DNA from: Haloprofundus halobius
GTDB taxonomy: Archaea; Halobacteriota; Halobacteria; Halobacteriales; Haloferacaceae
Assembly (NCBI RefSeq): GCF_020097835.1
Contig: NZ_CP083666.1
Location: forward strand, 1,364,001 to 1,428,000
Length of the DNA stretch: 64,000 nucleotides
Direction of reading: 5' to 3'
A program made the position numbers and the translations under genes. The notes under the pieces were generated by a model. That model did no database searches, was not told the origin of the DNA, and saw nothing but the letters and a program-made list of their open reading frames with translations. Shown piece by piece: positions 1 to 64,000 of the stretch (position 1 is its first letter; each line of letters starts with the position of its first letter).

Positions 1-1
1 C

Positions 2-1075
2 GTCCGCGACGTCGACACCGTCGTCTTCGACAAGACGGGCACGCTCACGGAGGGTGAGATGCATCTGACCGACGCCGTCGTCGTCTCGCCGACGGCCGAC
101 GGGGGCGGCGATGCGGATAGTCTCGGCGGCGATGACGTACGCGCCGACGGTGCAGGCACGAGTGCCGCCGCCGAATCCGAGGTCGACGAGCGACTGCTGC
201 TCGAAGTCGCCGCATCGGCCGAGGCGGGAAGCGAACACCCCATCGCCGAGGCCATCGTCGAGGGTGCGGCCGAGCGCGGCGTCGACGTCGACGGGCCGCA
301 GGCGTTCCAGAACGTCGCCGGGCGGGGCGTCCGCGCCCGCGTCGACCGCGGCACCGCCGTCGTCGGCAAACCGGACCTGCTGGGGGAGGAAGGCGTCGAC
401 ACCGCCCCGGCTACGGAGACGCTCGAAACGCTGGAGAACGACGGGAAGACGGCCATCCTCGTCGCCCTCGATGGTCGGTTGTTGGGCGTACTCGCCGTCG
501 CCGACGAGGTGAAGGAGTCTGCAACTGAAGCGGTCTCGACGCTCCGCGAGCGCGGCGTCTCGGTGTTCATGCTCACCGGCGACAACGAGCGGACCGCCCG
601 CGCCGTCGCCGAGCGTGTCGGTATCGACGCCGGAAACGTCCGCGCGGAGGTGCTGCCCGACGAGAAGGCCGACGAGGTCGAGTCGATACAGGCCGACGGT
701 CGGCGTGCGATGATGGTCGGCGACGGCGTCAACGACGCCCCCGCACTCGCGGCGGCGTTCGTCGGCATCGCGCTCGGTAGCGGCACCGACGTGGCCATCG
801 AAGCCGCCGACGTGACGCTGATGCGCGACGACCCGGTGGACGTGGTCCGGGCGATGCGCGTCTCCGAGGGGACGCTCTCGAAGATAAAACAGAACCTCTT
901 CTGGGCGCTGGGCTACAACACGGCGATGATTCCGCTGGCGTCGCTCGGCCTGCTGCAACCCGTCCTCGCGGCGGCGGCGATGGCCGTCTCGAGCGTCTCC
1001 GTGCTGACGAACAGCCTCCTGTTCCGCCGTTACGACCCCGACGAGGAGTACCGTCTGCTCGGGTTCCTGCGGTAG
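2..1075 (+). CDS. copA: Cu+-exporting P-type ATPase, C-terminal part (5' end outside window)
   Basis: The reading frame is already open at the window edge and enters with the phosphorylation motif DKTGT, so the N-terminal metal-binding and first membrane segments lie outside. Visible P1B-ATPase features are the SEHP motif of the nucleotide-binding domain, TGDN, and the hinge GDGVNDAPAL. The last two membrane segments carry YN and MAVSS, the residue signature of Cu+ (P1B-1) pumps. The protein would sit in the cytoplasmic membrane and export monovalent copper. An acidic, low-complexity Gly/Asp/Ala insert of about 40 residues follows DKTGT. The copper assignment rests on family knowledge of the TM7/TM8 signature; Ag+ is an alternative. 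Confidence 0.9.
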   Translation, partial: VRDVDTVVFDKTGTLTEGEMHLTDAVVVSPTADGGGDADSLGGDDVRADGAGTSAAAESEVDERLLLEVAASAEAGSEHPIAEAIVEGAAERGVDVDGPQAFQNVAGRGVRARVDRGTAVVGKPDLLGEEGVDTAPATETLETLENDGKTAILVALDGRLLGVLAVADEVKESATEAVSTLRERGVSVFMLTGDNERTARAVAERVGIDAGNVRAEVLPDEKADEVESIQADGRRAMMVGDGVNDAPALAAAFVGIALGSGTDVAIEAADVTLMRDDPVDVVRAMRVSEGTLSKIKQNLFWALGYNTAMIPLASLGLLQPVLAAAAMAVSSVSVLTNSLLFRRYDPDEEYRLLGFLR

Positions 1076-1183
1076 TTGACGCCGGGGGCCGGCTTCGCCC
1101 CATCGGTTTCGGCGCGCACCCGACTCGCGTTTCGGTACTCCTCTCACTCGTCGTGACGGACTCCGGCGAGTGAAGCACACAAC

Positions 1184-1190
1184 CCTTATT
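1184..1190 (+). promoter_or_regulatory. TATA-like box of the cold-shock gene
   Basis: The sequence CCTTATT lies 28-34 nt before the ATG at 1218. This is the spacing expected for a leaderless haloarchaeal transcript, and it supports the short 64-residue start over the longer in-frame ATG at 1170. Confidence 0.4.
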
Positions 1191-1217
1191 GAGACTGTCC
1201 GCGTCCGTTTATCTACG

Positions 1218-1412
1218 ATGGCGACTGGAACGGTTGTGTTCTTCAACGACACTGGCGGCTACGGTTTTATCGAGACTGACGACTCCGACGAGGACGTGTT
1301 CTTCCACATGGAGGATGTCGGCGGCCCGGACCTCGAAGAGGGACAGGAAGTAGAGTTCGACATCGAGGCGGCGGACAAGGGGCCGCGTGCGGTGAACCTC
1401 GAACGACTGTAG
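1218..1412 (+). CDS. cspA: Cold-shock domain protein
   Basis: This 64-residue protein is a single cold-shock (OB-fold) domain. It starts MATGTVVFFNDTGGYGF and contains the RNP1-like GYGFIE and RNP2-like DVFFHM nucleic-acid-binding strands. Its length matches bacterial and haloarchaeal CspA. It probably binds single-stranded RNA or DNA in the cytoplasm as an RNA chaperone. The start at 1218 is chosen because the domain begins there and a TATA-like box sits about 30 nt upstream. It is a monocistronic unit after the copper ATPase. Confidence 0.93.
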   Translation: MATGTVVFFNDTGGYGFIETDDSDEDVFFHMEDVGGPDLEEGQEVEFDIEAADKGPRAVNLERL

Positions 1413-1828
1413 GGAGTCAGTACGCCTCCATCGATTCCTTCGGCAGCTATCAGACAGTCGCGACTGTCGAAGGAGTACCGTTTTGTATCCTCGTACCGTG
1501 TTACCATCTGCCGCGCCTGTCTGCGGCACATCGCTCGACGAAACGCAGTCGACGCCGACCGGCGTCTAGCACGCTGTCACGAACTCGACTACTGACGGTC
1601 GCGCCGCTTCGCGAAGGTCGCGGCGCGCCCCGTCCCCGCGTTCGACGAGTCACCGCGAGTTCTCCGATTCGGATCCGGCCGTCAGTACTGTTCGTTCAGT
1701 CTCGTTCCGATACTCGTCCCGTTGTTGCTGTTCGGCGGCCTCGCCGTCGGACTGTCCTACGACGGCGGTCAGCCGACGCCGAGAACTGCCCGCTGAGTAC
1801 GAACGGGGAGAGTAGCGGACGAACGCGG
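1413..1828. other. Intergenic region with a possible decayed membrane-protein end
   Basis: I see no complete gene in these 416 nt. On the plus strand, one frame open from 1596 to the stop at 1794-1796 has no ATG, GTG or TTG start. It ends in a hydrophobic stretch (VPILVPLLLFGGLAVGL) followed by a short polar tail. This looks like the C-terminal membrane anchor of a lost gene, but a chance open frame in GC-rich DNA cannot be excluded. Confidence 0.25.
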
Positions 1829-3445
1829 TCACTCCCCGAACAACTGCTCTTCGCGCTCTCTGAGTTCGATACGGCGAATCTTCCCGCTCGACGTTTTGGG
1901 CAACTCGTCGACGAACTCGACGCGACGCGGATACTTGTACGGGGCCGTCTCCTCCTTCATGAACTCCTGTATCTCGTCGACGAGTTCGTCGTCGCCCTCG
2001 TATCCCTCAGCGAGGACGACGTACGCCTTCACGACGTTGCCGCGTTCGTCGTGGGGGCTGGCGACGGCGGCGGCCTCCGCGACGGCGGGATGCGACACCA
2101 GCGCGTCCTCCACCTCGAACGGACCGATACGGTAGCCGGCCGAGAGGATGATGTCGTCGGCGCGGCCCTCGAAGAAGAAGTAGCCGTCCTCGTCGCGGGA
2201 GGCCAAGTCGCCGGTGCGGTAGTAGTCGCCCGCGAAGGTCTTCTCGTCGAGGTGCGGTTTCTCGTAGTAGCCGTCGAAGATGCCCGGGCAGTCGACCGGA
2301 ACGGCAATCTCGCCGATTTCACCGTCGTCGACTTCCGCCTCGTTCTCGTCGATTATCGTGGTGCCGAGGCCGGGCGTCGGCTTGCCCATCGCGCCGGGTT
2401 TCACCTCGATGCCCGGGTAGTTCGTGACGAGCGCGACGGTCTCGGTCTGGCCGTAGCCGTCGCGCGGAGTGACACCGAAGGCGTCTTCTACCATCTCGAT
2501 GGGTTCGCGGTTCAGCGGTTCGCCCGCCGAGAGCGCCGCCTTCAGTTCGACGTCGTACTCGTCGAGGTCGGTCTGGGTGAACATCCGGTACTGCGTCGGG
2601 ACCGCACAGAGGCGGGTGACGCCCTCGTCGGCCATCAGTTCGAGGAACGTGTCGGGGTCGAACTCGCCGTCGTACAGCAGTTGGGTCGCGCCCGTCGTCA
2701 CGCCGACGCCGACGGGACTCCAGAACCACTTCGCCCATCCCGTGCCCGTCGTCGCCCACAGCAGTTCGTCGCTCATATCCGAATCTGCCGTTACGCCCCA
2801 CCAGTAGGGGGCGTTGACGAGTTCGAAGCAACGCATCCACCGGTGTCTGTGGAGGACGGGTTTCGGCTGGCCCGTCGTCCCGGAGGTGTAGTTGATGGAC
2901 ATCGGGTCCTCGGCGGCGAGTTCGGGACCGTCGTGGTCGGTCGACTGGTCGGAGACGAGTTCCGAGTATGAGTGCCAGCCCTCCCGCTCCCCGTCGACGC
3001 AGACGAGGTTTTCGAGCGGCGAGTCGTCGACGACGGGGTCGACCATCTCGGCGAGGTCGACGTGGGCGACGACGGTCGTCGCCCCGCAGTCGTTCGCGCG
3101 GAACTGGAGGTCCTTCGGCTTGAGCATCGACGAGCAGGGAACCAGGAGCGCACCACGCTTGAGCGCGCCCAACTGGACGGCGAACACGTCGGGATGCCGC
3201 GGCAGCAGGTGCATCACCCGGTCGCCTTCGCCGACGTCGAGTGCTTCGAGGGCGTTCGCAAAGCGGTTCATGTCGCCGCGGAGGTCGGCGTACGTCCGCT
3301 CCGCTCGACTCTCGTCGCTCAGAAATCGGAGGGCGACGCGGTCACCGAACGAGTCGGCGTGCGACTCGACGACCGCCGGGAGGTTGTAGTCGGCGGGGAT
3401 ATCCCACTCGAACGACGCCAGTTCGTCATCGTATGAGCGTAGCAT
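1829..3445 (-). CDS. Acyl-CoA synthetase (AMP-forming, medium-chain type)
   Basis: This 538-residue protein belongs to the ANL adenylate-forming superfamily. The P-loop-like motif YTSGTTGQPKP lies near residue 200, YGQTET marks the acyl-adenylate site, and KTSSGKIRR near the C-terminus carries the adenylation lysine. It should activate a carboxylate with ATP and CoA in the cytoplasm; overall layout resembles medium-chain acyl- or acetyl-CoA synthetases, and the substrate is unknown. I chose the ATG at 3445 because a TATA-like ATTATT lies about 25 nt upstream and because the duplicated fragment at 14.9-15.1 kb aligns from that point. Upstream in-frame ATGs would add up to 15 residues. It stands alone before the betaine island. 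Confidence 0.88.
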   Translation of the reverse strand: MLRSYDDELASFEWDIPADYNLPAVVESHADSFGDRVALRFLSDESRAERTYADLRGDMNRFANALEALDVGEGDRVMHLLPRHPDVFAVQLGALKRGALLVPCSSMLKPKDLQFRANDCGATTVVAHVDLAEMVDPVVDDSPLENLVCVDGEREGWHSYSELVSDQSTDHDGPELAAEDPMSINYTSGTTGQPKPVLHRHRWMRCFELVNAPYWWGVTADSDMSDELLWATTGTGWAKWFWSPVGVGVTTGATQLLYDGEFDPDTFLELMADEGVTRLCAVPTQYRMFTQTDLDEYDVELKAALSAGEPLNREPIEMVEDAFGVTPRDGYGQTETVALVTNYPGIEVKPGAMGKPTPGLGTTIIDENEAEVDDGEIGEIAVPVDCPGIFDGYYEKPHLDEKTFAGDYYRTGDLASRDEDGYFFFEGRADDIILSAGYRIGPFEVEDALVSHPAVAEAAAVASPHDERGNVVKAYVVLAEGYEGDDELVDEIQEFMKEETAPYKYPRRVEFVDELPKTSSGKIRRIELREREEQLFGE

Positions 3446-3566
3446 ACGTAGGTGGTCGTGAAGGTGCCGAATAATCATTCGGGTCGTCACACCCCGGATT
3501 CGGGCGTCTCCCCGGCCGACGTCGATGGACGGCGTCGGAGGGCGTCGGTCCGACCGCCGAGTTAAA

Positions 3567-3586
3567 CATCACGATTATCTGTGATG
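3567..3586. promoter_or_regulatory. Inverted repeat just upstream of the glyA TATA region
   Basis: CATCAC and GTGATG form perfect 6-bp arms around an 8-nt spacer. The repeat ends about 7 nt before a TATA-like TACATACA near 3592, which is about 28 nt from the glyA ATG. A site directly upstream of BRE/TATA is typical for an activator or repressor in archaea; this role is inferred from position only. Confidence 0.4.
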
Positions 3587-3620
3587 CAGTTACATACAAC
3601 GGTCTATCGACGCTTCGGCC

Positions 3621-4868
3621 ATGGCTGAGTCACTCCGAGCAGCCGATTCGAAGGTGCAACGGGCGATAGACCGCGAGCGCGAGCGACAGGAGTCGACGCT
3701 CGGCATGATCGCGAGCGAGAACCACGTTTCGGAAGCGGTGCTGGAAGCGCAGGGGAGCGCGCTGACCAACAAGTACGCCGAGGGCTACCCGGGCAGGCGC
3801 TACTACGGTGGCTGCGACCACGTCGACGCGATCGAGCGCCTGGCCGTCGAGCGCGCGAAGGACCTGTGGGGCGCCGAGCACGTCAACGTCCAACCCCACT
3901 CGGGAACGCAAGCGAACATGGGCGTTTACTTCGCCGTCCTCGACCCCGGTGACAAAATCCTCTCGCTGGATCTCACCCACGGAGGGCACCTGAGCCACGG
4001 CCACGACGTCAACTTCTCGGGCCAACTATACGAGATAGAACAGTACGAGGTCGATCCAGAGACGGGCTACGTCGACTACGACGACCTGGCGGCGCGGGCA
4101 CGCCAGTTCAACCCCGACCTGATCGTCAGCGGCTCGTCGGCCTACCCCCGGGAGTTCGACTTCGCACGCATCGGCGAGATCGCAGCCGAGGTCGGCGCGT
4201 TCCATCTCGCCGACATCGCCCACGTAACTGGCCTCGTCGCGGCGGGCATCCACGCGAATCCGGTCGGCGTCGCCGACTTCGTCACCGGGTCGACGCACAA
4301 GACCATCCGCGCCGGCCGCGGCGGCATCGTCATGACGAGCGAAGAACACTCGGAGGCCGTCGACAAGGCGGTCTTCCCCGGCGCGCAGGGCGGCCCGCTC
4401 GTGCACAACATCGCGGGCAAGGCCGTCGGATTCGGCGAAGCGCTCGAACCGGCGTTCGCCGAGTACGCCGAGCAGGTCGTCGCCAACGCGAAAACCCTCG
4501 CGGACGTACTGCTCGACCACGGATTCGGCGTGGTCTCCGGCGGGACGGACAAACACCTCGTGCTCGTCGACCTGCGCGAGTCGCACCCCGACTTGACCGG
4601 CAGCGAGGCCGAAGAGGCGCTCGACGACGTCGGGATCGTCCTCAACGCGAACACCGTCCCCGGCGAGACACGCTCGCCGTTCAACCCGAGCGGCATCCGC
4701 ATCGGGACGCCCGCGCTCACCACCCGCGGATTCGGCGAGGAACAGATGCGCACGGTCGGGGAACTCGTCGTCGACGTGCTCGACGACCCAGAAGACGGCG
4801 AGGCCCGCAGGCGGGCGGCGGCCGAAGTCGACAGACTCTGCGAAGCGTTCCCCGTGTACGACGACTGA
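3621..4868 (+). CDS. glyA: Serine hydroxymethyltransferase
   Basis: This 415-residue PLP enzyme interconverts glycine and serine using methylene-tetrahydrofolate. The N-terminal motif GMIASENH and the PLP-lysine motif STHKT near residue 225 are both clear, and the length is that of the family. In this context it would add a one-carbon unit released by sarcosine or dimethylglycine demethylation onto glycine, feeding the neighbouring dehydratase. It is transcribed alone on the plus strand, divergent from the acyl-CoA synthetase. The inverted repeat at 3567-3586 suggests regulation. If the genome has another glyA elsewhere, this copy would be the catabolic one. Confidence 0.95.
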   Translation: MAESLRAADSKVQRAIDRERERQESTLGMIASENHVSEAVLEAQGSALTNKYAEGYPGRRYYGGCDHVDAIERLAVERAKDLWGAEHVNVQPHSGTQANMGVYFAVLDPGDKILSLDLTHGGHLSHGHDVNFSGQLYEIEQYEVDPETGYVDYDDLAARARQFNPDLIVSGSSAYPREFDFARIGEIAAEVGAFHLADIAHVTGLVAAGIHANPVGVADFVTGSTHKTIRAGRGGIVMTSEEHSEAVDKAVFPGAQGGPLVHNIAGKAVGFGEALEPAFAEYAEQVVANAKTLADVLLDHGFGVVSGGTDKHLVLVDLRESHPDLTGSEAEEALDDVGIVLNANTVPGETRSPFNPSGIRIGTPALTTRGFGEEQMRTVGELVVDVLDDPEDGEARRRAAAEVDRLCEAFPVYDD

Positions 4869-5003
4869 GTCGCACGGGGCGGAAAGCAACTCGTTACTCG
4901 CGCGGTCGACTCGCGATCGGTTTCGGCGATGTCAGCCCCGTGGGCGGCTATTCGATTGCGAGTGACCGCTTGGAGGGCCGAACGGAGACGCGGGCGTCGA
5001 AGA

Positions 5004-6605
5004 TCAGTCGTCGTCCTCGGCGAGTCCGCTCACCGAGCGATCCGGCGATCCGGTCGTCTCGGTGGTTTCGAGGAAGACCGGACGAACGTCGCCGAACGTC
5101 CAGACCATCGACACCACCGCGACGAGCGTGATAACCGCGAACGGGCCGCCGGTGACGATGGCGGCGGCCTGAAGCGCGCTGACGCCACCGACAACCATCA
5201 GCAGAGAGGCCAGCGCGCCCATGAAGCCGCCCCAGATGACGCGGTTGATCGTCGAGGGGCGCTGCTCGCCACCCGTCGTGAGCATCCCCAGCGCCAGCGT
5301 CGAGGAGTCGGCCGAGGTGACGAAGAACGTTGTCACCAAGAGCATGAACAGCAGCGTCAGGATCTCGCCGCCGGGAAGCGCCTCGAAGAGGGGGTAGCCC
5401 GCTCCGGCCTCGCCGTACTCACCGACGGCCGCGAGGACCTCCGCCGAACCGGTGCTCTGCAGGAAGATAGACGTCCCCCCCATGGTCGCGAACCACGGGA
5501 TGGTGACGCCGGTCGAGGCCAGTACGCCCGTGACGGTGACCTGCCGGACCGTCCGACCCCGCGAGATGCGGGCGATGAACAACCCGACGAACGGCGCCCA
5601 CGAGAACCACCACGCCCAGTAGAAGACGGTCCAGCCGCCGACCCACGAGACCTCACCCGCGGCGTTCATGTAGAAGCTCATCCGCACGAACTGGTCGGCG
5701 TACCGTCCGACCGCTTCGAGACCCGCGGTCGTGATGAACACCGTCGGGCCGAGGACGAACGTGGCGATCGTCAGGAGTCCGAACAGCGCCATGTTGAAGT
5801 TCGAAACGCGGCGGATTCCCCTGTCGACGCCGAGGGCGACCGACAGGGTGAACGCGACCGTGAGGCCCGTGATCACGAGGACCGTCCCGAGATCGCCGAC
5901 CGACATGCCGGTCGTGTATTCGATGCCGGTGAGGAACTGATCGCCGACGAGACCGAGCGTGGTGGCGATACCGCCGATGGTGGCGAACACCGCCAGGACG
6001 TCAACGAGCTTCGCCCACACGCCGTCGAGGTTGTCGAGCCCGATGAACGGGGCAATGATCGTCGAGACGCGCATCGGCGCGTCGTGTCGATAGGCGTAGT
6101 AGGCGATCGGGATTCCGATGATGCAGTAGGCCGACCACGCCGAGATACCCCAGTGAAAGAACGTGTACTGGAGCGCACCGACGGCGGCGGCGGAACTCTG
6201 CGCCTCGACGCCACCGAAAAGCGGCGGGACGGTGTCGAAGTGGTAGATCGCCTCCGCCGGTCCCCAGAAGACGATTCCGGCCGCGATACCCGCCGAGTAG
6301 AGCATCGCGAAGTAGGCGAGGTAGCTGAACTCTGCTTTGTCGTCCTCCGATCCGAGCTTGATGTTCCCCCACGGCCCGAACGTCAGAAACAAGACGAACG
6401 CGACGAGCGCGAACATAGAGAGGAGGTAGAACCAGCCCAGTTTCTCCCAGAGGAAGGCGTTGACGTTCTCCAACGCGGTAGCCGCGGCGTCCGGTCTGAC
6501 GATGAACGCCACGACTGCGATCACCGAGACGGCGACCCCGACGCCGAAGACGACCGGGTCGAGTTCGTCGACGAATTTCCCGACGACGCCCCGCTCGGTA
6601 CTCAT
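5004..6605 (-). CDS. BCCT-family betaine/carnitine/choline transporter
   Basis: This 533-residue protein has about twelve membrane segments and the BCCT hallmark FYWAWWFSWAPFVG in the central region, with GPWGNIKLG near residue 75. BCCT carriers import quaternary ammonium compounds by Na+ or H+ symport. The surrounding demethylation genes make glycine betaine or dimethylglycine the likely substrate. A TATA-like GTATAG at 6630-6636 lies about 25 nt before the ATG, so it has its own promoter on the minus strand. It has no long cytoplasmic osmosensing C-terminal extension, which agrees with a nutritional rather than osmoregulated carrier; that last point is inference. Confidence 0.93.
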   Translation of the reverse strand: MSTERGVVGKFVDELDPVVFGVGVAVSVIAVVAFIVRPDAAATALENVNAFLWEKLGWFYLLSMFALVAFVLFLTFGPWGNIKLGSEDDKAEFSYLAYFAMLYSAGIAAGIVFWGPAEAIYHFDTVPPLFGGVEAQSSAAAVGALQYTFFHWGISAWSAYCIIGIPIAYYAYRHDAPMRVSTIIAPFIGLDNLDGVWAKLVDVLAVFATIGGIATTLGLVGDQFLTGIEYTTGMSVGDLGTVLVITGLTVAFTLSVALGVDRGIRRVSNFNMALFGLLTIATFVLGPTVFITTAGLEAVGRYADQFVRMSFYMNAAGEVSWVGGWTVFYWAWWFSWAPFVGLFIARISRGRTVRQVTVTGVLASTGVTIPWFATMGGTSIFLQSTGSAEVLAAVGEYGEAGAGYPLFEALPGGEILTLLFMLLVTTFFVTSADSSTLALGMLTTGGEQRPSTINRVIWGGFMGALASLLMVVGGVSALQAAAIVTGGPFAVITLVAVVSMVWTFGDVRPVFLETTETTGSPDRSVSGLAEDDD

Positions 6606-7010
6606 ACCGCCTCACCCATCTCGGATTCGCTATACTCGTCCGGTTCTCCACACGGCTGCGGAACGTCCGTTCCTCGGACGACCGCGCGAACAGACCGTGA
6701 GACGGGTCGGGTTCCCCGTCTAATGGTATGCTTTGACATATCACCGTCTCCAAAGGAGTAGTGTCTATCATCAATGATAAACGCTGAGGTTAATCAGGAC
6801 TGGCCTTTTTTAGTAGCGGACGAGTTCCGCGCCAGTCTCGTCGGGTGGGGAGCCGAAAAGGAGTCCGAGAGGAGATCGCGTGAGACCCGGAGGAGCCCCT
6901 GTAAGCGGCCCCGAAAAACGTTCCCGAGAAGAAGTTCGTGAAAACGGTCCGCAGGGCGGCGAGAGCGCAGGTCCGGAACGCAGGTCGAAGAATCCGGCAG
7001 TAGCCGAGAT
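6606..7010. other. Intergenic region between the dehydratase and the transporter
   Basis: These 405 nt hold no gene that I can support. They contain the BCCT promoter next to 6630 and a T-run (CCTTTTTTAG) near 6804-6813. Readable frames in the stretch are low-complexity and have no family character. Confidence 0.5.
6766..6779. promoter_or_regulatory. Short perfect inverted repeat upstream of the transporter gene
   Basis: TATCAT-CA-ATGATA is a perfect 6-2-6 palindrome in a locally AT-rich stretch. It is about 160 nt upstream of the transporter start, so it does not touch the TATA box I assign at 6630. It could be an operator or a second promoter element; the evidence is only the symmetry. Confidence 0.25.
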
Positions 7011-8249
7011 CTACGCGTTGACGTGTCTGACCTCGTAGCCGAGATCCCTGATAGAGCGGATGATGTTACGGGCGTGGCCGGCACCGCTGGTTTCGATGTG
7101 GAAGACGAGGTGCGCCTCCCCGACGTCGAGTTCGGGCGCGGATCGGTCGTGCCGGACGGTCCGGATGTTCGCGTTGTGGTCGGCGATGGTGCCGGAGATC
7201 TCGCCCATCTTCCCCGGCTGATCGTCGATACGGACGCGGAGTCGGAGCAGTTGTTCGCGGTCGGTGAGCGCGTGGACGAGCACCGTCTGGAGCATCGTCA
7301 TGTCGAGGTTCCCGCCGCACAGAAGCGGCATGACCGTCTCCCCCTCGACGTCCAGCGCGCCGTTCGTGACGGCGGCGACCGACGCGGCCCCGGCGCCTTC
7401 GACGACCTGCTTGGCCCGCTCGAGGAGGAACAACACCGCCCGCGCGATCTCGCCGTCGGTGACTGTGACGATCTCGTCGACGTGTTCGTCGATGAGCGAC
7501 AGCGTCAGTTCGGAGACGCCGCCGGTGGCGATACCGTCTGCGATGGTGTCAACGGAGTCTAGCGTCACCGGCGCGCCCTTGTCGAGGCTGTCGGAGACGG
7601 TCGCGGCGTCTCTCGCCTGAACGCCGACGATGCGGGTCTCCGGGCTGAGTTCGGCGAACGCCGTCGCGATCCCCGAGATGAGGCCGCCACCGCCGATGGG
7701 AACGACGACGGTGTCCACCGACGGGAGGTCCTCGTACATCTCGACGCCGAGTGTCCCCTGCCCGGCGACGATGTCGGGGTCGTCGTACGCGTGGACGAAC
7801 TCGACGCCTTCGTCGGCGACGAGCGTCCGCGCGTGGGCCATCGCCTCCTGGAAGTTCTGCCCCACTAGTTCGACTTTGGCGCCGTAGTCACGCGTCGCGT
7901 CGACCTTGGTCTGCGGGGCGGGGCGCGGCATGACGACGGTCGACTCCACGCCGAGTTTCGTCGCCGCCAGCGCCACTCCCTGAGCGTGGTTGCCGGCGCT
8001 CGCCGCGACGACTCGTTCGACGTCGCCCCGCTCGACGCACCGCTTGATCTTGTTGTACGCGCCGCGGGGCTTGAACGAGCCCGTCCACTGGAGGTGTTCC
8101 ATCTTGAGATACACCTCGCCGCCGGTCACCTCGTCCAGCGACGTGCTCCGCTCGACCGGCGTCCGCTTGACCACAGACTCGTCGTCGAGTCGCCTCCGGG
8201 CCGCTTCGATGTCTTCGAACTCCACCACTTGCGATGCGTTCTCGTTCAT
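7011..8249 (-). CDS. Serine/threonine dehydratase (threonine ammonia-lyase) with ACT domain
   Basis: This 412-residue protein is a fold-type II PLP enzyme. It shows SFKPRGA with the PLP lysine near residue 60, the phosphate-binding glycine loop IGGGGLISG, and SAGNHAQGVA. A C-terminal ACT regulatory domain occupies about residues 330-412. It deaminates threonine to 2-oxobutyrate or serine to pyruvate. It lies 57 nt downstream of the FAD/GcvT demethylase gene on the same strand, so the two are probably cotranscribed. That setting favours use as a catabolic serine dehydratase, draining serine made by GlyA to pyruvate, rather than isoleucine synthesis. Substrate preference cannot be read from the sequence. 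Confidence 0.9.
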   Translation of the reverse strand: MNENASQVVEFEDIEAARRRLDDESVVKRTPVERSTSLDEVTGGEVYLKMEHLQWTGSFKPRGAYNKIKRCVERGDVERVVAASAGNHAQGVALAATKLGVESTVVMPRPAPQTKVDATRDYGAKVELVGQNFQEAMAHARTLVADEGVEFVHAYDDPDIVAGQGTLGVEMYEDLPSVDTVVVPIGGGGLISGIATAFAELSPETRIVGVQARDAATVSDSLDKGAPVTLDSVDTIADGIATGGVSELTLSLIDEHVDEIVTVTDGEIARAVLFLLERAKQVVEGAGAASVAAVTNGALDVEGETVMPLLCGGNLDMTMLQTVLVHALTDREQLLRLRVRIDDQPGKMGEISGTIADHNANIRTVRHDRSAPELDVGEAHLVFHIETSGAGHARNIIRSIRDLGYEVRHVNA

Positions 8250-8306
8250 CGTTCGTCTCGCTTCCAGTTCCGCTGTTTTCTCTCTGTATCGTCGGACATC
8301 GACGGT

Positions 8307-10814
8307 CTACCCGGTGAGTTTCTCGCGCTCGGGGTCGAAGAGCGGTTCGTCGCGGACGGTCGCCCGGTACCGGTCGCCTTCGTAGCGGATAGCGACCGAC
8401 TGCCCCGGCTCGACGTACTCGGTCGGCAGGTAGCCGTAGGCGATCCCGGCGTCGACGGAGTAGCCGTAGTCAGCGCGCGCGACGTACCCGATCACCTCGT
8501 CGCCATCGTCGACGGGTGCGCCCGTCCCGACGACCACGCCCGAATCGTCGAGCGTCATGCAGGCGATCTTGCGGTCGACGCCGTCCGCTCGCACGTCGAG
8601 CAGCGCCTCCTTGCCGACGAAGTCGGTGTCGAGGTCGACCGCAAAGCCGAGACCCGCCTCGTAGGGGTCGTACTCGGGGGTGAGGTCCGTCCCCCACAGT
8701 CGGAACCCCTTCTCCATGCTCATCGAGTTGAGGGCGGCGTCGCCCATCGCGACCGCGCCGTGGTCCTCGCCGGCCTCCCAGACGCGGTCCCACAGCTCGG
8801 CGCCGTACTCCATCGGGGCGTACAGCTCCCACCCGAGTTCGCCGACGTACGAGACACGGAGCATCGTGATCGGGACGCTCCCGAGGTACGTCTCCCGGCA
8901 GCCGAAGAAGCCGAACGCGTCGTTCGAGAGGTCAGCCTCGACGAGGTCGTCGAGCGTTCGCCGGGCTGCCGGCCCCCAGACGCCCAGCCCGCAGCGCGCG
9001 GAGGTGCGGTCGACGACCGTGACGTCGTCAGGGGCCCGGTCGCGGATCCACCTGACGTGCTCGCTTCCCGAGATGCCGCCGCCGGTGAACGCGACGAAGC
9101 GGTTCTCGCCGAGGCGTGCGAGCGTCATATCCGCGAGGACGCCGCCCGCCTCGTTCAGCATCGTCGTGTACCGGACCCGACCGACGGGGACGTCCATATC
9201 GTTGCTGAACAGCCGCTGGACGAACGCCGGCGCACCGGCGCCGGATATCTCGACGACGGTGAAGGGCGTCAGGTCGTACAGCCCGACCCGGTCGCGCACC
9301 GCCAGGTGTTCGACGCCCTGGGCCTTCGACCAGTGGCGGCCGAGCCACCCCGAGCGGTCGGGGACGTCGTACTCCGTCAGCATCGCCTCGTTCGCCTCGT
9401 ACCACTGGGGGGACTCCCAGCCACCCGAGTCGTAGAACTCGGCGCCGAGCTCCCGCTGTCGCGGGTAGTACGGACTCCGGCGGAGTCCGCGTTCGCCCCG
9501 CGGCTGCGCCCGGGGGTGAGTGAGCTGGTACACCTCTCGATACTGCTGGCCGCCTCGGTCCCGAACGAACGCCCGCGAGCCGGAGTGCGGCTGGAACCGG
9601 GCGAGGTGCGCGTCCGTGACGTCCACGGGGTCGCCGTCGAGCCGGGGCGTCCCGTTCTCCATCCACTCGGCGACGACGTTGCCCGCGCCGCCGGACTGCG
9701 TCACCCAGATGGCGAGCGACCACCAGAGGCCGTCCACGCTCTCGCTCTCCCCGAGGATGGGCATCCCGTCTGGGGTGAAGCAGAACATACCGTTGATGCC
9801 CGACTCGAAGTCGGCGGTGCCGAGCGCGGGGACGAGTTCGCGGGCCGCGTCGGAGGCCGAGCGGTCGTGATCCGGGTGCGTGTTCTCGTAGAAGTGCTCG
9901 GCCGTGAACTCCCGGAGCGAGGGGTACTCCAGGCCGAGGTCGTCGAGTTTCTCGGGACCGTAGATGTCCGCCGGGTCGACGAGCAGCGGCTCGTGGTTGT
10001 ACGAGCCGACCCCGTAGGACTCGCCGTGCTGGCGGAAGTACAGCGAGTAGTCCTGGTGGCGGAGCAGCGGCTGTTCGATCCCCCGGTCGGCCTCCGCGAG
10101 TTCGTCCAGCGGTTCGGAGACGAGGTACTGGTGGGCGCACGGAACCAGGGGGACGTCGGCGCCCACCATGTCGCCGAACAGCGGTCCCCAGATGTTGGTC
10201 GCCACGAGCACCTCGTCGCACTCGATCCGCCCGCGGTCGGTGACGACCGCTCGCACCTCGCCGTCCGCGGTTTCGACATCCGTCACCTCGGTCTCGCCGT
10301 AGAACGCCGTTCCGGCCGCGTCTCGCGCACGTTCGGCCATCGTCTCGGAGACGTCGACCGCGTGGGCCTTCCCGTCCGAAGGGACGTAGTAGCCGCCGCG
10401 GACGACCGACTCGTCGATCTGAGGGATCCGCTCTTTTACCTCCGCCGCCGAGAGCAGTTCACCGCCCTCGATCCCGTACGACTGGCCCCACTCGCGCTTG
10501 CGCTTGAGAAAGTTCCAGCGGTCTTCGGTGGCGGCGACCTCGATACCCCCGCACTCCCGGAAGCCGTCGAGTTCGGAGTAGAGATCGCGGGTGTACGACG
10601 CGAGCTTCGTCATCAACTTGTTCCCGCTCGTCTGGAACACCAGTCCGGGCGCGTGGGAGGTCGACCCACCGGTCTCGAAGAGCGGCCCGCGGTCGACGAC
10701 GACCACGTCCTCGCGACCGAGTCTCGCCAGGTGGTACGCGGCGCTACAGCCGACGCAACCGGCGCCGACGATGACTGTTCCCGCAGTCTCCGGCAGAGTG
10801 GTCCCTGTGCTCAT
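8307..10814 (-). CDS. FAD-dependent dimethylglycine/sarcosine demethylase with GcvT domain
   Basis: This 835-residue protein has two parts. The N-terminal half is a DAO-type FAD oxidoreductase with GAGCVGCSAA near residue 17 and STSHAPGL, whose His54 matches the histidine that binds FAD covalently in dimethylglycine dehydrogenase. The C-terminal half is a GcvT-like folate-binding aminomethyltransferase domain. Family members oxidise N-methyl groups of dimethylglycine or sarcosine and pass the methylene to tetrahydrofolate. I start at the ATG at 10814 because TATA-like CTTATC lies at about 10843-10849. A longer in-frame start at 10874 is less likely. It heads an operon with the dehydratase. 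Confidence 0.9.
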   Translation of the reverse strand: MSTGTTLPETAGTVIVGAGCVGCSAAYHLARLGREDVVVVDRGPLFETGGSTSHAPGLVFQTSGNKLMTKLASYTRDLYSELDGFRECGGIEVAATEDRWNFLKRKREWGQSYGIEGGELLSAAEVKERIPQIDESVVRGGYYVPSDGKAHAVDVSETMAERARDAAGTAFYGETEVTDVETADGEVRAVVTDRGRIECDEVLVATNIWGPLFGDMVGADVPLVPCAHQYLVSEPLDELAEADRGIEQPLLRHQDYSLYFRQHGESYGVGSYNHEPLLVDPADIYGPEKLDDLGLEYPSLREFTAEHFYENTHPDHDRSASDAARELVPALGTADFESGINGMFCFTPDGMPILGESESVDGLWWSLAIWVTQSGGAGNVVAEWMENGTPRLDGDPVDVTDAHLARFQPHSGSRAFVRDRGGQQYREVYQLTHPRAQPRGERGLRRSPYYPRQRELGAEFYDSGGWESPQWYEANEAMLTEYDVPDRSGWLGRHWSKAQGVEHLAVRDRVGLYDLTPFTVVEISGAGAPAFVQRLFSNDMDVPVGRVRYTTMLNEAGGVLADMTLARLGENRFVAFTGGGISGSEHVRWIRDRAPDDVTVVDRTSARCGLGVWGPAARRTLDDLVEADLSNDAFGFFGCRETYLGSVPITMLRVSYVGELGWELYAPMEYGAELWDRVWEAGEDHGAVAMGDAALNSMSMEKGFRLWGTDLTPEYDPYEAGLGFAVDLDTDFVGKEALLDVRADGVDRKIACMTLDDSGVVVGTGAPVDDGDEVIGYVARADYGYSVDAGIAYGYLPTEYVEPGQSVAIRYEGDRYRATVRDEPLFDPEREKLTG

Positions 10815-10990
10815 GTGACGTACTCCGATGGTCCGTTCCCACCGATAAGTGTCGGTGTGAACTACCTGTGGCATTTACGGCAACGGCGCAGCAGCGACAG
10901 TAAGTGCGGTCCCCGGTGTCCCGTCGTCGACCACGCTCGTCGGTGATTTCGACAGTTCGGCGAGTCCGTCCATCGACCGTCAGTCGGCCG

Positions 10991-12133
10991 TCAGTCGAAT
11001 CGGTCGAATCGGAACATCTCGATCGGGTGGTCCGTCTCCCCGTCGACCGCGAGGTCGGCCAGCACCTCGCCGACGACGCTCGCGAATTTGAAGCCGTGTC
11101 CGGAGAAGCCCGCGCCGACGGCCACCTGCGGGTGCTCCGGGAGCGTGTCGAGAATGAAGTGTTCGTCCGGAGAGTTGGTGAACATGCACGTGGCGAGCCG
11201 CATCGTCGGTCCCGCGCCCTCGGGGAAGTACCGCTCGGCGAACGAGTGCAGGAGCGCCTCGTCCTCCGGGTCGGGCTCGGTGTTCCACTCGTCCGGGTCG
11301 ACCTGCTCGTCGCGGTGGTGATACTTTCCGAGTTTCATCCCCGGGACGTCGTAGACGGGCAGGCCGTAGAACCGGCCTTCGGGGACCGAGAGGTTCCAGA
11401 CGGGGAACTCCGCGGGCTGGAACAGACGCGGCGTCTTCGGCTGGAACCACGCGAGCACCTGCCGCTCCGGGACCGCGAGCCCGTCGAGCGCGTCGGCGAA
11501 CTTACAGTTCCACGCGCCGGCGGCCAGCACGAGCCGGTCCGCCTCGTACGTGGCGTCCGCCGTTTCGACGCGAACGCCGCCGTCGGGCGTCTCTTCCCAT
11601 CCGTCGACCGGCTCGCGGGCGCGAATCTCCGCGCCCTCCCGCTGGGCGGCTTCGACGTGGGCGACGATGGCCTGCTCGGGGACGACGAAGCCGCCGTCCG
11701 GCTGGTAGAGCGCCAGGTAGTTGTCCGGGAGCGCGTAGCCGGGGAAGCGCTCGCCGAGTTCGGCGCCCGTGAGCACCTCGTGGGGGATGTCGTACTCCTC
11801 GCAGGAACGTAACGAGCCCTCGAAGACGACGTTCCCTTCGGGTGCGGCGTCGACGGAGCCGGTTCGATGGATGACCGGCCGTCCCGACCGCTCCGCCAGG
11901 TCGTCCCAGAGTTCGTAGGCGCGTTCGATCAGCGGAATGTAGGACGGGTGCTCGTAGTAGGCGCGCCGGATGATCCGCGTGATTCCGTGCGAAGAGCCGT
12001 GCGTGTGCGGGACGTCGTACCGTTCGAGCCCCAGCACGTCCAGCCCGCGTCTCGCGAGGTGGTAGCTCGCAGCGCTGCCCATCCCCCCGACGCCGAGCAC
12101 GATCGCGTCGCGTCGATCGGTCGCCTCGTTCAT
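10991..12133 (-). CDS. solA: Monomeric sarcosine oxidase family FAD enzyme
   Basis: This 380-residue flavoprotein matches the monomeric sarcosine oxidase/N-methyltryptophan oxidase family in length and motifs. It has the dinucleotide fold LGVGGMGSAA near residue 12, SHGITRIIRRAY near residue 48, and a covalent-flavin motif with Cys316 in TCMFTNSPDEHF, equivalent to Cys315 of the bacterial enzyme. It should oxidise sarcosine to glycine, releasing formaldehyde and hydrogen peroxide. A TATA-like AACTATG at about 12160-12167 supports the ATG at 12133. The gene is divergent from the Rieske gene. The symbol is by family resemblance only; N-methyltryptophan or other N-methyl amino acids are alternatives. 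Confidence 0.88.
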   Translation of the reverse strand: MNEATDRRDAIVLGVGGMGSAASYHLARRGLDVLGLERYDVPHTHGSSHGITRIIRRAYYEHPSYIPLIERAYELWDDLAERSGRPVIHRTGSVDAAPEGNVVFEGSLRSCEEYDIPHEVLTGAELGERFPGYALPDNYLALYQPDGGFVVPEQAIVAHVEAAQREGAEIRAREPVDGWEETPDGGVRVETADATYEADRLVLAAGAWNCKFADALDGLAVPERQVLAWFQPKTPRLFQPAEFPVWNLSVPEGRFYGLPVYDVPGMKLGKYHHRDEQVDPDEWNTEPDPEDEALLHSFAERYFPEGAGPTMRLATCMFTNSPDEHFILDTLPEHPQVAVGAGFSGHGFKFASVVGEVLADLAVDGETDHPIEMFRFDRFD

Positions 12134-12135
12134 AC

Positions 12136-12155
12136 GACCGCCTTCGCGGGCGGTC
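12136..12155. promoter_or_regulatory. Inverted repeat over the sarcosine oxidase start region
   Basis: GACCGCC and GGCGGTC are perfect 7-bp arms around a 6-nt spacer. They lie between the TATA-like box and the ATG, where a bound protein would block transcription initiation. An operator role is inferred from that position; being GC-rich, the symmetry could also be chance. Confidence 0.35.
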
Positions 12156-12439
12156 ACCTCATAGTTTGGGCTAGCGTACCACACATTATTTTAGGCTGAA
12201 GCCGAGCCGCCCGTCGCTGTCGGCGCGGACCGCCGCACCCAGGGTCGCCGGGACCGGAAACCGCGCCCCTCCGACCGCCGTTCACTCACGTCGCCGTTTA
12301 CACTCGTCGCGTTAACCGGGTCGGACCCACTCGGAGGTTCCGGAGACCCCGCTTCGTGGATCGGTCGGCGTTCCGAGCGGACCGATCGCGACCCTCGTGA
12401 GCGAGGGACGTGACCCGAACAACCGTGGGGACTTAAACG

Positions 12440-12450
12440 GATACGGTATC
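12440..12450. promoter_or_regulatory. Palindrome between the TATA box and start of the Rieske gene
   Basis: GATACGGTATC is a perfect 5-1-5 palindrome directly after the TATA-like TTAAAC and 14 nt before the ATG at 12465. This is the usual place for an archaeal repressor site. The function is inferred from position. Confidence 0.4.
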
Positions 12451-12464
12451 TGCGATGAACTTTT

Positions 12465-13631
12465 ATGACTGAATCTGAGCACCGTTCGCACATGACACGG
12501 TGGAACGACGGCACCGACGAGATCAGCGCGGTCAGTCCGGACATCACCGACGAAACGAACGCCCTGCCGGCGAAGTACTTCACCGACCCCGACGTCTGGG
12601 AGCTGGAGAAGGAGAAGGTGTTCTCGCGGTACTGGGTGTACGCTGGGCACGCGAACAGTATCCCGGAGCCTGGCGACTTCTTCACCCGAACGGTGGGGGA
12701 CAAGCAGGTCATCGTCGTCCGCGCCCGCGACGGCGAAGTACGGGCGTACTTCAACGTCTGCGCGCACCGGGGATCGAAGATGGTCGACGACACCCCGATG
12801 ACCGATCCGGGAAACATGGGTCGCATCCGGTGTCCGTACCACCTCTGGACGTACGACCTCGACGGGACCCTCTCGAGTACGCCGAAGAGCTTCGAGGAGG
12901 CGAGTCTGAATCCGGACCTCGAAGACGACGACGTCCGGAAACTCGACGCCGAGAGGAACGGCCTGATGGAGGTAACGACGGACAGCATCGGCCCGCTCGT
13001 CTTCCTGAACTTCGACGACGACCCGATGCCGCTGGAGGAGCAGACGGGGAAGATGAAGCGGGAGCTCGAAACGCTGCCGCTCGATGAGTACGTCCTCGCC
13101 CGTCGTATCGTCTCCGAGGTCGAGTGCAACTGGAAGACCTTCGGCGGAAACTACTCGGAGTGCGACCACTGCGAGGCGAACCACCAGGATTGGATCCGTG
13201 GTATCCAGCTCGACGAGTCCGAACTCGAAGTCAACGACTACCACTGGGTGCTCCACTACACCCACGAGGAGGACGTCGACGACGAGATGCGCATCCACGA
13301 GGAGCACGAGGCCAAGTTCTACTACCTCTGGCCGAACTTCACAGTCAACATGTACGGGACCGCCGACGGCTACGGCACCTACATCATCGACCCCATCGAC
13401 GAGGGACGGTTCAACCTCGTGGCCGACTACTACTTCAGGGAGGCCGACCTCTCCGCCGAGGAGCAGGAGTTCATCCGGACGAGCAGGCAGCTCCAGGAGG
13501 AGGACTTCGAGCTCGTCGAGCGGCAGTACGCGGGAATGAAGATGGGTGCGATCGGCCAGGCACAGCTCGGCCCGAACGAGCACACCCTCCACAAGTTCCA
13601 CAGGCTCGCCCAAGAGGCGTACAACGCGTAG
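12465..13631 (+). CDS. gbcA: Rieske non-haem iron monooxygenase, glycine-betaine demethylase GbcA-like
   Basis: This 388-residue protein is a ring-hydroxylating-dioxygenase-type alpha subunit. The Rieske cluster ligands are C99-x-H101 and C123-x2-H126. The catalytic iron motif DHCEANH near residues 234-240 supplies two histidines. GbcA and choline monooxygenase share this layout and oxidise N-methyl groups of quaternary amines. With sarcosine oxidase, a dimethylglycine demethylase and a BCCT carrier next to it, conversion of glycine betaine to dimethylglycine is the best prediction. No reductase partner (GbcB) gene is adjacent. The ATG at 12465 is supported by the TATA box 26-33 nt upstream. 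Confidence 0.82.
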   Translation: MTESEHRSHMTRWNDGTDEISAVSPDITDETNALPAKYFTDPDVWELEKEKVFSRYWVYAGHANSIPEPGDFFTRTVGDKQVIVVRARDGEVRAYFNVCAHRGSKMVDDTPMTDPGNMGRIRCPYHLWTYDLDGTLSSTPKSFEEASLNPDLEDDDVRKLDAERNGLMEVTTDSIGPLVFLNFDDDPMPLEEQTGKMKRELETLPLDEYVLARRIVSEVECNWKTFGGNYSECDHCEANHQDWIRGIQLDESELEVNDYHWVLHYTHEEDVDDEMRIHEEHEAKFYYLWPNFTVNMYGTADGYGTYIIDPIDEGRFNLVADYYFREADLSAEEQEFIRTSRQLQEEDFELVERQYAGMKMGAIGQAQLGPNEHTLHKFHRLAQEAYNA

Positions 13632-13652
13632 TCCGGGCGGGAGAGAACGAAC

Positions 13653-14009
13653 ATGACCCAACAGAGACGAGCCGCGTTCGCCGTCGCGTGTTCCGAGTGT
13701 GAGGTACTCAAAGAGGTGGACGATCCGAACGAAGGAGTGGCGTTCTATCGGCGCCACCACGCGCTCACCGGCCACGACGTCGAGTGGGAGCGGATCGACT
13801 TCGACGCCGGTGACGTTCCGTCGGGCGATCTGAAGGCGGTCGTCCGCGAACTGGAACGACGCTACGACGGTGGCGTCCCCGTCGGGGTCGTCACCGCCGC
13901 GATGAGCGAGCAGCGCGCGTCGATGCGCGAAACCCTCGACGGCCTGCGCGAACTGCGGATGAACGGTGAACTGTACGAACCACGCGACGACCACCTCAGC
14001 GCGCTCTGA
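13653..14009 (+). CDS. Small uncharacterised protein with winged-helix-like C-terminus
   Basis: This 118-residue protein starts 21 nt after the Rieske gene on the same strand and is probably cotranscribed. Near its N-terminus it has CSEC (about residues 13-16) and, further on, HHALTGH, which together could bind a metal. The C-terminal 40 residues (MRETLDGLRELRMNGELYEPRDDHL) resemble the winged-helix tail seen at the end of haloarchaeal MCM helicases and some regulators. It may be a regulator or an accessory metal protein of the betaine island. I do not recognise a named family. Confidence 0.7.
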   Translation: MTQQRRAAFAVACSECEVLKEVDDPNEGVAFYRRHHALTGHDVEWERIDFDAGDVPSGDLKAVVRELERRYDGGVPVGVVTAAMSEQRASMRETLDGLRELRMNGELYEPRDDHLSAL

Positions 14010-14054
14010 CGCGGCTATCCGCTGCCTTTGGTGTCTCCAGACGGCCTCCGATCG

Positions 14055-14708
14055 TCACTCGTCGACGAGCGTCGACTCGATGAGTTTTCCCGTGCCCCGG
14101 CGGAGCCGGCCCCCCATAGCGGTCGGAGAGATGTCGAGTTCCGCGGCGAGGTCTTCGAGCGACGTTTCGCGGGGCTCCTCGAAGTACCCGTCCTCGTACG
14201 CGGCGACCAGCGCCTCTCTCTGCGCGTCGGTCACTCCCGTCGGCCCGCCGACGGTCCACTCGTCCTGCCGGAAGAGCCGGTAGAGTTCGAACGAGATGCC
14301 GCGGTCCCCGCAGAACTCCCACAGCTCGGCGAGCGCTTCGCGGTCGGGGAGGTGGAGGCGCACGGTCCACCCCTGCTCGTCGCTCTTGGCTTCGAGCATC
14401 AGACCGCCGACTTTCGTCGTCTCCGGCGAGAGCAGAATCGCCCCGTCCGTGTGACGGAGTCGGTAGATCCGCGTGGCGTTCGACTCGGCTATCAGGAGCG
14501 ACTCCGAGACGGTATCGTCCGCCTCCAGCGCCGAGTCGAATTCGCCGAACTCCCCGTCTTCGGCCTCGACGAGGAAGAAGAACATCCCCGTCTCGGAATC
14601 GGTCGTCGAGTGGGGGACGACCTGGACCGAAACGTCTCTCACCGCTCGAATCGTCGGCACCAGCGCGAGGTCGGGATGGGAGACGGAAGCGATTGCGATC
14701 AGACTCAT
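14055..14708 (-). CDS. Bacterio-opsin-activator-type HTH regulator
   Basis: This 217-residue protein has the architecture of haloarchaeal bat-like regulators. A GAF/BAT-like sensory region covers about residues 1-150, and an HTH-10 DNA-binding domain fills the last 55 residues (TDAQREALVAAYEDGYFEEP followed by the recognition helix in AAELDISPTAMGGRL). It is convergent with the Rieske operon and separated from its end by 45 nt. Its place at the edge of the island makes it the leading candidate to control the betaine genes, probably in response to a pathway metabolite. The ligand and target sites are unknown. Confidence 0.88.
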   Translation of the reverse strand: MSLIAIASVSHPDLALVPTIRAVRDVSVQVVPHSTTDSETGMFFFLVEAEDGEFGEFDSALEADDTVSESLLIAESNATRIYRLRHTDGAILLSPETTKVGGLMLEAKSDEQGWTVRLHLPDREALAELWEFCGDRGISFELYRLFRQDEWTVGGPTGVTDAQREALVAAYEDGYFEEPRETSLEDLAAELDISPTAMGGRLRRGTGKLIESTLVDE

Positions 14709-14914
14709 GGATCTCCGTCGGTCGGTCGAGTTGTCGACCCAGCTTCCGCGGCTGCCTTCGGGCGAACGGATTGGTTCGCCGCCGGTGTCCGCTCGCTCGA
14801 ATCGGCGGCGCTCTCGCTGGCCTCGCTCGGCTCCGCCCCGGCGAACGTCGTGTGTGAATTCATACCACGGCTGAACTATCGACGCACCGGTTTTTAGTCG
14901 TTTGGACAGTAGGC

Positions 14915-15093
14915 GGTTCGTCTCCTGTGTCGAGCGCGTTCGCGAAGCGGTTCGTGCCGTCGCAGAGGTCGGTATCGTTCCGTTCTTTGCGACCGTTCTC
15001 GCTCAGAAATCGGAGGACGACCGCCGGGAGGTCGTAGTCGGCGGGGATATCCCCCTCGAACGACGCCAGTTCGTCATCGTACGCAAGTGCCAT
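14915..15093 (-). pseudogene. Truncated duplicate of the acyl-CoA synthetase N-terminus
   Basis: The minus-strand translation begins MALAYDDELASFEGDIPADY and matches the first 62 or so residues of the acyl-CoA synthetase at 1829-3445. A 12-codon in-frame deletion removes the segment after PAVV, and similarity stops after NRFANALD. DNA identity is high over blocks such as CGAACGACGCCAGTTCGTC, and the promoter-side block AATCATTCGGGT is also shared (3473-3485 and 15120-15131). This is therefore a copied and decayed gene fragment that includes upstream DNA. The open frame continues to 14860 without homology. Confidence 0.85.
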
Positions 15094-15214
15094 GCCGACA
15101 GGTCGCAATCGTGTCGGTTAATCATTCGGGTTAGTGCAGTCGGTGGGTCAGGCGGTTCGAAACTGACGGTAGTCGACACATTACAACGAGACGATAGATG
15201 GTCCGAGGGGATAG

Positions 15215-16573
15215 ATGACCGAAACGGACCTCCGACTGTTCGGTTCGATACACGCCGACAGACGCGGCAAGGTCGCCGCCGAACTCGCCGAGTTCGCCGA
15301 CGGCGTCGACGCGCTGTTCGTGGAGATGCCCGCGACGAACGTGACGTACGGTACGTATCTTCGGGCGTTCTGTCGCACGCCACTCGTCGGTCTCGGACTC
15401 GTGCTCGCGATGCTCGTTCACTACCCTGTGTACGCCCTCCTCCAGCGCAGTCCGCACAGCGTGGAGCGACTGGCCGTCGCGGAACTCGTCGAGGAGTGGG
15501 GCGTGAACGTTCACGGCGTCGACGACGACCATCCGGTCGTCTTCCTCGCCGACGCCGGGCCGAAGTGGATACTGCCCAACTGGACGGCGCTCGCGGCGCT
15601 GTTGGTCTACGACCGCTCCGGAGCCCTCGCCACAGTCGCGCTGCTCGTCGGTGCGTTCGCCGGTCTCCAGTTGGTCGCACTCTACGCCACCCGCCTCTGG
15701 GCGGTGGTGACGCTCCCGCTGTGTCTGCTGGTTCTCCACGAACTCGTCCTCGGACCGAGGGCTTCGACGGCCGCCGTCGGCGTCGTCGCCGTCGGATTTC
15801 TGTCGCTCGTGCTCGTCGGTATCGACACCCGAAACGAGACGATGGTCGACCGCATCGCCGAGGTGTCGGCCGATCGTGGCTACGAAGACGTCTGTCTCAC
15901 GACCGGAAACGCACACCTCTCGGGGTTGCTCGACTCCGACGACGTCGACGTTCGCGTCTCGAAGGTGCACACCTCGAAGTGGCTTCGCCGGTCGGCGGAG
16001 ACAGTCGAGAATCCCGAGCCGACGGGAGCGTCCGGTCCCGAAACCGTCGGAGACGTCGGGACCGAACAGCACGTCCTCGGCGCTCGAATCGGCGCGGCAG
16101 TCGTCGACGGCGTCGTCACGCTCGTGGTTGGGTTCGTGTTATTCGTGGGAATGGGTCTCGCTGTGTCGGGCCTCTCCGAATCAGCGTTTCTGAGTCGGAT
16201 GATGGCGGGCGTGGGTATCATGAGCGGGTTCGTCGTCACACCGACGCTCGCGGCGGTGCTGTACGGCTACGTCGCCGAACACCGGTACGGTCGGACTCTC
16301 GGAAAGCGACTGTTCGGCCTCGTCGTCGTCGGCACGGACGGGACCCGCTGTACTCGCCGCGCCGCGGCGCTTCGGAACCTGCTTCGGCCCGTCGACTTCG
16401 TCTTCCTCTATACGGTGGGCTTCGTGACGATGCTCGCCACGCCGCGGCGGCAACGACTCGGTGACCTCGTCGCGGGAACGACGGTGGTCCGCGCAGCCGA
16501 GACGAGCGTCCCAGTTCGGTCGCCGACGAGGCGGAAGACGGTTCGCTCCCGACCCGAGAGCGGTTCCGACTGA
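15215..16573 (+). CDS. TraB-like/RDD fusion membrane protein, copy 1
   Basis: This 452-residue protein joins two domains. The N-terminal part (about 1-240) has LFGSIHADRRGKVAAEL and DALFVEMP, then membrane segments, then ETMVDRI and a terminal GNAHLSGL; this pattern recalls TraB/PrgY proteins. The C-terminal part (about 285-430) is an RDD domain, with an arginine in GARIGAA, GRTLGKRLFGL and QRLGDLVAGT. RDD domains occur in membrane proteins, some linked to ion exchange; the function here is unknown. A close paralogue starts 68 nt after its stop. The ATG at 15215 directly precedes the conserved start of the first domain. Confidence 0.75.
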   Translation: MTETDLRLFGSIHADRRGKVAAELAEFADGVDALFVEMPATNVTYGTYLRAFCRTPLVGLGLVLAMLVHYPVYALLQRSPHSVERLAVAELVEEWGVNVHGVDDDHPVVFLADAGPKWILPNWTALAALLVYDRSGALATVALLVGAFAGLQLVALYATRLWAVVTLPLCLLVLHELVLGPRASTAAVGVVAVGFLSLVLVGIDTRNETMVDRIAEVSADRGYEDVCLTTGNAHLSGLLDSDDVDVRVSKVHTSKWLRRSAETVENPEPTGASGPETVGDVGTEQHVLGARIGAAVVDGVVTLVVGFVLFVGMGLAVSGLSESAFLSRMMAGVGIMSGFVVTPTLAAVLYGYVAEHRYGRTLGKRLFGLVVVGTDGTRCTRRAAALRNLLRPVDFVFLYTVGFVTMLATPRRQRLGDLVAGTTVVRAAETSVPVRSPTRRKTVRSRPESGSD

Positions 16574-16640
16574 GACGCTCTCCGTCGGCGGGGATTCCGA
16601 AAGATTACTCAGTACGAACTACATCGTCGCTGTCAGAGCG

Positions 16641-18044
16641 GTGACATCGAAGTCGACGAACGAACTGGACCTCCGGCTGTTCGGCGCGATACACGCCGAT
16701 AGACGCGGGAAGGTCGCCGACGAACTCGACGAGTTCGCCGAGGGGGTGGACGCGCTGTTCGTGGAGTATCCGGTGGACGGTATCGAGATTCGTGACGTCG
16801 CAGCGATGCTTCTCAGAGTACCCATCGCCGGTCTCTCGATACTGCTCATGACTCTCGTCCACTTCCCGCTGTACGCGCTCTGTCAGCGTCACCGACTCCC
16901 CGCAGAGGCGCTCGCGGTCCGAGAGAAGAGCGATGCGTGGAACGTCCCCGTGTACTCCGTCGACGACCATCCCGTGACCATCATGGCCGAAGCCGACTGG
17001 GGGTGGACACTCCCCAACTGGGTTGGACTCGTCGCACTGGCGGCGCTGATGCCGGGTGCGACCGTCACCGTCACTAGTGCGCTCGTTTTCTCGTGGCTGC
17101 TGCTGACGGTGGTCGGAAGACACGCGACTCGGCTCTTCGTCCCGTTCGGCGTCGTCGTCCCGCCGGCGTTGCTCGTGCTGCTCGTTCAGTTCGCCTCGCT
17201 GCCGTATCTGGTCGTGGTCCTCGTCGTCGCGCTGACGCTCCTATTTGTGGTCTACGGGACGCTCGATTACCGGAACGAGGTGATGCTCGACCGAGTCGAG
17301 TCCATCTCGGCCGAGCACGGCTACGGAGACATCTGTCTCGTGACGGGCAAAGCGCACCTGTCCGGGTTACTCGAAGCCGGCGAAGAGACGACTCTCGACG
17401 TCTCGCGGATGCACACGTCGAATTGGCTTCGCACGTCGTCGAACACCGTCGAGAATCCGAAACCGACGGACGAAGAGGAGACGACACCACCAGACGGTGC
17501 CCTCGGAACCGAGAGAGACGTTCTCGGGGCACGGGTCGGCGCGGCGCTCGTCGACGTCGTTGTTACTGTCGTCCTCGGTGCCGTGGGGTTCTTGCTGATC
17601 GGTCTGGCCGGGGTCGTTCTCTTCGCCCGCCCGACTGCGAGAGCCGTTCTCCTGTGGGGATTTCTCGTCGCACCGGCGTCGGCCGCCGTTCTCTACGGTG
17701 CCACAACCGAGTACAGATACGGACGAACGCTCGGCAAGCGACTGACCGGACTCGTGGTGGTCGGAAGCGACGGTGACCGGTGTACGCGACGCTCGGCAGT
17801 ACTCAGAAACGCACTTCGACCGGTCGATTTCGCCTTCTGCTACGGCCTCGGCTTCGTGGCGATGCTCGTCACCGAACGCCGACAGCGTCTCGGTGACCTC
17901 GTCGCCGACACGGTGATCGTGCGGGCCGCGGCGGCCGACACAGAGGCGGACGCCGACCGACCGCCGACCGGAGACGATGCTGGAGCGATGGAAGGCAGAG
18001 AGGACACCGATACCGAAACGAAGGCGCGAAGCTGGGTTCGGTAG
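16641..18044 (+). CDS. TraB-like/RDD fusion membrane protein, copy 2
   Basis: This is the tandem paralogue of the preceding gene, about 467 residues long with the same domain order: LFGAIHADRRGKVADEL, ALFVEYP, membrane segments, NEVMLDRVES, GKAHLSGL, then an RDD domain with GARVGAA, GRTLGKRLTGL and QRLGDLVADT. I start at the GTG at 16641, because frames further upstream overlap the end of copy 1 and show no conservation. A longer start cannot be excluded. Similarity is clear across the full length but the membrane parts have diverged, so the duplication is not recent. The two genes are probably cotranscribed. Confidence 0.75.
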   Translation: MTSKSTNELDLRLFGAIHADRRGKVADELDEFAEGVDALFVEYPVDGIEIRDVAAMLLRVPIAGLSILLMTLVHFPLYALCQRHRLPAEALAVREKSDAWNVPVYSVDDHPVTIMAEADWGWTLPNWVGLVALAALMPGATVTVTSALVFSWLLLTVVGRHATRLFVPFGVVVPPALLVLLVQFASLPYLVVVLVVALTLLFVVYGTLDYRNEVMLDRVESISAEHGYGDICLVTGKAHLSGLLEAGEETTLDVSRMHTSNWLRTSSNTVENPKPTDEEETTPPDGALGTERDVLGARVGAALVDVVVTVVLGAVGFLLIGLAGVVLFARPTARAVLLWGFLVAPASAAVLYGATTEYRYGRTLGKRLTGLVVVGSDGDRCTRRSAVLRNALRPVDFAFCYGLGFVAMLVTERRQRLGDLVADTVIVRAAAADTEADADRPPTGDDAGAMEGREDTDTETKARSWVR

Positions 18045-18219
18045 GGAGTAACCGACATCCGTCGGTTGACGTGAACCGGCGAACTGACGCGAACGAGGTG
18101 GGGCCGGGCGCGTGGTTCGACTCGCGCCCGACGGAGGGGTCGGATTCTGTACGGATCGCTCTTCAGGCAGCCACCACCCGTTCGCGTGGATTTTTGTTCC
18201 TCCCGAGAGAGTGACTCGC

Positions 18220-19194
18220 ATGGAGTACACCACCCTCGGCGATACGGGGATGACCGTCTCTCGAATCTGTCTCGGCTGCATGAGCTTCGGCACGAGCGAC
18301 TGGCGCGAGTGGGTGTTGGACGAGGAGGCAGGGTTGGAACTCGTCGACCGAGCGATAGAACTGGGAATCAACTTCTTCGACACCGCGAACATGTACTCGA
18401 ACGGCGAGTCCGAGCGCATCCTCGGCAAGGCGCTGGAGGGCCGACGCGACGAGGCCGTCGTCGCTACGAAGGGCTACTTCCCGATGGACGAGGACGACCC
18501 CAACTCGGGGGGCCTGTCGCGCAAAGCCATCGAGCAGCAACTCGACGCGTCGCTCGACAGACTCGGGATGGACACCATCGACCTCTACCAGACCCACCGC
18601 TTCGACTACGACACGCCCATCGACCAGACGGTCGCGGCGCTCGACGACGCGGTTAGACGAGAGAAGATTCGCTACTTCGGCGCGAGTTCGATGTGGGCCC
18701 ACCAGTTCTCCGAAGCCTTGTACGCCAGCGACCTGCTCGGCTACGACCGCTTCGTGACGATGCAAAACCATTACAACCTGCTCTACCGCGAGGAGGAGCG
18801 CGAGATGCTGCCGCTCTGCGAGAAGGAGAACGTCGGCGTCATCCCGTGGTCGCCGCTCGCGCGCGGGTGGCTCGCTCGCCCGCACGAGGAGGCCCGCTCC
18901 ACGAAGCGCGGCGAGACGGACAGCCTCGCGCACGGTCACCCGTATCTGGAGGGCGGCGGCCGCGAAATCAACGAGCGCGTGCAGGAACTGGCCGACGAGA
19001 AGGGTGTGAAGATGGCCCAAATCGGGCTGGCGTGGCTGTTCCACAAGGAGTGGGTCGACGCGCCCATCGTCGGCACGACGAGCGTCGAACACCTCGAAGA
19101 CGCCGTGGAGGCGCTCGACATCGACCTGAGTTCCAGCGATATGGAGTACCTCGAGGCGCCGTACCAGCCGGTTCGCGTCTCGGGCCACGAGTAG
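18220..19194 (+). CDS. Aldo/keto reductase
   Basis: This 324-residue protein is an NADPH-dependent aldo/keto reductase of the YajO/general-stress type. It begins MEYTTLGDTGMTVSRICLG and has the catalytic tetrad context FFDTANMY (Asp, Tyr), ATKG (Lys) and QTHRFD (His). The cofactor region near the C-terminus reads PIVGTTSVEHLEDAV. It should reduce aldehydes or ketones, but the physiological substrate is unknown. The ATG at 18220 begins the barrel; the open frame extends upstream without conserved sequence. Confidence 0.93.
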   Translation: MEYTTLGDTGMTVSRICLGCMSFGTSDWREWVLDEEAGLELVDRAIELGINFFDTANMYSNGESERILGKALEGRRDEAVVATKGYFPMDEDDPNSGGLSRKAIEQQLDASLDRLGMDTIDLYQTHRFDYDTPIDQTVAALDDAVRREKIRYFGASSMWAHQFSEALYASDLLGYDRFVTMQNHYNLLYREEEREMLPLCEKENVGVIPWSPLARGWLARPHEEARSTKRGETDSLAHGHPYLEGGGREINERVQELADEKGVKMAQIGLAWLFHKEWVDAPIVGTTSVEHLEDAVEALDIDLSSSDMEYLEAPYQPVRVSGHE

Positions 19195-19295
19195 TCGAAC
19201 CGCTGGCTCTTCCGAGACCGAGGACGCTCAGACGGCGCGCACGGTCGTGGGAAGCCGTAAAAACCGAAATATCCTCCGAACGCCTCTGCTGCGGT

Positions 19296-20309
19296 ATGAT
19301 ACTCGTCGTCGGTGCAACGGGTGAGTTAGGAACCGCAATCGTCCGCGAACTGGTCGACGACGGCCACCGGGTGCGGGCGTTCGTCCGTCCGGCGTCGGCG
19401 TACGAACATCTCGTCGGCCCGAACGTCGAGTTCGCCTACGGCGACCTGCGCGACCCGCTGAGCGTCGACCGCGCCGTCGATGGCGTCGAAACGGTCGTCG
19501 CGACGGCGAACGCGGTCGCCCCGCGCGACGGGTCGACGTTCGAGATGGTCGACGACGAGGGGTACAGGGCGCTCATCGAGGCGGCCGAGCGCCACCGCGT
19601 CGGTCGCTTCGTCTACGTCTCCACCCCGGAGACGTCGCTGGACGACGAAGTACCCTCGTTCACCTACAAGCGGATGAACGAACGCCGCCTCCGCGAGAGC
19701 GGGCTGACGTATACCGTCGTCCGGTCGTCGCTGTTCATGGACAGTTGGTTGGCGCTCGTGGGGAGTTCGATTCCGACGCGCGGGGCCGAGCGGTCGATTT
19801 GGGACCGACCGTTCTGGTTCACCCGTGCGTTCCGCCGCTTGACCGGCCGACTCGTCGAGCGGCGCGGCCGGGCGCTCGTCCCCGGCGACGGGTCGACGCG
19901 CCACGCATTCGTCTCCGTCGACGACGTCGCCGCGTTCGTCGCTGCCTGCGTCGACAACCCCGCCGCCGAGAACGCGACGATACACGTCGGCGGTCCCGAA
20001 CTCCTGTCGTGGACCGAAGTGGTCGACGCCTACAGCGAGGCGCTAGGCCGGCCGGTTCGCCCCATCTACACCCCGGTTCGGGTGTACGCGGCGCTGCAGC
20101 GACTGGCGACCCCGCTCTCTCCGGCGGCAGCGAACGTCTTCGGTATGGAACGCCTCGTCGCCAGCGTCGACACCGGCGGCGACGCCGAAGCGATGGCCGA
20201 AATCGGCGCCGTTCCGGAGACGACAGTCGCCGAGTTTCTCGGCGCTCGCGTCGCCCCCGAGGAGCGAACGGAACCGGGGCACAGAATCAGAATCGAGGAC
20301 GCGGCGTAA
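19296..20309 (+). CDS. NmrA-like NAD(P)-binding protein (atypical SDR)
   Basis: This 337-residue protein opens with the nucleotide-binding motif VVGATGELGTAIV. It continues with FVYVSTP and TYTVVRSSLF, the pattern of NmrA/complex-I-39-kDa-like atypical short-chain dehydrogenases, which often lack the SDR tyrosine and bind NAD(P)H as sensors or isomerases. A second conserved block, FVSVDDVAAFV, follows near residue 210. It lies 101 nt after the aldo/keto reductase on the same strand and convergent with the MFS gene. The role is unassigned. Confidence 0.88.
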   Translation: MILVVGATGELGTAIVRELVDDGHRVRAFVRPASAYEHLVGPNVEFAYGDLRDPLSVDRAVDGVETVVATANAVAPRDGSTFEMVDDEGYRALIEAAERHRVGRFVYVSTPETSLDDEVPSFTYKRMNERRLRESGLTYTVVRSSLFMDSWLALVGSSIPTRGAERSIWDRPFWFTRAFRRLTGRLVERRGRALVPGDGSTRHAFVSVDDVAAFVAACVDNPAAENATIHVGGPELLSWTEVVDAYSEALGRPVRPIYTPVRVYAALQRLATPLSPAAANVFGMERLVASVDTGGDAEAMAEIGAVPETTVAEFLGARVAPEERTEPGHRIRIEDAA

Positions 20310-20319
20310 GGTGAGAGAG

Positions 20320-21609
20320 TCAGTCGTCGGCCTCGCCGACCACCGGCGCGGCCACCGACTCACCACTCGAAGCCAACCGCCGGACCGCCCGCGAGGCGAC
20401 AAGCGCGATGCCGATTTCGGTGAAGCCGACGACGACGAACGCCTCGAAGTAGCCGAGTAGTTCGGCGGCGGAGCCGCCGAGCAGAAAGCCGGTCAGGAAG
20501 CCGAGGCTGCCGAAGATGTTGAACCCACCCATCGCCGCGCCTCGCTCGTTTTCGGCGGCGATGTCGGTGACCAGCGCCATCGTCGCCGGGGAGACCAACG
20601 CCCCGAACACACCGACGAGAACCATCGTCCCCGCCGCAAGCGGTAGCGACGGCGACCATCCGACGACGATTATCGAGAACCCATAGAGAATCGACCCAAC
20701 GACGACGGGCAGGAAGCGACCGATGCGGTCCGAGAGGACGCCCATCGGGTACTGCAGCAGCGCGAACGGTCCGAAGAACATCGCGAGTACGAGTCCCGCG
20801 CCGAACGCGTCGAGGCCGAAGACGTCTCGGAAGTAGTAGATGCCGACGAGCGAGAAGAATCCAGCGGTGAGGCGGTCGATAAAGCCGAACGCGTACGGTA
20901 CGCGCAACGCGGGTCGGTCGACGACTTTTCTGAGAATCTCCCGCGCACCGGCGCGTTCGTCGTTTCCGTCCCCGTCGGCGTCGTCGCCAGCGACACCAGC
21001 GCCGCTCGTCTCGGCGCCGGGCGAGCGGTCCGTCACCGTCGCCGTCAGGAGCGCGACGAGGCCGAGCAGCGCCGCCGCGCCGTACACCGGCGCGAGCGGG
21101 TCGGCCATCGAGAGTCGACCGCCGACGACGGAGCCGACGGCTGCGCCGAGTCCGATGGCGATGCCCGCCGCGCCCATGTTGCGGCCGTTGCCGCCGCCGA
21201 GGTCCATCAGCATCGTCATCGACAGCGAGAACGCGCCGATGGTGAACGCGCCGGCGCCGACTCGAATCAGGAGGACGCCGCCGAAGCCGACGCCGAGCAC
21301 CGGGGCGAGCGTGAGCAGGAGGTAGCAGGCCGCGCCGCCGAGCGCGCCGGCGACGATGAGCGGGACGCGTCGTCCCGTGGCGTCGCTGAGCGCGCCCCAG
21401 AGCCCGGCGAAGACGACGAACGCCGCGTATTCGGAGACGAGAAACCACATGCCAGCGTCGAGGTCGCCGGCGCCGCCCAGCGCCTGCACGAGGTCGGCGA
21501 CGCCCGGATACAGAAGTACCTGCGAAACCAACACCGCCCACACCGAGAGCGCGAGCGTGAGCCGGTCACGTCGCGCCGAGTCGTCCATACCGGTCGTTCG
21601 AACTGACAT
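20320..21609 (-). CDS. MFS transporter
   Basis: This protein of about 429 residues has twelve predicted membrane segments and the MFS motif-A-like GALSDATGRRVPL between segments 2 and 3, repeated as GVLSDRIGR in the second half. An acidic cytoplasmic loop (residues near 200-225) separates the halves. It is probably a drug/metabolite efflux or multidrug-type permease; no substrate is suggested by the neighbours. The in-frame ATG at 21588 is an equally good start. The gene ends 11 nt from the convergent NmrA-like gene. Confidence 0.88.
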   Translation of the reverse strand: MSVRTTGMDDSARRDRLTLALSVWAVLVSQVLLYPGVADLVQALGGAGDLDAGMWFLVSEYAAFVVFAGLWGALSDATGRRVPLIVAGALGGAACYLLLTLAPVLGVGFGGVLLIRVGAGAFTIGAFSLSMTMLMDLGGGNGRNMGAAGIAIGLGAAVGSVVGGRLSMADPLAPVYGAAALLGLVALLTATVTDRSPGAETSGAGVAGDDADGDGNDERAGAREILRKVVDRPALRVPYAFGFIDRLTAGFFSLVGIYYFRDVFGLDAFGAGLVLAMFFGPFALLQYPMGVLSDRIGRFLPVVVGSILYGFSIIVVGWSPSLPLAAGTMVLVGVFGALVSPATMALVTDIAAENERGAAMGGFNIFGSLGFLTGFLLGGSAAELLGYFEAFVVVGFTEIGIALVASRAVRRLASSGESVAAPVVGEADD

Positions 21610-21646
21610 CGGAAAGCCCTGTCTCTGTGTACCCTCGGGTCGCCGC

Positions 21647-22798
21647 TCAGAACGTCATCGGCGGCATTTCGAGAAACGCCGTCTCGTACCCTTCGTGTCG
21701 TGCCGCCTGCGGCGGCGTGTCGACGACGAGTTCGAGCTCGTCGTCCGACGACAACCCCTCGACGTTCGCGCCGTAGTGGAAACCGACGTCCGGGTCCAGC
21801 GCCGGTTCGAGTTCGAACTCGTCGCCGTCGAGGGTCGCCGTGAGGCCCATACTCGGAATCACGAGGCCGTTGTACGGCGTCCGCGGCGAGACGAGCAGGT
21901 AGGGCTGGTCGCCGAACCGACCGCCGGGAACCGCGTTGGCGACGAAGACTGCGTCGCCGCTTGTCTCGTTGCCGAACGACTCACCCGGAAGCGAGTCGGG
22001 AGCGGGCGCCTTGCCGACGGGCATGGCCATACCACCGTTCGTGCCGCTGTCGCCGTGCATCCCAGATTCGTTCCCCATCTCCGACTCGTTGTCCATCTCC
22101 GACTCGTTGTCCATGTTCATGCCCGAACCGTCCTGTGTGTCCATCTCCATCTGCATCTCCATCACGGGGAGGGAACCGGGATTCCCCTGCCTCTCTTCGA
22201 GCGTCGTGTACGGGATGTCGTTTCGCTCGCGCTCGCTGTACTCGAACTCCAGTTCGGCGCTCGCGGGCTCTGCGAACTTCCCCTCTAACTCGCCGAACCG
22301 GCGGATGTTCGCGCCGCCGACGTCGACGCGGACGGTGTAGGTGCCGTCACCGGGCAGCGGCCAGTTGTCGCCGTAGTGAAAGCCCATCCGCTGGGAGAGC
22401 ATCTCGTAGACGACCTCCTCCTCGCGGTGGCCGTCGCCGTCGCTCGTCTCGACGGTGACGCCCGTGCTCGGGACGACGACGCCTGTCTCGGCGTCCCAGA
22501 CGCTCACCATCAAGTGGATGGCGTCGTTGCGACCGACGTCGATGCGCTCGGCTTGCTGACCCTGCACCTCCCAGAATCGGTGTGGGTAGCTGTACATCAC
22601 GCCGACTTTGAGATCGCCCGCCTCCGCCATCCCGACCATCTCCATGCCCTCCTGATGGGTCGGGATGTAGGAGGCCTCCGGGCGGTTCTCGACGACCGGC
22701 GGTTCGCGACTCGCCGTCGTCTCGAAGAGGTTCGTACAACCGGCGAGCGAGCCCGCGAACCCGACGCCGGCCGCGGCGAGAAAGCTCCGTCGTCTCAT
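21647..22798 (-). CDS. Met-rich exported lipoprotein (DUF7350-type)
   Basis: This 383-residue protein begins MRRRSFLAAAGVGFAGSLAGC, a Tat-like signal ending in a lipobox cysteine, so it should be anchored outside the membrane. Two similar beta-rich halves each contain a GFHYG motif (before residue 150 and near residue 350), the look of the P19/Tp34 iron-transport-related fold. A linker around residues 215-255 is very rich in Met, Asp, Glu and Ser with repeated NESEM-like units. A Met-rich exported domain suggests binding of Cu+ or another soft metal; that is inference. It belongs to a haloarchaeal conserved group, to my memory DUF7350. Its upstream element is listed at 22831-22849. Confidence 0.8.
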   Translation of the reverse strand: MRRRSFLAAAGVGFAGSLAGCTNLFETTASREPPVVENRPEASYIPTHQEGMEMVGMAEAGDLKVGVMYSYPHRFWEVQGQQAERIDVGRNDAIHLMVSVWDAETGVVVPSTGVTVETSDGDGHREEEVVYEMLSQRMGFHYGDNWPLPGDGTYTVRVDVGGANIRRFGELEGKFAEPASAELEFEYSERERNDIPYTTLEERQGNPGSLPVMEMQMEMDTQDGSGMNMDNESEMDNESEMGNESGMHGDSGTNGGMAMPVGKAPAPDSLPGESFGNETSGDAVFVANAVPGGRFGDQPYLLVSPRTPYNGLVIPSMGLTATLDGDEFELEPALDPDVGFHYGANVEGLSSDDELELVVDTPPQAARHEGYETAFLEMPPMTF

Positions 22799-22830
22799 GG
22801 AGTCGGCTAGGCGTGTACGACAGTTACGGG

Positions 22831-22849
22831 TTCTGGTCCGGTTCTCGAA
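22831..22849 (-). promoter_or_regulatory. Putative shared upstream element, copy A
   Basis: Read on the minus strand, this is TTCGAGAACCGGACCAGAA. It ends its ACC core 36 nt before the ATG of the Met-rich lipoprotein, just ahead of a TATA-like GTAACTG. It resembles the elements at 23852-23866 and 23770-23784, which have the form TTCGAYGGCCACACC. The extended match to the 23852 site includes the following AGAACCC. Confidence 0.5.
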
Positions 22850-22882
22850 GGACGCCCCGGAGGTGACGCCTCCGTTCGGGCG

Positions 22883-23395
22883 CTACTGTTCGAGGAGGCC
22901 GTCGACGAGTCGCGTGAAGCGGTCGACGAAGCGCTCGGGCAGCGACGGCGACACCGACGCGAGGAGGCGAGCGGTCGCCTCCGGGCGCGCCAGCGCGAGC
23001 GTCACGCGACCACGGCTATCGTAGCGCTTCTCGACGACCGACTGCGCTTCGAGCCGCTTCGTGTGCCACGCGAGCGTGCTCCTGGCGATACCCACCTCGT
23101 CAGCGACGTCGGCGGGCCTCGCTTCGCCGCGTTCGAGGAGCACCCCGAGCACGTCGCGTGCCGTCTCCCGGCGTACTAGTGCCAACACGCCGCGTTCCCA
23201 CTCGTCGAACGTCGCCGGGTAGTAGTGCGTCTTCCCGTACAGGTGCGTCTCCGCGACCCGTTCGTCGCGGCCGAGTCGGCGGAGGTGGTACTGGACCTGT
23301 CCGGGCGCGAGGTCGAGCGCCCGGACGAGTTCGTTGAAGTGGACGCCCGGATTGTGGCGGACGTGCACCGCGATGCGGTTGCGGGTCGCGCTCAT
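22883..23395 (-). CDS. Winged-helix transcription regulator (two wHTH units)
   Basis: This 170-residue protein contains two successive winged-helix units. The first has HFNELVRALDLAPGQVQYHL and the second RPADVADEVGIARSTLAWHT, each followed by a short wing, in the style of the haloarchaeal MarR/ArsR-like regulators that control membrane functions. Its ATG overlaps the stop of the small membrane protein gene upstream by 4 nt, so both are translated from one mRNA. It is the probable regulator of this cluster and could bind the element shared by three of its promoters. The ligand is unknown. Confidence 0.9.
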   Translation of the reverse strand: MSATRNRIAVHVRHNPGVHFNELVRALDLAPGQVQYHLRRLGRDERVAETHLYGKTHYYPATFDEWERGVLALVRRETARDVLGVLLERGEARPADVADEVGIARSTLAWHTKRLEAQSVVEKRYDSRGRVTLALARPEATARLLASVSPSLPERFVDRFTRLVDGLLEQ

Positions 23396-23727
23396 CGTCT
23401 CTCACCCGTGGGTGCGGCCCGCTCGATACTCCGCGCGTAGTACACCGCCGCGATGACGAGCGCGACCATCACGAAGTCCAGCGCGTGTTCGATGGCGTGG
23501 TGGAAGTCGAACGGGACGACGCCGCCGATGGTGAGCACGGCGACGCCGCTCCGGGCCAGAAGCGCAGCGAGCGCCAGCACGACGAGTGCGTGCGAGCGCG
23601 ACTGTCGGCGCAGCAGCGCGATGAGGCCGACGGCGACGATGAGCGTCGAGCCGAACCCCGCCAACACGACGGCGGCCACCTCCGGGGCGCTCATCGTCGG
23701 CGCGGCGTGTGCTGAGAACGTGTGCAT
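23392..23727 (-). CDS. Small four-helix membrane protein (DUF7471-type)
   Basis: This 111-residue protein is almost entirely hydrophobic, with three or four membrane segments and a central HHAIEHALD motif, which offers several histidines near the membrane. In haloarchaea such proteins are found beside similar wHTH and DyP-like genes (from memory, DUF7471). It is the first gene of a two-gene operon with the wHTH regulator. The two histidines and one more might bind haem or metal, but this is speculation. Start at 23727 is preceded by a TATA-like ATTACC and the shared element. Confidence 0.8.
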   Translation of the reverse strand: MHTFSAHAAPTMSAPEVAAVVLAGFGSTLIVAVGLIALLRRQSRSHALVVLALAALLARSGVAVLTIGGVVPFDFHHAIEHALDFVMVALVIAAVYYARSIERAAPTGERR

Positions 23728-23769
23728 CTTGTCTGCCGGGGATTACGCGCGGACGGTAATGTGCTGATT

Positions 23770-23784
23770 GGTGTGGCCGTCGAA
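23770..23784 (-). promoter_or_regulatory. Putative shared upstream element, copy B
   Basis: On the minus strand this reads TTCGACGGCCACACC, pointing at the small membrane protein gene 42 nt downstream. It is an inverted copy of the element at 23852-23866 (14 of 15 bases identical). Together they form a large dyad in the divergent promoter region. Confidence 0.6.
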
Positions 23785-23851
23785 ACCCGACACACCGACG
23801 ACCGCCGCGCGACGACGCGTCGCGCGCCTCTCACGACAGGTCTCCGCCGCG

Positions 23852-23866
23852 TTCGATGGCCACACC
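23852..23866 (+). promoter_or_regulatory. Putative shared upstream element, copy C
   Basis: On the plus strand this reads TTCGATGGCCACACC, ending 36 nt before the DyP-like gene ATG at 23903. A TATA-like CCTATCC follows at about 23872-23878. The spacing of 36 nt equals that of the element before the Met-rich lipoprotein. Confidence 0.6.
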
Positions 23867-23902
23867 AGAACCCCTATCCGCGAAACGGCCCTAGCGACGA
23901 CG

Positions 23903-25198
23903 ATGAGTCCGGGGACCGACGAATGGAGTCGCAGAGACGTGCTGAAAGCAGCCGTCGCCGTCGGCGGCGCGGGCGCGCTCTCGGCCTGTCTCGACCTCAC
24001 CGACGAACCCGTCCCTGAGGGCGTCTCGGACCCCTCGGCGCTCCCGGCGCGGCAGCACGCCTGGGACGACCTGCTCGCACGCGACGGCGCGGAGAACGTC
24101 GAACTCCCGCGTCACCAGACGCTTCTGTATCTGACGCTCGACCGCGACGGCACGCCGACGCCCGCCGACCGACGCGCCGTCGAAGACGCGCTGTCGACGC
24201 TGGACCGCGCCTACGAGCGGAGCAACGAGGGGCTGATTCACTCGCTTTCGTTCTCTCCGGCGTACTTCTCGCGCTTCGACGACCCGCTCCCCGACACCGT
24301 CGACCTGCCGGAACCGCGCCGACTCTCGCCGTTCGAAACTCCCGATCTCGACCGACAGGATGCCCTCTTACACCTCGCCAGCGACCGCGCCGACGCGCTG
24401 TTGGAGGCCGAGGAGGCGCTGACCGGCGAGCGAGACACCGCCAACGAGGTGACGATGGAGACGCCGCTCTCGGCCGCCTTCTCCGTCGACTCCCGGCGGA
24501 CGGGGTTCATCGGCAAGGGCATGCCCGCCGAGCGGCAGGACGTGGCGGGCGTCCCCGACGGCAAACCGGTGCCCGAGGAGTCGCCGCTGTTCATGGGATT
24601 CAAAGCCGGATTCGCCGGGAATCAGGCGACCGAGGAGTACGTCACCATCCCCGACGGCCAGTTCGCGGGCGCGACGACGAAACACGTCTCGAGACTCCGT
24701 CAGCGCCTCGACGACTGGTACGTCGAGCAGGAGTTCGACGACCGGGTGTCGGAGATGTTCAGCCCCGAACACGCCGCCGAGGGTCTCGTCGAGGGCGTCG
24801 GCGACAACCTCGGCGACCACAGCGGCGTCACGCCCGAGATAGCCGACCGCATCCGCGAGCACGCCCGGCAGTACGGCCGGGTCGGTCACGCCCAGAAAGC
24901 CGCCCGCGCCAACCGCGACGAGGAGGGGAACGTCCGCCTCCTCCGGCGGCACATCGAGTCGACAGACGACGACGAGGCGAGCCTCCACTTCCCGGTGCTG
25001 CAGCGGCGCATCACCGACTTCGAGGAGGTGAGAGAGGCGATGAACGGGACCGACCTCACCGACGAACCGGCCGTCCGACAGCGAGTGAACAACGGGATTC
25101 TGGAGTACATCTTCGTCAAGAACCGAGGCAACTTCCTCGTGCCCCCGCGTCGCCTGCGGGCGCTGCCGACGCCGACCGGCGGGGTTCCGGGGCTGTAA
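23903..25198 (+). CDS. Tat-exported DyP-type peroxidase-like lipoprotein (DUF7405-type)
   Basis: This 431-residue protein has a Tat signal (SRRDVLK) and a lipobox ending LSAC near residue 35, so it should work outside the membrane. The C-terminal half resembles DyP peroxidases: GHAQKAA near residue 329 supplies the likely proximal haem histidine, LLRR follows, then LHFPVLQRR. The family's catalytic GxxDG motif reads GFKAG near residue 233, so the usual distal aspartate is missing. It may bind haem without normal peroxidase activity, or use another residue. The ATG at 23903 fits the TATA-like box and upstream element. From memory this group is DUF7405. Confidence 0.78.
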   Translation: MSPGTDEWSRRDVLKAAVAVGGAGALSACLDLTDEPVPEGVSDPSALPARQHAWDDLLARDGAENVELPRHQTLLYLTLDRDGTPTPADRRAVEDALSTLDRAYERSNEGLIHSLSFSPAYFSRFDDPLPDTVDLPEPRRLSPFETPDLDRQDALLHLASDRADALLEAEEALTGERDTANEVTMETPLSAAFSVDSRRTGFIGKGMPAERQDVAGVPDGKPVPEESPLFMGFKAGFAGNQATEEYVTIPDGQFAGATTKHVSRLRQRLDDWYVEQEFDDRVSEMFSPEHAAEGLVEGVGDNLGDHSGVTPEIADRIREHARQYGRVGHAQKAARANRDEEGNVRLLRRHIESTDDDEASLHFPVLQRRITDFEEVREAMNGTDLTDEPAVRQRVNNGILEYIFVKNRGNFLVPPRRLRALPTPTGGVPGL

Positions 25199-25208
25199 CG
25201 GGGCGATT

Positions 25209-26666
25209 TCAGACCGCGACGGGCCGCGAGATGATCCACAGCGACAGCACCGTGTAGCCGACCATCAGCGTCGAAAGCGGTGCGTGGGACACGAACGCCG
25301 ACCGGGCGTCGGGCGCGACGCGCCGAGAGACGACGTCGGCGGCGACGACGGCGACGACGTGACCGAGGACGACCATCGCGACCTGCGTCAGCCAGAACGC
25401 GGGTAACGGGAGCCAGAACAGCGGGTCGACCGTCTCCATGCCGACGGCGCTCGGCAACGCGCCGAGACCGGTGAGCGCGTAGCCGTAGTTGTGTGCCACC
25501 TCGTAGGCGGCCGCGATGGGCAGCAGCGTCGACGCGAACGTCGTCGTCGCCGACGCGGACGGCGACTCGTCGTCGCGGGCGTGAAGCGAGACGAATCGCG
25601 CCACGGCGGCGAAGACGGCGAGAAAGCCCGCGAGGCCGACGACGTAGAGGAGCAGACTCGCCTCCGGACCGAGACCGGCCGCGTCGCGCAACCCGTAGAA
25701 CAGCCCTCGGTACTCCGGCGAGGCCGAGAAGCCGTCGAAACTCACCGTGTAGACGGCGGCGACGACGAACGCGGCCGCCGCGGCCGAGACGGGTGCGAGA
25801 CAGCCACGCCACGGCGGGCGGAGGACGACGCGCCGGTCGCCGTCGCCATCGTCGCTATCGTCGCTGTGACCCTCGCCGCCATCGTCGCGCAGAACGCGGA
25901 GCGGCGCGACCCGACCGAGCAGGCGATACAGAACCGCCAGCGGGTCGGCGCGGTCGAACCACGTCGGGCCGAAGACGACGCCGCCGACGAGCATCGAGAG
26001 CGCGTAACCCGCCACGACCGCCGCCGTCAGCGACGGCTGCGAGGGGACCACGGTCAGGTTCTCTGCGACGCCGACGAGGAGGACGTACCCGACGACTGCG
26101 GGCCACTCGCCGAGTCGGTCGGGATACTCGGCGAGTCGAACCTCGTCGCCTTCGAGCAGACACAGCCACCGGTAGACGGTACGCCACGGCGAGAGCACGC
26201 GCCACGGCGACCCGACGACGACGGCGACGAGCGCGACTCCCTTGAACCACACCGGCCAGACGAACAGCGTCGCGAGATTCGTCGACGGTGCGCTCGGACC
26301 GGTCGCGCCGTGGACCAGCGCCGCGACGAACGCGATGAAGAACGTCCCACCGGCGGCGACGCGGACGGGCCCGACGAGAGATGACGGAACCGTCGCGAGC
26401 GTCGTGGCGGCCGAAGCGCCCCGCGTCCGAGAGGAAAACGCTCTCGCCGCAGATTTCCGGCCCGCACCGCCCGCCAGAACGACTGCTGTCAGTCCGACCG
26501 TCGCCCCCGCGCCGAGAAACAACCACGAGAGCGGAATCGGCGACTCGAACCGCGTCGCAACTTGGTGGGCCGCGGCGGGCGTCGACAGCAGCGCGAGACC
26601 GACGACGCCCAGCGCGGCGAACACGGCAGCACCGCGCGGCGAGACGCGAGTCGAGAGCCGTCGCAT
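25209..26666 (-). CDS. Multipass membrane protein of unknown function
   Basis: This 485-residue protein starts with a cleavable-looking N-terminal hydrophobic stretch followed by AHQVATRFESPIPLSWL and about ten membrane segments. The C-terminal half has AYEVAHNYGY and a histidine in VLGHVVA, a layout I recall from actinobacterial proteins annotated 'fenitrothion hydrolase', but the resemblance is from memory. An acidic loop near residue 290 is rich in Asp and Ser. I start at the ATG at 26666; the frame is open much further upstream but that part is arginine-rich and not credible. It is convergent with the DyP-like gene. Confidence 0.7.
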   Translation of the reverse strand: MRRLSTRVSPRGAAVFAALGVVGLALLSTPAAAHQVATRFESPIPLSWLFLGAGATVGLTAVVLAGGAGRKSAARAFSSRTRGASAATTLATVPSSLVGPVRVAAGGTFFIAFVAALVHGATGPSAPSTNLATLFVWPVWFKGVALVAVVVGSPWRVLSPWRTVYRWLCLLEGDEVRLAEYPDRLGEWPAVVGYVLLVGVAENLTVVPSQPSLTAAVVAGYALSMLVGGVVFGPTWFDRADPLAVLYRLLGRVAPLRVLRDDGGEGHSDDSDDGDGDRRVVLRPPWRGCLAPVSAAAAAFVVAAVYTVSFDGFSASPEYRGLFYGLRDAAGLGPEASLLLYVVGLAGFLAVFAAVARFVSLHARDDESPSASATTTFASTLLPIAAAYEVAHNYGYALTGLGALPSAVGMETVDPLFWLPLPAFWLTQVAMVVLGHVVAVVAADVVSRRVAPDARSAFVSHAPLSTLMVGYTVLSLWIISRPVAV

Positions 26667-26728
26667 ACGCGGACGTAGCGCCAGTACGGTGAAAACCCGC
26701 ACGGTTCGGCGGTGTCGCCTCCTACTCG

Positions 26729-27958
26729 TCACCCATCGGTCGCGTACTCCAGCGCCGCGACACGGCCGTCGCCGTAGCGGACGAGAATCTCCTCGTCGCC
26801 GTCGCCGTCGCCGTCGAGGTCCGTGAGCGTCGGATAGATCCACACCGGTACGTCGCGCTCGTAGGTCGCGCGCGTCTCGCCCGAGGCGGGGTCGAGCACC
26901 GACACCGTGCCGCCGTTGGTGAGCGCGACGAGTTCGGGGTCGCCGTCGCCGTCGAGGTCGCCGAGTTTCGGCGCAGGGTGCTGGGCGGCGTCGCCCGTCG
27001 TCACCGTCGTCTCCCACTCGACCTCGCCGGTGTGCGCGTTGAGGGCGACGACCCGCCCGTCTGTGAGCGTGGCGTACACCTCCGCGTCGCCGTCGCCGTC
27101 GGCGTCACCGACCGCGCCGACCCGCGGGTTGGCGTCGAACGTACGGCTCCACCGGTCGGTTCCGTTTTCGCCGTAGACGACAGCGACCTCGCCGCTCCGG
27201 CCGACGAAAACCTCGGCCGCGGCGTCGCCGTCGGCCTCGCCGACGACCATCGACGAGACGCTCTCGCCGCCGCCGCGCCACTCGACGTTTCCGTCGGCGT
27301 CGAGCAGAATCGGACCGTCGCCCGTTCCGAACAGCGTCTCGTTCGCCCCGTCGCCGTCGACGTCTTCGATAACAGGAGCGGGGAACGTCGACGCGCCGAG
27401 GTCCGCGCGCCACAGCACGCCGCCGGTGTCGCCGTCCGCTGCGACGACGCCGCCGTCGATGTCGCTGGCGACGAGTTCGGGACTGCCATCGCCGTCGAGG
27501 TCTCCAGTCGTCGGCGCGCCGTAGCCGTAGGTGTCCAGCGGAATCCGATACCGCTCCTCGCCGTCGGCGTCGAAGACGACGAGCGCTTCTTCGGTCGTCA
27601 CGACGGCGACCTCGGACGACCCATCGCCCGTCAGGTCGGCGACGGCGGGTTCGGTCAGCGCGTGCGGCGTGCAGTTCGACTCGGGGACGGTGTAGCGCCA
27701 GCGCGTCTCGCCGTCGTCACCGAGACGGACGAGCGTACACTCGCCGAGCGGGACGCCGTCGCGCTCGGGGACGCTCACCGGCGCGACGACGACATCTCCG
27801 CTCGCGCCGACGGCGTGGTGGTTCGCCAACGTGTCGCGGGCGGTGTCGCTCACCCACCGCTCGCGCAACTCGGGGCCGCCGTCGGTGAGCGCGACGCCCG
27901 CGACGGCGACGAGCGCCAGACAGAGCGCGACGAGAGCGAGGAGCGTCCGGCGACGCAT
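26729..27958 (-). CDS. FG-GAP/VCBS-type beta-propeller protein, membrane-anchored
   Basis: This 409-residue protein has an N-terminal membrane segment or signal (MRRRTLLALVALCLALVAVAG) and then at least seven repeats built around DLDGDG, DVDGDG or DADGDG, the calcium-binding loop of FG-GAP/VCBS propellers. PQQ-like units such as VVALNAHTGEVEW alternate with them. It would be an extracytoplasmic beta-propeller anchored to the cell, binding Ca2+ and possibly partner proteins. It lies 62 nt upstream of the multipass membrane protein on the same strand, so an operon is likely. The start at 27958 puts the hydrophobic segment at the N-terminus. Confidence 0.85.
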   Translation of the reverse strand: MRRRTLLALVALCLALVAVAGVALTDGGPELRERWVSDTARDTLANHHAVGASGDVVVAPVSVPERDGVPLGECTLVRLGDDGETRWRYTVPESNCTPHALTEPAVADLTGDGSSEVAVVTTEEALVVFDADGEERYRIPLDTYGYGAPTTGDLDGDGSPELVASDIDGGVVAADGDTGGVLWRADLGASTFPAPVIEDVDGDGANETLFGTGDGPILLDADGNVEWRGGGESVSSMVVGEADGDAAAEVFVGRSGEVAVVYGENGTDRWSRTFDANPRVGAVGDADGDGDAEVYATLTDGRVVALNAHTGEVEWETTVTTGDAAQHPAPKLGDLDGDGDPELVALTNGGTVSVLDPASGETRATYERDVPVWIYPTLTDLDGDGDGDEEILVRYGDGRVAALEYATDG

Positions 27959-28138
27959 CAGACGACACCCGCGGACGTTCCGCCCGCGAAAGCCTCGGTC
28001 GTCCCCGGTCGGAGCGGGCCGCGTCCGTTCATCGTCGGCCGCTTGGTGTCGGTCCAATAAGTGCGGCGTGGTCCGTCCGTCGAAGCCGAACGGGGGACGC
28101 TATGATAGTTACTTGTTCACAGGGCGCGTAGTGTACCT

Positions 28139-28537
28139 ATGCCTACCGTACGGTTCCGCGGACGCGACATCGACTGCGAAGAGGGTGCGGTGCTGCGCGA
28201 CGTGTTGCTGGCGGCCGGACTGTCGCCGCACAACGGACGCGCGCAGCAGCTGAACTGTCGCGGTCATGCGACGTGTGGAACGTGTGCCGTCGAAATCACC
28301 GCGAGCGAAGGATCGTCGGGATCGCTCAGCGTCCCCGACGGTGTCGACGGCGACGTGAGCGAGATGGGGAGGCGGGAACGGCGTCGACTCTCGCTCCCGC
28401 CGCACAGCCTCGACTCGGGGCTTCGACTCTCCTGTCAGACCCGCGTCGAAGGCGACATTCGGGTGACGAAACACGACGGGTTCTGGGGGCAACACGTCGC
28501 TAGCGAGCGCGGCGACGAGCGAGTCGAACCGGAGTGA
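28139..28537 (+). CDS. 2Fe-2S ferredoxin
   Basis: This 132-residue protein shows the plant-type ferredoxin cluster motif: CRGHATCGTC supplies three cysteines near residues 40-49, and LSCQTRV supplies the fourth near residue 102. It carries electrons at low potential in the cytoplasm. The insertion between the third and fourth cysteines (about 52 residues, with GDVSEMGRRERRRL) is longer than usual. It could serve as donor for the Rieske oxygenase, but it is 15 kb away and no link is visible. Confidence 0.9.
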   Translation: MPTVRFRGRDIDCEEGAVLRDVLLAAGLSPHNGRAQQLNCRGHATCGTCAVEITASEGSSGSLSVPDGVDGDVSEMGRRERRRLSLPPHSLDSGLRLSCQTRVEGDIRVTKHDGFWGQHVASERGDERVEPE

Positions 28538-28662
28538 CCGCGCCGGAGCCAACGCCGTACAGTCGGTCCCGTCCCGCCTCCGAACGACCGAGTTCGTGAC
28601 CCACAGTCGCGGGCGGTGACCGGCAGTCGCGCCCCGTGTCGTTCGCCGACGCGTTCGTCTCG

Positions 28663-29157
28663 TCAGTCCCCACGCGGTGCGGACGGCGTCTCGGACAGAC
28701 CGAGCCTTCGTCGGTGGTCGGAGACGGAAACGACTCCCCCGACGGCTCCCAGCCCAATCGGCGGCATGTTCCGGAAGAACGTCTCGTAGCTGTCCGCGTC
28801 GACGACGTACAGTTCGGCTCAGAACCCGACGCCGCCGCCGTCGTCGACTGCCTCGTTGTACCAGTTCCACGCGGGGACGTGGAGGTCGTTCGGGTCTCTC
28901 GCGAACCGCTGTAAGTCCTCTAGGGACCGCCAGTACTGGATCGCCGCGCCGGTTCGCAGTCCCATGAACGCCGGTTGGTAGCCGAGAAAGCCGCTGTCGG
29001 GGTCGGCTTCCAGTCGCTCGAACATCCGGGCTCTCTTCCGCCCCGCGGCGACCCACTGCGGAATCGCGCGGAGTTTGTTGAGTCGCATCCCGTTGATGTA
29101 CACCACCAGTCTGCCCTCGACGTCCGCAGTCCCCCGACGTTCGATGTCTGATGACAT
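28663..29157 (-). pseudogene. DUF4188-like protein gene interrupted by an in-frame TGA
   Basis: The intact front part encodes 112 residues: VVYINGMRLNKL, then the ADPDSGFLGYQ and QYWRSLEDL core of the DUF4188 family. The frame meets TGA at 28819-28821. Beyond it, the same frame continues with AELYVVDADSYETFF and NMPPIGLG, the usual end of this family, to a stop at 28663-28665. Family members have a Trp at the TGA position (GIWHETY-like), so a TGG-to-TGA change is the simplest explanation. The protein is either truncated by about 52 residues or dead. Family function is not established; a monooxygenase or dehydratase-like fold has been suggested. Confidence 0.7.
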
Positions 29158-29195
29158 GTCACGGATCTACGGTACACGCGAAGAAAACCTCGCCG

Positions 29196-29954
29196 TCAGG
29201 CCTCGACGAACCGCTCGGTGCCCTTCTCGACGAGAGACGGGAACCGCTGAGAGAGATACAGTCCCATCCTCGTCTGCAGATCCGGCGTGATGACCGCGTC
29301 CGTCGACTCGATTTTCCTCGCCAGTTTGCGGCCGACATCGGCCGGGTCGCTCAGCAGCGACGCCGGGTAGCCGATCGTCGCCGCCGACCGCGTGTTCGAG
29401 AGCGAAGGGTGCATTCTCGTACAGGAGACGTTCTCGGTCCGGAGTTCCAGCCGAAGCGACCGTGTGAGTGCTTCGACCGCCCCTTTCGTGGACGCGTACC
29501 CGGAGAGTCCCGGATGCCCGACGAGTCCTGCGCCGGAACTCACGTTGTGGATGATTCCTCGATTCTGCGCCTTCATCTGGGGTAAGACGGCCCGAATCGT
29601 CCGGACGTAGCCGAAGTAGTTCACCTCGAACTCGCGACGCGTGTCGGCGAGCGTCTGCTCTTCGAAGGGAGCGAAGGAGAACACCGCGGCGTTGTTGACG
29701 AGGATGTCTATCCGGCCCCAGCGGTCGACGACCGCCGCGACTGCGTCCTCGACGTCGTCGCCCACCGTCACGTCACAGCGGTGAAACAGCAGTCGGTCGG
29801 GGTAGGTCCCCTGTAGCGACAGGACGTTCTCACCGTTCACGTCGAGACAGGCGACCCGATACCCGTCTTCGAGGAGCGTCGTGAGCAGGTGGTAGCCGAG
29901 TCCTTCGTTCGCGCCGGTGACGACGACGACCCGTCCGTTTGTTGGGCGACTCAT
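29196..29954 (-). CDS. Short-chain dehydrogenase/reductase
   Basis: This 252-residue protein is a classical SDR. It shows the cofactor motif TGANEGLG, NNAA, the catalytic YASTK and a serine in NVSSGAG. The Asp in CLDVNG after strand 2 favours NAD+ over NADP+. It would oxidise or reduce an unknown alcohol or carbonyl substrate. I prefer the ATG at 29954 over that at 29972. It lies 38 nt upstream of the interrupted DUF4188-like gene on the same strand. Confidence 0.9.
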   Translation of the reverse strand: MSRPTNGRVVVVTGANEGLGYHLLTTLLEDGYRVACLDVNGENVLSLQGTYPDRLLFHRCDVTVGDDVEDAVAAVVDRWGRIDILVNNAAVFSFAPFEEQTLADTRREFEVNYFGYVRTIRAVLPQMKAQNRGIIHNVSSGAGLVGHPGLSGYASTKGAVEALTRSLRLELRTENVSCTRMHPSLSNTRSAATIGYPASLLSDPADVGRKLARKIESTDAVITPDLQTRMGLYLSQRFPSLVEKGTERFVEA

Positions 29955-30061
29955 GATGCAGTACGGACGCATCGTACAGAGATTAGGCTATTGACAGGTG
30001 CAGCGGTAGATATCGAGTGGCCGTTCGTCGGTCGGAGAATCCGCACCGCCACTCGACTCAC

Positions 30062-30919
30062 TCAGTACTCATAGAAGCCCCGACCCGTCTTCTTGCCGAG
30101 GTCGCCCGCGTCGACCTTCCGCTTCAGGAGATAGGCGGGTTTGTAGCGGTCGCCGAGTTCCTCGAACAGCGTCTCGCTGGCGTCCAGACAGATGTCGAGG
30201 CCGATGTGGTCGGCCAACTGGAGGGGACCCATCGGGACGTTCGTACCGAGTGTCATCCCCTTGTCGATGTCCTCCTTGGAGGCGACGCCCTCGTCGTAGG
30301 CGCGGATGCCCTCGTTGAGCCACGGCATCAGGATACGGTTGGTGACGAACCCGGGTTTGTCGTCGGACTCCCACGTCTCCTTGCCGAGGTCCTCGGAGAA
30401 CTCGTGGGCGAACTCGACGACCGCCGAGTCGGTCTTCTCGCCGCGGACGACTTCGACGCCCGTCATGATTGGGACGGGGTTCATGAAGTGCAGGCCGACG
30501 ACGAGTGCCGGTCGTTCGGTGACGCTCGCGATGGTCGTGATGGAGAGCGTGGAGGTGTTCGTCGCCAGCACCACGTCCTCGTCGACGACGTCGTCGAGGT
30601 CGGTGAAGATGTCCTGTTTGATGTCCATGTTCTCCACCGCGGCCTCGACCACGAGGTCGCAGTCGGCGAGGTCCGACAGTTCGGTCGTCCCCTCGATTCG
30701 ACCCTGAATCGCCTCGGCCTCGTCTGCGTCCATCTTCTCCTTCGAGACGAACCGCGAGAGACTGTCGTCGATGGCCGAGAAGCCGCGGTCGAGGAACTCC
30801 TGTTTCAGGTCGCGCATCACCACGTCGTAGCCGGCGGCGGCGGCGACCTGCGCGATGCCGTTGCCCATCGTTCCCGCGCCGACGACGCCGACCGTCCGAA
30901 TGTCATCGATATTCCGCAT
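30062..30919 (-). CDS. hbd: 3-hydroxyacyl-CoA dehydrogenase
   Basis: This 285-residue protein has the NAD-binding motif GVVGAGTMGNGIAQ at the N-terminus, STLSIT, and HFMNPVPIM, which are typical of 3-hydroxyacyl/3-hydroxybutyryl-CoA dehydrogenase. It oxidises L-3-hydroxyacyl-CoA to the ketone with NAD+ in beta-oxidation. The short monofunctional form lacks an enoyl-CoA hydratase part; separate enoyl-CoA hydratases lie at 48538-49353 and elsewhere. It is single on the minus strand, 142 nt from the SDR start. Confidence 0.95.
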   Translation of the reverse strand: MRNIDDIRTVGVVGAGTMGNGIAQVAAAAGYDVVMRDLKQEFLDRGFSAIDDSLSRFVSKEKMDADEAEAIQGRIEGTTELSDLADCDLVVEAAVENMDIKQDIFTDLDDVVDEDVVLATNTSTLSITTIASVTERPALVVGLHFMNPVPIMTGVEVVRGEKTDSAVVEFAHEFSEDLGKETWESDDKPGFVTNRILMPWLNEGIRAYDEGVASKEDIDKGMTLGTNVPMGPLQLADHIGLDICLDASETLFEELGDRYKPAYLLKRKVDAGDLGKKTGRGFYEY

Positions 30920-31080
30920 AGTTCCGTCTGCTCCGGGGAGTCACCTAAGGGTAGCGGAGCGTCGGCGTCGAGAGTCGGCCGTCGGGTCGCCTGCGACGGC
31001 TGTACCGCTCGTTTCATTCTGTTGAACCGACACCTACAGAAACGTTGAAGTGACGATGCCGAAAGAGATAGTTGATTGCC

Positions 31081-31713
31081 GTGGCTGACTGTCCCGAATC
31101 AAAGAACGTGCGCGACCTGAGAGCGCTCCACCACGTCGGGCCGAAGACGGCGGCCGCACTCGACGCGGCGGACGTCACCGACGACGACGTGCGGCGCAAA
31201 CGCGTCTCCTACACCGAGTTGGTCGATGCGGGCGTCAACCCCGGCGTCGCCGCGCGCATCCGCCGAGCGCACTCGCTGTCGTGGTCGTTCGAGTCCAGCG
31301 GTCGCGACCTCGAACGGCGGTCGGCTCAGGTTCGCGGCCTCGGCGACGCCGAACGCGCGTGGGTCGCCGCCAGTTCCGGCGACTGGGAGTCCCACGAACC
31401 CGCCGACCCCCCCGAATCCGACGCCAGCGACGCGTGGCCTCGCGACCCGGCCGCGACCGCCGACGTGGCCGAGACGGACGGGAGCGGCGAGTCGTCGGCC
31501 GCGGAGGCGGCGTGGCGCGCGCAGAGCCGCCCGACGCCGCTCACCGTTCTCGACTGCGTCGACGACGACGACGCGACGCTGTTGTCGGAGGCCGGAATCG
31601 TCTCCGTTCGGAGCCTCACGACGGCGAACCCCGAACACGTTGCCGACGTCCTCGAACTCGACGCGACGGTCGTTCGGCGGTGGCACGCCGCCGCCTGCCG
31701 CCACCGTGAGTAG
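31081..31713 (+). CDS. Helix-hairpin-helix domain protein (DUF7409-type)
   Basis: This 210-residue protein carries two helix-hairpin-helix-like domains: LRALHHVGPKTAAALDAA at the N-terminus and LLSEAGIVSVRSLTTANPEHV near the C-terminus, joined by an acidic Asp/Pro-rich linker. Such domains bind DNA non-specifically. I use the GTG at 31081; a TTG at 31072 would add three residues. From memory it matches a haloarchaeal group named DUF7409. No operon partner is evident. Confidence 0.8.
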   Translation: MADCPESKNVRDLRALHHVGPKTAAALDAADVTDDDVRRKRVSYTELVDAGVNPGVAARIRRAHSLSWSFESSGRDLERRSAQVRGLGDAERAWVAASSGDWESHEPADPPESDASDAWPRDPAATADVAETDGSGESSAAEAAWRAQSRPTPLTVLDCVDDDDATLLSEAGIVSVRSLTTANPEHVADVLELDATVVRRWHAAACRHRE

Positions 31714-31829
31714 TTATTTACTCAGAGAGTAGTAAGTAGTTGTTCACGGAGTTATCGTTCTGAGCCCGATTTCCGACGCTCTCGCTCGATTTCGCCCCGT
31801 TTCTCCGAGGGCGCACGCCGACCGATGAT

Positions 31830-31837
31830 TTAAATAG
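31830..31837 (+). promoter_or_regulatory. TATA box of the aldolase-FBPase operon
   Basis: TTTAAATA lies 23-30 nt before the ATG at 31860, matching the archaeal box for a leaderless transcript. The 145 nt before it are unusually AT-rich for this genome and also contain a TTATTTACTC stretch at about 31714-31722. Confidence 0.65.
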
Positions 31838-31859
31838 TAGTTCACCGGATTTTGAACCG

Positions 31860-32690
31860 ATGATTCCATCGGCAGACGCGGCCATCACACGGGACGACAG
31901 AGCGTTGATTCTCGCGTACGACCACGGCTTAGAGCACGGTCCGGTGGACTTCGAGGACGTTCCGGGGACGACGGACCCCGAGACGGTGTTCGACATCGCA
32001 ACGCACGACGCCGTGACGGCGCTTGCGGTCCAGAAGGGTGTCGCCGAGGGCTACTACCCCTCCTACGAGGACGACGTGAACCTGCTGTTGAAGCTCAACG
32101 GCACGTCGAACCTCTGGATGGGCGAACCGAACAGTGCAGTAAACTGTACTGTCGACTACGCCGCCGAACTCGGTGCGGAGGCCATCGGCTTCACCGTCTA
32201 CGGCGGGTCGAACCACGAGATCGAGATGGTCGAGGAGTTCCGCGAGGCCCACGAGGCCGCCCGCGAACACGACATGGGCGTCGTCATGTGGTCGTACCCG
32301 CGCGGGCAGGGGTTGAAAAACGACACCTCCGCCGACACCATCGCGTACGCGGCGCGGATGGGTCTCGAACTCGGCGCGGACATCACGAAGGTGAAGTATC
32401 CCGGCTCCGCCGAGGCGATGCAGTGGGCCTGCGAGTCCGCCGCTGGGACGAAAGTCGTGATGAGCGGCGGGTCGAAAACCTCCGACCGCGAGTTCCTCTC
32501 GACGGTCGAGACGGCGATGCGCGCCGGGGCGTCGGGGCTCGCGGTCGGACGGAACGTGTTCCAGCGCGAGAACCCCACGGAGTTGCTCGACGCGCTCGAA
32601 GCGGTCATCTTCGAGGACGCGACGGCGGACGACGCGCTCGGACTGATGCCCTCGACGAGCAACAACCGCGCGACGGCCTCCGACGACTGA
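31860..32690 (+). CDS. fba: Fructose-bisphosphate aldolase, archaeal class I (DhnA type)
   Basis: This 276-residue TIM-barrel enzyme has [22 protein letters not shown] and the Schiff-base lysine motif DITKVKYPG, then [14 protein letters not shown]. It catalyses reversible aldol cleavage of fructose 1,6-bisphosphate. The next gene encodes fructose-1,6-bisphosphatase and begins inside its stop codon, so the pair is a gluconeogenic operon. The strong TATA box at 31830 fits a leaderless start. Confidence 0.95.
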
Positions 32691-33613
32691 TGGAACGGCA
32701 CACGGACGCGGAGACGGGTGCGGAGGCCGACGGCGTCGCCGACGGCGGCACGGACGAAGCGACGAGCGAGACGGTCCGCCAGATTCTCGAAACCGTCGCC
32801 GACCTCGCCCCGACGGTCCGCGACGCGCTGCCGGGTCGCCGACAGAAGAGCGCCACCGAGAACCCCAGCGGCGAGACGCCGATGGCGGCCGACGTGTACG
32901 CCGACGAGCTGTTCGAGGAGCGACTCGGCGCGCTCTCGGGTGTCGGCGAGTACGCCAGCGAGGAACGGGAGTCGGTCGTCGCGAGGGGCGAGGGGCTCTC
33001 CGTCGCCGTCGACCCGCTCGACGGCTCTTCGAACCTCAAGTCGAACAACACGATGGGAACCATCGTCGGCGTCTACGACGCGCCGTTGCCCGCTCGCGGC
33101 GAGAACCTCGTCGCCGCGGCGTACGTGCTCTACGGACCCATCACGACGCTCGTCGCCGCCGTGGGTGGCGAGGTGACGGAGTACGTCGTCGACGACGGCG
33201 AACTCGAAGCGGTCCGCGAGAACGTTCGGTTGCCCGAGGACCCCGGCGTCTACGGTTTCGGCGGTCGGGTCCCCGACTGGCCCGACGCGTTCGAGGCGTA
33301 CGCCCGCGAGGTGGAGTCCGACGACTCGCTGAAACTACGTTACGGCGGCGCGATGATAGGCGACATCAACCAGGTTCTCACCTACGGAGGCGTGTTCGCG
33401 TATCCGGCGCTGAACTCCGCTCCGAACGGGAAACTCCGCCTCCAGTTCGAGGGAACGCCGATCGGCTACATCATGGAGTGTGCCGGCGGAGCGTCGACAG
33501 ACGGGGAGCGGTCGCTGATGACCGTCGAACCGACCGAACTCCACCAGCGCGTGCCGGTGTACGTCGGCAACACGGAACTCGTCGAGCGGTTGGAATCGGC
33601 GCTCACCGCCTAA
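32690..33613 (+). CDS. fbp: Class I fructose-1,6-bisphosphatase
   Basis: This 307-residue enzyme carries the metal/phosphate motif [20 protein letters not shown] and [12 protein letters not shown], as in class I FBPases. It dephosphorylates fructose 1,6-bisphosphate in gluconeogenesis. Its ATG shares one base with the TGA of the aldolase gene (TGATG), so translation is coupled. The first 35 residues form an acidic haloarchaeal extension. Longer upstream frames overlap the aldolase and are rejected. Confidence 0.93.
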
Positions 33614-33711
33614 ACGACGGAGACGTGTCGAATCACGGCTCTGCCGAGCCGTTAATTGCTCGCTCAAACCTGTTCGTAACGTACTAATATCATTGCCACA
33701 CACTCCGCGGC

Positions 33712-35886
33712 ATGAGTGACACCCGTTCGGCTCGCGTCCTCTGCGTCGACGACGACGCGAGTTTCCGCGCCCTGACGACGGCACACCTCGAACGCCAGGG
33801 GCTCTCGGTCGTCGCCGCGCCGGACGGGCCGAGCGCCCTCGACACACTCGAGGCGGAGTCGGTCGAGGGAATCGTCAGCGACTTCGAGATGCCGGGGATG
33901 GACGGTCTCGAACTGCTGGAGGTGGTCAGAGAACGACACGACGCGCTCCCGTTCGTCCTATTCACCGCCAGGGGGAGCGAGACGCTGGCGAGTCGCGCGA
34001 TTTCGGCGGGCGTCACCGACTACATCCGCAAGAAGGGTGGCGCCGAGCAGTTCGAGCTGCTCGCGAACCGGGTGGCGAACTACGTCTCACAGTACCACGC
34101 CGAGCGGGCGCTCGACCGCAGCGAAGAACGATACCGGCGACTCGTCGAGACCTCTCCCTCGCCCATCGGCATCTACACCGAAGACAGCACCCTCGTCTAC
34201 GTCAACGACGCGGCTGTCGACTACTTCGCCGCCGAGAGTGCGTGCAACCTCGTCGGCCGGTCGATATTCGAGTTGGCCGACGAGTCGGACCTCGACCGTG
34301 CCCGCGAGCGAAGTCGCCGCGTCTTCGAGGAACGAACCGTCGCTCCGCCGAGCGAACTCCATCTCCGTGACCTCGACGGCCGACCGTTACACGCGGTCTT
34401 GGCGACGGCACCCATCACCTTCGAGGGCGAAGACGCCGCCCAGATCGTGTTGAACGACGTGACGGAGTTCAGACGCGCACAGAGAGCGCTCGAACGCGAG
34501 AAACAGTTCACCGACGCCGCTCTCGACGCGCTCGACGACGTGTTCTTCGTCGTCGACGTCGAGGGCCGACTCACCCGCTGGAACGGCCGGCTGAACGAAA
34601 TCACGGGATACGACGACGCGGAACTCGATGGAACTCCCGCGGCGGCCTTCTTCCCGGACGACGACGCTTGCGTCGAGCGGTCGGTGCGGACGCTGTTCCG
34701 CGATGGAACGGTGACGTTCGACGGCGACCTGCTGACGAAGTCGGGTGAGCCCCTCTCCTTCGAGGTGCGAGCGGTCCGCATGACCGACGACGGTGACCTC
34801 GTCGGCGCGTGTGGCATCGCTCGCGACGTGAGCAAGCGTCGCGCGCGCGAGAAGGAGCTCGAACAGTGCCGGACCGTGGTGCAGACGATCCCCGACGCGA
34901 CGTACGTGCTCGACCCCGAGGGCTACATCCGGATGGTCAACGACGCCCACACCGAGCGGACCGGCGACACGTGGGATGAGTCCGTCGGCACGCACATCAG
35001 CGAGTACATGAGCGAGGAGGCCATCGCTCGCGGTCGGCGCGTGATCGCGTCGCTGCTCGACGACGACGAGCGGGCCTCGGCTCGCTTCGAGTTCGAGATC
35101 GAGAACGCCGACGGGGAGCGACGGCACTACGAGGACAACCTCTCCGTCCTGACCGACGAGGACGGGTCGTTCGACGGCTCCGTCGGCATCGTCCGCGACA
35201 TCACCGAGCGAATCGAGCGCGAGCGCGCGCTGAGTCGGCAGAACGAGCGACTCGAAGAGTTCGCGAGCGTCGTCTCTCACGACCTGCGCAACCCGCTGAA
35301 CGTCGTCGACGGCTATCTCGAACTCGCACGCGAGACCGGCGACGACGAGTATTTCGACGCGATAGAGCGCGCCGTCGACCGGATGGACGGGCTCATCGAC
35401 GACCTGCTCTCGCTCGCGCGCCACGGCCGGGTGGTCGACGACCCCGAACCGGTCGAGGTGTGTACCGCTGCCGAACGCGCGTGGGGCTACGTCGCGACGA
35501 CCGGAGCGACGCTCGACACGGGCGAGAGCTGCACCGTCGAAGCCGACGAAGCCCGCCTACGCGAACTGTTCGAGAACCTCTTTCGGAACAGTATAGAACA
35601 CGGTTCCACAGACAGTCAGGTTCCGTCTGACGACGGTGACGAACACGGCGACGAGACCGTGACTGTTCGCGTCGGCGCGTCGTCGACCGGATTCTACGTC
35701 GCAGACGACGGGCCGGGCATCCCCGAAGCCGAACGCGACGCGGTGTTGGAGTACGGCTACTCGACGAACGAATCGGGCACCGGATTCGGCCTCGCCATCG
35801 TCACCGAGATCGCGGAGGCGCACGGCTGGGAGGTCGTCGTCGCCGAGAGCGACAGCGGCGGCGCGCGGTTCGACTTTCTCACCTGA
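33712..35886 (+). CDS. Hybrid sensor histidine kinase with N-terminal receiver and PAS domains
   Basis: This 724-residue cytoplasmic protein has a receiver domain (residues about 8-120; Asp57 in SDFEMPGMDG, Thr/Lys switch residues LFTA and RKKG). Three PAS domains follow (about 130-260, 265-385 and 390-500), then a HisKA domain with the phospho-acceptor His in SHDLRNPL near residue 522, and an HATPase domain with ENLFRN, DDGPGI and GTGFGLAIV. No membrane segments are visible. Haloarchaeal kinases of this type are plentiful and their signals unknown. A TATA-like ACTAATATC at about 33683-33691 precedes the ATG by roughly 25 nt. Confidence 0.92.
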   Translation: MSDTRSARVLCVDDDASFRALTTAHLERQGLSVVAAPDGPSALDTLEAESVEGIVSDFEMPGMDGLELLEVVRERHDALPFVLFTARGSETLASRAISAGVTDYIRKKGGAEQFELLANRVANYVSQYHAERALDRSEERYRRLVETSPSPIGIYTEDSTLVYVNDAAVDYFAAESACNLVGRSIFELADESDLDRARERSRRVFEERTVAPPSELHLRDLDGRPLHAVLATAPITFEGEDAAQIVLNDVTEFRRAQRALEREKQFTDAALDALDDVFFVVDVEGRLTRWNGRLNEITGYDDAELDGTPAAAFFPDDDACVERSVRTLFRDGTVTFDGDLLTKSGEPLSFEVRAVRMTDDGDLVGACGIARDVSKRRAREKELEQCRTVVQTIPDATYVLDPEGYIRMVNDAHTERTGDTWDESVGTHISEYMSEEAIARGRRVIASLLDDDERASARFEFEIENADGERRHYEDNLSVLTDEDGSFDGSVGIVRDITERIERERALSRQNERLEEFASVVSHDLRNPLNVVDGYLELARETGDDEYFDAIERAVDRMDGLIDDLLSLARHGRVVDDPEPVEVCTAAERAWGYVATTGATLDTGESCTVEADEARLRELFENLFRNSIEHGSTDSQVPSDDGDEHGDETVTVRVGASSTGFYVADDGPGIPEAERDAVLEYGYSTNESGTGFGLAIVTEIAEAHGWEVVVAESDSGGARFDFLT

Positions 35887-35987
35887 GAACCGTCTCGGAC
35901 GCGTTCGGCGGAGCGGAAGTCACCGCTCTGTGTCCCGCCCGATTCTACATGGAAAACAATTTGCGACCGCCTCGCGCAGTCGTGCGT

Positions 35988-37754
35988 ATGAAAGTCCGTA
36001 TCGGCGAGGGCGCGAGCGACGACGAAGCGAACGCCATCGCCCGAGCGCTGGCGACGCACCTCCGAACCGACGTGGCGGTCCACGTCGGCGACGGCGACGA
36101 CCCGGTCGCGGAAGCGACGACTCCGGCCGACGCGTACCCCATCGACGACGACCTCGAACCCGGCGAGCGGGAGGCGGCCCTGCGCGCCGAGATAGAGACC
36201 ATTCTCGGCGGCGGCCCGGAGAAGTACAAGGAACGGCTGCCCGAGCAGGGGAAACTGTTCGTCCGCGACCGACTCGACCTCTGGTTCGGTAGCGAGTACG
36301 GTGACGGTGAGAGCGGAATCAAGTTCGAGGACGGCAAGTTCGCCGCCTTCGACGAGTGGCACCCCGACAGCCCCGAGGTCGAGGAAGAAGACCCCGGCAA
36401 CCGTCTCCCCGGCGACGGCCTGCTCACCGGCGCGGCCGAATTCGAGGGCCGCGACCTCCACTTCATGGCGAACGACTTCACCGTCAAGGCGGGGAGCATG
36501 GCCCGCCTCGGCGTCGAGAAGTTCCTCCGGATGCAGCAGCGCGCGCTGAAGTCGGGAAAGCCGGTACTCTACCTGATGGACTCCTCCGGCGGGCGCATCG
36601 ACCAGCAGACCGGTTTCTTCGCCAACCGCGAGGGCATCGGGAAGTACTACTACAACCACTCGATGCTGTCGGGCTACGTCCCCCAGATCTGCGTGCTTTA
36701 CGGCCCGTGTATCGCCGGAGCGGCGTACACGCCCGTCTTCGCCGACTTCACCATCATGGTCGAGGAGATGTCGGCGATGGCCATCGCGTCGCCGCGGATG
36801 GTGAAGATGGTCACCGGCGAGGAGATTTCGATGCAGGACCTCGGCGGTCCCGAGGTTCACGCGAAACACTCCGGCAGCGCCGACCTGGTCGCCCGTGACG
36901 AAGAACACGCTCGCGAACTCGTCTCCGACCTCCTGACCTACCTCCCGAACAAGGCGGGCGAGAAACCGCCGCGAAGCGAACCTAAACCACCCAAGTTCAG
37001 CCCCGAGGGTATCGACGAACTCATCCCCGAGGCTCCGAACCGCGCGTACGACGTGCTCGACCTGATAGAACGCGTCGCCGACGCGGAGTCGGTGTTCGAG
37101 ATCAAACCCGCTTACGGCCCCGAAATCGTCACGGCGTTCGTCCGCATCGACGGCCGACCGGTCGGCGTCGTCGCCAACCAACCGACCGAACGCTCGGGGG
37201 CCATCTTCCCCGACGCCGCCGAAAAGGCCGCGGAGTTCATCTGGACCTGCGACGCCTACGAGATTCCGCTGCTCTACCTCTGCGACACGCCGGGCTTCAT
37301 GGCCGGGTCGCAGGTCGAGAAGGACGCGATTCTGGAGAAGGGGAAGAAGTTCATCTACGCCACGTCGTCGGCGACGGTTCCCAAACAGACAGTCGTCGTC
37401 CGCAAGGCGTACGGCGCGGGTATCTACGCGATGGGTGGTCCCGCCTACGACCCAGAGAGCGTCATCGGTCTCCCCTCGGGCGAAATCGGCATCATGGGTC
37501 CCGAAGCCGCCATCAACGCGGTCTATCGGAACAAACTCGACGCCATCGAGGACCCCGAAGAACGGAAGAAGCAAACCGAGGAACTCCGTGAGGAGTACCG
37601 CCGCGACATCGACATCCACCGCATGGCGAGCGAAGTTGTCGTCGACGAAATCGTGCCGCCGAGCGACCTCCGCCGGGAACTCGTCAACCGGTTCGAGTTC
37701 TACGCCGACGTGCAGAAAGAGCTCCCGGACAAGAAGCACGGCACCGTGCTATAA
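35988..37754 (+). CDS. pccB: Acyl-CoA carboxylase carboxyltransferase subunit with N-terminal extension
   Basis: This protein of about 588 residues transfers carboxyl from biotin to acyl-CoA. The carboxyltransferase body begins near residue 75 and shows VYTP-like PCIAGAAYTPVFADF, PSGEIGIMGPEAAINAVY and GGPEVHAKHSG, the methylmalonyl/propionyl-CoA group. The first 50 residues, MKVRIGEGASDDEANAIARA onwards, look like an acyl-CoA carboxylase epsilon-type domain. No biotin carboxylase is adjacent. I start at the ATG at 35988; another ATG at 35949 lies in frame. Propionyl-CoA is the likely substrate; acetyl-CoA is possible. Confidence 0.9.
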   Translation: MKVRIGEGASDDEANAIARALATHLRTDVAVHVGDGDDPVAEATTPADAYPIDDDLEPGEREAALRAEIETILGGGPEKYKERLPEQGKLFVRDRLDLWFGSEYGDGESGIKFEDGKFAAFDEWHPDSPEVEEEDPGNRLPGDGLLTGAAEFEGRDLHFMANDFTVKAGSMARLGVEKFLRMQQRALKSGKPVLYLMDSSGGRIDQQTGFFANREGIGKYYYNHSMLSGYVPQICVLYGPCIAGAAYTPVFADFTIMVEEMSAMAIASPRMVKMVTGEEISMQDLGGPEVHAKHSGSADLVARDEEHARELVSDLLTYLPNKAGEKPPRSEPKPPKFSPEGIDELIPEAPNRAYDVLDLIERVADAESVFEIKPAYGPEIVTAFVRIDGRPVGVVANQPTERSGAIFPDAAEKAAEFIWTCDAYEIPLLYLCDTPGFMAGSQVEKDAILEKGKKFIYATSSATVPKQTVVVRKAYGAGIYAMGGPAYDPESVIGLPSGEIGIMGPEAAINAVYRNKLDAIEDPEERKKQTEELREEYRRDIDIHRMASEVVVDEIVPPSDLRRELVNRFEFYADVQKELPDKKHGTVL

Positions 37755-37900
37755 TCTCTCGTTACTGCCGAACGCCGCCGCGTAGGCGGCCCGTTCCGGA
37801 TTTTCGACGACAGGGCACCACACGTTCCGTCTCAGTAGTGTGTCGTTTGTCCCGAGTACGCTGCGGATTACCAAGGCTCATTCTCCCGTCTCCGAGAGCA

Positions 37901-38281
37901 ATGAGCAGAGAGGACGTGAGCGGCCTCGGGGCCGCCGGAGCGAACGGAACCGTCGCGACGCACTCACCGATACCGACACTCGCGCGGTTCGAACCGCATC
38001 TCTGGGCGTTCGCGCTGCTCGGGTTCGCACTCGACGTCGGACTGACCGCCTACGGCCTCTCGCTGGGACTCGCGGAGATGAACCCGCTCGCACGGACGCT
38101 GATGGAGACGATCGGCGTCATCGAAGCGATGCTCCTGTTGAAGACGTTCTCGCTCGCTGTCGCTCTCGTCGGCTGGAAGATACTGCCGGCGGTGTATCGG
38201 TTCGTCGTCCCCGCCGGACTCTCGCTGCCGACGTGGGTCGCCGTCGGCATCAACGGTTCGCTCATCATCTCGCTGCTCTGA
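37901..38281 (+). CDS. Small membrane protein (DUF5658-like)
   Basis: This 126-residue protein has an N-terminal polar stretch of 30 residues and four membrane segments. The motif LGLAEMNPLA after the first segment is the typical end-of-helix feature of DUF5658 proteins. The function is unknown. The ATG at 37901 is preferred over upstream frames that lack composition typical for the genome. It is separated from the carboxylase by 146 nt. Confidence 0.75.
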   Translation: MSREDVSGLGAAGANGTVATHSPIPTLARFEPHLWAFALLGFALDVGLTAYGLSLGLAEMNPLARTLMETIGVIEAMLLLKTFSLAVALVGWKILPAVYRFVVPAGLSLPTWVAVGINGSLIISLL

Positions 38282-38450
38282 GGGCGACTTGTCCGCACCC
38301 TCCGTCTTTCCCGCATCTTTTCGAGTGAAAACGGGACCATGCCCGACCGTGACGTGACCGTCACCGCGGTTCGGACGAGGCGGGTGTGCGGCCATCCGAC
38401 CGCGGCGCGACGAAGAGGGCCGCCTGTTCGCCACTCCCCCCGATGGCTCG

Positions 38451-38927
38451 TTACGACTCGTCTGACTCGGGTCGCTTCAGCGACAGTACTGTTCGCTCGA
38501 ACTCGCAGACCAACTCCTCCTCTCGCTGCTCGTCGCCGACGACGAACGCCTCGACGTGCATCGTCACGACGCCGCGTTCGCCGTCGCTCGTCTCGCGTTT
38601 CTCCGTCACCGTCGACTGCGCGCGAATGGTGTCGCCGTGGAACACCGGCGCTGGATGAGAGACATCGTCGTACGAGAGGTTCGCCACAATGGTACCGTCG
38701 GTGGTCTCGGGAATCGAGACACCGACGGCGAGGCTCATCGTGTAGAGGCCGTTGACGAGGCGTTCGCCGAACTGGGTGTCGGCGGCGAACGCCGCGTCGA
38801 GGTGCAGCGGCTGTTGGTTCATCGTCATGTCGCAGAAGCGCTGGTTGTCGCTCTCGCTCACGGTTCGGCGTGTCGCGTGTTCGATGGTCTCGCCGACCTC
38901 GAACTCCTCGTAGTAGCGGCCAGTCAT
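38451..38927 (-). CDS. MaoC-family hydratase/dehydratase
   Basis: This 158-residue hot-dog fold protein contains [14 protein letters not shown] and VFHGDTI, with the R-hydratase-type segment beginning [12 protein letters not shown] and [10 protein letters not shown]. MaoC-like enzymes hydrate enoyl-CoA or similar thioesters, for example mesaconyl-CoA in the methylaspartate cycle. The nearby CitE-like lyase and glutamate dehydrogenases suggest such a context but do not prove it. The ATG at 38927 gives the usual N-terminus; an upstream in-frame start at 39017 would add a 30-residue basic stretch. Confidence 0.88.
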
Positions 38928-39154
38928 GGTCGCGGCGTCGCCCGGTCGGCGCAAAATCCTACCGGTCGATGCCTCGATTCTCCCGTCGACCGTCGCCGCA
39001 ATATCTGACCCGACCAAAAGCCATTAACAAAAATTATATTGGTCGGAGCGGAAACCCAGACGAATGCTCTGGAGACGCTCTTCGTCGGCGAGCACTCCGG
39101 ACCGGTCGCACCGAGAGTGTGCGATTGCGAAACACAGTCACGAGAGAGTCATCT

Positions 39155-40432
39155 ATGGCAGCTAACGCGACATCGAAGGTCGAGGAGGAATCGGAGTCGG
39201 CGGTCCAGACCGCCCGCAGGCAGTTGGAGCGAGCGGCGGCTCACACCGACGTCGATTCGGGTATCATCGAGCGCCTGTCGCATCCCGACAAGGTTCACCG
39301 AGTGTCGATTCCGCTTCGACGCGACGACGGCTCGCTGGAGGTGTTCACCGGCTACCGCGCCCAGCACGACAACGTCCGGGGACCGTTCAAGGGCGGCCTG
39401 CGCTATCATCCCGACGTGAGCGCAGAGGAGTGCGTCGGGCTCTCCATGTGGATGACGTGGAAGTGCGCCGTGATGGACATCCCCTTCGGCGGCGGGAAAG
39501 GCGGCATCGTCGTCAACTCGAAGACGCTCAGCGACGAGGAGAAGGAGCGACTCACGCGTCGCTTCGCCGAGGAACTCCGCGACATGATCGGCCCGATGCA
39601 CGACATCCCCGCGCCCGACATGGGGACTGACCCGCAGACGATGGCGTGGTTCATGGACGCCTACTCGATGCAGGAGGGGGAGACGACGCCGGGTGTCGTC
39701 ACCGGCAAACCGCCGGTCATCGGTGGCAGCCACGGCCGCGAGGAGTCGCCTGGTCGCAGCGTCGGCATCATCGCCCGCGAGGCCATCGATTACTACGGCT
39801 GGGACCCCGCGGAGACGACCGTTGCCGTGCAGGGATTCGGCAGCGTCGGTGCGAACGCGGCGCGTTACCTCGACGACCTCGGCGCGAAGATCGTCGCCGT
39901 CAGCGACGTCGACGGCGCGATATACGACTCCGACGGACTCGACACCAAGGACGTGGAGGGCCACGACGAGAAACCCGGCATGGTGTCGGGCTACGACGCG
40001 CCGGAGACGCTCAGTAACGGTGACCTCCTGGAACTCGACGTCGACATCCTCATCCCCGCGGCCATCGGCAACGTTCTCACCGCCGACAACGCCAACCAAG
40101 TGCGAGCGGAGATGATCGTCGAGGGGGCGAACGGTCCGACGACCTCGGCGGCCGACGCTATCTTCGAGGAGCGCGGCGTTCCGGTGATCCCGGACATCCT
40201 CGCGAACGCCGGCGGCGTCACCGTCTCGTACTTCGAGTGGCTCCAAGACATCAACCGCCGCGCGTGGCCGCTCGAACGCGTCAACGATGAACTGGAGGCC
40301 GAGATGCTGAAGGCGTGGCGCGCCGTCCGCACGGAGGTCGACGAACGGAACGTCACGTGGCGCGACGCCGCGTACATCGTCGCACTCACGCGCGTCGCGG
40401 AGGCTCACGAGGCGCGCGGACTCTGGCCGTAG
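39155..40432 (+). CDS. gdhA: Glutamate dehydrogenase, copy 1
   Basis: This 425-residue enzyme has the family motifs [20 protein letters not shown] with the catalytic lysine, and [12 protein letters not shown] for NAD(P) binding. It converts 2-oxoglutarate and ammonium to glutamate, or the reverse. The ATG at 39155 gives the normal length. A TATA-like ATTATATT at about 39033-39040 is 115 nt upstream, so the transcript would have an approximately 85-nt leader, unlike most genes here. A second GDH gene follows the CitE-like gene. Coenzyme preference cannot be read with confidence. Confidence 0.95.
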
Positions 40433-40516
40433 CATCCGCGCCCCGTCGGTTCGTCGCCTCCGGGCCGAAACACGAAACCGCCCGAAGTTAAACCGTCACC
40501 CCACGTCAGGCCAACC

Positions 40517-41362
40517 ATGACCCGACGCAGCGTGCTCTTCTCGCCGGGTGACCGTCCGGAACTCATGCGGAAAGCGCCGACGAGCGACGCCGACACCGTC
40601 GTGTTCGACCTCGAAGACGCCGTCTCGCCGGAGCGGAAGGCCGACGCGCGCGAGGCGATTCGAGACGTGCTCTCGGACCCCGAGTTCGACCCCGACGCCG
40701 AGGTCTGCGTCCGCCTCAGCGGCGTCGATCTCGAAGCCGACCTCGACCGACTCCTCGTCGACGAGGCTCGACTCGACGCCGTGATGCTCCCGAAAGTCGC
40801 GTCGGCGTCGGAGGTCGACCGAGCGGCCGACCTGGTCGACGAGCGCGGCTGGAGCCTCCCGGTGCTCGCGCTCGTCGAGAGCGCAGCGGGCGTCCTCGCG
40901 GCCGAAGAGATCGCTGCCGCGAACGCGACCGACGCGCTGGCGTTCGGAGCAGAGGACCTCGCCGCCGACATCGGTGCGACGCGGACCGAGGAGGCGACCG
41001 AGGTGCTCTACGCCCGCCAGCACGTCGTTCTCGCGGCTGGCGCGGCCGGCGTCGACGCGCTCGACATGGTGTACACCGACTTCCAGGACCCCGAGGGGCT
41101 GGCCGAGGAGACGTCGTTCGGGCTCACCCTCGGCTACGACGGCAAACTGGTCATCCATCCCGCCCAGGTACCGGTCGTCAACGACGCGTTCACGCCGAGC
41201 GACGAGCAGATCGAATGGGCGCAGAAGGTCGTTTCGGCCAAGGAGCGAGCCGACGACGCGGGTCGCGGCGTCTTCCAGGTCGACGGCGAGATGATAGACG
41301 GGCCGCTCGTCGCACAGGCCGAGCGTGTCGTCGCGCGGGCGGCGGCGGCGGGAAAACTGTAA
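40517..41362 (+). CDS. CitE-like HpcH/HpaI aldolase family lyase (malyl-CoA/beta-methylmalyl-CoA type)
   Basis: This 281-residue TIM-barrel protein begins MTRRSVLFSPGDRPELMRKA and has VVFDLEDAVSP, LALVESAAGVLAAEEIA and the metal-binding ALAFGAEDLAADIGA pattern of CitE-type lyases. It should cleave or form acyl-CoA compounds such as malyl-CoA or beta-methylmalyl-CoA. It lies 84 nt after the first GDH and 72 nt before the second, all on the plus strand. The TATA-like CTTTAATC at about 41400-41407 gives the second GDH its own promoter. The exact substrate is uncertain. Confidence 0.88.
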   Translation: MTRRSVLFSPGDRPELMRKAPTSDADTVVFDLEDAVSPERKADAREAIRDVLSDPEFDPDAEVCVRLSGVDLEADLDRLLVDEARLDAVMLPKVASASEVDRAADLVDERGWSLPVLALVESAAGVLAAEEIAAANATDALAFGAEDLAADIGATRTEEATEVLYARQHVVLAAGAAGVDALDMVYTDFQDPEGLAEETSFGLTLGYDGKLVIHPAQVPVVNDAFTPSDEQIEWAQKVVSAKERADDAGRGVFQVDGEMIDGPLVAQAERVVARAAAAGKL

Positions 41363-41434
41363 CCGTGCGTATCAGTGGCGATTGCTGTGGCTTCGGCAAG
41401 CTTTAATCGCTCTCCGAGACGTGTCTCAGAGCAT

Positions 41435-42691
41435 ATGTCTGAAGAGGCCAATCCGTTCGAGAGTCTGCAGGAACAGGTCGACGACGCGGCCGAGTTTCTG
41501 GACGTATCGCCGGACGTGCTCGAACGGCTGAAGAACCCCGAACGCGTGTTGGAGACGAACCTCTCGGTGGAGATGGACGACGGTCGACTCGAACTGTTCC
41601 GCGCCTATCGCTCGCAGTTCAACGGCGACCGTGGGCCGTACAAAGGAGGGATTCGCTACCATCCGGGCGTCTCGCGCGACGAGGTGAAGGCGCTCTCGGG
41701 GTGGATGGTGTACAAGACGGCCGTCGTCGACATCCCCTACGGCGGGGGCAAAGGCGGCATCGTCATCGATCCCGACAGGTACAGCGAGAGCGAACTCGAA
41801 CGAGTGACGCGCTCGTTCGCGAAGGAACTTCGTCCGTTCATCGGCGAAGACAAGGACGTCCCCGCGCCCGACGTCAACACCGGCCAGCGGGAGATGAACT
41901 GGATAAAGGACACCTACGAGACACTGGAGAACACGACGGCCCCCGGCGTCATCACCGGCAAAGCGCTCGACTCCGGCGGCAGCGAGGGCCGCGTCGAAGC
42001 GACCGGTCGCTCGACGATGCTCACCGCCCGTGAGGCGTTCGACTACCTCGGCAAGGAGATGGAGGGAGCAACAGTCGCGGTACAGGGGTACGGCAACGCC
42101 GGCTCTATCGCCGCGTACCTCATCGAGGACCTCGGCGCGAGCATCGTCGCCGCCTCCGACTCCAGCGGGGCCATCTACAACCCGGACGGCTTCGACGCGC
42201 GGGCGGCCAAGGAGCACAAAGCCGAGACGGGGAGTCTCAGCGACTTCGACGGAGCGAGCGAGAAGATGACGAACGAGGACCTGCTGACGCTCGACGTGGA
42301 CCTCCTCGTCCCCGCGGCGCTCGAAAACGCCATCGACGGCGACCTCGCCCACGACGTCCAGGCGGACGTCGTCGTCGAAGCGGCCAACGGCCCGTTGACG
42401 CCCGAAGCCGACGACGTTCTGACCGACCGCGACGTGGCCGTCTTCCCCGACATCCTCGCCAACGCGGGCGGCGTCACCGTCTCCTACTTCGAGTGGGTCC
42501 AGAACCGCCAGCGGTTCCACTGGTCCGAAGAGCGTGTCAACGACGAACTGGAGACGGTCATCGTCGACGCCTTCGAGGATCTCGTCGACGCCTACGAGTC
42601 CAACGACGTGCCGAACTTCCGCACCGCGGCGTACGTCGTCGCCATCCAGCGCGTCGTCGACACCTACGAACAGGGCGGCAACTGGCCGTAG
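41435..42691 (+). CDS. Glutamate dehydrogenase, copy 2
   Basis: This 418-residue enzyme is a paralogue of the copy at 39155. It has [23 protein letters not shown] and [12 protein letters not shown]. It differs throughout the nucleotide-binding half, so the two probably differ in coenzyme (NAD versus NADP) or direction. The TATA-like CTTTAATC about 30 nt before the ATG at 41435 gives a leaderless transcript. The upstream frame back to 41375 is not conserved. Confidence 0.95.
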
Positions 42692-42765
42692 ACGGTCGCT
42701 GACTTCTCCCACCGCTCTCGCTTCGAGCCGCAGCATATACCATCGACCTCGGCCTACTGGCAGCC

Positions 42766-43302
42766 ATGTCCGGTTCCCCAGGTTGGCTCCGCCGTCACAG
42801 CCTCGGTATCACCTTCCTCGCCCTCGTTGTCGTCAGTGTCTCCCTTCTGGGCGTCGTCGGCCTCGGCGCACTCGTCGCGCTGGCGTCGCTCGGTCAACCG
42901 CTCGGCGCGTTCGCGGCCGCACTATTCCCGTGGGCCGCCGGTGCCGTCGTCCTCACGGTGTTGACCGTCGTCTTCGGGTTCCTCTTCGCCTGGTCGCTCG
43001 TCCGACGGGCGCGCCTCCGTCGCGACGAACGCCTCCGTCGGCGACAGAGACGGCTTCGCGCCGTCGCCGCGGAAGCCGAAGCCCGAAACGGCTGGCTCGC
43101 GTCGCTGAACCTCTCCTCGCGGCTCGGCCCGGACGAATCGAAGGAAGACCGCATCGAGGCGCTCAAGCGACGGTACGCCTCCGGGGAACTCTCGGAGGCG
43201 GAGTTCGAGCACCGCCTCGACCGCCTCATGGACGACGGAGGCGACCGCCGCCCCCGGGCCCGAAACGACGAACGCGAGACCGAACGCCTTCGAAACTACT
43301 GA
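42766..43302 (+). CDS. SHOCT-domain membrane protein
   Basis: This 178-residue protein has two membrane segments (about residues 15-40 and 52-76), an arginine-rich cytoplasmic stretch, and a C-terminal SHOCT domain with IEALKRRYASGELSEAEFEH. SHOCT domains are short oligomerisation modules at the C-terminus of many haloarchaeal membrane proteins. The function is unknown. It lies between the second GDH and pyrB. Confidence 0.85.
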   Translation: MSGSPGWLRRHSLGITFLALVVVSVSLLGVVGLGALVALASLGQPLGAFAAALFPWAAGAVVLTVLTVVFGFLFAWSLVRRARLRRDERLRRRQRRLRAVAAEAEARNGWLASLNLSSRLGPDESKEDRIEALKRRYASGELSEAEFEHRLDRLMDDGGDRRPRARNDERETERLRNY

Positions 43303-43411
43303 CGCATCCCACCGTCGCCGGCGACGCCCGTCGGGCGATGCACGAAATTGTATAGTTATCCGTGTCACGTTCCCGATTGATTCAAGTCGCTGCACTACCC
43401 GCTGATACGTG

Positions 43412-44338
43412 ATGCGTCAGGACCACCTCATCTCGGCGGCGAATCTGTCGCGGGAGGGTATCGAGGCGGTGCTCGACCGGGCGGCGGCCATCGACGCCGA
43501 CCCGGCGGCGTACCGTCAGCGGCACGCGGGAGCGGTGCTCGCGCTCTGCTTCTTCGAACCGAGTACGCGCACGAAGATGAGCTTCGACACCGCGATGAAA
43601 CGCCTCGGCGGCACCACCGTCGACATGGGTACCGTCGAGTCCTCGTCGGTCAAGAAGGGCGAGACACTCGCCGACACCGTTCGGGTCGTCGAGGGCTACG
43701 CCGACGCCATCGTCCTCCGCCACCCCTCCGAGGGTGCGGCGAAGATGGCCTCGGAGTTCGTCGACGTTCCGCTCGTGAACGCGGGCGACGGCGCGGGCCA
43801 GCACCCGAGTCAGACGCTCCTCGACCTCTACACCATCCGCGAGCGAGCGGGTCTCGACGACCTCTCGGTCGGTATCATGGGCGACCTCAAGTACGGCCGG
43901 ACGGTCCACTCGCTCGCACACGCGCTGACGAACTTCGACGTCCGCCAGCACTTCATCAGCCCCGAGAGCCTCCGTCTGCCACGGAACGTCCGGTTCGACC
44001 TGCACGAATCGGGCGCGCAGGTCCGCGAGCACACGGAACTCGACGCGGTGCTCCCCGAACTCGACGTGCTGTACGTCACGCGCATCCAGCGCGAGCGCTT
44101 CCCCGACGAGAACGAGTACCGCGCCATCGCCGGCGAGTACCGAATCGACGAGGAGACGCTTGCGGCCGCCCGCGACGACCTGAGCGTGATGCACCCGCTG
44201 CCGCGCGTCGACGAGATTGCACCCGAAGTCGACGAAACCGAGTACGCGACGTACTTCCAGCAGGCGCACAACGGGATTCCGGTCCGGATGGCGCTTTTGG
44301 ACGGTCTGTTGACGCGGGCGAAGGGAGGAAAGCGATGA
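43412..44338 (+). CDS. pyrB: Aspartate carbamoyltransferase, catalytic subunit
   Basis: This 308-residue enzyme joins carbamoyl phosphate and aspartate in pyrimidine synthesis. It shows the carbamoyl-phosphate motif [20 protein letters not shown] and MHPLPRVDE. The start is the ATG at 43412; a GTG immediately precedes it. It overlaps pyrI by 4 nt (ATGA), the standard pyrBI operon. A TATA-like TGTATAGTTAT lies about 52 nt upstream, implying a short leader. Confidence 0.97.
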
Positions 44339-44799
44339 GCGACCACGAACTCCGCGTCTCGAAGATTCGAAACGGGACCGTCATCGACCACGTCGCCGCC
44401 GGGCAGGCGCTGAACGTCCTCGCCATCCTCGGCATCGACGGCTCCGCCGGGGAGGGCGTCAGCATCGGGATGAACGTCCCGAGCGACCGCCTCGGCCGTA
44501 AGGACATCGTGAAGGTCGAAGACCGCGAGTTGAGTCAGTCCGAGGTCGAAGTGCTGTCGCTTATCGCGCCGGAGGCGAGCATCAACATCATCCGCGACTA
44601 CGACGTCGTCGAGAAGAGTCGGGTCGACCGCCCCGAGAGCGTCGTCGGGTTGCTCTCCTGTCCAAACCGCAACTGTATCACCAACGACGACGAACCGATC
44701 GCCTCGAAGTTCACCGTCGTCGACGACGGGGTACGCTGTACCTACTGCGAGAACATCGTCCGCGACGACATCGCCGACCACCTCGACGTACAGACGTAG
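44335..44799 (+). CDS. pyrI: Aspartate carbamoyltransferase, regulatory subunit
   Basis: This 154-residue protein has an N-terminal nucleotide-binding domain and a C-terminal zinc domain with four cysteines in CPNRNC and CTYC. It binds nucleotide effectors and tunes the catalytic trimers encoded by the overlapping pyrB. The start ATG overlaps the pyrB stop, so translation is coupled. Confidence 0.97.
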
Positions 44800-44939
44800 C
44801 GCGTCTGAACGGCGGCGGCGCGCCCAGTTCGATGCGTTCGGCTCGTTCGGGGCTCTCACCGACTCTCGAAGCCGCCGACGAGGCCGAGACGGGGAGTTTG
44901 GTCACAATACCTTTGTACTCCCCCAATGTACGCGATGCC

Positions 44940-45044
44940 ATGTCCGGCAAGGCAAAATTCGTACTCGCACTGGCGATGCTGACGCTCGTCTACGTTCTCG
45001 TATCGAGCGGTGCAGAGCCCGTCGAAGTCGAAGTCGAGGCGTAA
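44940..45044 (+). CDS. Single-pass membrane microprotein (34 aa)
   Basis: MSGKAKFVLALAMLTLVYVLVSS forms one membrane helix with a positive start and an acidic tail (EVEVEA). A TATA-like TACCTTTGTAC at about 44909-44919 is about 25 nt upstream, giving a leaderless start. To my memory very similar peptides recur in haloarchaeal genomes, so I call it a gene. The function is unknown. It is too short for most annotation pipelines. Confidence 0.6.
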   Translation: MSGKAKFVLALAMLTLVYVLVSSGAEPVEVEVEA

Positions 45045-45117
45045 CGCCCCGACTCTCGGCTCCCGAGTCTCACGACACGTCAGACGAGTGAGTCGGTTCA
45101 CTCGTCGTTCGGTCAGT

Positions 45118-45576
45118 TCACTCGTCGTCGAACCGCCGCGCTGTCGTCGGGTCGACGCCGAGCTGTCCGAGCAGACCGAGCATATCCCAGCAGGCGTACG
45201 TCTCCGCTATCTTTCCGTCTTCGAGGCGGTGTATCACGATGCCGCCGATTTCGAACTGCTCGCCGGTCGGTTCGAGACCCATGAACGCGCCGTCGTGAGT
45301 GCCTCGTTCGGTCGCTCGAACGACCGCGTAGTCGTTGACGACGAGCAGTTCGTCGACGTCGACGCGCACGTCGCTGAACGCTCGTTTGAACCCCTCGATG
45401 AAGTCGACGAACGCTCGGCGACCCGTCATATCGGGGTTCGGACCCATCTCGTGGCGGACGTAGTTCTCGGTGAGTAGTTCGTCTGCGACGTCGTAGTCGC
45501 CGTCGCCCACCAGCTCGTCGAAGAACCGCCTGACAGTCCGCTCGTTTCGCTTCTCCCGGTCGATGTTCTGTGCCAT
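45118..45576 (-). CDS. SnoaL-like polyketide-cyclase/ester cyclase family protein
   Basis: This 152-residue protein has the NTF2-like fold of the SnoaL/ester cyclase group, with DELLTENYVRHE and DFIEGFKRAFSDVRVDV, then AVVRATERGTHDG. Such small alpha+beta proteins act as cyclases, isomerases or ligand-binding proteins; the substrate is unknown. The ATG at 45576 is preferred over an in-frame ATG three codons upstream. Confidence 0.8.
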   Translation of the reverse strand: MAQNIDREKRNERTVRRFFDELVGDGDYDVADELLTENYVRHEMGPNPDMTGRRAFVDFIEGFKRAFSDVRVDVDELLVVNDYAVVRATERGTHDGAFMGLEPTGEQFEIGGIVIHRLEDGKIAETYACWDMLGLLGQLGVDPTTARRFDDE

Positions 45577-45730
45577 CTTCGTCACCTCGTTCGCAGAGTG
45601 TCAGTAGGTCGCACGCGGGGATGAGCGTTCTCGCAGGTCGTCGAGACTGTTCGCCGCCACGGCCGTACCGCGACGCCGTTGGGGACGCCGGAACGAACGA
45701 CTTAGGGCGCGCCGTCGCCAACCGGCGAGC

Positions 45731-46609
45731 ATGTACGGGGTCGTCACGCGCAACGCCGAGGAAGTCGAGTGGCCGGACTTCGACGCCGGGTTCTACGAGG
45801 TCAAGGACGTCACGGGTCGCGCGGCCGCGCCGCTTTCGAACGCGGTCAACATGGTCTCCTGTTTCGGTGACAACGCCGCCGCCGACGAGAATCCCGACCT
45901 CGTGCCGGTGAGCGAGTCGGGCGAACCCGCCACCCGCGACCGGACGTACTTCGACTGGGCGTACATCTGCCCGACGAACGAGAAGTACCGGGAGGGACTG
46001 CTCGAAATCATCGGGGACTGCGCCGCCGAGAACGACGACGTCCGCCTCGACGACGTGGGCTTCCCCCGCGAGGGGTACTGCCGCTGCGAGCGCTGCGAGC
46101 GCGAGTACAGAGAGAGCGAGTTCGACGACTGGTTCGACTGGCGCGCATCGGTCATCACCGAGTTCGTCGCCGAGGCCGCCGACCGCATCCCCGGGAAGAC
46201 GTATCTCACCCTCTACCCCGACCCGTATCCGGAACACCTCTACAAACGCGCTGGACTCGACGTCGACACGCTGGGCGAGTACGTCGACGAGTTCGTCGTC
46301 CCGCTGTACGACATCCACTACGGGACGACGTACTGGCTCGAAACCATCGCGAAGGGGTTTCAGAGCCGGCTCAACTGGACGCCGGACGGCGCCGCGCCGC
46401 CCTCCGGCGAGGGCGACGGGTCGGGGACTCCGTTCTCCGTCGAGCTCTACGCCGTCAACGTCGACGTCGACGACCTCATCCACGCGACGGAAGTCGCCGA
46501 AGCCTACACGAACGACGTGTTCTTCGGGTACGACGCGAGCAACGCGGCCGCGGCGGTGCGCCGCAAGCGCGCCGACGCCCGCGAGGGCGTCACCCACGGC
46601 GACGAGTGA
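45731..46609 (+). CDS. Uncharacterised haloarchaeal protein, possible TIM-barrel
   Basis: I do not recognise this 292-residue protein. It has an alternating hydrophobic/charged pattern suggesting a TIM barrel, with YFDWAYICPTN, VRLDDVGFPREGYCRCERC (four Cys in the middle, near residues 115-125), and TYLTLYPDPYPEHLYKRAG. The Cys cluster could bind a metal. The acidic pairs in the barrel-like segments resemble glycosidases but no catalytic signature is clear. It stands alone on the plus strand, with ATG at 45731. Confidence 0.7.
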   Translation: MYGVVTRNAEEVEWPDFDAGFYEVKDVTGRAAAPLSNAVNMVSCFGDNAAADENPDLVPVSESGEPATRDRTYFDWAYICPTNEKYREGLLEIIGDCAAENDDVRLDDVGFPREGYCRCERCEREYRESEFDDWFDWRASVITEFVAEAADRIPGKTYLTLYPDPYPEHLYKRAGLDVDTLGEYVDEFVVPLYDIHYGTTYWLETIAKGFQSRLNWTPDGAAPPSGEGDGSGTPFSVELYAVNVDVDDLIHATEVAEAYTNDVFFGYDASNAAAAVRRKRADAREGVTHGDE

Positions 46610-46628
46610 GACGATCCGTCGACGATGC

Positions 46629-46745
46629 TCACAGCGGACCGTAGCTTATCGCCCAGACGACGGCGATTCCCAGAAGCGTCACGAACACCGCGAACGCAGC
46701 GAGCGCGAGCAGGAGACGACCGGTCGCTTCTCTCGACTCTGCCAT
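46629..46745 (-). CDS. Single-pass membrane microprotein (38 aa)
   Basis: The minus strand encodes MAESREATGRLLLALAAFAV continuing through a long hydrophobic helix to ISYGPL and a TGA at 46629-46631. An N-terminal polar stretch, one membrane helix and clean start and stop are consistent with a small membrane protein. It lies between the uncharacterised gene, with its stop 20 nt away, and the zinc-ribbon gene. Evidence is composition and shape only; conservation was not checked. Confidence 0.5.
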   Translation of the reverse strand: MAESREATGRLLLALAAFAVFVTLLGIAVVWAISYGPL

Positions 46746-46878
46746 GCCCACCCTCGGCACCCGACCGGCTTAGTTCGCGCGCCCGAACTGACTGCATCGG
46801 GTCGCGCACTCGGACCGAATCCGACCGCTCCCTCGACAGAACGACTTTGTTCGTCCACGACTCACGTTAGCTAGAGCC

Positions 46879-47034
46879 ATGGCATCCGAACAGACCGCAC
46901 GCTCGCGGTGTCTCAACTGCGGGTTCGAGGCGCCGTCCGGAGGGTCACAGTGGGACCGAATCGACGTGCCGCGACTGGGTGAGATGACGCGCTGTCCGGA
47001 GTGCGGGTCGACGAACGTGATGAGCGGCAGGTAG
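46879..47034 (+). CDS. Small zinc-ribbon protein (51 aa)
   Basis: This protein has two CxxC pairs, CLNC near residues 11-14 and CPEC near residues 39-42, spaced as in a zinc ribbon, followed by a short GSTNVMSGR end. Such small proteins are frequent in haloarchaea and bind zinc, DNA/RNA or protein. The start MASEQTARSR is the only ATG in the frame. No function can be given. Confidence 0.8.
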   Translation: MASEQTARSRCLNCGFEAPSGGSQWDRIDVPRLGEMTRCPECGSTNVMSGR

Positions 47035-47283
47035 ACGGCGTGCGCGGCGTCGGAACCGCGTCGAGTCGATAGTCGGTGTGATTCGATTCGAAGCGGCCGG
47101 GTGTTAGTGTAATTCAGACGTCATTATCCCGGTCGACTGTCTACTCCGGAACAGAGAAACGCCGCGAGGCCGGTCGCTACGGGGAGTACGCCGCCGCCAC
47201 GGGGTCATCAGGTACTGTATGGATACTATCCAGTAAGGACACACATACAGAGTTTGAATAACCGCTTTACCGATACATTCTAC
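47035..47283. other. Intergenic region before the ATP-grasp gene
   Basis: I see no gene here. The last 90 nt are relatively AT-rich (GTATGGATACTATCC at about 47218-47232, then TTGAATAACCGC) and probably contain the promoter of the ATP-grasp gene. GTATGGATAC is a short imperfect dyad; I assign no function. Confidence 0.4.
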
Positions 47284-48504
47284 ATGAGCACCCACGAGTC
47301 GAGTCGAGAGTCGATAGTCGTACCTGCGATAAGCGCGCCGAGCAGCGTCAGTTTCGTCAGGTCGCTCGGCCGTCGGGGAGTTCGACCGATAGCGGTCTCA
47401 GAACGCGAGACCGCCTCGGGATTTGCGTCCCGGTATACCGCGGAGAGCCACGTCGTCGCCTCACCCGAGGAGAGCCTGCCGGAGTACGAGGACGCGCTGC
47501 TCTCGCTCGCGAAGCGGCCGGACGTGCGAACGCTCGTCCCGATGCGGGAGGCGGACGTGCTCGCGCTGGCGAGACGTCGCGAGGAGTTCGCCGAGCACGT
47601 CTCGACGCTGTGGCCGTCGTTCGAGCAACTCCGGACAGTCCACGACCGCCGTCGGCTCGTCGACGCCGCCGCCGACGCGGGTGTGAACGCCCCCGAGACG
47701 GAACTGTTGAGTGAGGTCGACGACTGGGACCGAAACCGCATCGTGAAGGGTCGGTACTCGGTGTTGACCCACGAGTACGAACCGTCGGTTCCGCCGCGGA
47801 AGCTGCTCGACCCCGGAGCGACGAGATACCTCGAAGCGGGGACCGAACCGGACGTCGCGTCGATTCGCGGCGAGATGCGACACGACCCCATCGCACAGGA
47901 GTTCGTCGACGGCGACGAGTACGCGCTGTGGGCGCTCTACGAGGACGGCGATCCCGTCGCCACGTGTCAGAAACACCAGCTTCGCGGCTGGAACTACGCG
48001 GGCGGCACGAGCGTCTATCGCCGGACGGTTCGCATCCCCGAGTTGGAGCGGGCCGGACGCGCGCTGCTAGATGAGTTGGACTGGCACGGCTTCGCCTCGG
48101 TGCAGTTCAAACGCGACGTCGACGGCGGCGAGTTCACGTTGATGGAGATAAATCCGCGCGTCTGGGTGTCGCTCCCGTGTTCGGTTCGCGCCGGGGCCGA
48201 CTTCCCGCTGTACTTCTGGCGGACGGCCATCGGCGAACCCGTCGACATCGACCCCGACAACGCATACGAGGAGGACGTCGCGACGCATCTCCTCCGCGGC
48301 GAGGCGGCGTACCTCACGAGCGTCCTCTCGAAGAACGAGTCGTTCGTCGACCCGCCGACGCTCGCCGCCACCGCCGCCGGGATGGCGAAGTCGATGTACC
48401 GACCGAAACACGGCGGCATCGATTACCTGAGCGCCGACGACCCACTGCCGTTCGTTCGCGGTGCGCTCAACGTCTCGCTCGGGCAGATGAAGAACGCGCT
48501 GTGA
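47284..48504 (+). CDS. ATP-grasp family carboxylate-amine ligase-like protein
   Basis: This 406-residue protein has an N-terminal nucleotide-like Rossmann region (SAPSSVSFVRSLGRRGVRP) and ATP-grasp elements: DPIAQEFVDGDEYALWAL and the metal-binding MEINPRVW near residue 285. The layout resembles haloarchaeal carboxylate-amine ligases encoded near polysaccharide or cofactor genes. It probably joins a carboxylate to an amine with ATP; the substrates are unknown. I use the ATG at 47284; a TTG at 47254 would add ten residues. Confidence 0.82.
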   Translation: MSTHESSRESIVVPAISAPSSVSFVRSLGRRGVRPIAVSERETASGFASRYTAESHVVASPEESLPEYEDALLSLAKRPDVRTLVPMREADVLALARRREEFAEHVSTLWPSFEQLRTVHDRRRLVDAAADAGVNAPETELLSEVDDWDRNRIVKGRYSVLTHEYEPSVPPRKLLDPGATRYLEAGTEPDVASIRGEMRHDPIAQEFVDGDEYALWALYEDGDPVATCQKHQLRGWNYAGGTSVYRRTVRIPELERAGRALLDELDWHGFASVQFKRDVDGGEFTLMEINPRVWVSLPCSVRAGADFPLYFWRTAIGEPVDIDPDNAYEEDVATHLLRGEAAYLTSVLSKNESFVDPPTLAATAAGMAKSMYRPKHGGIDYLSADDPLPFVRGALNVSLGQMKNAL

Positions 48505-48537
48505 GCGCGTCGGCGTCGTTCTCGGGGTCCGACGCCG

Positions 48538-49353
48538 CTACTCGCCGCGGAACTCCGGCGACCGCTTCCCCACAAACGACTCCACTCCCTCGGCGTGGTC
48601 GGCCGTCTCGAACACCGCCGACTGCGCGCCCGCCTCGTTGGCGATAGCCGACGAGAGCGACAGTTCCCACCCCTGATCAAGCAACCGCTTCGAGGTCCGG
48701 AGCGCGACTGTCGGCCCCGAAGCGATCTTCTCGACGAACGCGTCGACTCGCTCGTCGAACTCCCCGTCCGGATAGACGTGGTTGACGAGGCCGAGGTCGA
48801 GCGCCCTGTCGGCGTCGAGCAACTCGCCGGTGAAGACGAGTTCCTTCGCGACGTTGTCGCCGACGATTCGCGGCAGCAGATAGGAGGTCCCGGAGTCGAC
48901 GGCCAGACCGACCTGCCGGAAGCCGAAGCCAATGCGCGCTTCCTCGCTCATCAGTTGGACGTCGCAGGCGATGGCGACGTTCGCGCCCGCGCCGACGGCG
49001 ACGCCCGCTATCTTCGCCACCGTGGGAAACTCGCACTCGGCGAGCCGCTGGACGCACCGTCCCGTGTTCTGTACGATGTGTCTGACCGTCTCGTCTAGCG
49101 TCCATCCCCCCGACTGCAGTTCCATCATCGCGTTCACGTCGCCGCCCGCCGAGAACGACCCCTCGGTGCCGGTGACGACGACGCAGCGGGTGTCGCCGCC
49201 TTCCAACTCGTCGAGCGCGTCGACGATACCGTCGGCGACGTCGGCGGTGAGCGCGTTCCGCAGGCCCGGATTGTTCAGCGTGATAGTGGCGACGCCGGTC
49301 TCCTCGTCTCTGTCGAGGCGCACGGCGTCGCTGTTCGAATCGGCCTCAGTCAT
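48538..49353 (-). CDS. Enoyl-CoA hydratase/isomerase family protein
   Basis: This 271-residue crotonase-fold protein has TITLNNPGLRNALT, SAGGDVNAMM, IAGVAVGAGANVAIACDVQL and LGLVNHVYPDGE, the pattern of enoyl-CoA hydratase. It should hydrate trans-2-enoyl-CoA in beta-oxidation. The start overlaps the stop of the acyl-CoA ligase gene by 8 nt, so the two are cotranscribed and translationally coupled. MenB at 53819 is a distant relative with a different role. Confidence 0.92.
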   Translation of the reverse strand: MTEADSNSDAVRLDRDEETGVATITLNNPGLRNALTADVADGIVDALDELEGGDTRCVVVTGTEGSFSAGGDVNAMMELQSGGWTLDETVRHIVQNTGRCVQRLAECEFPTVAKIAGVAVGAGANVAIACDVQLMSEEARIGFGFRQVGLAVDSGTSYLLPRIVGDNVAKELVFTGELLDADRALDLGLVNHVYPDGEFDERVDAFVEKIASGPTVALRTSKRLLDQGWELSLSSAIANEAGAQSAVFETADHAEGVESFVGKRSPEFRGE

Positions 49354-50977
49354 CCGACGCCCCGGCCTCCGCGTCGCCGACGAGTTCGAACTTCTGGACC
49401 TTTCCGGTCGTCGTCCGCGGGAGTTCGTCGACGAACTCGACCTCGCGAGGGTGTTTGTACTCCGCGAGGTTCGAGAGGCAGTACTCGCGGATCTCGTCTG
49501 CGGTCACGTCTGCACCCGGCGCGCGGACGACGAACGCTTTCACCGTCTCGCCGCGGCGGTCGTCGGGAATCCCGACGACGGCGGCGTCGGCGACGGCGTC
49601 GTGCTCGAACAGTAGCTCCTCGACCTCGCGCGGGTAGACGTTGTAGCCAGCGGTGTTTATCATGTGTTTGGCGCGGTCGACGACGTAGAAGAAGCCGTCC
49701 TCGTCGTGGTAACCGATGTCGCCGGTGTGGAACCAGCGTTTTCCGGAAGAGCCCTGCTCTTCCGACGCCCCGCTCGCTTCGCTCTCGGGGCTCCCCTCGC
49801 GTTCGGTGAACACCTCCGCGTTCGCGTCGGGCAGATTGTAGTAGCCCTTCATCACGTTCGGGCCGCTGACGACGAGCTCGCCCGTTATGTCGTCCAAATC
49901 CACCTCGTCTTCGTCGACCGGTCCCTCCGCGACGGGGTCGACTTCCTCGAACTCGTCGGTGACGATTCGCGCGTCGATACCGGGGAGCGCCTTTCCGATA
50001 CTGCCGACCCGGCGACCGTCTTTGGGGCTGTTGAAGTGGGTGACGGGACTGGTCTCGGTGAGGCCGTAGCCCTCGTAGATCTTGACCGGGTAGAGCTCCT
50101 CGAATCTGCGGAGCACTTCGCCGGGGATCCCTGCGCCGCCGACGCCGCAGAGCCGGAGCGACGAGAGGTTGAACTCCTCGGCGTTGGGCTGGTTGATGAC
50201 GTCGTTGTACATCGCAGGGACGCCGTGCATCAGCGTGAGTTCCTCGTCGGCGACGAGCGACATCGCCTCCTGTGCGTCCCACGACGGCAGCGGGTAGTAC
50301 GCGCCGCCGCCGAACAGCGTCGCGTTCATTACGACGGTCATGCCGTAGATGTGAAACAGGGGTAAGACTCCCAACTGCTTGTCGTCGGCGCGGATCCCGT
50401 CGGGGACGATAGCGATGGACTGCTCGGCGTTCGACGCGAGGTTGTGGTGCGTCAAGAGGACGCCCTTCGGTCGCCCCGTCGTCCCCGACGTGTACGGCTG
50501 GACGGCCTCGTCGTCGTCGCCGCGGTCGACCGTCTCGAACGCCGGGTCCCCACAGAACGCCTCGAACGACGTCGCGTCCGCGGACTCGCCGCCGACGCCG
50601 ACGACGTGTTCGACGTCCGTCTCGTCTTTGACCTCCTCGACGAACGGCACGAGGTCCGAAAGCGCGACGACGATCTTCGCGCCGCTATCGGCCAAGAGGT
50701 GGCCGATTTCGCGGGCTTTGTACTGCGGGTTCATCGGGACGACGACGCCGCCCGCTCGGAGCGTGCCGTGGAACGCGACGACGAACTGGGGGAGATTCGG
50801 CAGGTAGATGGCGACGCGGTCGCCCTCGCCGACGCCCGCCTCGGCGAGTCCGGAGGCGAACGCCCCGGTCTGCCCCCAGAACTCCCGATAGCTCACGTCG
50901 CTGCCTTTGAAACTCACCGCGAGGTTCTCGGGGTGCTCCTCCACCGTCTCGGCGATGTGTGTTACTAAATTTGTCAT
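49346..50977 (-). CDS. AMP-forming acyl-CoA ligase
   Basis: This 543-residue ANL enzyme has YTSGTTGRPKGVLLTHHN, GYGLTETSPVTHFN and a C-terminal TGKVQKFEL with the adenylation lysine. It activates a fatty or aromatic acid as its CoA ester. An insert rich in Glu, Ser and Ala near residue 400 is specific to this gene. It lies directly downstream of menC, in the place where menE (o-succinylbenzoate-CoA ligase) would sit. I cannot separate that role from fatty-acid activation, which the cotranscribed enoyl-CoA hydratase favours. The ATG at 50977 is used. Confidence 0.88.
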   Translation of the reverse strand: MTNLVTHIAETVEEHPENLAVSFKGSDVSYREFWGQTGAFASGLAEAGVGEGDRVAIYLPNLPQFVVAFHGTLRAGGVVVPMNPQYKAREIGHLLADSGAKIVVALSDLVPFVEEVKDETDVEHVVGVGGESADATSFEAFCGDPAFETVDRGDDDEAVQPYTSGTTGRPKGVLLTHHNLASNAEQSIAIVPDGIRADDKQLGVLPLFHIYGMTVVMNATLFGGGAYYPLPSWDAQEAMSLVADEELTLMHGVPAMYNDVINQPNAEEFNLSSLRLCGVGGAGIPGEVLRRFEELYPVKIYEGYGLTETSPVTHFNSPKDGRRVGSIGKALPGIDARIVTDEFEEVDPVAEGPVDEDEVDLDDITGELVVSGPNVMKGYYNLPDANAEVFTEREGSPESEASGASEEQGSSGKRWFHTGDIGYHDEDGFFYVVDRAKHMINTAGYNVYPREVEELLFEHDAVADAAVVGIPDDRRGETVKAFVVRAPGADVTADEIREYCLSNLAEYKHPREVEFVDELPRTTTGKVQKFELVGDAEAGASDD

Positions 50978-51074
50978 GTGCCACCTCACCACATGTCCGC
51001 CGTCGCTAAAAGGTTTGTTTCGAACGACGATGATAGACCGGCGACGGCTAGCGATTTTCGCGCCAGTCGTCTGC

Positions 51075-52145
51075 TCAGTCCCACAGGCGGTGGTCGAACG
51101 CGTCGCCGGCGACGCCCGAACCCTCGGGGACCGCGATTTCTCCGTCGGTCACCGGGACCGGGTCGTCGACGAGATCCTCGGCCAGCAGATCGCCGGTAGC
51201 GAGGCCGCACGGCGGAATCCCGGGAATCGCGGCGGCGACGTGGACGGCGGCCGCGCGAGCGACGGCGGCGTCGACGGTGGTCGTGACGACCGGGGTGACC
51301 CCGCTCCGCCGGAGATACTGCGCGAGCGACAGCGTCGGTCCCGGTCCGCCGAGCGCCATCGGTTTTAGAACCACCACGTCGGCGTGCTCGCGGAGGTTCG
51401 TCGGCATCGACACCGACGAGTCGTACAGCGTCTCGTCGAGGGCGATGCCGACGCCGCGACCCCGGAGTTCGGCATGGCCGTGGAGGTCGTCGGAGGCGAG
51501 CGGCTGTTCGACGTACGCGAAGTCGAGGTCGGCGAGGAGTTCGACCGCCGTCTCGGCCGTCTCGCGGTCCCACGCGCCGTTGGCGTCGGCCCTGAGGACG
51601 ACGTCGTCGCCGACGGCCTCCCGAACCGCGCGGAGTCGCCTCTCGTCCGCTCCGAGCGGCCGTGCACCGACTTTCAGTTTGAGACAGCCGAAACCATCTT
51701 CGACCGCGACTTCGGCCGCGGAGACGGTTTCGTCGACCGTCCCGTCGCCGACGGTGGCGTTGACCGGGACCGTCGTCGGTCGGTCGTCGCCGCCGCGTCG
51801 CGTCTCGAATCGGTCGGCGAGCCAGTCGTGGAGTGCGACGCCTCGGTTGCGCGCCGCGGCGTCGGCCTCGGCGAGGCTCACCGCGTGGCGGGCCGCCGGT
51901 CCGAGCGCCTCCACGTCGAATCCCCATCCGTCACTCGCCGCGGTTCGCATCTCCGCGAGTCCGTCGTGACAGTCGGCGTACGGCTCGGTCCACCCCGGTA
52001 GCGGCGTCGCCTCGCCGACGCCTCGCGCTCCGGTTCCGCGGTCGACGCCGACGAGGAAGCCGCGGCGTTCGCGTATCTCACCCTTCGCCGTGCCGAGCGG
52101 TTCTCGGAGACGGAGCGAGAACGGGTCGACTCTCACACCCCGCAT
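51075..52145 (-). CDS. menC: o-Succinylbenzoate synthase (enolase superfamily)
   Basis: This 356-residue protein has the muconate-cycloisomerase layout: GCLKLKVGA with the catalytic lysine, LRADANGAW, YVEQPL, ALDET and VLKPMALGG. MenC dehydrates SHCHC to o-succinylbenzoate in menaquinone synthesis. It starts 1 nt from the end of menA on the same strand, in a men cluster, which supports this over dipeptide epimerase or another enolase-superfamily member. Confidence 0.9.
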   Translation of the reverse strand: MRGVRVDPFSLRLREPLGTAKGEIRERRGFLVGVDRGTGARGVGEATPLPGWTEPYADCHDGLAEMRTAASDGWGFDVEALGPAARHAVSLAEADAAARNRGVALHDWLADRFETRRGGDDRPTTVPVNATVGDGTVDETVSAAEVAVEDGFGCLKLKVGARPLGADERRLRAVREAVGDDVVLRADANGAWDRETAETAVELLADLDFAYVEQPLASDDLHGHAELRGRGVGIALDETLYDSSVSMPTNLREHADVVVLKPMALGGPGPTLSLAQYLRRSGVTPVVTTTVDAAVARAAAVHVAAAIPGIPPCGLATGDLLAEDLVDDPVPVTDGEIAVPEGSGVAGDAFDHRLWD

Positions 52146-52146
52146 C

Positions 52147-53094
52147 TCACACCACGGGTCCGACGGCCACCCCGGCGGCGAATACGATGGCGTAGGCCGC
52201 CAGCAGTTTGCCTGTCTGTTCGAGCGCCGGGTTCAGTTTCTCGCCTCCGGTCTCCGTGAGGACGGTACGGGTCAACCGGACCGCCAGCGGCAACGTGAAA
52301 AGCGGTAGGAGCACCGTCCACGCGTAGTCCGCCACCAGCCAGAAGGACACCGGCACGGCGTAGGCCAGCACGAACATCGCGACGTACTCCGCCCGCGCGA
52401 AGCCGTAACCGTAGCGGACCGCGAGCGTTCGCTTGCCCGTCGTCGCGTCCTCCTCTCTATCTCGTACGTTGTTGACGACGAGGATGTTCGTCGAGATGGC
52501 CGCGATGGGAAGCGAGGCGATGAGCACTTCCAGTGGGACGGTTCCGGCCGGAATCCCGACCGCGAGCGGGTCGGCGAGAACCGACGCGGCCTGAACGTAG
52601 TAGGTGCCCGTGACGGCGACGAGGCCGAAGAAGACGAAGACGAACACGTCACCCAACCCGTGGTAGCCGAGCGGGTACGGGCCGCCGGTGTAGGCGATGC
52701 CGCTGGCCACGGAGAGCAGACCGATGACGAGGATGGGGACGCCGCCGACGTAGACGAGGTACGTCCCGAGGAGGATGGCGACGGCGAAGGTGAGGTACAT
52801 CGCCCGCTTGACCTCCTCGGGGTCGATGAGACCGCCCGCCGTCACGCGGGTGAACCCCTCGCGCGCTTCGGTGTCCGCGCCCTGAATCGCGTCGTAGTAG
52901 TCGTTGGCGAAGTTCGTCCCGATCTGGATGAGCGCCGCGCCGACGAGCGCGGCGACGGCGGGCCAGAAGGCGAACACCGAGTCGTGAAGCGCGAGGCCGA
53001 CACCGACGACGACCGGTGCGGCGGCCGCCGGCAGCGTCTGCGGCCGCGCCGCGATGACCCACGCCTTCCGGCGCGAGATGTTCTGCGTACTCAT
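52147..53094 (-). CDS. menA: 1,4-Dihydroxy-2-naphthoate polyprenyltransferase
   Basis: This 315-residue UbiA-family membrane enzyme attaches the prenyl tail to the naphthoquinone ring. It has about eight membrane segments, the Asp-rich motif NFANDYYDAIQGADTEAREG near residue 65 and the second motif VRDREEDATTGKRTLA. It is coupled to menC. The ATG at 53094 is preferred over one four codons upstream. It acts in the cytoplasmic membrane. Confidence 0.93.
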   Translation of the reverse strand: MSTQNISRRKAWVIAARPQTLPAAAAPVVVGVGLALHDSVFAFWPAVAALVGAALIQIGTNFANDYYDAIQGADTEAREGFTRVTAGGLIDPEEVKRAMYLTFAVAILLGTYLVYVGGVPILVIGLLSVASGIAYTGGPYPLGYHGLGDVFVFVFFGLVAVTGTYYVQAASVLADPLAVGIPAGTVPLEVLIASLPIAAISTNILVVNNVRDREEDATTGKRTLAVRYGYGFARAEYVAMFVLAYAVPVSFWLVADYAWTVLLPLFTLPLAVRLTRTVLTETGGEKLNPALEQTGKLLAAYAIVFAAGVAVGPVV

Positions 53095-53261
53095 TACCGT
53101 TATCACAGGGCTACGGTGTCGTCAAATTTGGCATGTCGTGCCGCTGCGACGTACGCCTTCGACGCTCCGGCGGAGAACGCTGCCGCCGCTCCGACGCGCA
53201 CGTGCGTTCGCCAAAAGAGCGATCGTCCGTAACGGGACGGGGCACGACGCCTCGCGCGGCG

Positions 53262-53471
53262 TTACATCAACCAGTCGGCGAGCCAGGCGACGATACCGAT
53301 GGCGAGGAGCAGGATGCCGAACATCGACGTCGCCGGTTCGGGGAAGAAGAACAGCACGACCCCGGCGATGATGAGCAACGAGATCAGGCCCTCGTCCCAC
53401 CAGCTCCCGTCGTCTTCGGTGGTCGACTCCGCCGTCGTTTCCTCCGTGTACTCGTCGTCGTTCCGAGCCAT
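53262..53471 (-). CDS. Small membrane protein (69 aa)
   Basis: The protein has an acidic N-terminus of about 25 residues and two hydrophobic segments (LLIIAGVVLFFFPEP and FGILLLAIGIVAWLADWLM). The tail resembles the last helix of many haloarchaeal two-TM proteins. It sits between menB and menA in the men cluster but need not belong to it. ATG at 53471; an upstream in-frame start at 53492 adds seven residues. Confidence 0.75.
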   Translation of the reverse strand: MARNDDEYTEETTAESTTEDDGSWWDEGLISLLIIAGVVLFFFPEPATSMFGILLLAIGIVAWLADWLM

Positions 53472-53527
53472 GTGTCCATTGGCCACATCCACGAAGTTAG
53501 TAGTTGGCTACTTTCTCCGTCTCCGCG

Positions 53528-53662
53528 ACGGAAAACAACACGAAGGTCGGTACCGATTTCGGCGTCGACGACGGGAACATCGAGCGAGCGGCGTGGTTCG
53601 ACGAACTGCCCGAGGAGACGTTCGACCGGGAGTTCGCAGAGACGGTGCTGAACAGGGTTTAG
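53528..53662 (+). pseudogene. C-terminal remnant of a NUDIX-type hydrolase
   Basis: The plus-strand frame reads DFGVDDGNIERAAWFDELPEETFDR to a stop at 53660-53662. The AAWFDELPEETF string is the usual end of ADP-ribose-type NUDIX proteins. No start or catalytic NUDIX box (GX5EX7REUXEEXGU) is present upstream, where the sequence runs into the intergenic DNA beside the minus-strand membrane protein gene. The gene is thus reduced to its last 44 codons. The GC hairpin at 53764 lies downstream. Confidence 0.6.
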
Positions 53663-53763
53663 GAGCCGTAAAGCCGAGCAGAACGGTAGTGTCCGCGCGA
53701 GCGGCGAAGCCGCGAGCGCGGTTCACCGGTCGCGCACGTCGTGACCGGCCTTTTTGGTGCAGA

Positions 53764-53817
53764 TTTTTGCGCCGAGCGGGTCGCGCCGTGCGCGACCCCG
53801 AGGCGTAAAAAGGTGCG
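53764..53817. repeat. GC-rich hairpin between converging ends, possible terminator
   Basis: GGGTCGCGC and GCGCGACCC are a perfect 9-bp stem around the 3-nt loop CGT (53778-53798). The stem is flanked by a T-run (TTTTTGCGCC at 53764-53773) and an A-run (GTAAAAAGG ending near 53813). With a stem and a T- or A-tract on each side it could terminate transcription from either strand, here the menB end and the remnant. A related element lies at 59319-59359. Confidence 0.55.
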
Positions 53818-53818
53818 T

Positions 53819-54730
53819 CTAGTAGAACCAGGGATACTTCGAGAACTCGGGCTCTCGCTTCTCCAAGAACGCATCCCGGCCCTCCGCGGCCTCGTCGGTC
53901 ATGTAGCCGAGTCGCGTCGCCTCACCCGCGAACACCTGCTGGCCGACCATCCCGTCGTCGATGGCGTTGAACGCGAACTTCAGCATCCGAATCGCCATCG
54001 GACTCTTCGAGGTAATCTCTTCGGCCCACTCGAACGCCACGTCCTCCAGGTCGGCGTGCGGAATCGCCTCGTTGGCCATCCCCATCTCGACGGCCTCCTC
54101 CGCGGAGTACGTCTTCCCGCGGAAGAAAATCTCGCGGGCTTTCTTCTGGCCGACCTGCCGGGCGAGGTAGGCGGAACCGAACCCGCCGTCGAAGGAGGCG
54201 ACGTCCGGGTCGGTCTGGAGGAACTTCGCGTGTTCCTCGGAAGCGAGCGTCAAATCGCAGACGACGTGCAGCGAGTGGCCGCCGCCGACGGCCCACCCCG
54301 GGACGACGGCGATGACGGGTTTGGGCATGAAGCGGATGAGCCGCTGGACTTCGAGAATGTGTAGACGACCCGCCTTCGCTTTCTTGACCGCGGGGTCGTC
54401 GTCTTCTGCGGCCTCGTCGTCGTCGCGGTACTCGTAGCCCGACCCGCCGCGGACCGACTGGTCGCCGCCGGAGCAGAACGCCCACCCGCCGTCCTTCTCG
54501 GAGGGGCCGTTGCCCGTGAGGAGCACACAGCCGATGTCGGCCTGTTTTCGGGCGTGGTCGAGCGCCGCGTGGAGTTCGTCGACGGTTCCCGGCCGAAAGG
54601 CGTTGCGAACCTCGGGGCGGTCGAAGGCGATGCGGACGACGGGCGCGTCGACCGCGCGGTGATACGTGATGTCCGAGAAATCGGTCGAGACGACCTCCCA
54701 ACGGTCTGGGTCGAAGAGCTCCGAAACCAT
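53819..54730 (-). CDS. menB: 1,4-Dihydroxy-2-naphthoyl-CoA synthase
   Basis: This 303-residue crotonase-family enzyme has VRIAFDRPEVRNAFRPGTV, CSGGDQSVRGGSGY and VVPGWAVGGGHSLHVVCDL, with the MenB-specific DGGFGSAYLARQVGQKKARE segment and a C-terminal EFSKYPWFY. It cyclises succinylbenzoyl-CoA in menaquinone synthesis. The neighbours are menA, menC and menD. It is distinct from the enoyl-CoA hydratase at 48538. A gap of 78 nt separates it from the hypothetical membrane protein gene. Confidence 0.93.
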   Translation of the reverse strand: MVSELFDPDRWEVVSTDFSDITYHRAVDAPVVRIAFDRPEVRNAFRPGTVDELHAALDHARKQADIGCVLLTGNGPSEKDGGWAFCSGGDQSVRGGSGYEYRDDDEAAEDDDPAVKKAKAGRLHILEVQRLIRFMPKPVIAVVPGWAVGGGHSLHVVCDLTLASEEHAKFLQTDPDVASFDGGFGSAYLARQVGQKKAREIFFRGKTYSAEEAVEMGMANEAIPHADLEDVAFEWAEEITSKSPMAIRMLKFAFNAIDDGMVGQQVFAGEATRLGYMTDEAAEGRDAFLEKREPEFSKYPWFY

Positions 54731-54808
54731 ACTGAACGCGGGGTCGGAGCCGCGAAAAAAGTTCCCGTCGGGCGGTCGGTGCGGCCGGGTTCCGGCTGTT
54801 CCGCAGGG

Positions 54809-55330
54809 TCACGAGCTCGCCGTTCTGAACCGATGGACGGCGTGACACGCCCGCAGTAGCGCGGCGACGGCCAACGGTGGCAGTACGGCGGCGGCGACGA
54901 CGCCGACGAGATCGCCGGAGACTGCACCGACGCCGACCCGCGGACCCGATGGAAGCGCTGGAAGGAGTGCGAGGCTAGTCGTCGCCCAGAGCGCCACGTT
55001 GTATCCGGCGGTTCGGATGCCAGCTAACGCGTACGAGCGCGGGGGCCACGCGGGACCGACATCGAACCAGTCACCGCGGAACGCGCTCACCGACACGGCG
55101 AGCGAGACGAAGGCGACGCCGAAGAGGAAGACGACGTCGGCGGCGGCGAAGAGCGGCTGCCCCGCCGTGACCGAGAGTACCCAGAACATGGCGGGTATCG
55201 TCAGTATCGCCACCGCTCCACCCCCGTCGAAGAGGGCTTCGAGGACGCGGTCGTAGCCGTCCGACTCCTCGCGCGGGCGAAGCTGTCGCTGCTCGGTCGA
55301 GGGGTCGGTACCGCGGCGCGGTGGACTCAT
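54809..55330 (-). CDS. Hypothetical membrane protein
   Basis: This 173-residue protein has an acidic N-terminus and four membrane segments separated by short loops. I find no family motif. It lies between menB and another membrane protein gene on the same strand, 46 nt from the latter, and may belong to the men operon by position only. Start at 55330. Confidence 0.7.
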   Translation of the reverse strand: MSPPRRGTDPSTEQRQLRPREESDGYDRVLEALFDGGGAVAILTIPAMFWVLSVTAGQPLFAAADVVFLFGVAFVSLAVSVSAFRGDWFDVGPAWPPRSYALAGIRTAGYNVALWATTSLALLPALPSGPRVGVGAVSGDLVGVVAAAVLPPLAVAALLRACHAVHRFRTASS

Positions 55331-55376
55331 ACGATGTCGTTCGACTCGGAACGTCTAAAATCCCCTCTCCGACGCA

Positions 55377-55715
55377 TCAGTCGCGGAGGCCCACCAACGG
55401 TCCGGTCGGACTCGTCAACCACGCGACGGCGACGAGCGCCGCCGCGGTGACGATTCCCAGTAGAATCTCCTGGACGACGACGAACGAGTACGCCAGCACC
55501 AGCACGGCGAGGACGGCCGTGACGGCGGCGCGGGTTGACGAGAATGCGTTGGAGAGCGCCCCCTCCCCAAGAAACTCGCCGACGAACCATCCCACGAGGT
55601 AGACGATAGTACCGGCGAGTACACCGAATAGTGGTCGCTGTGCGATGACGACGAAGTAGACGACGATAACCCCGACGAACAGCCACGTCGGAACGTTCCA
55701 CGCGTTGGAGGGCAT
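55377..55715 (-). CDS. Hypothetical membrane protein
   Basis: This 112-residue protein is hydrophobic throughout, with three or four membrane segments, and has a short polar end (SPTGPLVGLRD). It sits 47 nt after menD on the same strand. No function can be assigned. Confidence 0.65.
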   Translation of the reverse strand: MPSNAWNVPTWLFVGVIVVYFVVIAQRPLFGVLAGTIVYLVGWFVGEFLGEGALSNAFSSTRAAVTAVLAVLVLAYSFVVVQEILLGIVTAAALVAVAWLTSPTGPLVGLRD

Positions 55716-55762
55716 CGACCGATCACTCTCGTCGACCCGTCAAAAATTCGACGGTGCCGGCG

Positions 55763-57547
55763 TCAGTCGAGTCCCGCGACGCGTTCGACGACCCGCTCGT
55801 GGAGCGCCTCTCGTGTCCGGTGGCTCTCCTCGGCGTCAGTCCGAACTTCGATAGCCTGCGTGCCATCGCTCGCGACGGAGTCGGCGTACGCCTCGCGGAA
55901 CTCCGCTCGTCCCTCGACGCGCTCGAAATCGAGGCCGTAGAGGTCGCCGGTCGCCCGGAAGTCGAGGCCGTGCGGCGTCTTGAACTGCGAGGTAAAGGGC
56001 GGGTCGTACTCCTCGATGGGGAGCATGTGGAAGATGCCGCCGCCGTCGTTGTTGACGAGGACGACTGTCGCGTCGACTTCACACCGGCCGAGCGCCAGCA
56101 GCCCGTTCATGTCGTGATAGTACGCGAGGTCGCCGAGCACGAGCGTCAGCGGGTCGGTCGTCGCGCTCCCCGCGCCGAGCGCCGTCGAGACGATGCCGTC
56201 GATGCCCGACGCGCCGCGGTTGCCGAGCGGCGTAACGTTCTTCTCGGAGGGGCGTGCGAAGCGGTCGAGGTCGCGGACGGGCATGCTGTTGGAGACGAAC
56301 AGCGTCGACGGGTCCGGCGCGAGGTCGGCCACATCTTCCAGAATCTTGCCCTCGAACAGCTCCTCGGTCCCGTCGACGGTCTCCCAGTGCTCGCGGTCGG
56401 CCGCGACCCACCGCTCTCGCCACGCGGAACTGTCGGGACCGGAGACGAGACGGGCGACGTGGGCGGCGAGGCGTGAGGGATCGGCGACGACGAGGTCCGA
56501 GGCCGTGAACTCGGCTTCCCGCCACTCGGCGGCGGGGTCGACGACCAACTGTCGGGCGTCGGTCCGGGCGAGGTACTTTCTGAGCGGTTTCGAGGTGGGT
56601 GATGCACCGATACGGAGGACGACCTCGGGGTCGGGCCAGTCGGCGACGGCCTCGGCGTCGAGGAAGCCGTCGTACCCGCCGACGACTGGCGTCGTGCGGA
56701 CGTGGCCGCCGAACCGGAAGCCGGAGAGCGGGTCGGCCAGAATCGGGAATCCGGTGCCGTGCGAGAGGACGGCCATCGCCTCGGAGTCGACGCCCGGAGG
56801 GTCCGCGGGTCCGGCGACGACGAGTCCGCGTTCAACCGAGAGCGCCTCGGCGACCTGCCGGAGTTCCCGGTCGTCTAGCTGCGGCACGCCGCGAGTCGTC
56901 TGGACGTACGCACCGTCGTTGCTGCCGCCGCTGCGGTCGCCGCCACCGTCGCGACCACGAGCGCCCAGCGACGAGAGGCCGACGGGCACGTCGCCGTCGA
57001 CCGGGATTGGCTCTAAGGGTTTTCGGAACGGGACGTTGAGGTGGACCGGTCCGGAGGGCGTCCCCGTCGCCTGCGCCAGCGCGCGGTGCGCCGTCGTTCG
57101 GAGACCGCGGAGTTTTCTGTCGGTCGCCTCGGGCTCGGGGAGGTCCTTGTACCATCGGACCGAATCGCCGTAGAGCTTCTCCTGGTCGATGGTCTGGTTC
57201 GCCCCCGAGTCACGGAGTTCCGGCGGACGGTCGGCGGTCAACACGAGCATCGGGACGCGCGCCTGCGACGCCTCGACGACGGCGGGATGGAAGTTCGCGG
57301 CGGCGGTGCCGGAGGTACAGACGAGCGGCGTCACATCGCCGGTTCGTCGCGCCCGGCCGAGCGCGAAGTACGCCGCCGAGCGTTCGTCGAGGTGCGAGAA
57401 GACGTGGATCTCGTCGTGCCGGGCGAACGCGACGGTCAGCGGCGTCGAGCGACTTCCCGGCGCGATGCAGGCGGCGGAGACGCCCGCCTCGGCGAGTTCG
57501 TCGACGAGCACGCGCGCCCACAGCGTGTTTCGGTTCGGCGCGGTCAT
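55763..57547 (-). CDS. menD: SEPHCHC synthase (thiamine-diphosphate enzyme)
   Basis: This 594-residue enzyme adds 2-oxoglutarate to isochorismate in menaquinone synthesis. The N-terminal ThDP domain has IAPGSRSTPL and VCTSGTAAANF, and the C-terminal ThDP domain has LGDLAYYHDMNGLLAL and NNDGGGIFHML. I use the ATG at 57547 (MTAPNRNTLWARVLVDE). Upstream residues are basic and not conserved. The length is near the family's usual value. It lies upstream of the two small membrane proteins and menB. Confidence 0.93.
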   Translation of the reverse strand: MTAPNRNTLWARVLVDELAEAGVSAACIAPGSRSTPLTVAFARHDEIHVFSHLDERSAAYFALGRARRTGDVTPLVCTSGTAAANFHPAVVEASQARVPMLVLTADRPPELRDSGANQTIDQEKLYGDSVRWYKDLPEPEATDRKLRGLRTTAHRALAQATGTPSGPVHLNVPFRKPLEPIPVDGDVPVGLSSLGARGRDGGGDRSGGSNDGAYVQTTRGVPQLDDRELRQVAEALSVERGLVVAGPADPPGVDSEAMAVLSHGTGFPILADPLSGFRFGGHVRTTPVVGGYDGFLDAEAVADWPDPEVVLRIGASPTSKPLRKYLARTDARQLVVDPAAEWREAEFTASDLVVADPSRLAAHVARLVSGPDSSAWRERWVAADREHWETVDGTEELFEGKILEDVADLAPDPSTLFVSNSMPVRDLDRFARPSEKNVTPLGNRGASGIDGIVSTALGAGSATTDPLTLVLGDLAYYHDMNGLLALGRCEVDATVVLVNNDGGGIFHMLPIEEYDPPFTSQFKTPHGLDFRATGDLYGLDFERVEGRAEFREAYADSVASDGTQAIEVRTDAEESHRTREALHERVVERVAGLD

Positions 57548-57666
57548 CGTTCGGACGTTGGCGCGCGTCGCCAAATAGGCGACGTGATTGCCTCGCGTCT
57601 GCTCCACCGTTGCGGGGGTCGCCGCTCGCTCAAGAGACCTATAACGGACCACGCCAACGAGCGACC

Positions 57667-57897
57667 GTGACCGACGAACACGCCCTCGTCGAACGGCACG
57701 ATATCGACTCGGAAGACCAGTTAGACCGCGAAATTCTCCATCTCGTTCGCCGGCTTCGACGTGAGGGGTACACGCTGCGAGAGATCGTCCCCCGACTCCG
57801 TCGGAAGGCGGACTCCGACGCCGAGTTCGCCGAGGAGTACGACAAGTGGGACTACACGCCCTCGGAGTCCGGTCGTGCCGTCGTCGACGACGAGTGA
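57667..57897 (+). CDS. Small acidic protein of unknown function
   Basis: This 76-residue protein starts with the GTG at 57667. It is acidic at both ends with a charged helical centre (LDREILHLVRRLRREGYTL followed by REIVPRLRR), then EEYDKWDYTPSESG. It is on the plus strand, between the divergent menD and menF genes. The function is unknown; the charged central helix could be a protein-interaction element. A longer ATG start at 57610 would overlap the menD promoter. Confidence 0.65.
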   Translation: MTDEHALVERHDIDSEDQLDREILHLVRRLRREGYTLREIVPRLRRKADSDAEFAEEYDKWDYTPSESGRAVVDDE

Positions 57898-57937
57898 CGA
57901 CGGCGCGACTGGAAACTCGAACCCACTGTCCTGCCGA

Positions 57938-59281
57938 CTACCGTTCTAGCTCGTCCAGAATCGGCCGGACTTTCGGCTGCAGTTCGTCCCACTCTGCCTC
58001 CGGGTCGCTGTCGCCGACGATGCCGTTGCCCGCGAACAGCGTCGCCTGCGCCCCGCCCGCGACACCCGAGCGAATTCCGACGGCGAACTCGCCGTCGCCG
58101 TCGCCGTCGAACCAGCCGACGGGCGAAGCGTACCACCCGCGGTCGAACGACTCCGTCTCGCGGATCGTCCGCAGCGCCGCTTCGAGCGGCAGGCCGCCGA
58201 CGGCGGGCGTCGGGTGGAGCGCCTCGACGAGCGAGAGGACGTGCGTGTCGCCGTCGAGCGTCGTCGAGATTGGTGTCCGGAGGTGCTGGATGTTGCTCAG
58301 TTTGCGAATGCGCTTCTCGCGGGCAGTCACGTCGCCGAACTGCGCCAGTTGCTCGCAGATGGTGTCGGCGACGAGTTGCTGTTCGTGCTGGAGTTTCTCG
58401 CTCTCCAAGAGCGACGCGGCGTAGTCGGCGTCGTCCTCGGGCGTCCCGCCGCGCGGCATCGACCCGGCCAACGCCTCGGTCTCGACGGTTCGGCCCTCGC
58501 GCTTGACGAGTCGTTCCGGTGGGGGGCCGAAGAAGGCCGCCTCGTCGGTCGGTTGCACGAGGAAGCGATAACACTCGGGGTACGTCCGGCGCAGGCGTTC
58601 GAGTACGTCCGGGATGTCGACGTCCTCGGCGAGTTCGAGGTCCAACGCCGTCGCCAACACGACTTTCAGCAGGTCGCCCGAGCGGATGCGCTCGGTGACG
58701 CGCTCGACCTGTGCGGTCCACTCGTCTCTCGGCGTGCGCCAGCGTCGATCCACGACGCCCGGCGATCCGCCGCTCGGTCGCATCATCGGCAGTTCCGAGA
58801 GTGACTCGCGTGCGGTGTCGAGCGCGTTATCGGCTGATTCGGACGTCGCGTTCGGGCCGTACTCGACGACGGTGAGCCACGTCGCGTCGTCGCCGCGGGT
58901 CAGCTGGACGCGCGGGAGAACGAACGTCGCCGCGGCGAACCCGGTCCACGGCGGCGTCTCTTCGTGGTCGACGTCGAACGAGAGGCCACCGAGCATCCGC
59001 GGACGAGTCGCCGCCGGGCCGTCGTGGTCCACGTCGTCGAAGACGGCACCGGCCTCCTCGCGGAGGCTATCGAAGCGATCCATTCCCGATGCGGTGAGGT
59101 GCGCCGCCGCCCCGCCGCCGACGAGTTCGAGTCCGTCGGGCGACGCCCAGTGGACTCGGGGGGCGTTCTGGTCGGCAAGAAAGGCCCGAAACGAAACGTC
59201 CGGAATCTCGCAGGACCGACTCACGAGCGTCGCCTCGGCGTGCGACGCCGTCGTCTGCTGGTTGCGCTGCGCCGGATTCAT
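57938..59281 (-). CDS. menF: Isochorismate synthase
   Basis: This 447-residue protein is of the chorismate-utilising family. The C-terminal half carries EALAGSMPRGG, the metal-site pattern SNIQHLRTPI and ALHPTPAVGG, plus GNGIVGDSDPEAEW. It isomerises chorismate to isochorismate, the first committed step to menaquinone. The N-terminal domain is less conserved, as usual. It is the first gene of the men cluster on this strand. A TATA-like GTTGAAAAG at about 59307-59315 lies 26-34 nt before the ATG. Confidence 0.92.
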   Translation of the reverse strand: MNPAQRNQQTTASHAEATLVSRSCEIPDVSFRAFLADQNAPRVHWASPDGLELVGGGAAAHLTASGMDRFDSLREEAGAVFDDVDHDGPAATRPRMLGGLSFDVDHEETPPWTGFAAATFVLPRVQLTRGDDATWLTVVEYGPNATSESADNALDTARESLSELPMMRPSGGSPGVVDRRWRTPRDEWTAQVERVTERIRSGDLLKVVLATALDLELAEDVDIPDVLERLRRTYPECYRFLVQPTDEAAFFGPPPERLVKREGRTVETEALAGSMPRGGTPEDDADYAASLLESEKLQHEQQLVADTICEQLAQFGDVTAREKRIRKLSNIQHLRTPISTTLDGDTHVLSLVEALHPTPAVGGLPLEAALRTIRETESFDRGWYASPVGWFDGDGDGEFAVGIRSGVAGGAQATLFAGNGIVGDSDPEAEWDELQPKVRPILDELER

Positions 59282-59318
59282 CTACGTCTGGTTGGGACGC
59301 GGGGCTTTTCAACCCCAC

Positions 59319-59359
59319 CTTTTGCGCTGCGGGCGCGCAAAGCGCGCCCTCGGCAAAAG
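59319..59359. repeat. GC-rich hairpin, second copy of the 53.7-kb element type
   Basis: GGGCGCGC and GCGCGCCC are a perfect 8-bp stem with the 3-nt loop AAA (59331-59349). CTTTTGC at 59319 and GCAAAAG at 59353 extend the symmetry. It lies between the menF start and the following minus-strand gene. The organisation, T-run/GC stem/A-run, matches the element at 53764-53817, suggesting a dispersed palindromic family. It could act as a terminator for the gene at 59463. Confidence 0.55.
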
Positions 59360-59462
59360 CTGGACCAAAAGCACTCGTCACTCACTTCGGCGGCTTCGCC
59401 GCCTCCGTTCGTTCCTCGGCCCGCTCGCTCGGCTTCGCCTCGCTAGCGGAGAGTAACCCTTG

Positions 59463-59885
59463 TTACCGGTGCCCCATCGGTCGAGGTGGTGCTCTCCCAG
59501 AACGACCGTCATTGTTCAACAGCACACCTACAGGAAAAAGCCCATACGCGATACAGAGAAGGAATGTTCCTAGCCTAAAGTTATTCAGAACAACTACTCC
59601 TGCAACGAATGAGCATCCAAGCGCGATAACACCTGTTTTACCACCAAGCATCCATGCACCGAGCAACGACGCCATTGTCATTCCAGCCACAAACAGATGA
59701 ATGAGTAACATGAATTCCGATGGTGCGAGGTATCCTGACGATGCAGAATAATCGGTTATTGACGCGGCTTCGGTGATTGTCACCTCACCGATTTTGACGA
59801 CTGGGTTGAACCCGACTGCAACCCAGAATCCGGAAACAACTCCCCCGGTGATGACTCCTCCAAGTTTCTTGATTTGATTTGGCAT
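59463..59885 (-). CDS. Membrane protein in an AT-rich island
   Basis: This 140-residue protein has about four hydrophobic segments. It starts at the ATG at 59885 (MPNQIKKLGGVITGGVVSGF). Codon use is clearly more AT-rich than in the neighbours, with many A/T third positions, as expected for recent acquisition. The last 17 residues (GRSGRAPPRPMGHR) are GC-rich and may come from read-through into flanking DNA, so the original C-terminus may be lost. No family is recognised. Confidence 0.6.
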   Translation of the reverse strand: MPNQIKKLGGVITGGVVSGFWVAVGFNPVVKIGEVTITEAASITDYSASSGYLAPSEFMLLIHLFVAGMTMASLLGAWMLGGKTGVIALGCSFVAGVVVLNNFRLGTFLLCIAYGLFPVGVLLNNDGRSGRAPPRPMGHR

Positions 59886-60110
59886 ATGAGAAACTAGTTG
59901 GATAGAAGACCTGTCGTCTAATAAAACTGTGTTTGAGAAGACTATTTGCGGTGATAACAGAGTACTGTATAGCTTTATAAGAATAAGTTTGTACAAAATT
60001 TCCGTGAATTGGAACGGGAAAGTAAGACAGAGATGTAGGGAAGTGGTGTGACCAATTCACTATGACTTCGCAAAACTCTCACCGATGGAGGACCTCAGCA
60101 GAGTAGCCTG
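59500..60110. other. AT-rich island
   Basis: About 600 nt are markedly lower in GC than the rest of the window. They hold the membrane-protein gene at 59463-59885, then about 220 nt (59886-60110) with long A/T runs and no gene. The edges fall near the GC-rich tail after 59500 and near the sulfite-oxidase-family gene at 60112. I found no direct repeats, integrase or att site, so the origin is unresolved. Confidence 0.6.
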
Positions 60111-60111
60111 A

Positions 60112-60705
60112 CTAGCTGTACCGCTCCTCGTTCCACGGATTCGCCGTGTTCGAGTACCCGCGCTTCTCCCAGTAGCCGCGCTCGGGTTCGGTGAGGAACT
60201 CGACGCCCTCGACCCATTTGGCCCCTTTGTAGGCGTACTTGTGCGGGGTGACGACGCGGAGGGGGCCGCCGTGGTCCGCCGGGAGCGATTCGCCGTCGTA
60301 CTCGTAGACGAACAGCACCTCGTCGCGCATGCACTCCTCCAGCGAGAGGTTCGTTGTGTAGCCGTCGAGTGCGTGGAACATGACGTGTACCGCGTCGTCG
60401 TCGACGCCCGCCAGCTCCGCGAGCGTCGGGAACGTCACGCCCGTGAACTCGCAGTCGAACTTGCTCCACCCGGTGACGCAGTGGAAGTCCTGTACTTGCG
60501 TTTCGGAGGGCAGGTCTTTGAACTCCTCGTAGGAGAACTGCAACTGCTCGTCCACCGCGCCCCACACGTCGAACTGCCACGACGCCGGGTCCCACGATGG
60601 CGTCCCGCTCTTCGAGAGCACCGGGAACCGCTCGGTCTTTCGCTGGCCGGGTGGCAGGCGCTCCCCGCCGAACTCCTCGTAGAGACCAGTGACGTTCTCG
60701 GACAT
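60112..60705 (-). CDS. Sulfite-oxidase-family molybdopterin oxidoreductase
   Basis: This 197-residue protein is the molybdopterin-binding domain of the sulfite oxidase/MsrP (YedY) family. The Mo-ligating cysteine lies in DFHCVTGWS near residue 77. GPLRVVTPHKYAYKGAKWV follows near the C-terminus, and LDGYTTNLSLE binds the cofactor edge. No Tat signal is present, so it is probably cytoplasmic. The substrate is unknown. The ATG at 60705 is preferred over a GTG at 60729. Confidence 0.9.
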   Translation of the reverse strand: MSENVTGLYEEFGGERLPPGQRKTERFPVLSKSGTPSWDPASWQFDVWGAVDEQLQFSYEEFKDLPSETQVQDFHCVTGWSKFDCEFTGVTFPTLAELAGVDDDAVHVMFHALDGYTTNLSLEECMRDEVLFVYEYDGESLPADHGGPLRVVTPHKYAYKGAKWVEGVEFLTEPERGYWEKRGYSNTANPWNEERYS

Positions 60706-60873
60706 ATCTCTCGTTTCGTCGCCACTCACCTATGGTTATCGGCTCTCACCGGTGAATTTATATGGACGAACCGGATACTACGCGAAATCCGAACTGACGT
60801 TCGTAACTTCACCAACTATTTTCGTGTGAACCCGTGTCTCACCTTGTCACCGACGTCCTCACGCGCCGTCAGT

Positions 60874-60881
60874 TTTAAATA
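60874..60881 (+). promoter_or_regulatory. TATA box of the ribbon-helix-helix gene
   Basis: TTTAAATA lies 27-34 nt before the ATG at 60909, consistent with a leaderless transcript. The 180 nt before it contain no gene that I can see. Confidence 0.65.
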
Positions 60882-60908
60882 CGGCGTATCCAAACCCTCG
60901 TTCGATAG

Positions 60909-61121
60909 ATGCCGAACGTAAAAATGAACATCCCCGAGCATATCGAGATGCAGATCGCCCAACTTGTCGAACAGGGCGAGTTCGTCAACCGCGAGGAAGC
61001 GGTCGAGGAGTTGCTCTCGACGGGCATGAAGGCCTACAAGACCAGTGGGCCGATGGACAACGACGAACCGGGCTTCGAAGACGACGGCATGATGGGCCAC
61101 GAAGACGAGTACGTCTTCTGA
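60909..61121 (+). CDS. Ribbon-helix-helix protein (DUF7120-type)
   Basis: This 70-residue protein begins PNVKMNIPEHIEMQIAQLVEQ and continues with VNREEAVEELL, the strand-helix-helix pattern of CopG-like DNA-binding proteins. The tail is acidic (GMMGHEDEYVF). It probably dimerises and binds DNA as a small regulator. It is followed 67 nt later by the UPF0058 gene. Confidence 0.85.
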   Translation: MPNVKMNIPEHIEMQIAQLVEQGEFVNREEAVEELLSTGMKAYKTSGPMDNDEPGFEDDGMMGHEDEYVF

Positions 61122-61188
61122 GCTAGTCGTGTCGGTGTGGCAGAACGCCGCAATAATCCTTAAAACACCGACGTACCTACGCCTCCCC

Positions 61189-61467
61189 ATGCACAAAGAC
61201 GACCTGCTCGAACTGCACGAACAGATGGTCATCATCATGGAGTACTTCCGCTCCCAGGAGGACGTCGACTCCTCGCTGTTCGACCCCTACGACGAACTGA
61301 GCGTCGAGCCCTCACACGTCCACAAATCCAAGAGCGAGCACAAACACGCCGTCTTCGTCCTCGGTAACGCGCTGGCGAGCGCGATGAGCGACGACGAGTT
61401 CTCCAACGCGGGCCGCGTCGGCAAGCGGATGGAGGAACTCGCCAACGACGCCGAGTCGAAGATTTAG
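61189..61467 (+). CDS. UPF0058 family protein
   Basis: This 92-residue protein (MHKDDLLELHEQMVIIMEYF onward) matches the widely distributed archaeal UPF0058 family, with HKSKSEHKHAVFVLG in the middle. It is predicted to be all-helical; function is unknown. A TATA-like CCTTAAAAC at about 61158-61166 lies about 27 nt before the ATG at 61189. Confidence 0.93.
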   Translation: MHKDDLLELHEQMVIIMEYFRSQEDVDSSLFDPYDELSVEPSHVHKSKSEHKHAVFVLGNALASAMSDDEFSNAGRVGKRMEELANDAESKI

Positions 61468-61516
61468 CGCCGCCGCGCCGTTCCGCCACGCCAACGACTA
61501 TCGTGCATCCGCGTGA

Positions 61517-61699
61517 GCGCCTGCCAGGGACCGGCTGCTCATCGCCGAGAAAGTCGAGATACGCGTCGGCGAACTGTACACGACGGAACTCGACGTCGAC
61601 ACCGAGTGGGGCTACGTCGGCCAGGAGGAGATGGTCGAGATAACCGACTTCGGAACCGAGTGGGTCGTCGACCCGCAGACCGAACTGCGGTCGCTCTGA
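61517..61699 (+). pseudogene. C-terminal remnant of an unidentified protein
   Basis: After an in-frame TGA at 61514-61516 the plus strand reads DRLLIAEKVEIRVGELYTTEL and EWGYVGQEEMVEIT to a TGA at 61697-61699. No start codon precedes the conserved-looking part, so a longer gene has been truncated. The end, with GYVGQEEM and a final PQTELRSL, vaguely resembles the last strands of M24-type Xaa-Pro peptidases, but this is a weak impression. Confidence 0.4.
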
Positions 61700-61767
61700 A
61701 CCGGGCGCCAGGACGAAACCGGAGCACGAGCAACAGGTTTGATACTCCGTCCCCGCTTGGAACCGGT

Positions 61768-63513
61768 ATGTTCGCGGTTCCGCCGTGGCTCCCGCTCTCC
61801 CAACTCGCGGTCGTCGGCGTCGCCGTCGTCTGTCTGTACGTCGCGTGGCGTCTCGACGGCCGACGAACGCACCGGGTCGCCGCGCTCCGTTCGCGCCTTC
61901 TCTACGGCGTGCCGTGGGGGACGCTGGTGTCGATCCTGTTCGTCCTCCTCGTCTATCTCTTCGTGCAGGGGGGGTTCGACTACTGGTACCGCCCTGTCGT
62001 CGTTCCGTTCCGGGCGTGGTCGTACTTCTATCCGACGGGGATGCTCGCGGCCGCGTTCTCGCACTCGGGAGCGGGCCACCTCGTCGGCAATCTGCTCGGG
62101 ACGCTCACGCTCGCACCGCTCGTCGAGTACGCGTGGGGACACTATCCGCGGGACGAGAGAGAAGCGACGGCCGACTGGCGCTCGGACCCGCGAATCCGCG
62201 CGTTCCTCGTCTTTCCGGCCGCCGTACTCGTCGTCGGCGTCCTCACCGCGCTGTTCTCGGTCGGTCCCATCATCGGATTCTCGGGTGTCGTCTTCGCGTT
62301 CGCCGGGTTCGCGCTCGTCTACTATCCGCTGACGACGGTGCTGGCGCTCTCGGCGAGTCGCGTCGTCAACCTGCTGTACGACGCGCTGTTCGACCCGACG
62401 ACCGTCGCGTCGTCGCGGGAGGCGTTCGTCTCGCCGTGGTGGGCGCAGATCGCGATTCAGGGCCACGCCATCGGCCTGCTCACCGGCGTCCTGGTGGCGC
62501 TGTGGCTGGTCGAACGCCGCGGGGACGACCACCCCGACGCGCTCAGACTCTGGTCCGGCGTCCTCCTCTACTCGGTCTCGCAGTCGCTCTGGGCGGTGTA
62601 CTGGTACCGCGGCGGCGACAGCTACGTGCTCTTTCGGGCCGTGGGTCTCGCCCTCGTCTTCCTCTTGGCGACGCTCGTCACGGCGGCGGCGAGCGCAGGC
62701 GACCGGTCGCTTCTCGACCGCTTCGGTGCCGAGGTTCGCGAGCGAGCCGGCGACATCCGCAGCGACGGGTCGGGGCGCAGGGTCCGCGACAGTAGAGACG
62801 ATTGCGGCGGTGACGGTGACCGCGGTGGACTGCGAGCGGTGACCGGCAAACAAGCGGCCGTCGCGCTGTTGCTCGTCGGCGCGGCGGCGATGGCCGGCTC
62901 GGCCGTCGCGGTCAACATGGTGACGACGGCGGACGAGGAGCTGCCCGGCGAGTCCGTACAGGTCCGCGGCTACGAGGTGACCTACGCCGAGGACGTGACG
63001 AACGGGATGGTGTCGGTCGTCGACGTCGACGGCTTCGGCGAGTCGACGAGCGTCACGACGTCGGGTGTCGTCGTCCGGAACCCCGACCGCACCCTCTGGT
63101 CGCGAGAGATATCGAAAGGGCGGCTCGCGTTCGACGGGCGGTCGGCGGTCCGCGTCGGCGGCGTCGGCTGGCGCGAGACGGTCGTCGCCAACCGCACCGG
63201 GTGGTCGCTCGTCGGGAGCAACGCCAGTTACCGGGTCACACTCGCCGTCGACGGAAACGAGACGCCGGTGTACACGTCGCCGCCCGCGACGGCCGAACCC
63301 GTCGTCGCCGGGCAGAACGTCTCCATCGCCGCGGAGAACGAGAGCTTCCGTCTCGTCGTCGGTCGGGAGAACGACACCGTCTCCGCGCCGGTCCCGCGAC
63401 GCAACGAGTCGGTGACACTCAGGGAGATTCAGTTCACCAACCGCGAGGGGAAACTGTACGCGACGGCGAACGGGACGAAGGTGCGAGTTGCGGCGAAAGA
63501 GCGGTATAAGTGA
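61768..63513 (+). CDS. Rhomboid-family intramembrane protease with C-terminal extracytoplasmic domain
   Basis: This 581-residue protein has about six or seven membrane segments with rhomboid features: SHSGAGHLVGNLLG near residue 100, the catalytic serine in GFSGVVFAFAG near residue 170, and the catalytic histidine in GHAIGLLTGV near residue 230. After an Arg/Asp-rich loop, another membrane segment near residue 370 leads to a beta-rich C-terminal domain with Asn-x-Ser/Thr sites (NRT, NAS, NET, NVS), which may be N-glycosylated outside the cell. The ATG at 61768 is used; an upstream GTG-initiated frame is not credible. Confidence 0.85.
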   Translation: MFAVPPWLPLSQLAVVGVAVVCLYVAWRLDGRRTHRVAALRSRLLYGVPWGTLVSILFVLLVYLFVQGGFDYWYRPVVVPFRAWSYFYPTGMLAAAFSHSGAGHLVGNLLGTLTLAPLVEYAWGHYPRDEREATADWRSDPRIRAFLVFPAAVLVVGVLTALFSVGPIIGFSGVVFAFAGFALVYYPLTTVLALSASRVVNLLYDALFDPTTVASSREAFVSPWWAQIAIQGHAIGLLTGVLVALWLVERRGDDHPDALRLWSGVLLYSVSQSLWAVYWYRGGDSYVLFRAVGLALVFLLATLVTAAASAGDRSLLDRFGAEVRERAGDIRSDGSGRRVRDSRDDCGGDGDRGGLRAVTGKQAAVALLLVGAAAMAGSAVAVNMVTTADEELPGESVQVRGYEVTYAEDVTNGMVSVVDVDGFGESTSVTTSGVVVRNPDRTLWSREISKGRLAFDGRSAVRVGGVGWRETVVANRTGWSLVGSNASYRVTLAVDGNETPVYTSPPATAEPVVAGQNVSIAAENESFRLVVGRENDTVSAPVPRRNESVTLREIQFTNREGKLYATANGTKVRVAAKERYK

Positions 63514-63526
63514 GGGCGTCTCGCGG

Positions 63527-64000
63527 TCACGTCCACCGGATGCGAAACACCTCGGTGTCGAGGTCTCTCGTCTCCTGCTCGTGAAAGTCGAACTGCCGGT
63601 CCAGCGTCAGCGTCGCGCCGAAGGCGTGGGTGACCTCGCCGCCCTCGTCTGCGGCGAACGACTCGACGAACTGCCTGCTCCCCTGATTGTGAATCGAGTA
63701 CGAGACGTCGGCGAGTTCGGATGCGGTCCGGAGAAACCCCCGGTCGGCCCCGCGGCGGCCGTTCTGCGCACCGAACGGCGGGTTCATCAGCACCGTCGTC
63801 TCCGAGTTGCCGTCCGAGTGCACGCAGAGCGGCGAACGCGTCGCGTCGCCGCGAATCCAGTGAATCGGCGTCGTCGTCCCGACGCGGCGCTCGTTGTCGC
63901 GGGCGGTGTCGAGCGCCGCCGCGTCGAGTTCGACGCCGACGACGCGGCGGGGGCCGCGAAGCGCCGCGCCGAGCGCTAGCATCCCCGTGCCGGTGCCGAG
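63527..64000 (-). CDS. METTL5-like N6-adenine methyltransferase, C-terminal part (5' end outside window)
   Basis: The frame is open to the window edge. It shows LGTGTGMLALGA (SAM-binding motif I), VVGVELD (motif II) and the catalytic NPPFGAQNGRRGADRGF, which matches the archaeal METTL5/TrmN6-like group. The likely substrate is an adenine in rRNA or tRNA. The stop at 63527-63529 lies 13 nt from the rhomboid gene end, convergent. Confidence 0.88.
   Translation of the reverse strand, partial: LGTGTGMLALGAALRGPRRVVGVELDAAALDTARDNERRVGTTTPIHWIRGDATRSPLCVHSDGNSETTVLMNPPFGAQNGRRGADRGFLRTASELADVSYSIHNQGSRQFVESFAADEGGEVTHAFGATLTLDRQFDFHEQETRDLDTEVFRIRWT

Follow-up and report, generated by a model that had tools for sequence, protein, structure and literature searches.

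Tandem haloarchaeal genes fuse a diverged, membrane-embedded TraB/Tiki-superfamily domain to an RDD domain

The 64,000-nucleotide stretch of DNA analysed here (the window) comes from a haloarchaeal genome of 3.9 Mb and contains two adjacent paralogous genes, A and B, on the same strand (Table 1). The encoded proteins share 53% identity. The start of B had at first been placed at position 16461, where its open reading frame begins, but this overlaps A. The sole in-frame start codon near the conserved N-terminus is the GTG at 16641, which yields the 467-residue protein and leaves a gap of 67 bp after the stop codon of A. An orthologue of A (78% identity) is present in a congeneric genome, G003, which also carries the orthologous A-B pair (locus L111). 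Both reading frames are thus genuine genes, with this conserved pair and with homologues in other Halobacteriales genomes. A dN/dS of about 0.44 between A and this orthologue indicates moderate purifying selection on A. Among the five genomes of the genus that were sampled, tandem fused copies occur only in the genome of the window and in G003; the two fused copies of genome G312 are unlinked. We infer that a duplication inside the genus gave rise to the tandem pair, with a complete site kept in both copies.

Table 1. Genes A and B, their domains and motifs, and the downstream neighbour (window coordinates; residues in the numbering of each protein)
Feature	Position	Strand	Basis or remark
Gene A, TraB-like/RDD fusion, 452 aa	15215..16573	+	ORF; ATG start at 15215; RDD match; orthologue in G003
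A motif 1, GSIH (GxxH), residues 10-13	15242..15253	+	G 32/32, H 31/32 in fusions
A motif 2, DALFVE, residues 32-37	15308..15325	+	E 31/32 in fusions
A motif 3, VDDDH, D103	15518..15532	+	D 32/32; aligns with TraB 'LVDRD'
A membrane insert of about four predicted helices, residues 116-206	15560..15832	+	AlphaFold2 helices 116-132, 134-157, 159-179, 185-221; hydropathy
A motif 4, DTRNE, R206	15824..15838	+	R 31/32; aligns with TraB 'RDxxMA'
A motif 5, GNAH (second GxxH), residues 231-234	15905..15916	+	G, H 31/32; aligns with TraB 'GAGH'
A RDD domain (PF06271), residues 288-421	16076..16477	+	E 1.6e-18
Gene B, TraB-like/RDD fusion, 467 aa	16641..18044	+	GTG start; 53% identity to A
B motif 1, GAIH, residues 15-18	16683..16694	+	counterpart of A motif 1
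B motif 2, DALFVE, residues 37-42	16749..16766	+	counterpart of A motif 2
B motif 3, VDDHP, D108	16959..16973	+	counterpart of A motif 3
B motif 4, DYRNE	17265..17279	+	counterpart of A motif 4
B motif 5, GKAH, residues 236-239	17346..17357	+	counterpart of A motif 5
B RDD domain (PF06271)	17523..17906	+	E 1.1e-16
Aldo/keto reductase gene (PF00248), syntenic neighbour outside the fusion	18220..19194	+	directly downstream of B

The C-terminal third of A and B is an intact RDD domain, as the earlier note had claimed. The PF06271 profile matches both copies and all 32 fused homologues above its cut-off, and the signature residues R291, D298 and D417 (A numbering) are invariant in the 32 proteins. 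The N-terminal half was less tractable. Searched as single sequences, the N-terminal ~280 residues of either protein gave no significant match in Pfam or NCBIfam, the N-terminal region of A had no match among PDB sequences, and the TraB_PrgY_gumN model (PF01963) did not match A or B individually even at E 10. In view of this, relatives were collected.

Profile A5, built from the N-terminal domain, was run on 392 Halobacteriales genomes and found homologues in 76. Architectures were read from the open reading frames in the fetched regions. About 32 proteins carry the C-terminal RDD domain; they come from about 30 of the 392 genomes (~8%) and six family-level groups. About 38 further proteins of 210-330 aa consist of the N-terminal domain alone (standalone relatives). 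A further profile scan of genome contigs added only Haloprofundus marisrubri, with a copy of the A N-terminal domain (84% identity) on a contig that is apparently the one seen in G003. In plasmid records, fused relatives are annotated as 'RDD family protein' and standalone ones as 'hypothetical protein'. The combination is thus not common, and the view that it belongs to no described TraB-RDD family agrees with the records examined, in which the fusion is not annotated as such.

Scanned individually, 11 of the 32 fused homologues matched PF01963 (best E 7.6e-5), as did 9 of the 32 standalone homologues scanned one by one, mostly on the C-terminal motif and in a common register. The curated gathering cut-off of 26.8 bits was not reached by any of these relatives. 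A ChaN HMM, for another member of the Tiki superfamily, matched four standalone homologues, and TIGR00261 (traB) matched three homologues. Single proteins matched below threshold, but the wider family gave a strong match in profile-profile comparison. Aligned with haloarchaeal TraB by hhalign, the standalone family scored 97.3% (E 2.3e-11, 199 columns) and the merged fused and standalone family 96.5% (E 8.4e-10, 206 columns), with the motifs in register. The fused subset by itself gave a weak match (18-27%), so the case for homology to TraB depends on taking the whole family together. The aligned motif pairs were GSIH/GTAH, DALFVE/DVVAVE, GVNVHGVDD/GIDVALVDR, RNETM/RDAYM and GNAHLSGL/GAGHRAGI. 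Reversed TraB and the RDD profile, used as controls, both stayed below 1%. Three of the 120 comparisons with column-shuffled alignments scored high (about 133). The single outlier that was inspected aligned just 10 columns at the end of the template and is a numerical artefact rather than a competing match. Searched across the phylum, the standalone-family profile retrieved classical TraB-sized open reading frames and a TraB of the window's own genome.

AlphaFold2 models were built from family alignments for A and for one standalone protein (L109). The N-terminal domain of A was modelled with a pLDDT of 90-97 over most of its length, and the L109 model had a mean pLDDT of 87. Searched with Foldseek against the PDB (350,542 chains), the L109 model had as its best match chain 8bqs_DQ (E 0.023, probability 0.87), which a sequence search names 'TraB family protein'; the source paper lists it as a TraB-family subunit (PMC10060162). 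The best TM-score to this chain was 0.36 at an rmsd of 13.6, a loose superimposition. The fused model ranked EreC first (E 0.06). EreC, 2qgm and HopBA1, which we take to be Ere/Tiki-fold relatives, recurred in both lists. Neither model had a PDB match at E 0.001, and with superimpositions this loose the fold search is concordant rather than conclusive. Taken together, family HMM matches, profile-profile alignment and the concordant fold search show that the N-terminal half is a diverged member of the TraB/PrgY/GumN (Tiki) superfamily, to which the earlier note had likened it; no other family matched better.

In the model of A, a strand with the first GxxH motif (residues 4-11) is followed by a strand ending next to E37 (33-36), helices between 45 and 76, a strand leading to D103 (98-101), the helices of the insert listed in Table 1, and a strand ending in the second GxxH motif (225-231). 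Two further strands precede the RDD helices, which begin at 288. Given this order of strands, motifs and helices, the model and hydropathy together place the membrane helices of A and B within the TraB fold, after the D103 motif and before the R206 motif. The earlier description of a TraB-like part, a membrane domain and an RDD domain in succession must therefore be revised, as there is no separate middle domain. The helical segment 45-76 was considered as a further membrane crossing. This is unlikely, since the segment aligns with a TraB helix ('FQFIAYWMLSYVQ'), residues 56-76 corresponding to a helical stretch that ordinary TraB proteins have too, and since an odd total of crossings would leave the sheet divided between the two sides of the membrane. 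If the insert crosses an even number of times and the RDD domain starts on the same side, helix counts in the model suggest that both GxxH motifs would face the cytoplasm.

The conserved residues are distributed as expected for the superfamily, with two GxxH motifs, a glutamate and an arginine in order. H13, E37, D103, R206, G231 and H234 (A numbering) are present in A and B, and the full set of six is retained by 30 of the 32 fusions and by 29 of the 32 standalone proteins. Both A and B also show the LFG-IHADRRGKVA start and the AHLSGL end, from which the earlier note had suspected a working site. Copies that miss one motif residue often miss several: L085 lacks H13, E37, G231 and H234, and L091 and L056 also lack several. 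Such joint loss is the pattern predicted by one functional site and, with the retention of the six residues elsewhere, supports that suspicion. Three loci look like decayed copies. In L085 (4215-5780, minus strand) and L056 (4965-5954, minus strand) several motif residues are gone together, in the latter along with the RDD domain, and in L084 (4650-6190, minus strand) the reading frame is broken across two open reading frames.

On balance, we consider it rather likely that A and B are membrane-embedded hydrolases of the Tiki type, probably metal-dependent, that face the cytoplasm and are coupled to, or anchored by, the RDD domain. In such an enzyme, the sheet bearing both GxxH motifs would lie on the cytoplasmic face, atop about four membrane helices, and the histidines and acidic residues would together make up a single hydrolase site, which probably needs a metal, as has been proposed for TIKI and PrgY. 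The substrate might be a peptide or small molecule that resides in the membrane or crosses it, and the three-helix RDD part might anchor the enzyme or handle substrate or product. Metal-dependent hydrolysis is suggested by the descriptions of TIKI and PrgY as membrane-tethered metalloproteases or peptidase (PMC12329661; PMC7117660). The chemistry proposed for A and B is an analogy to these proteins. We know of no archaeal TraB for which a catalytic activity has been shown.

The roles of the two halves could also be reversed. The RDD domain would then be the working unit, a cation/H+ antiporter or another transporter, and the TraB-like part would serve in regulation or sensing and not as an enzyme. 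The invariance of the RDD signature would fit this reading, as would the Na+(Li+,K+)/H+ antiport reported for one RDD protein, from Halobacillus (PMC5996927), an activity relevant to a halophile. However, the standalone TraB-like domains lack an RDD domain and keep the hydrolase motif set, which indicates that the N-terminal domain functions independently of RDD. We regard this reading as unlikely.

The neighbourhoods of fused and standalone genes differ branch by branch. The earlier note saw no hint of function in the adjacent genes. This holds insofar as the neighbours prove none; weak hints do exist, here in the aldo/keto reductase gene, which lies downstream of related genes in G003, G025 and G307 as well, and elsewhere in cobalamin genes. 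The search for co-occurring genes that it had proposed did reveal recurrent neighbours in individual branches (aldo/keto reductase, carA/carB, cobalamin genes), none of which establishes a function. Nine fusions (L071, L072, L075, L076, L077, L081, L082, L083 and L086) lie beside the carbamoyl-phosphate synthase genes carA and/or carB. They form one clade from two families, and the adjacency probably reflects vertical inheritance, so we discarded it as a functional hint. Elsewhere in the window, a flavin amine-oxidase-like gene (minus strand) lies beside a Rieske-type oxygenase gene (plus strand) at 10991-13631; judged from the sequence by eye, the two resemble a small gene cluster for demethylation of betaine or amines.

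Fusions of two clades, drawn from three haloarchaeal families (L054, L055, L059, L062, L065; L067, L068), lie among or next to genes for cobalamin biosynthesis (cbiA-, cbiT-, cbiL-, cbiF- and cbiG-like). In genus g34 the fusion sits between a cobyrinate diamide synthase-like gene and cbiT, on the same strand. ChaN, of the same superfamily as TraB, binds haem. By analogy, the TraB-like part could bind a tetrapyrrole or a metal and the protein could serve corrinoid or cobalt handling, in line with the two separate clades and the ChaN matches of the four standalone members. Most other fusions, including those of the window, are nevertheless found away from cobalamin genes, the association is a post hoc observation, and a single ancestral placement could account for it. 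We hold this reading to be improbable.

The standalone members keep a different company. Their non-redundant near neighbours (n = 130) include four phage integrases and three proteins with a Cdc6 lid domain. Loci picked by eye contain type IIG and type I restriction-modification genes, a DUF1156 methylase with McrBC, HerA-like ATPases and AbiEii. Eight standalone genes (L069, L073, L088, L094, L103, L109, L110 and L115) lie beside restriction-modification, HerA-like, AbiEii, McrBC or integrase genes, and Cdc6/Orc1-like genes occur near L069, L073, L097, L103, L108 and L113. It is possible that these loci are mobile or defence islands, an association that, as the loci were picked by eye, serves as a lead only. 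PADLOC has no model for the family, and no phage record was related to the one standalone member searched. As a speculation to which we give little credence, the standalone proteins might form a mobile-element or defence-island family, possibly of membrane effectors or of enzymes that, like plasmid PrgY/TraB, shut off signal peptides. The window's own RDD fusions would then be a chromosomally settled branch in which RDD couples hydrolysis to transport.

Finally, the TraB resemblance might be short-motif convergence on an unrelated membrane protein, as the missing PF01963 match of A and B and the modest fold-search scores could suggest, but this is very improbable given a profile match that is collinear over the full length and keeps five motifs in register, against low controls, and independent HMM and structure-search matches that all point to one superfamily.

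To our knowledge, no role has been established for archaeal TraB-type proteins or for most RDD proteins, and the two are annotated separately. A recurrent natural fusion indicates that the two activities work jointly at a single membrane, so that a shared function can be tested for both families, with concrete residues and organisms for the tests. The N-terminal domain moreover marks out a large haloarchaeal branch of the Tiki superfamily with fused and standalone members. For the most part this branch lacks annotation, and it escapes the curated models now in use.

Compared with known systems, the C-terminal part of A and B resembles RDD proteins such as that of Halobacillus andaensis in its intact three-helix domain with the R, D and D residues. 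It differs in sitting behind a TraB-like domain, and transport would apply to A and B by analogy. ChaN (PF04187) and erythromycin esterase (PF05139) are Tiki relatives weakly matched by some standalone members or, as EreC, by the fold search. Unlike A and B, they are soluble or lipoprotein enzymes without the membrane insert and without RDD. The host genome also encodes a small TraB of 287 aa (L018, 3333-4196) and a classical TraB of 558 aa with a hydrophobic insert inside its core (L019, 1702-3378). The latter shares with the fusions the TraB core, the hydrophobic insert between motifs 3 and 4 and later membrane helices, but has a much higher TraB score (66.9 bits) and no RDD domain. PF01963 matches were found in 39 of 39 Halobacteria sampled, against the ~8% of Halobacteriales genomes with the fusion. 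With the TraB/PrgY/GumN family (PF01963, TIGR00261) as a whole, A and B share the order GxxH, E, D, R, GxxH, the order of strands and helices, and about 200 aligned columns. They differ in falling below the Pfam thresholds, in the predicted insert of about four helices between D and R, and in a C-terminal RDD domain that replaces TraB's own C-terminal membrane region.
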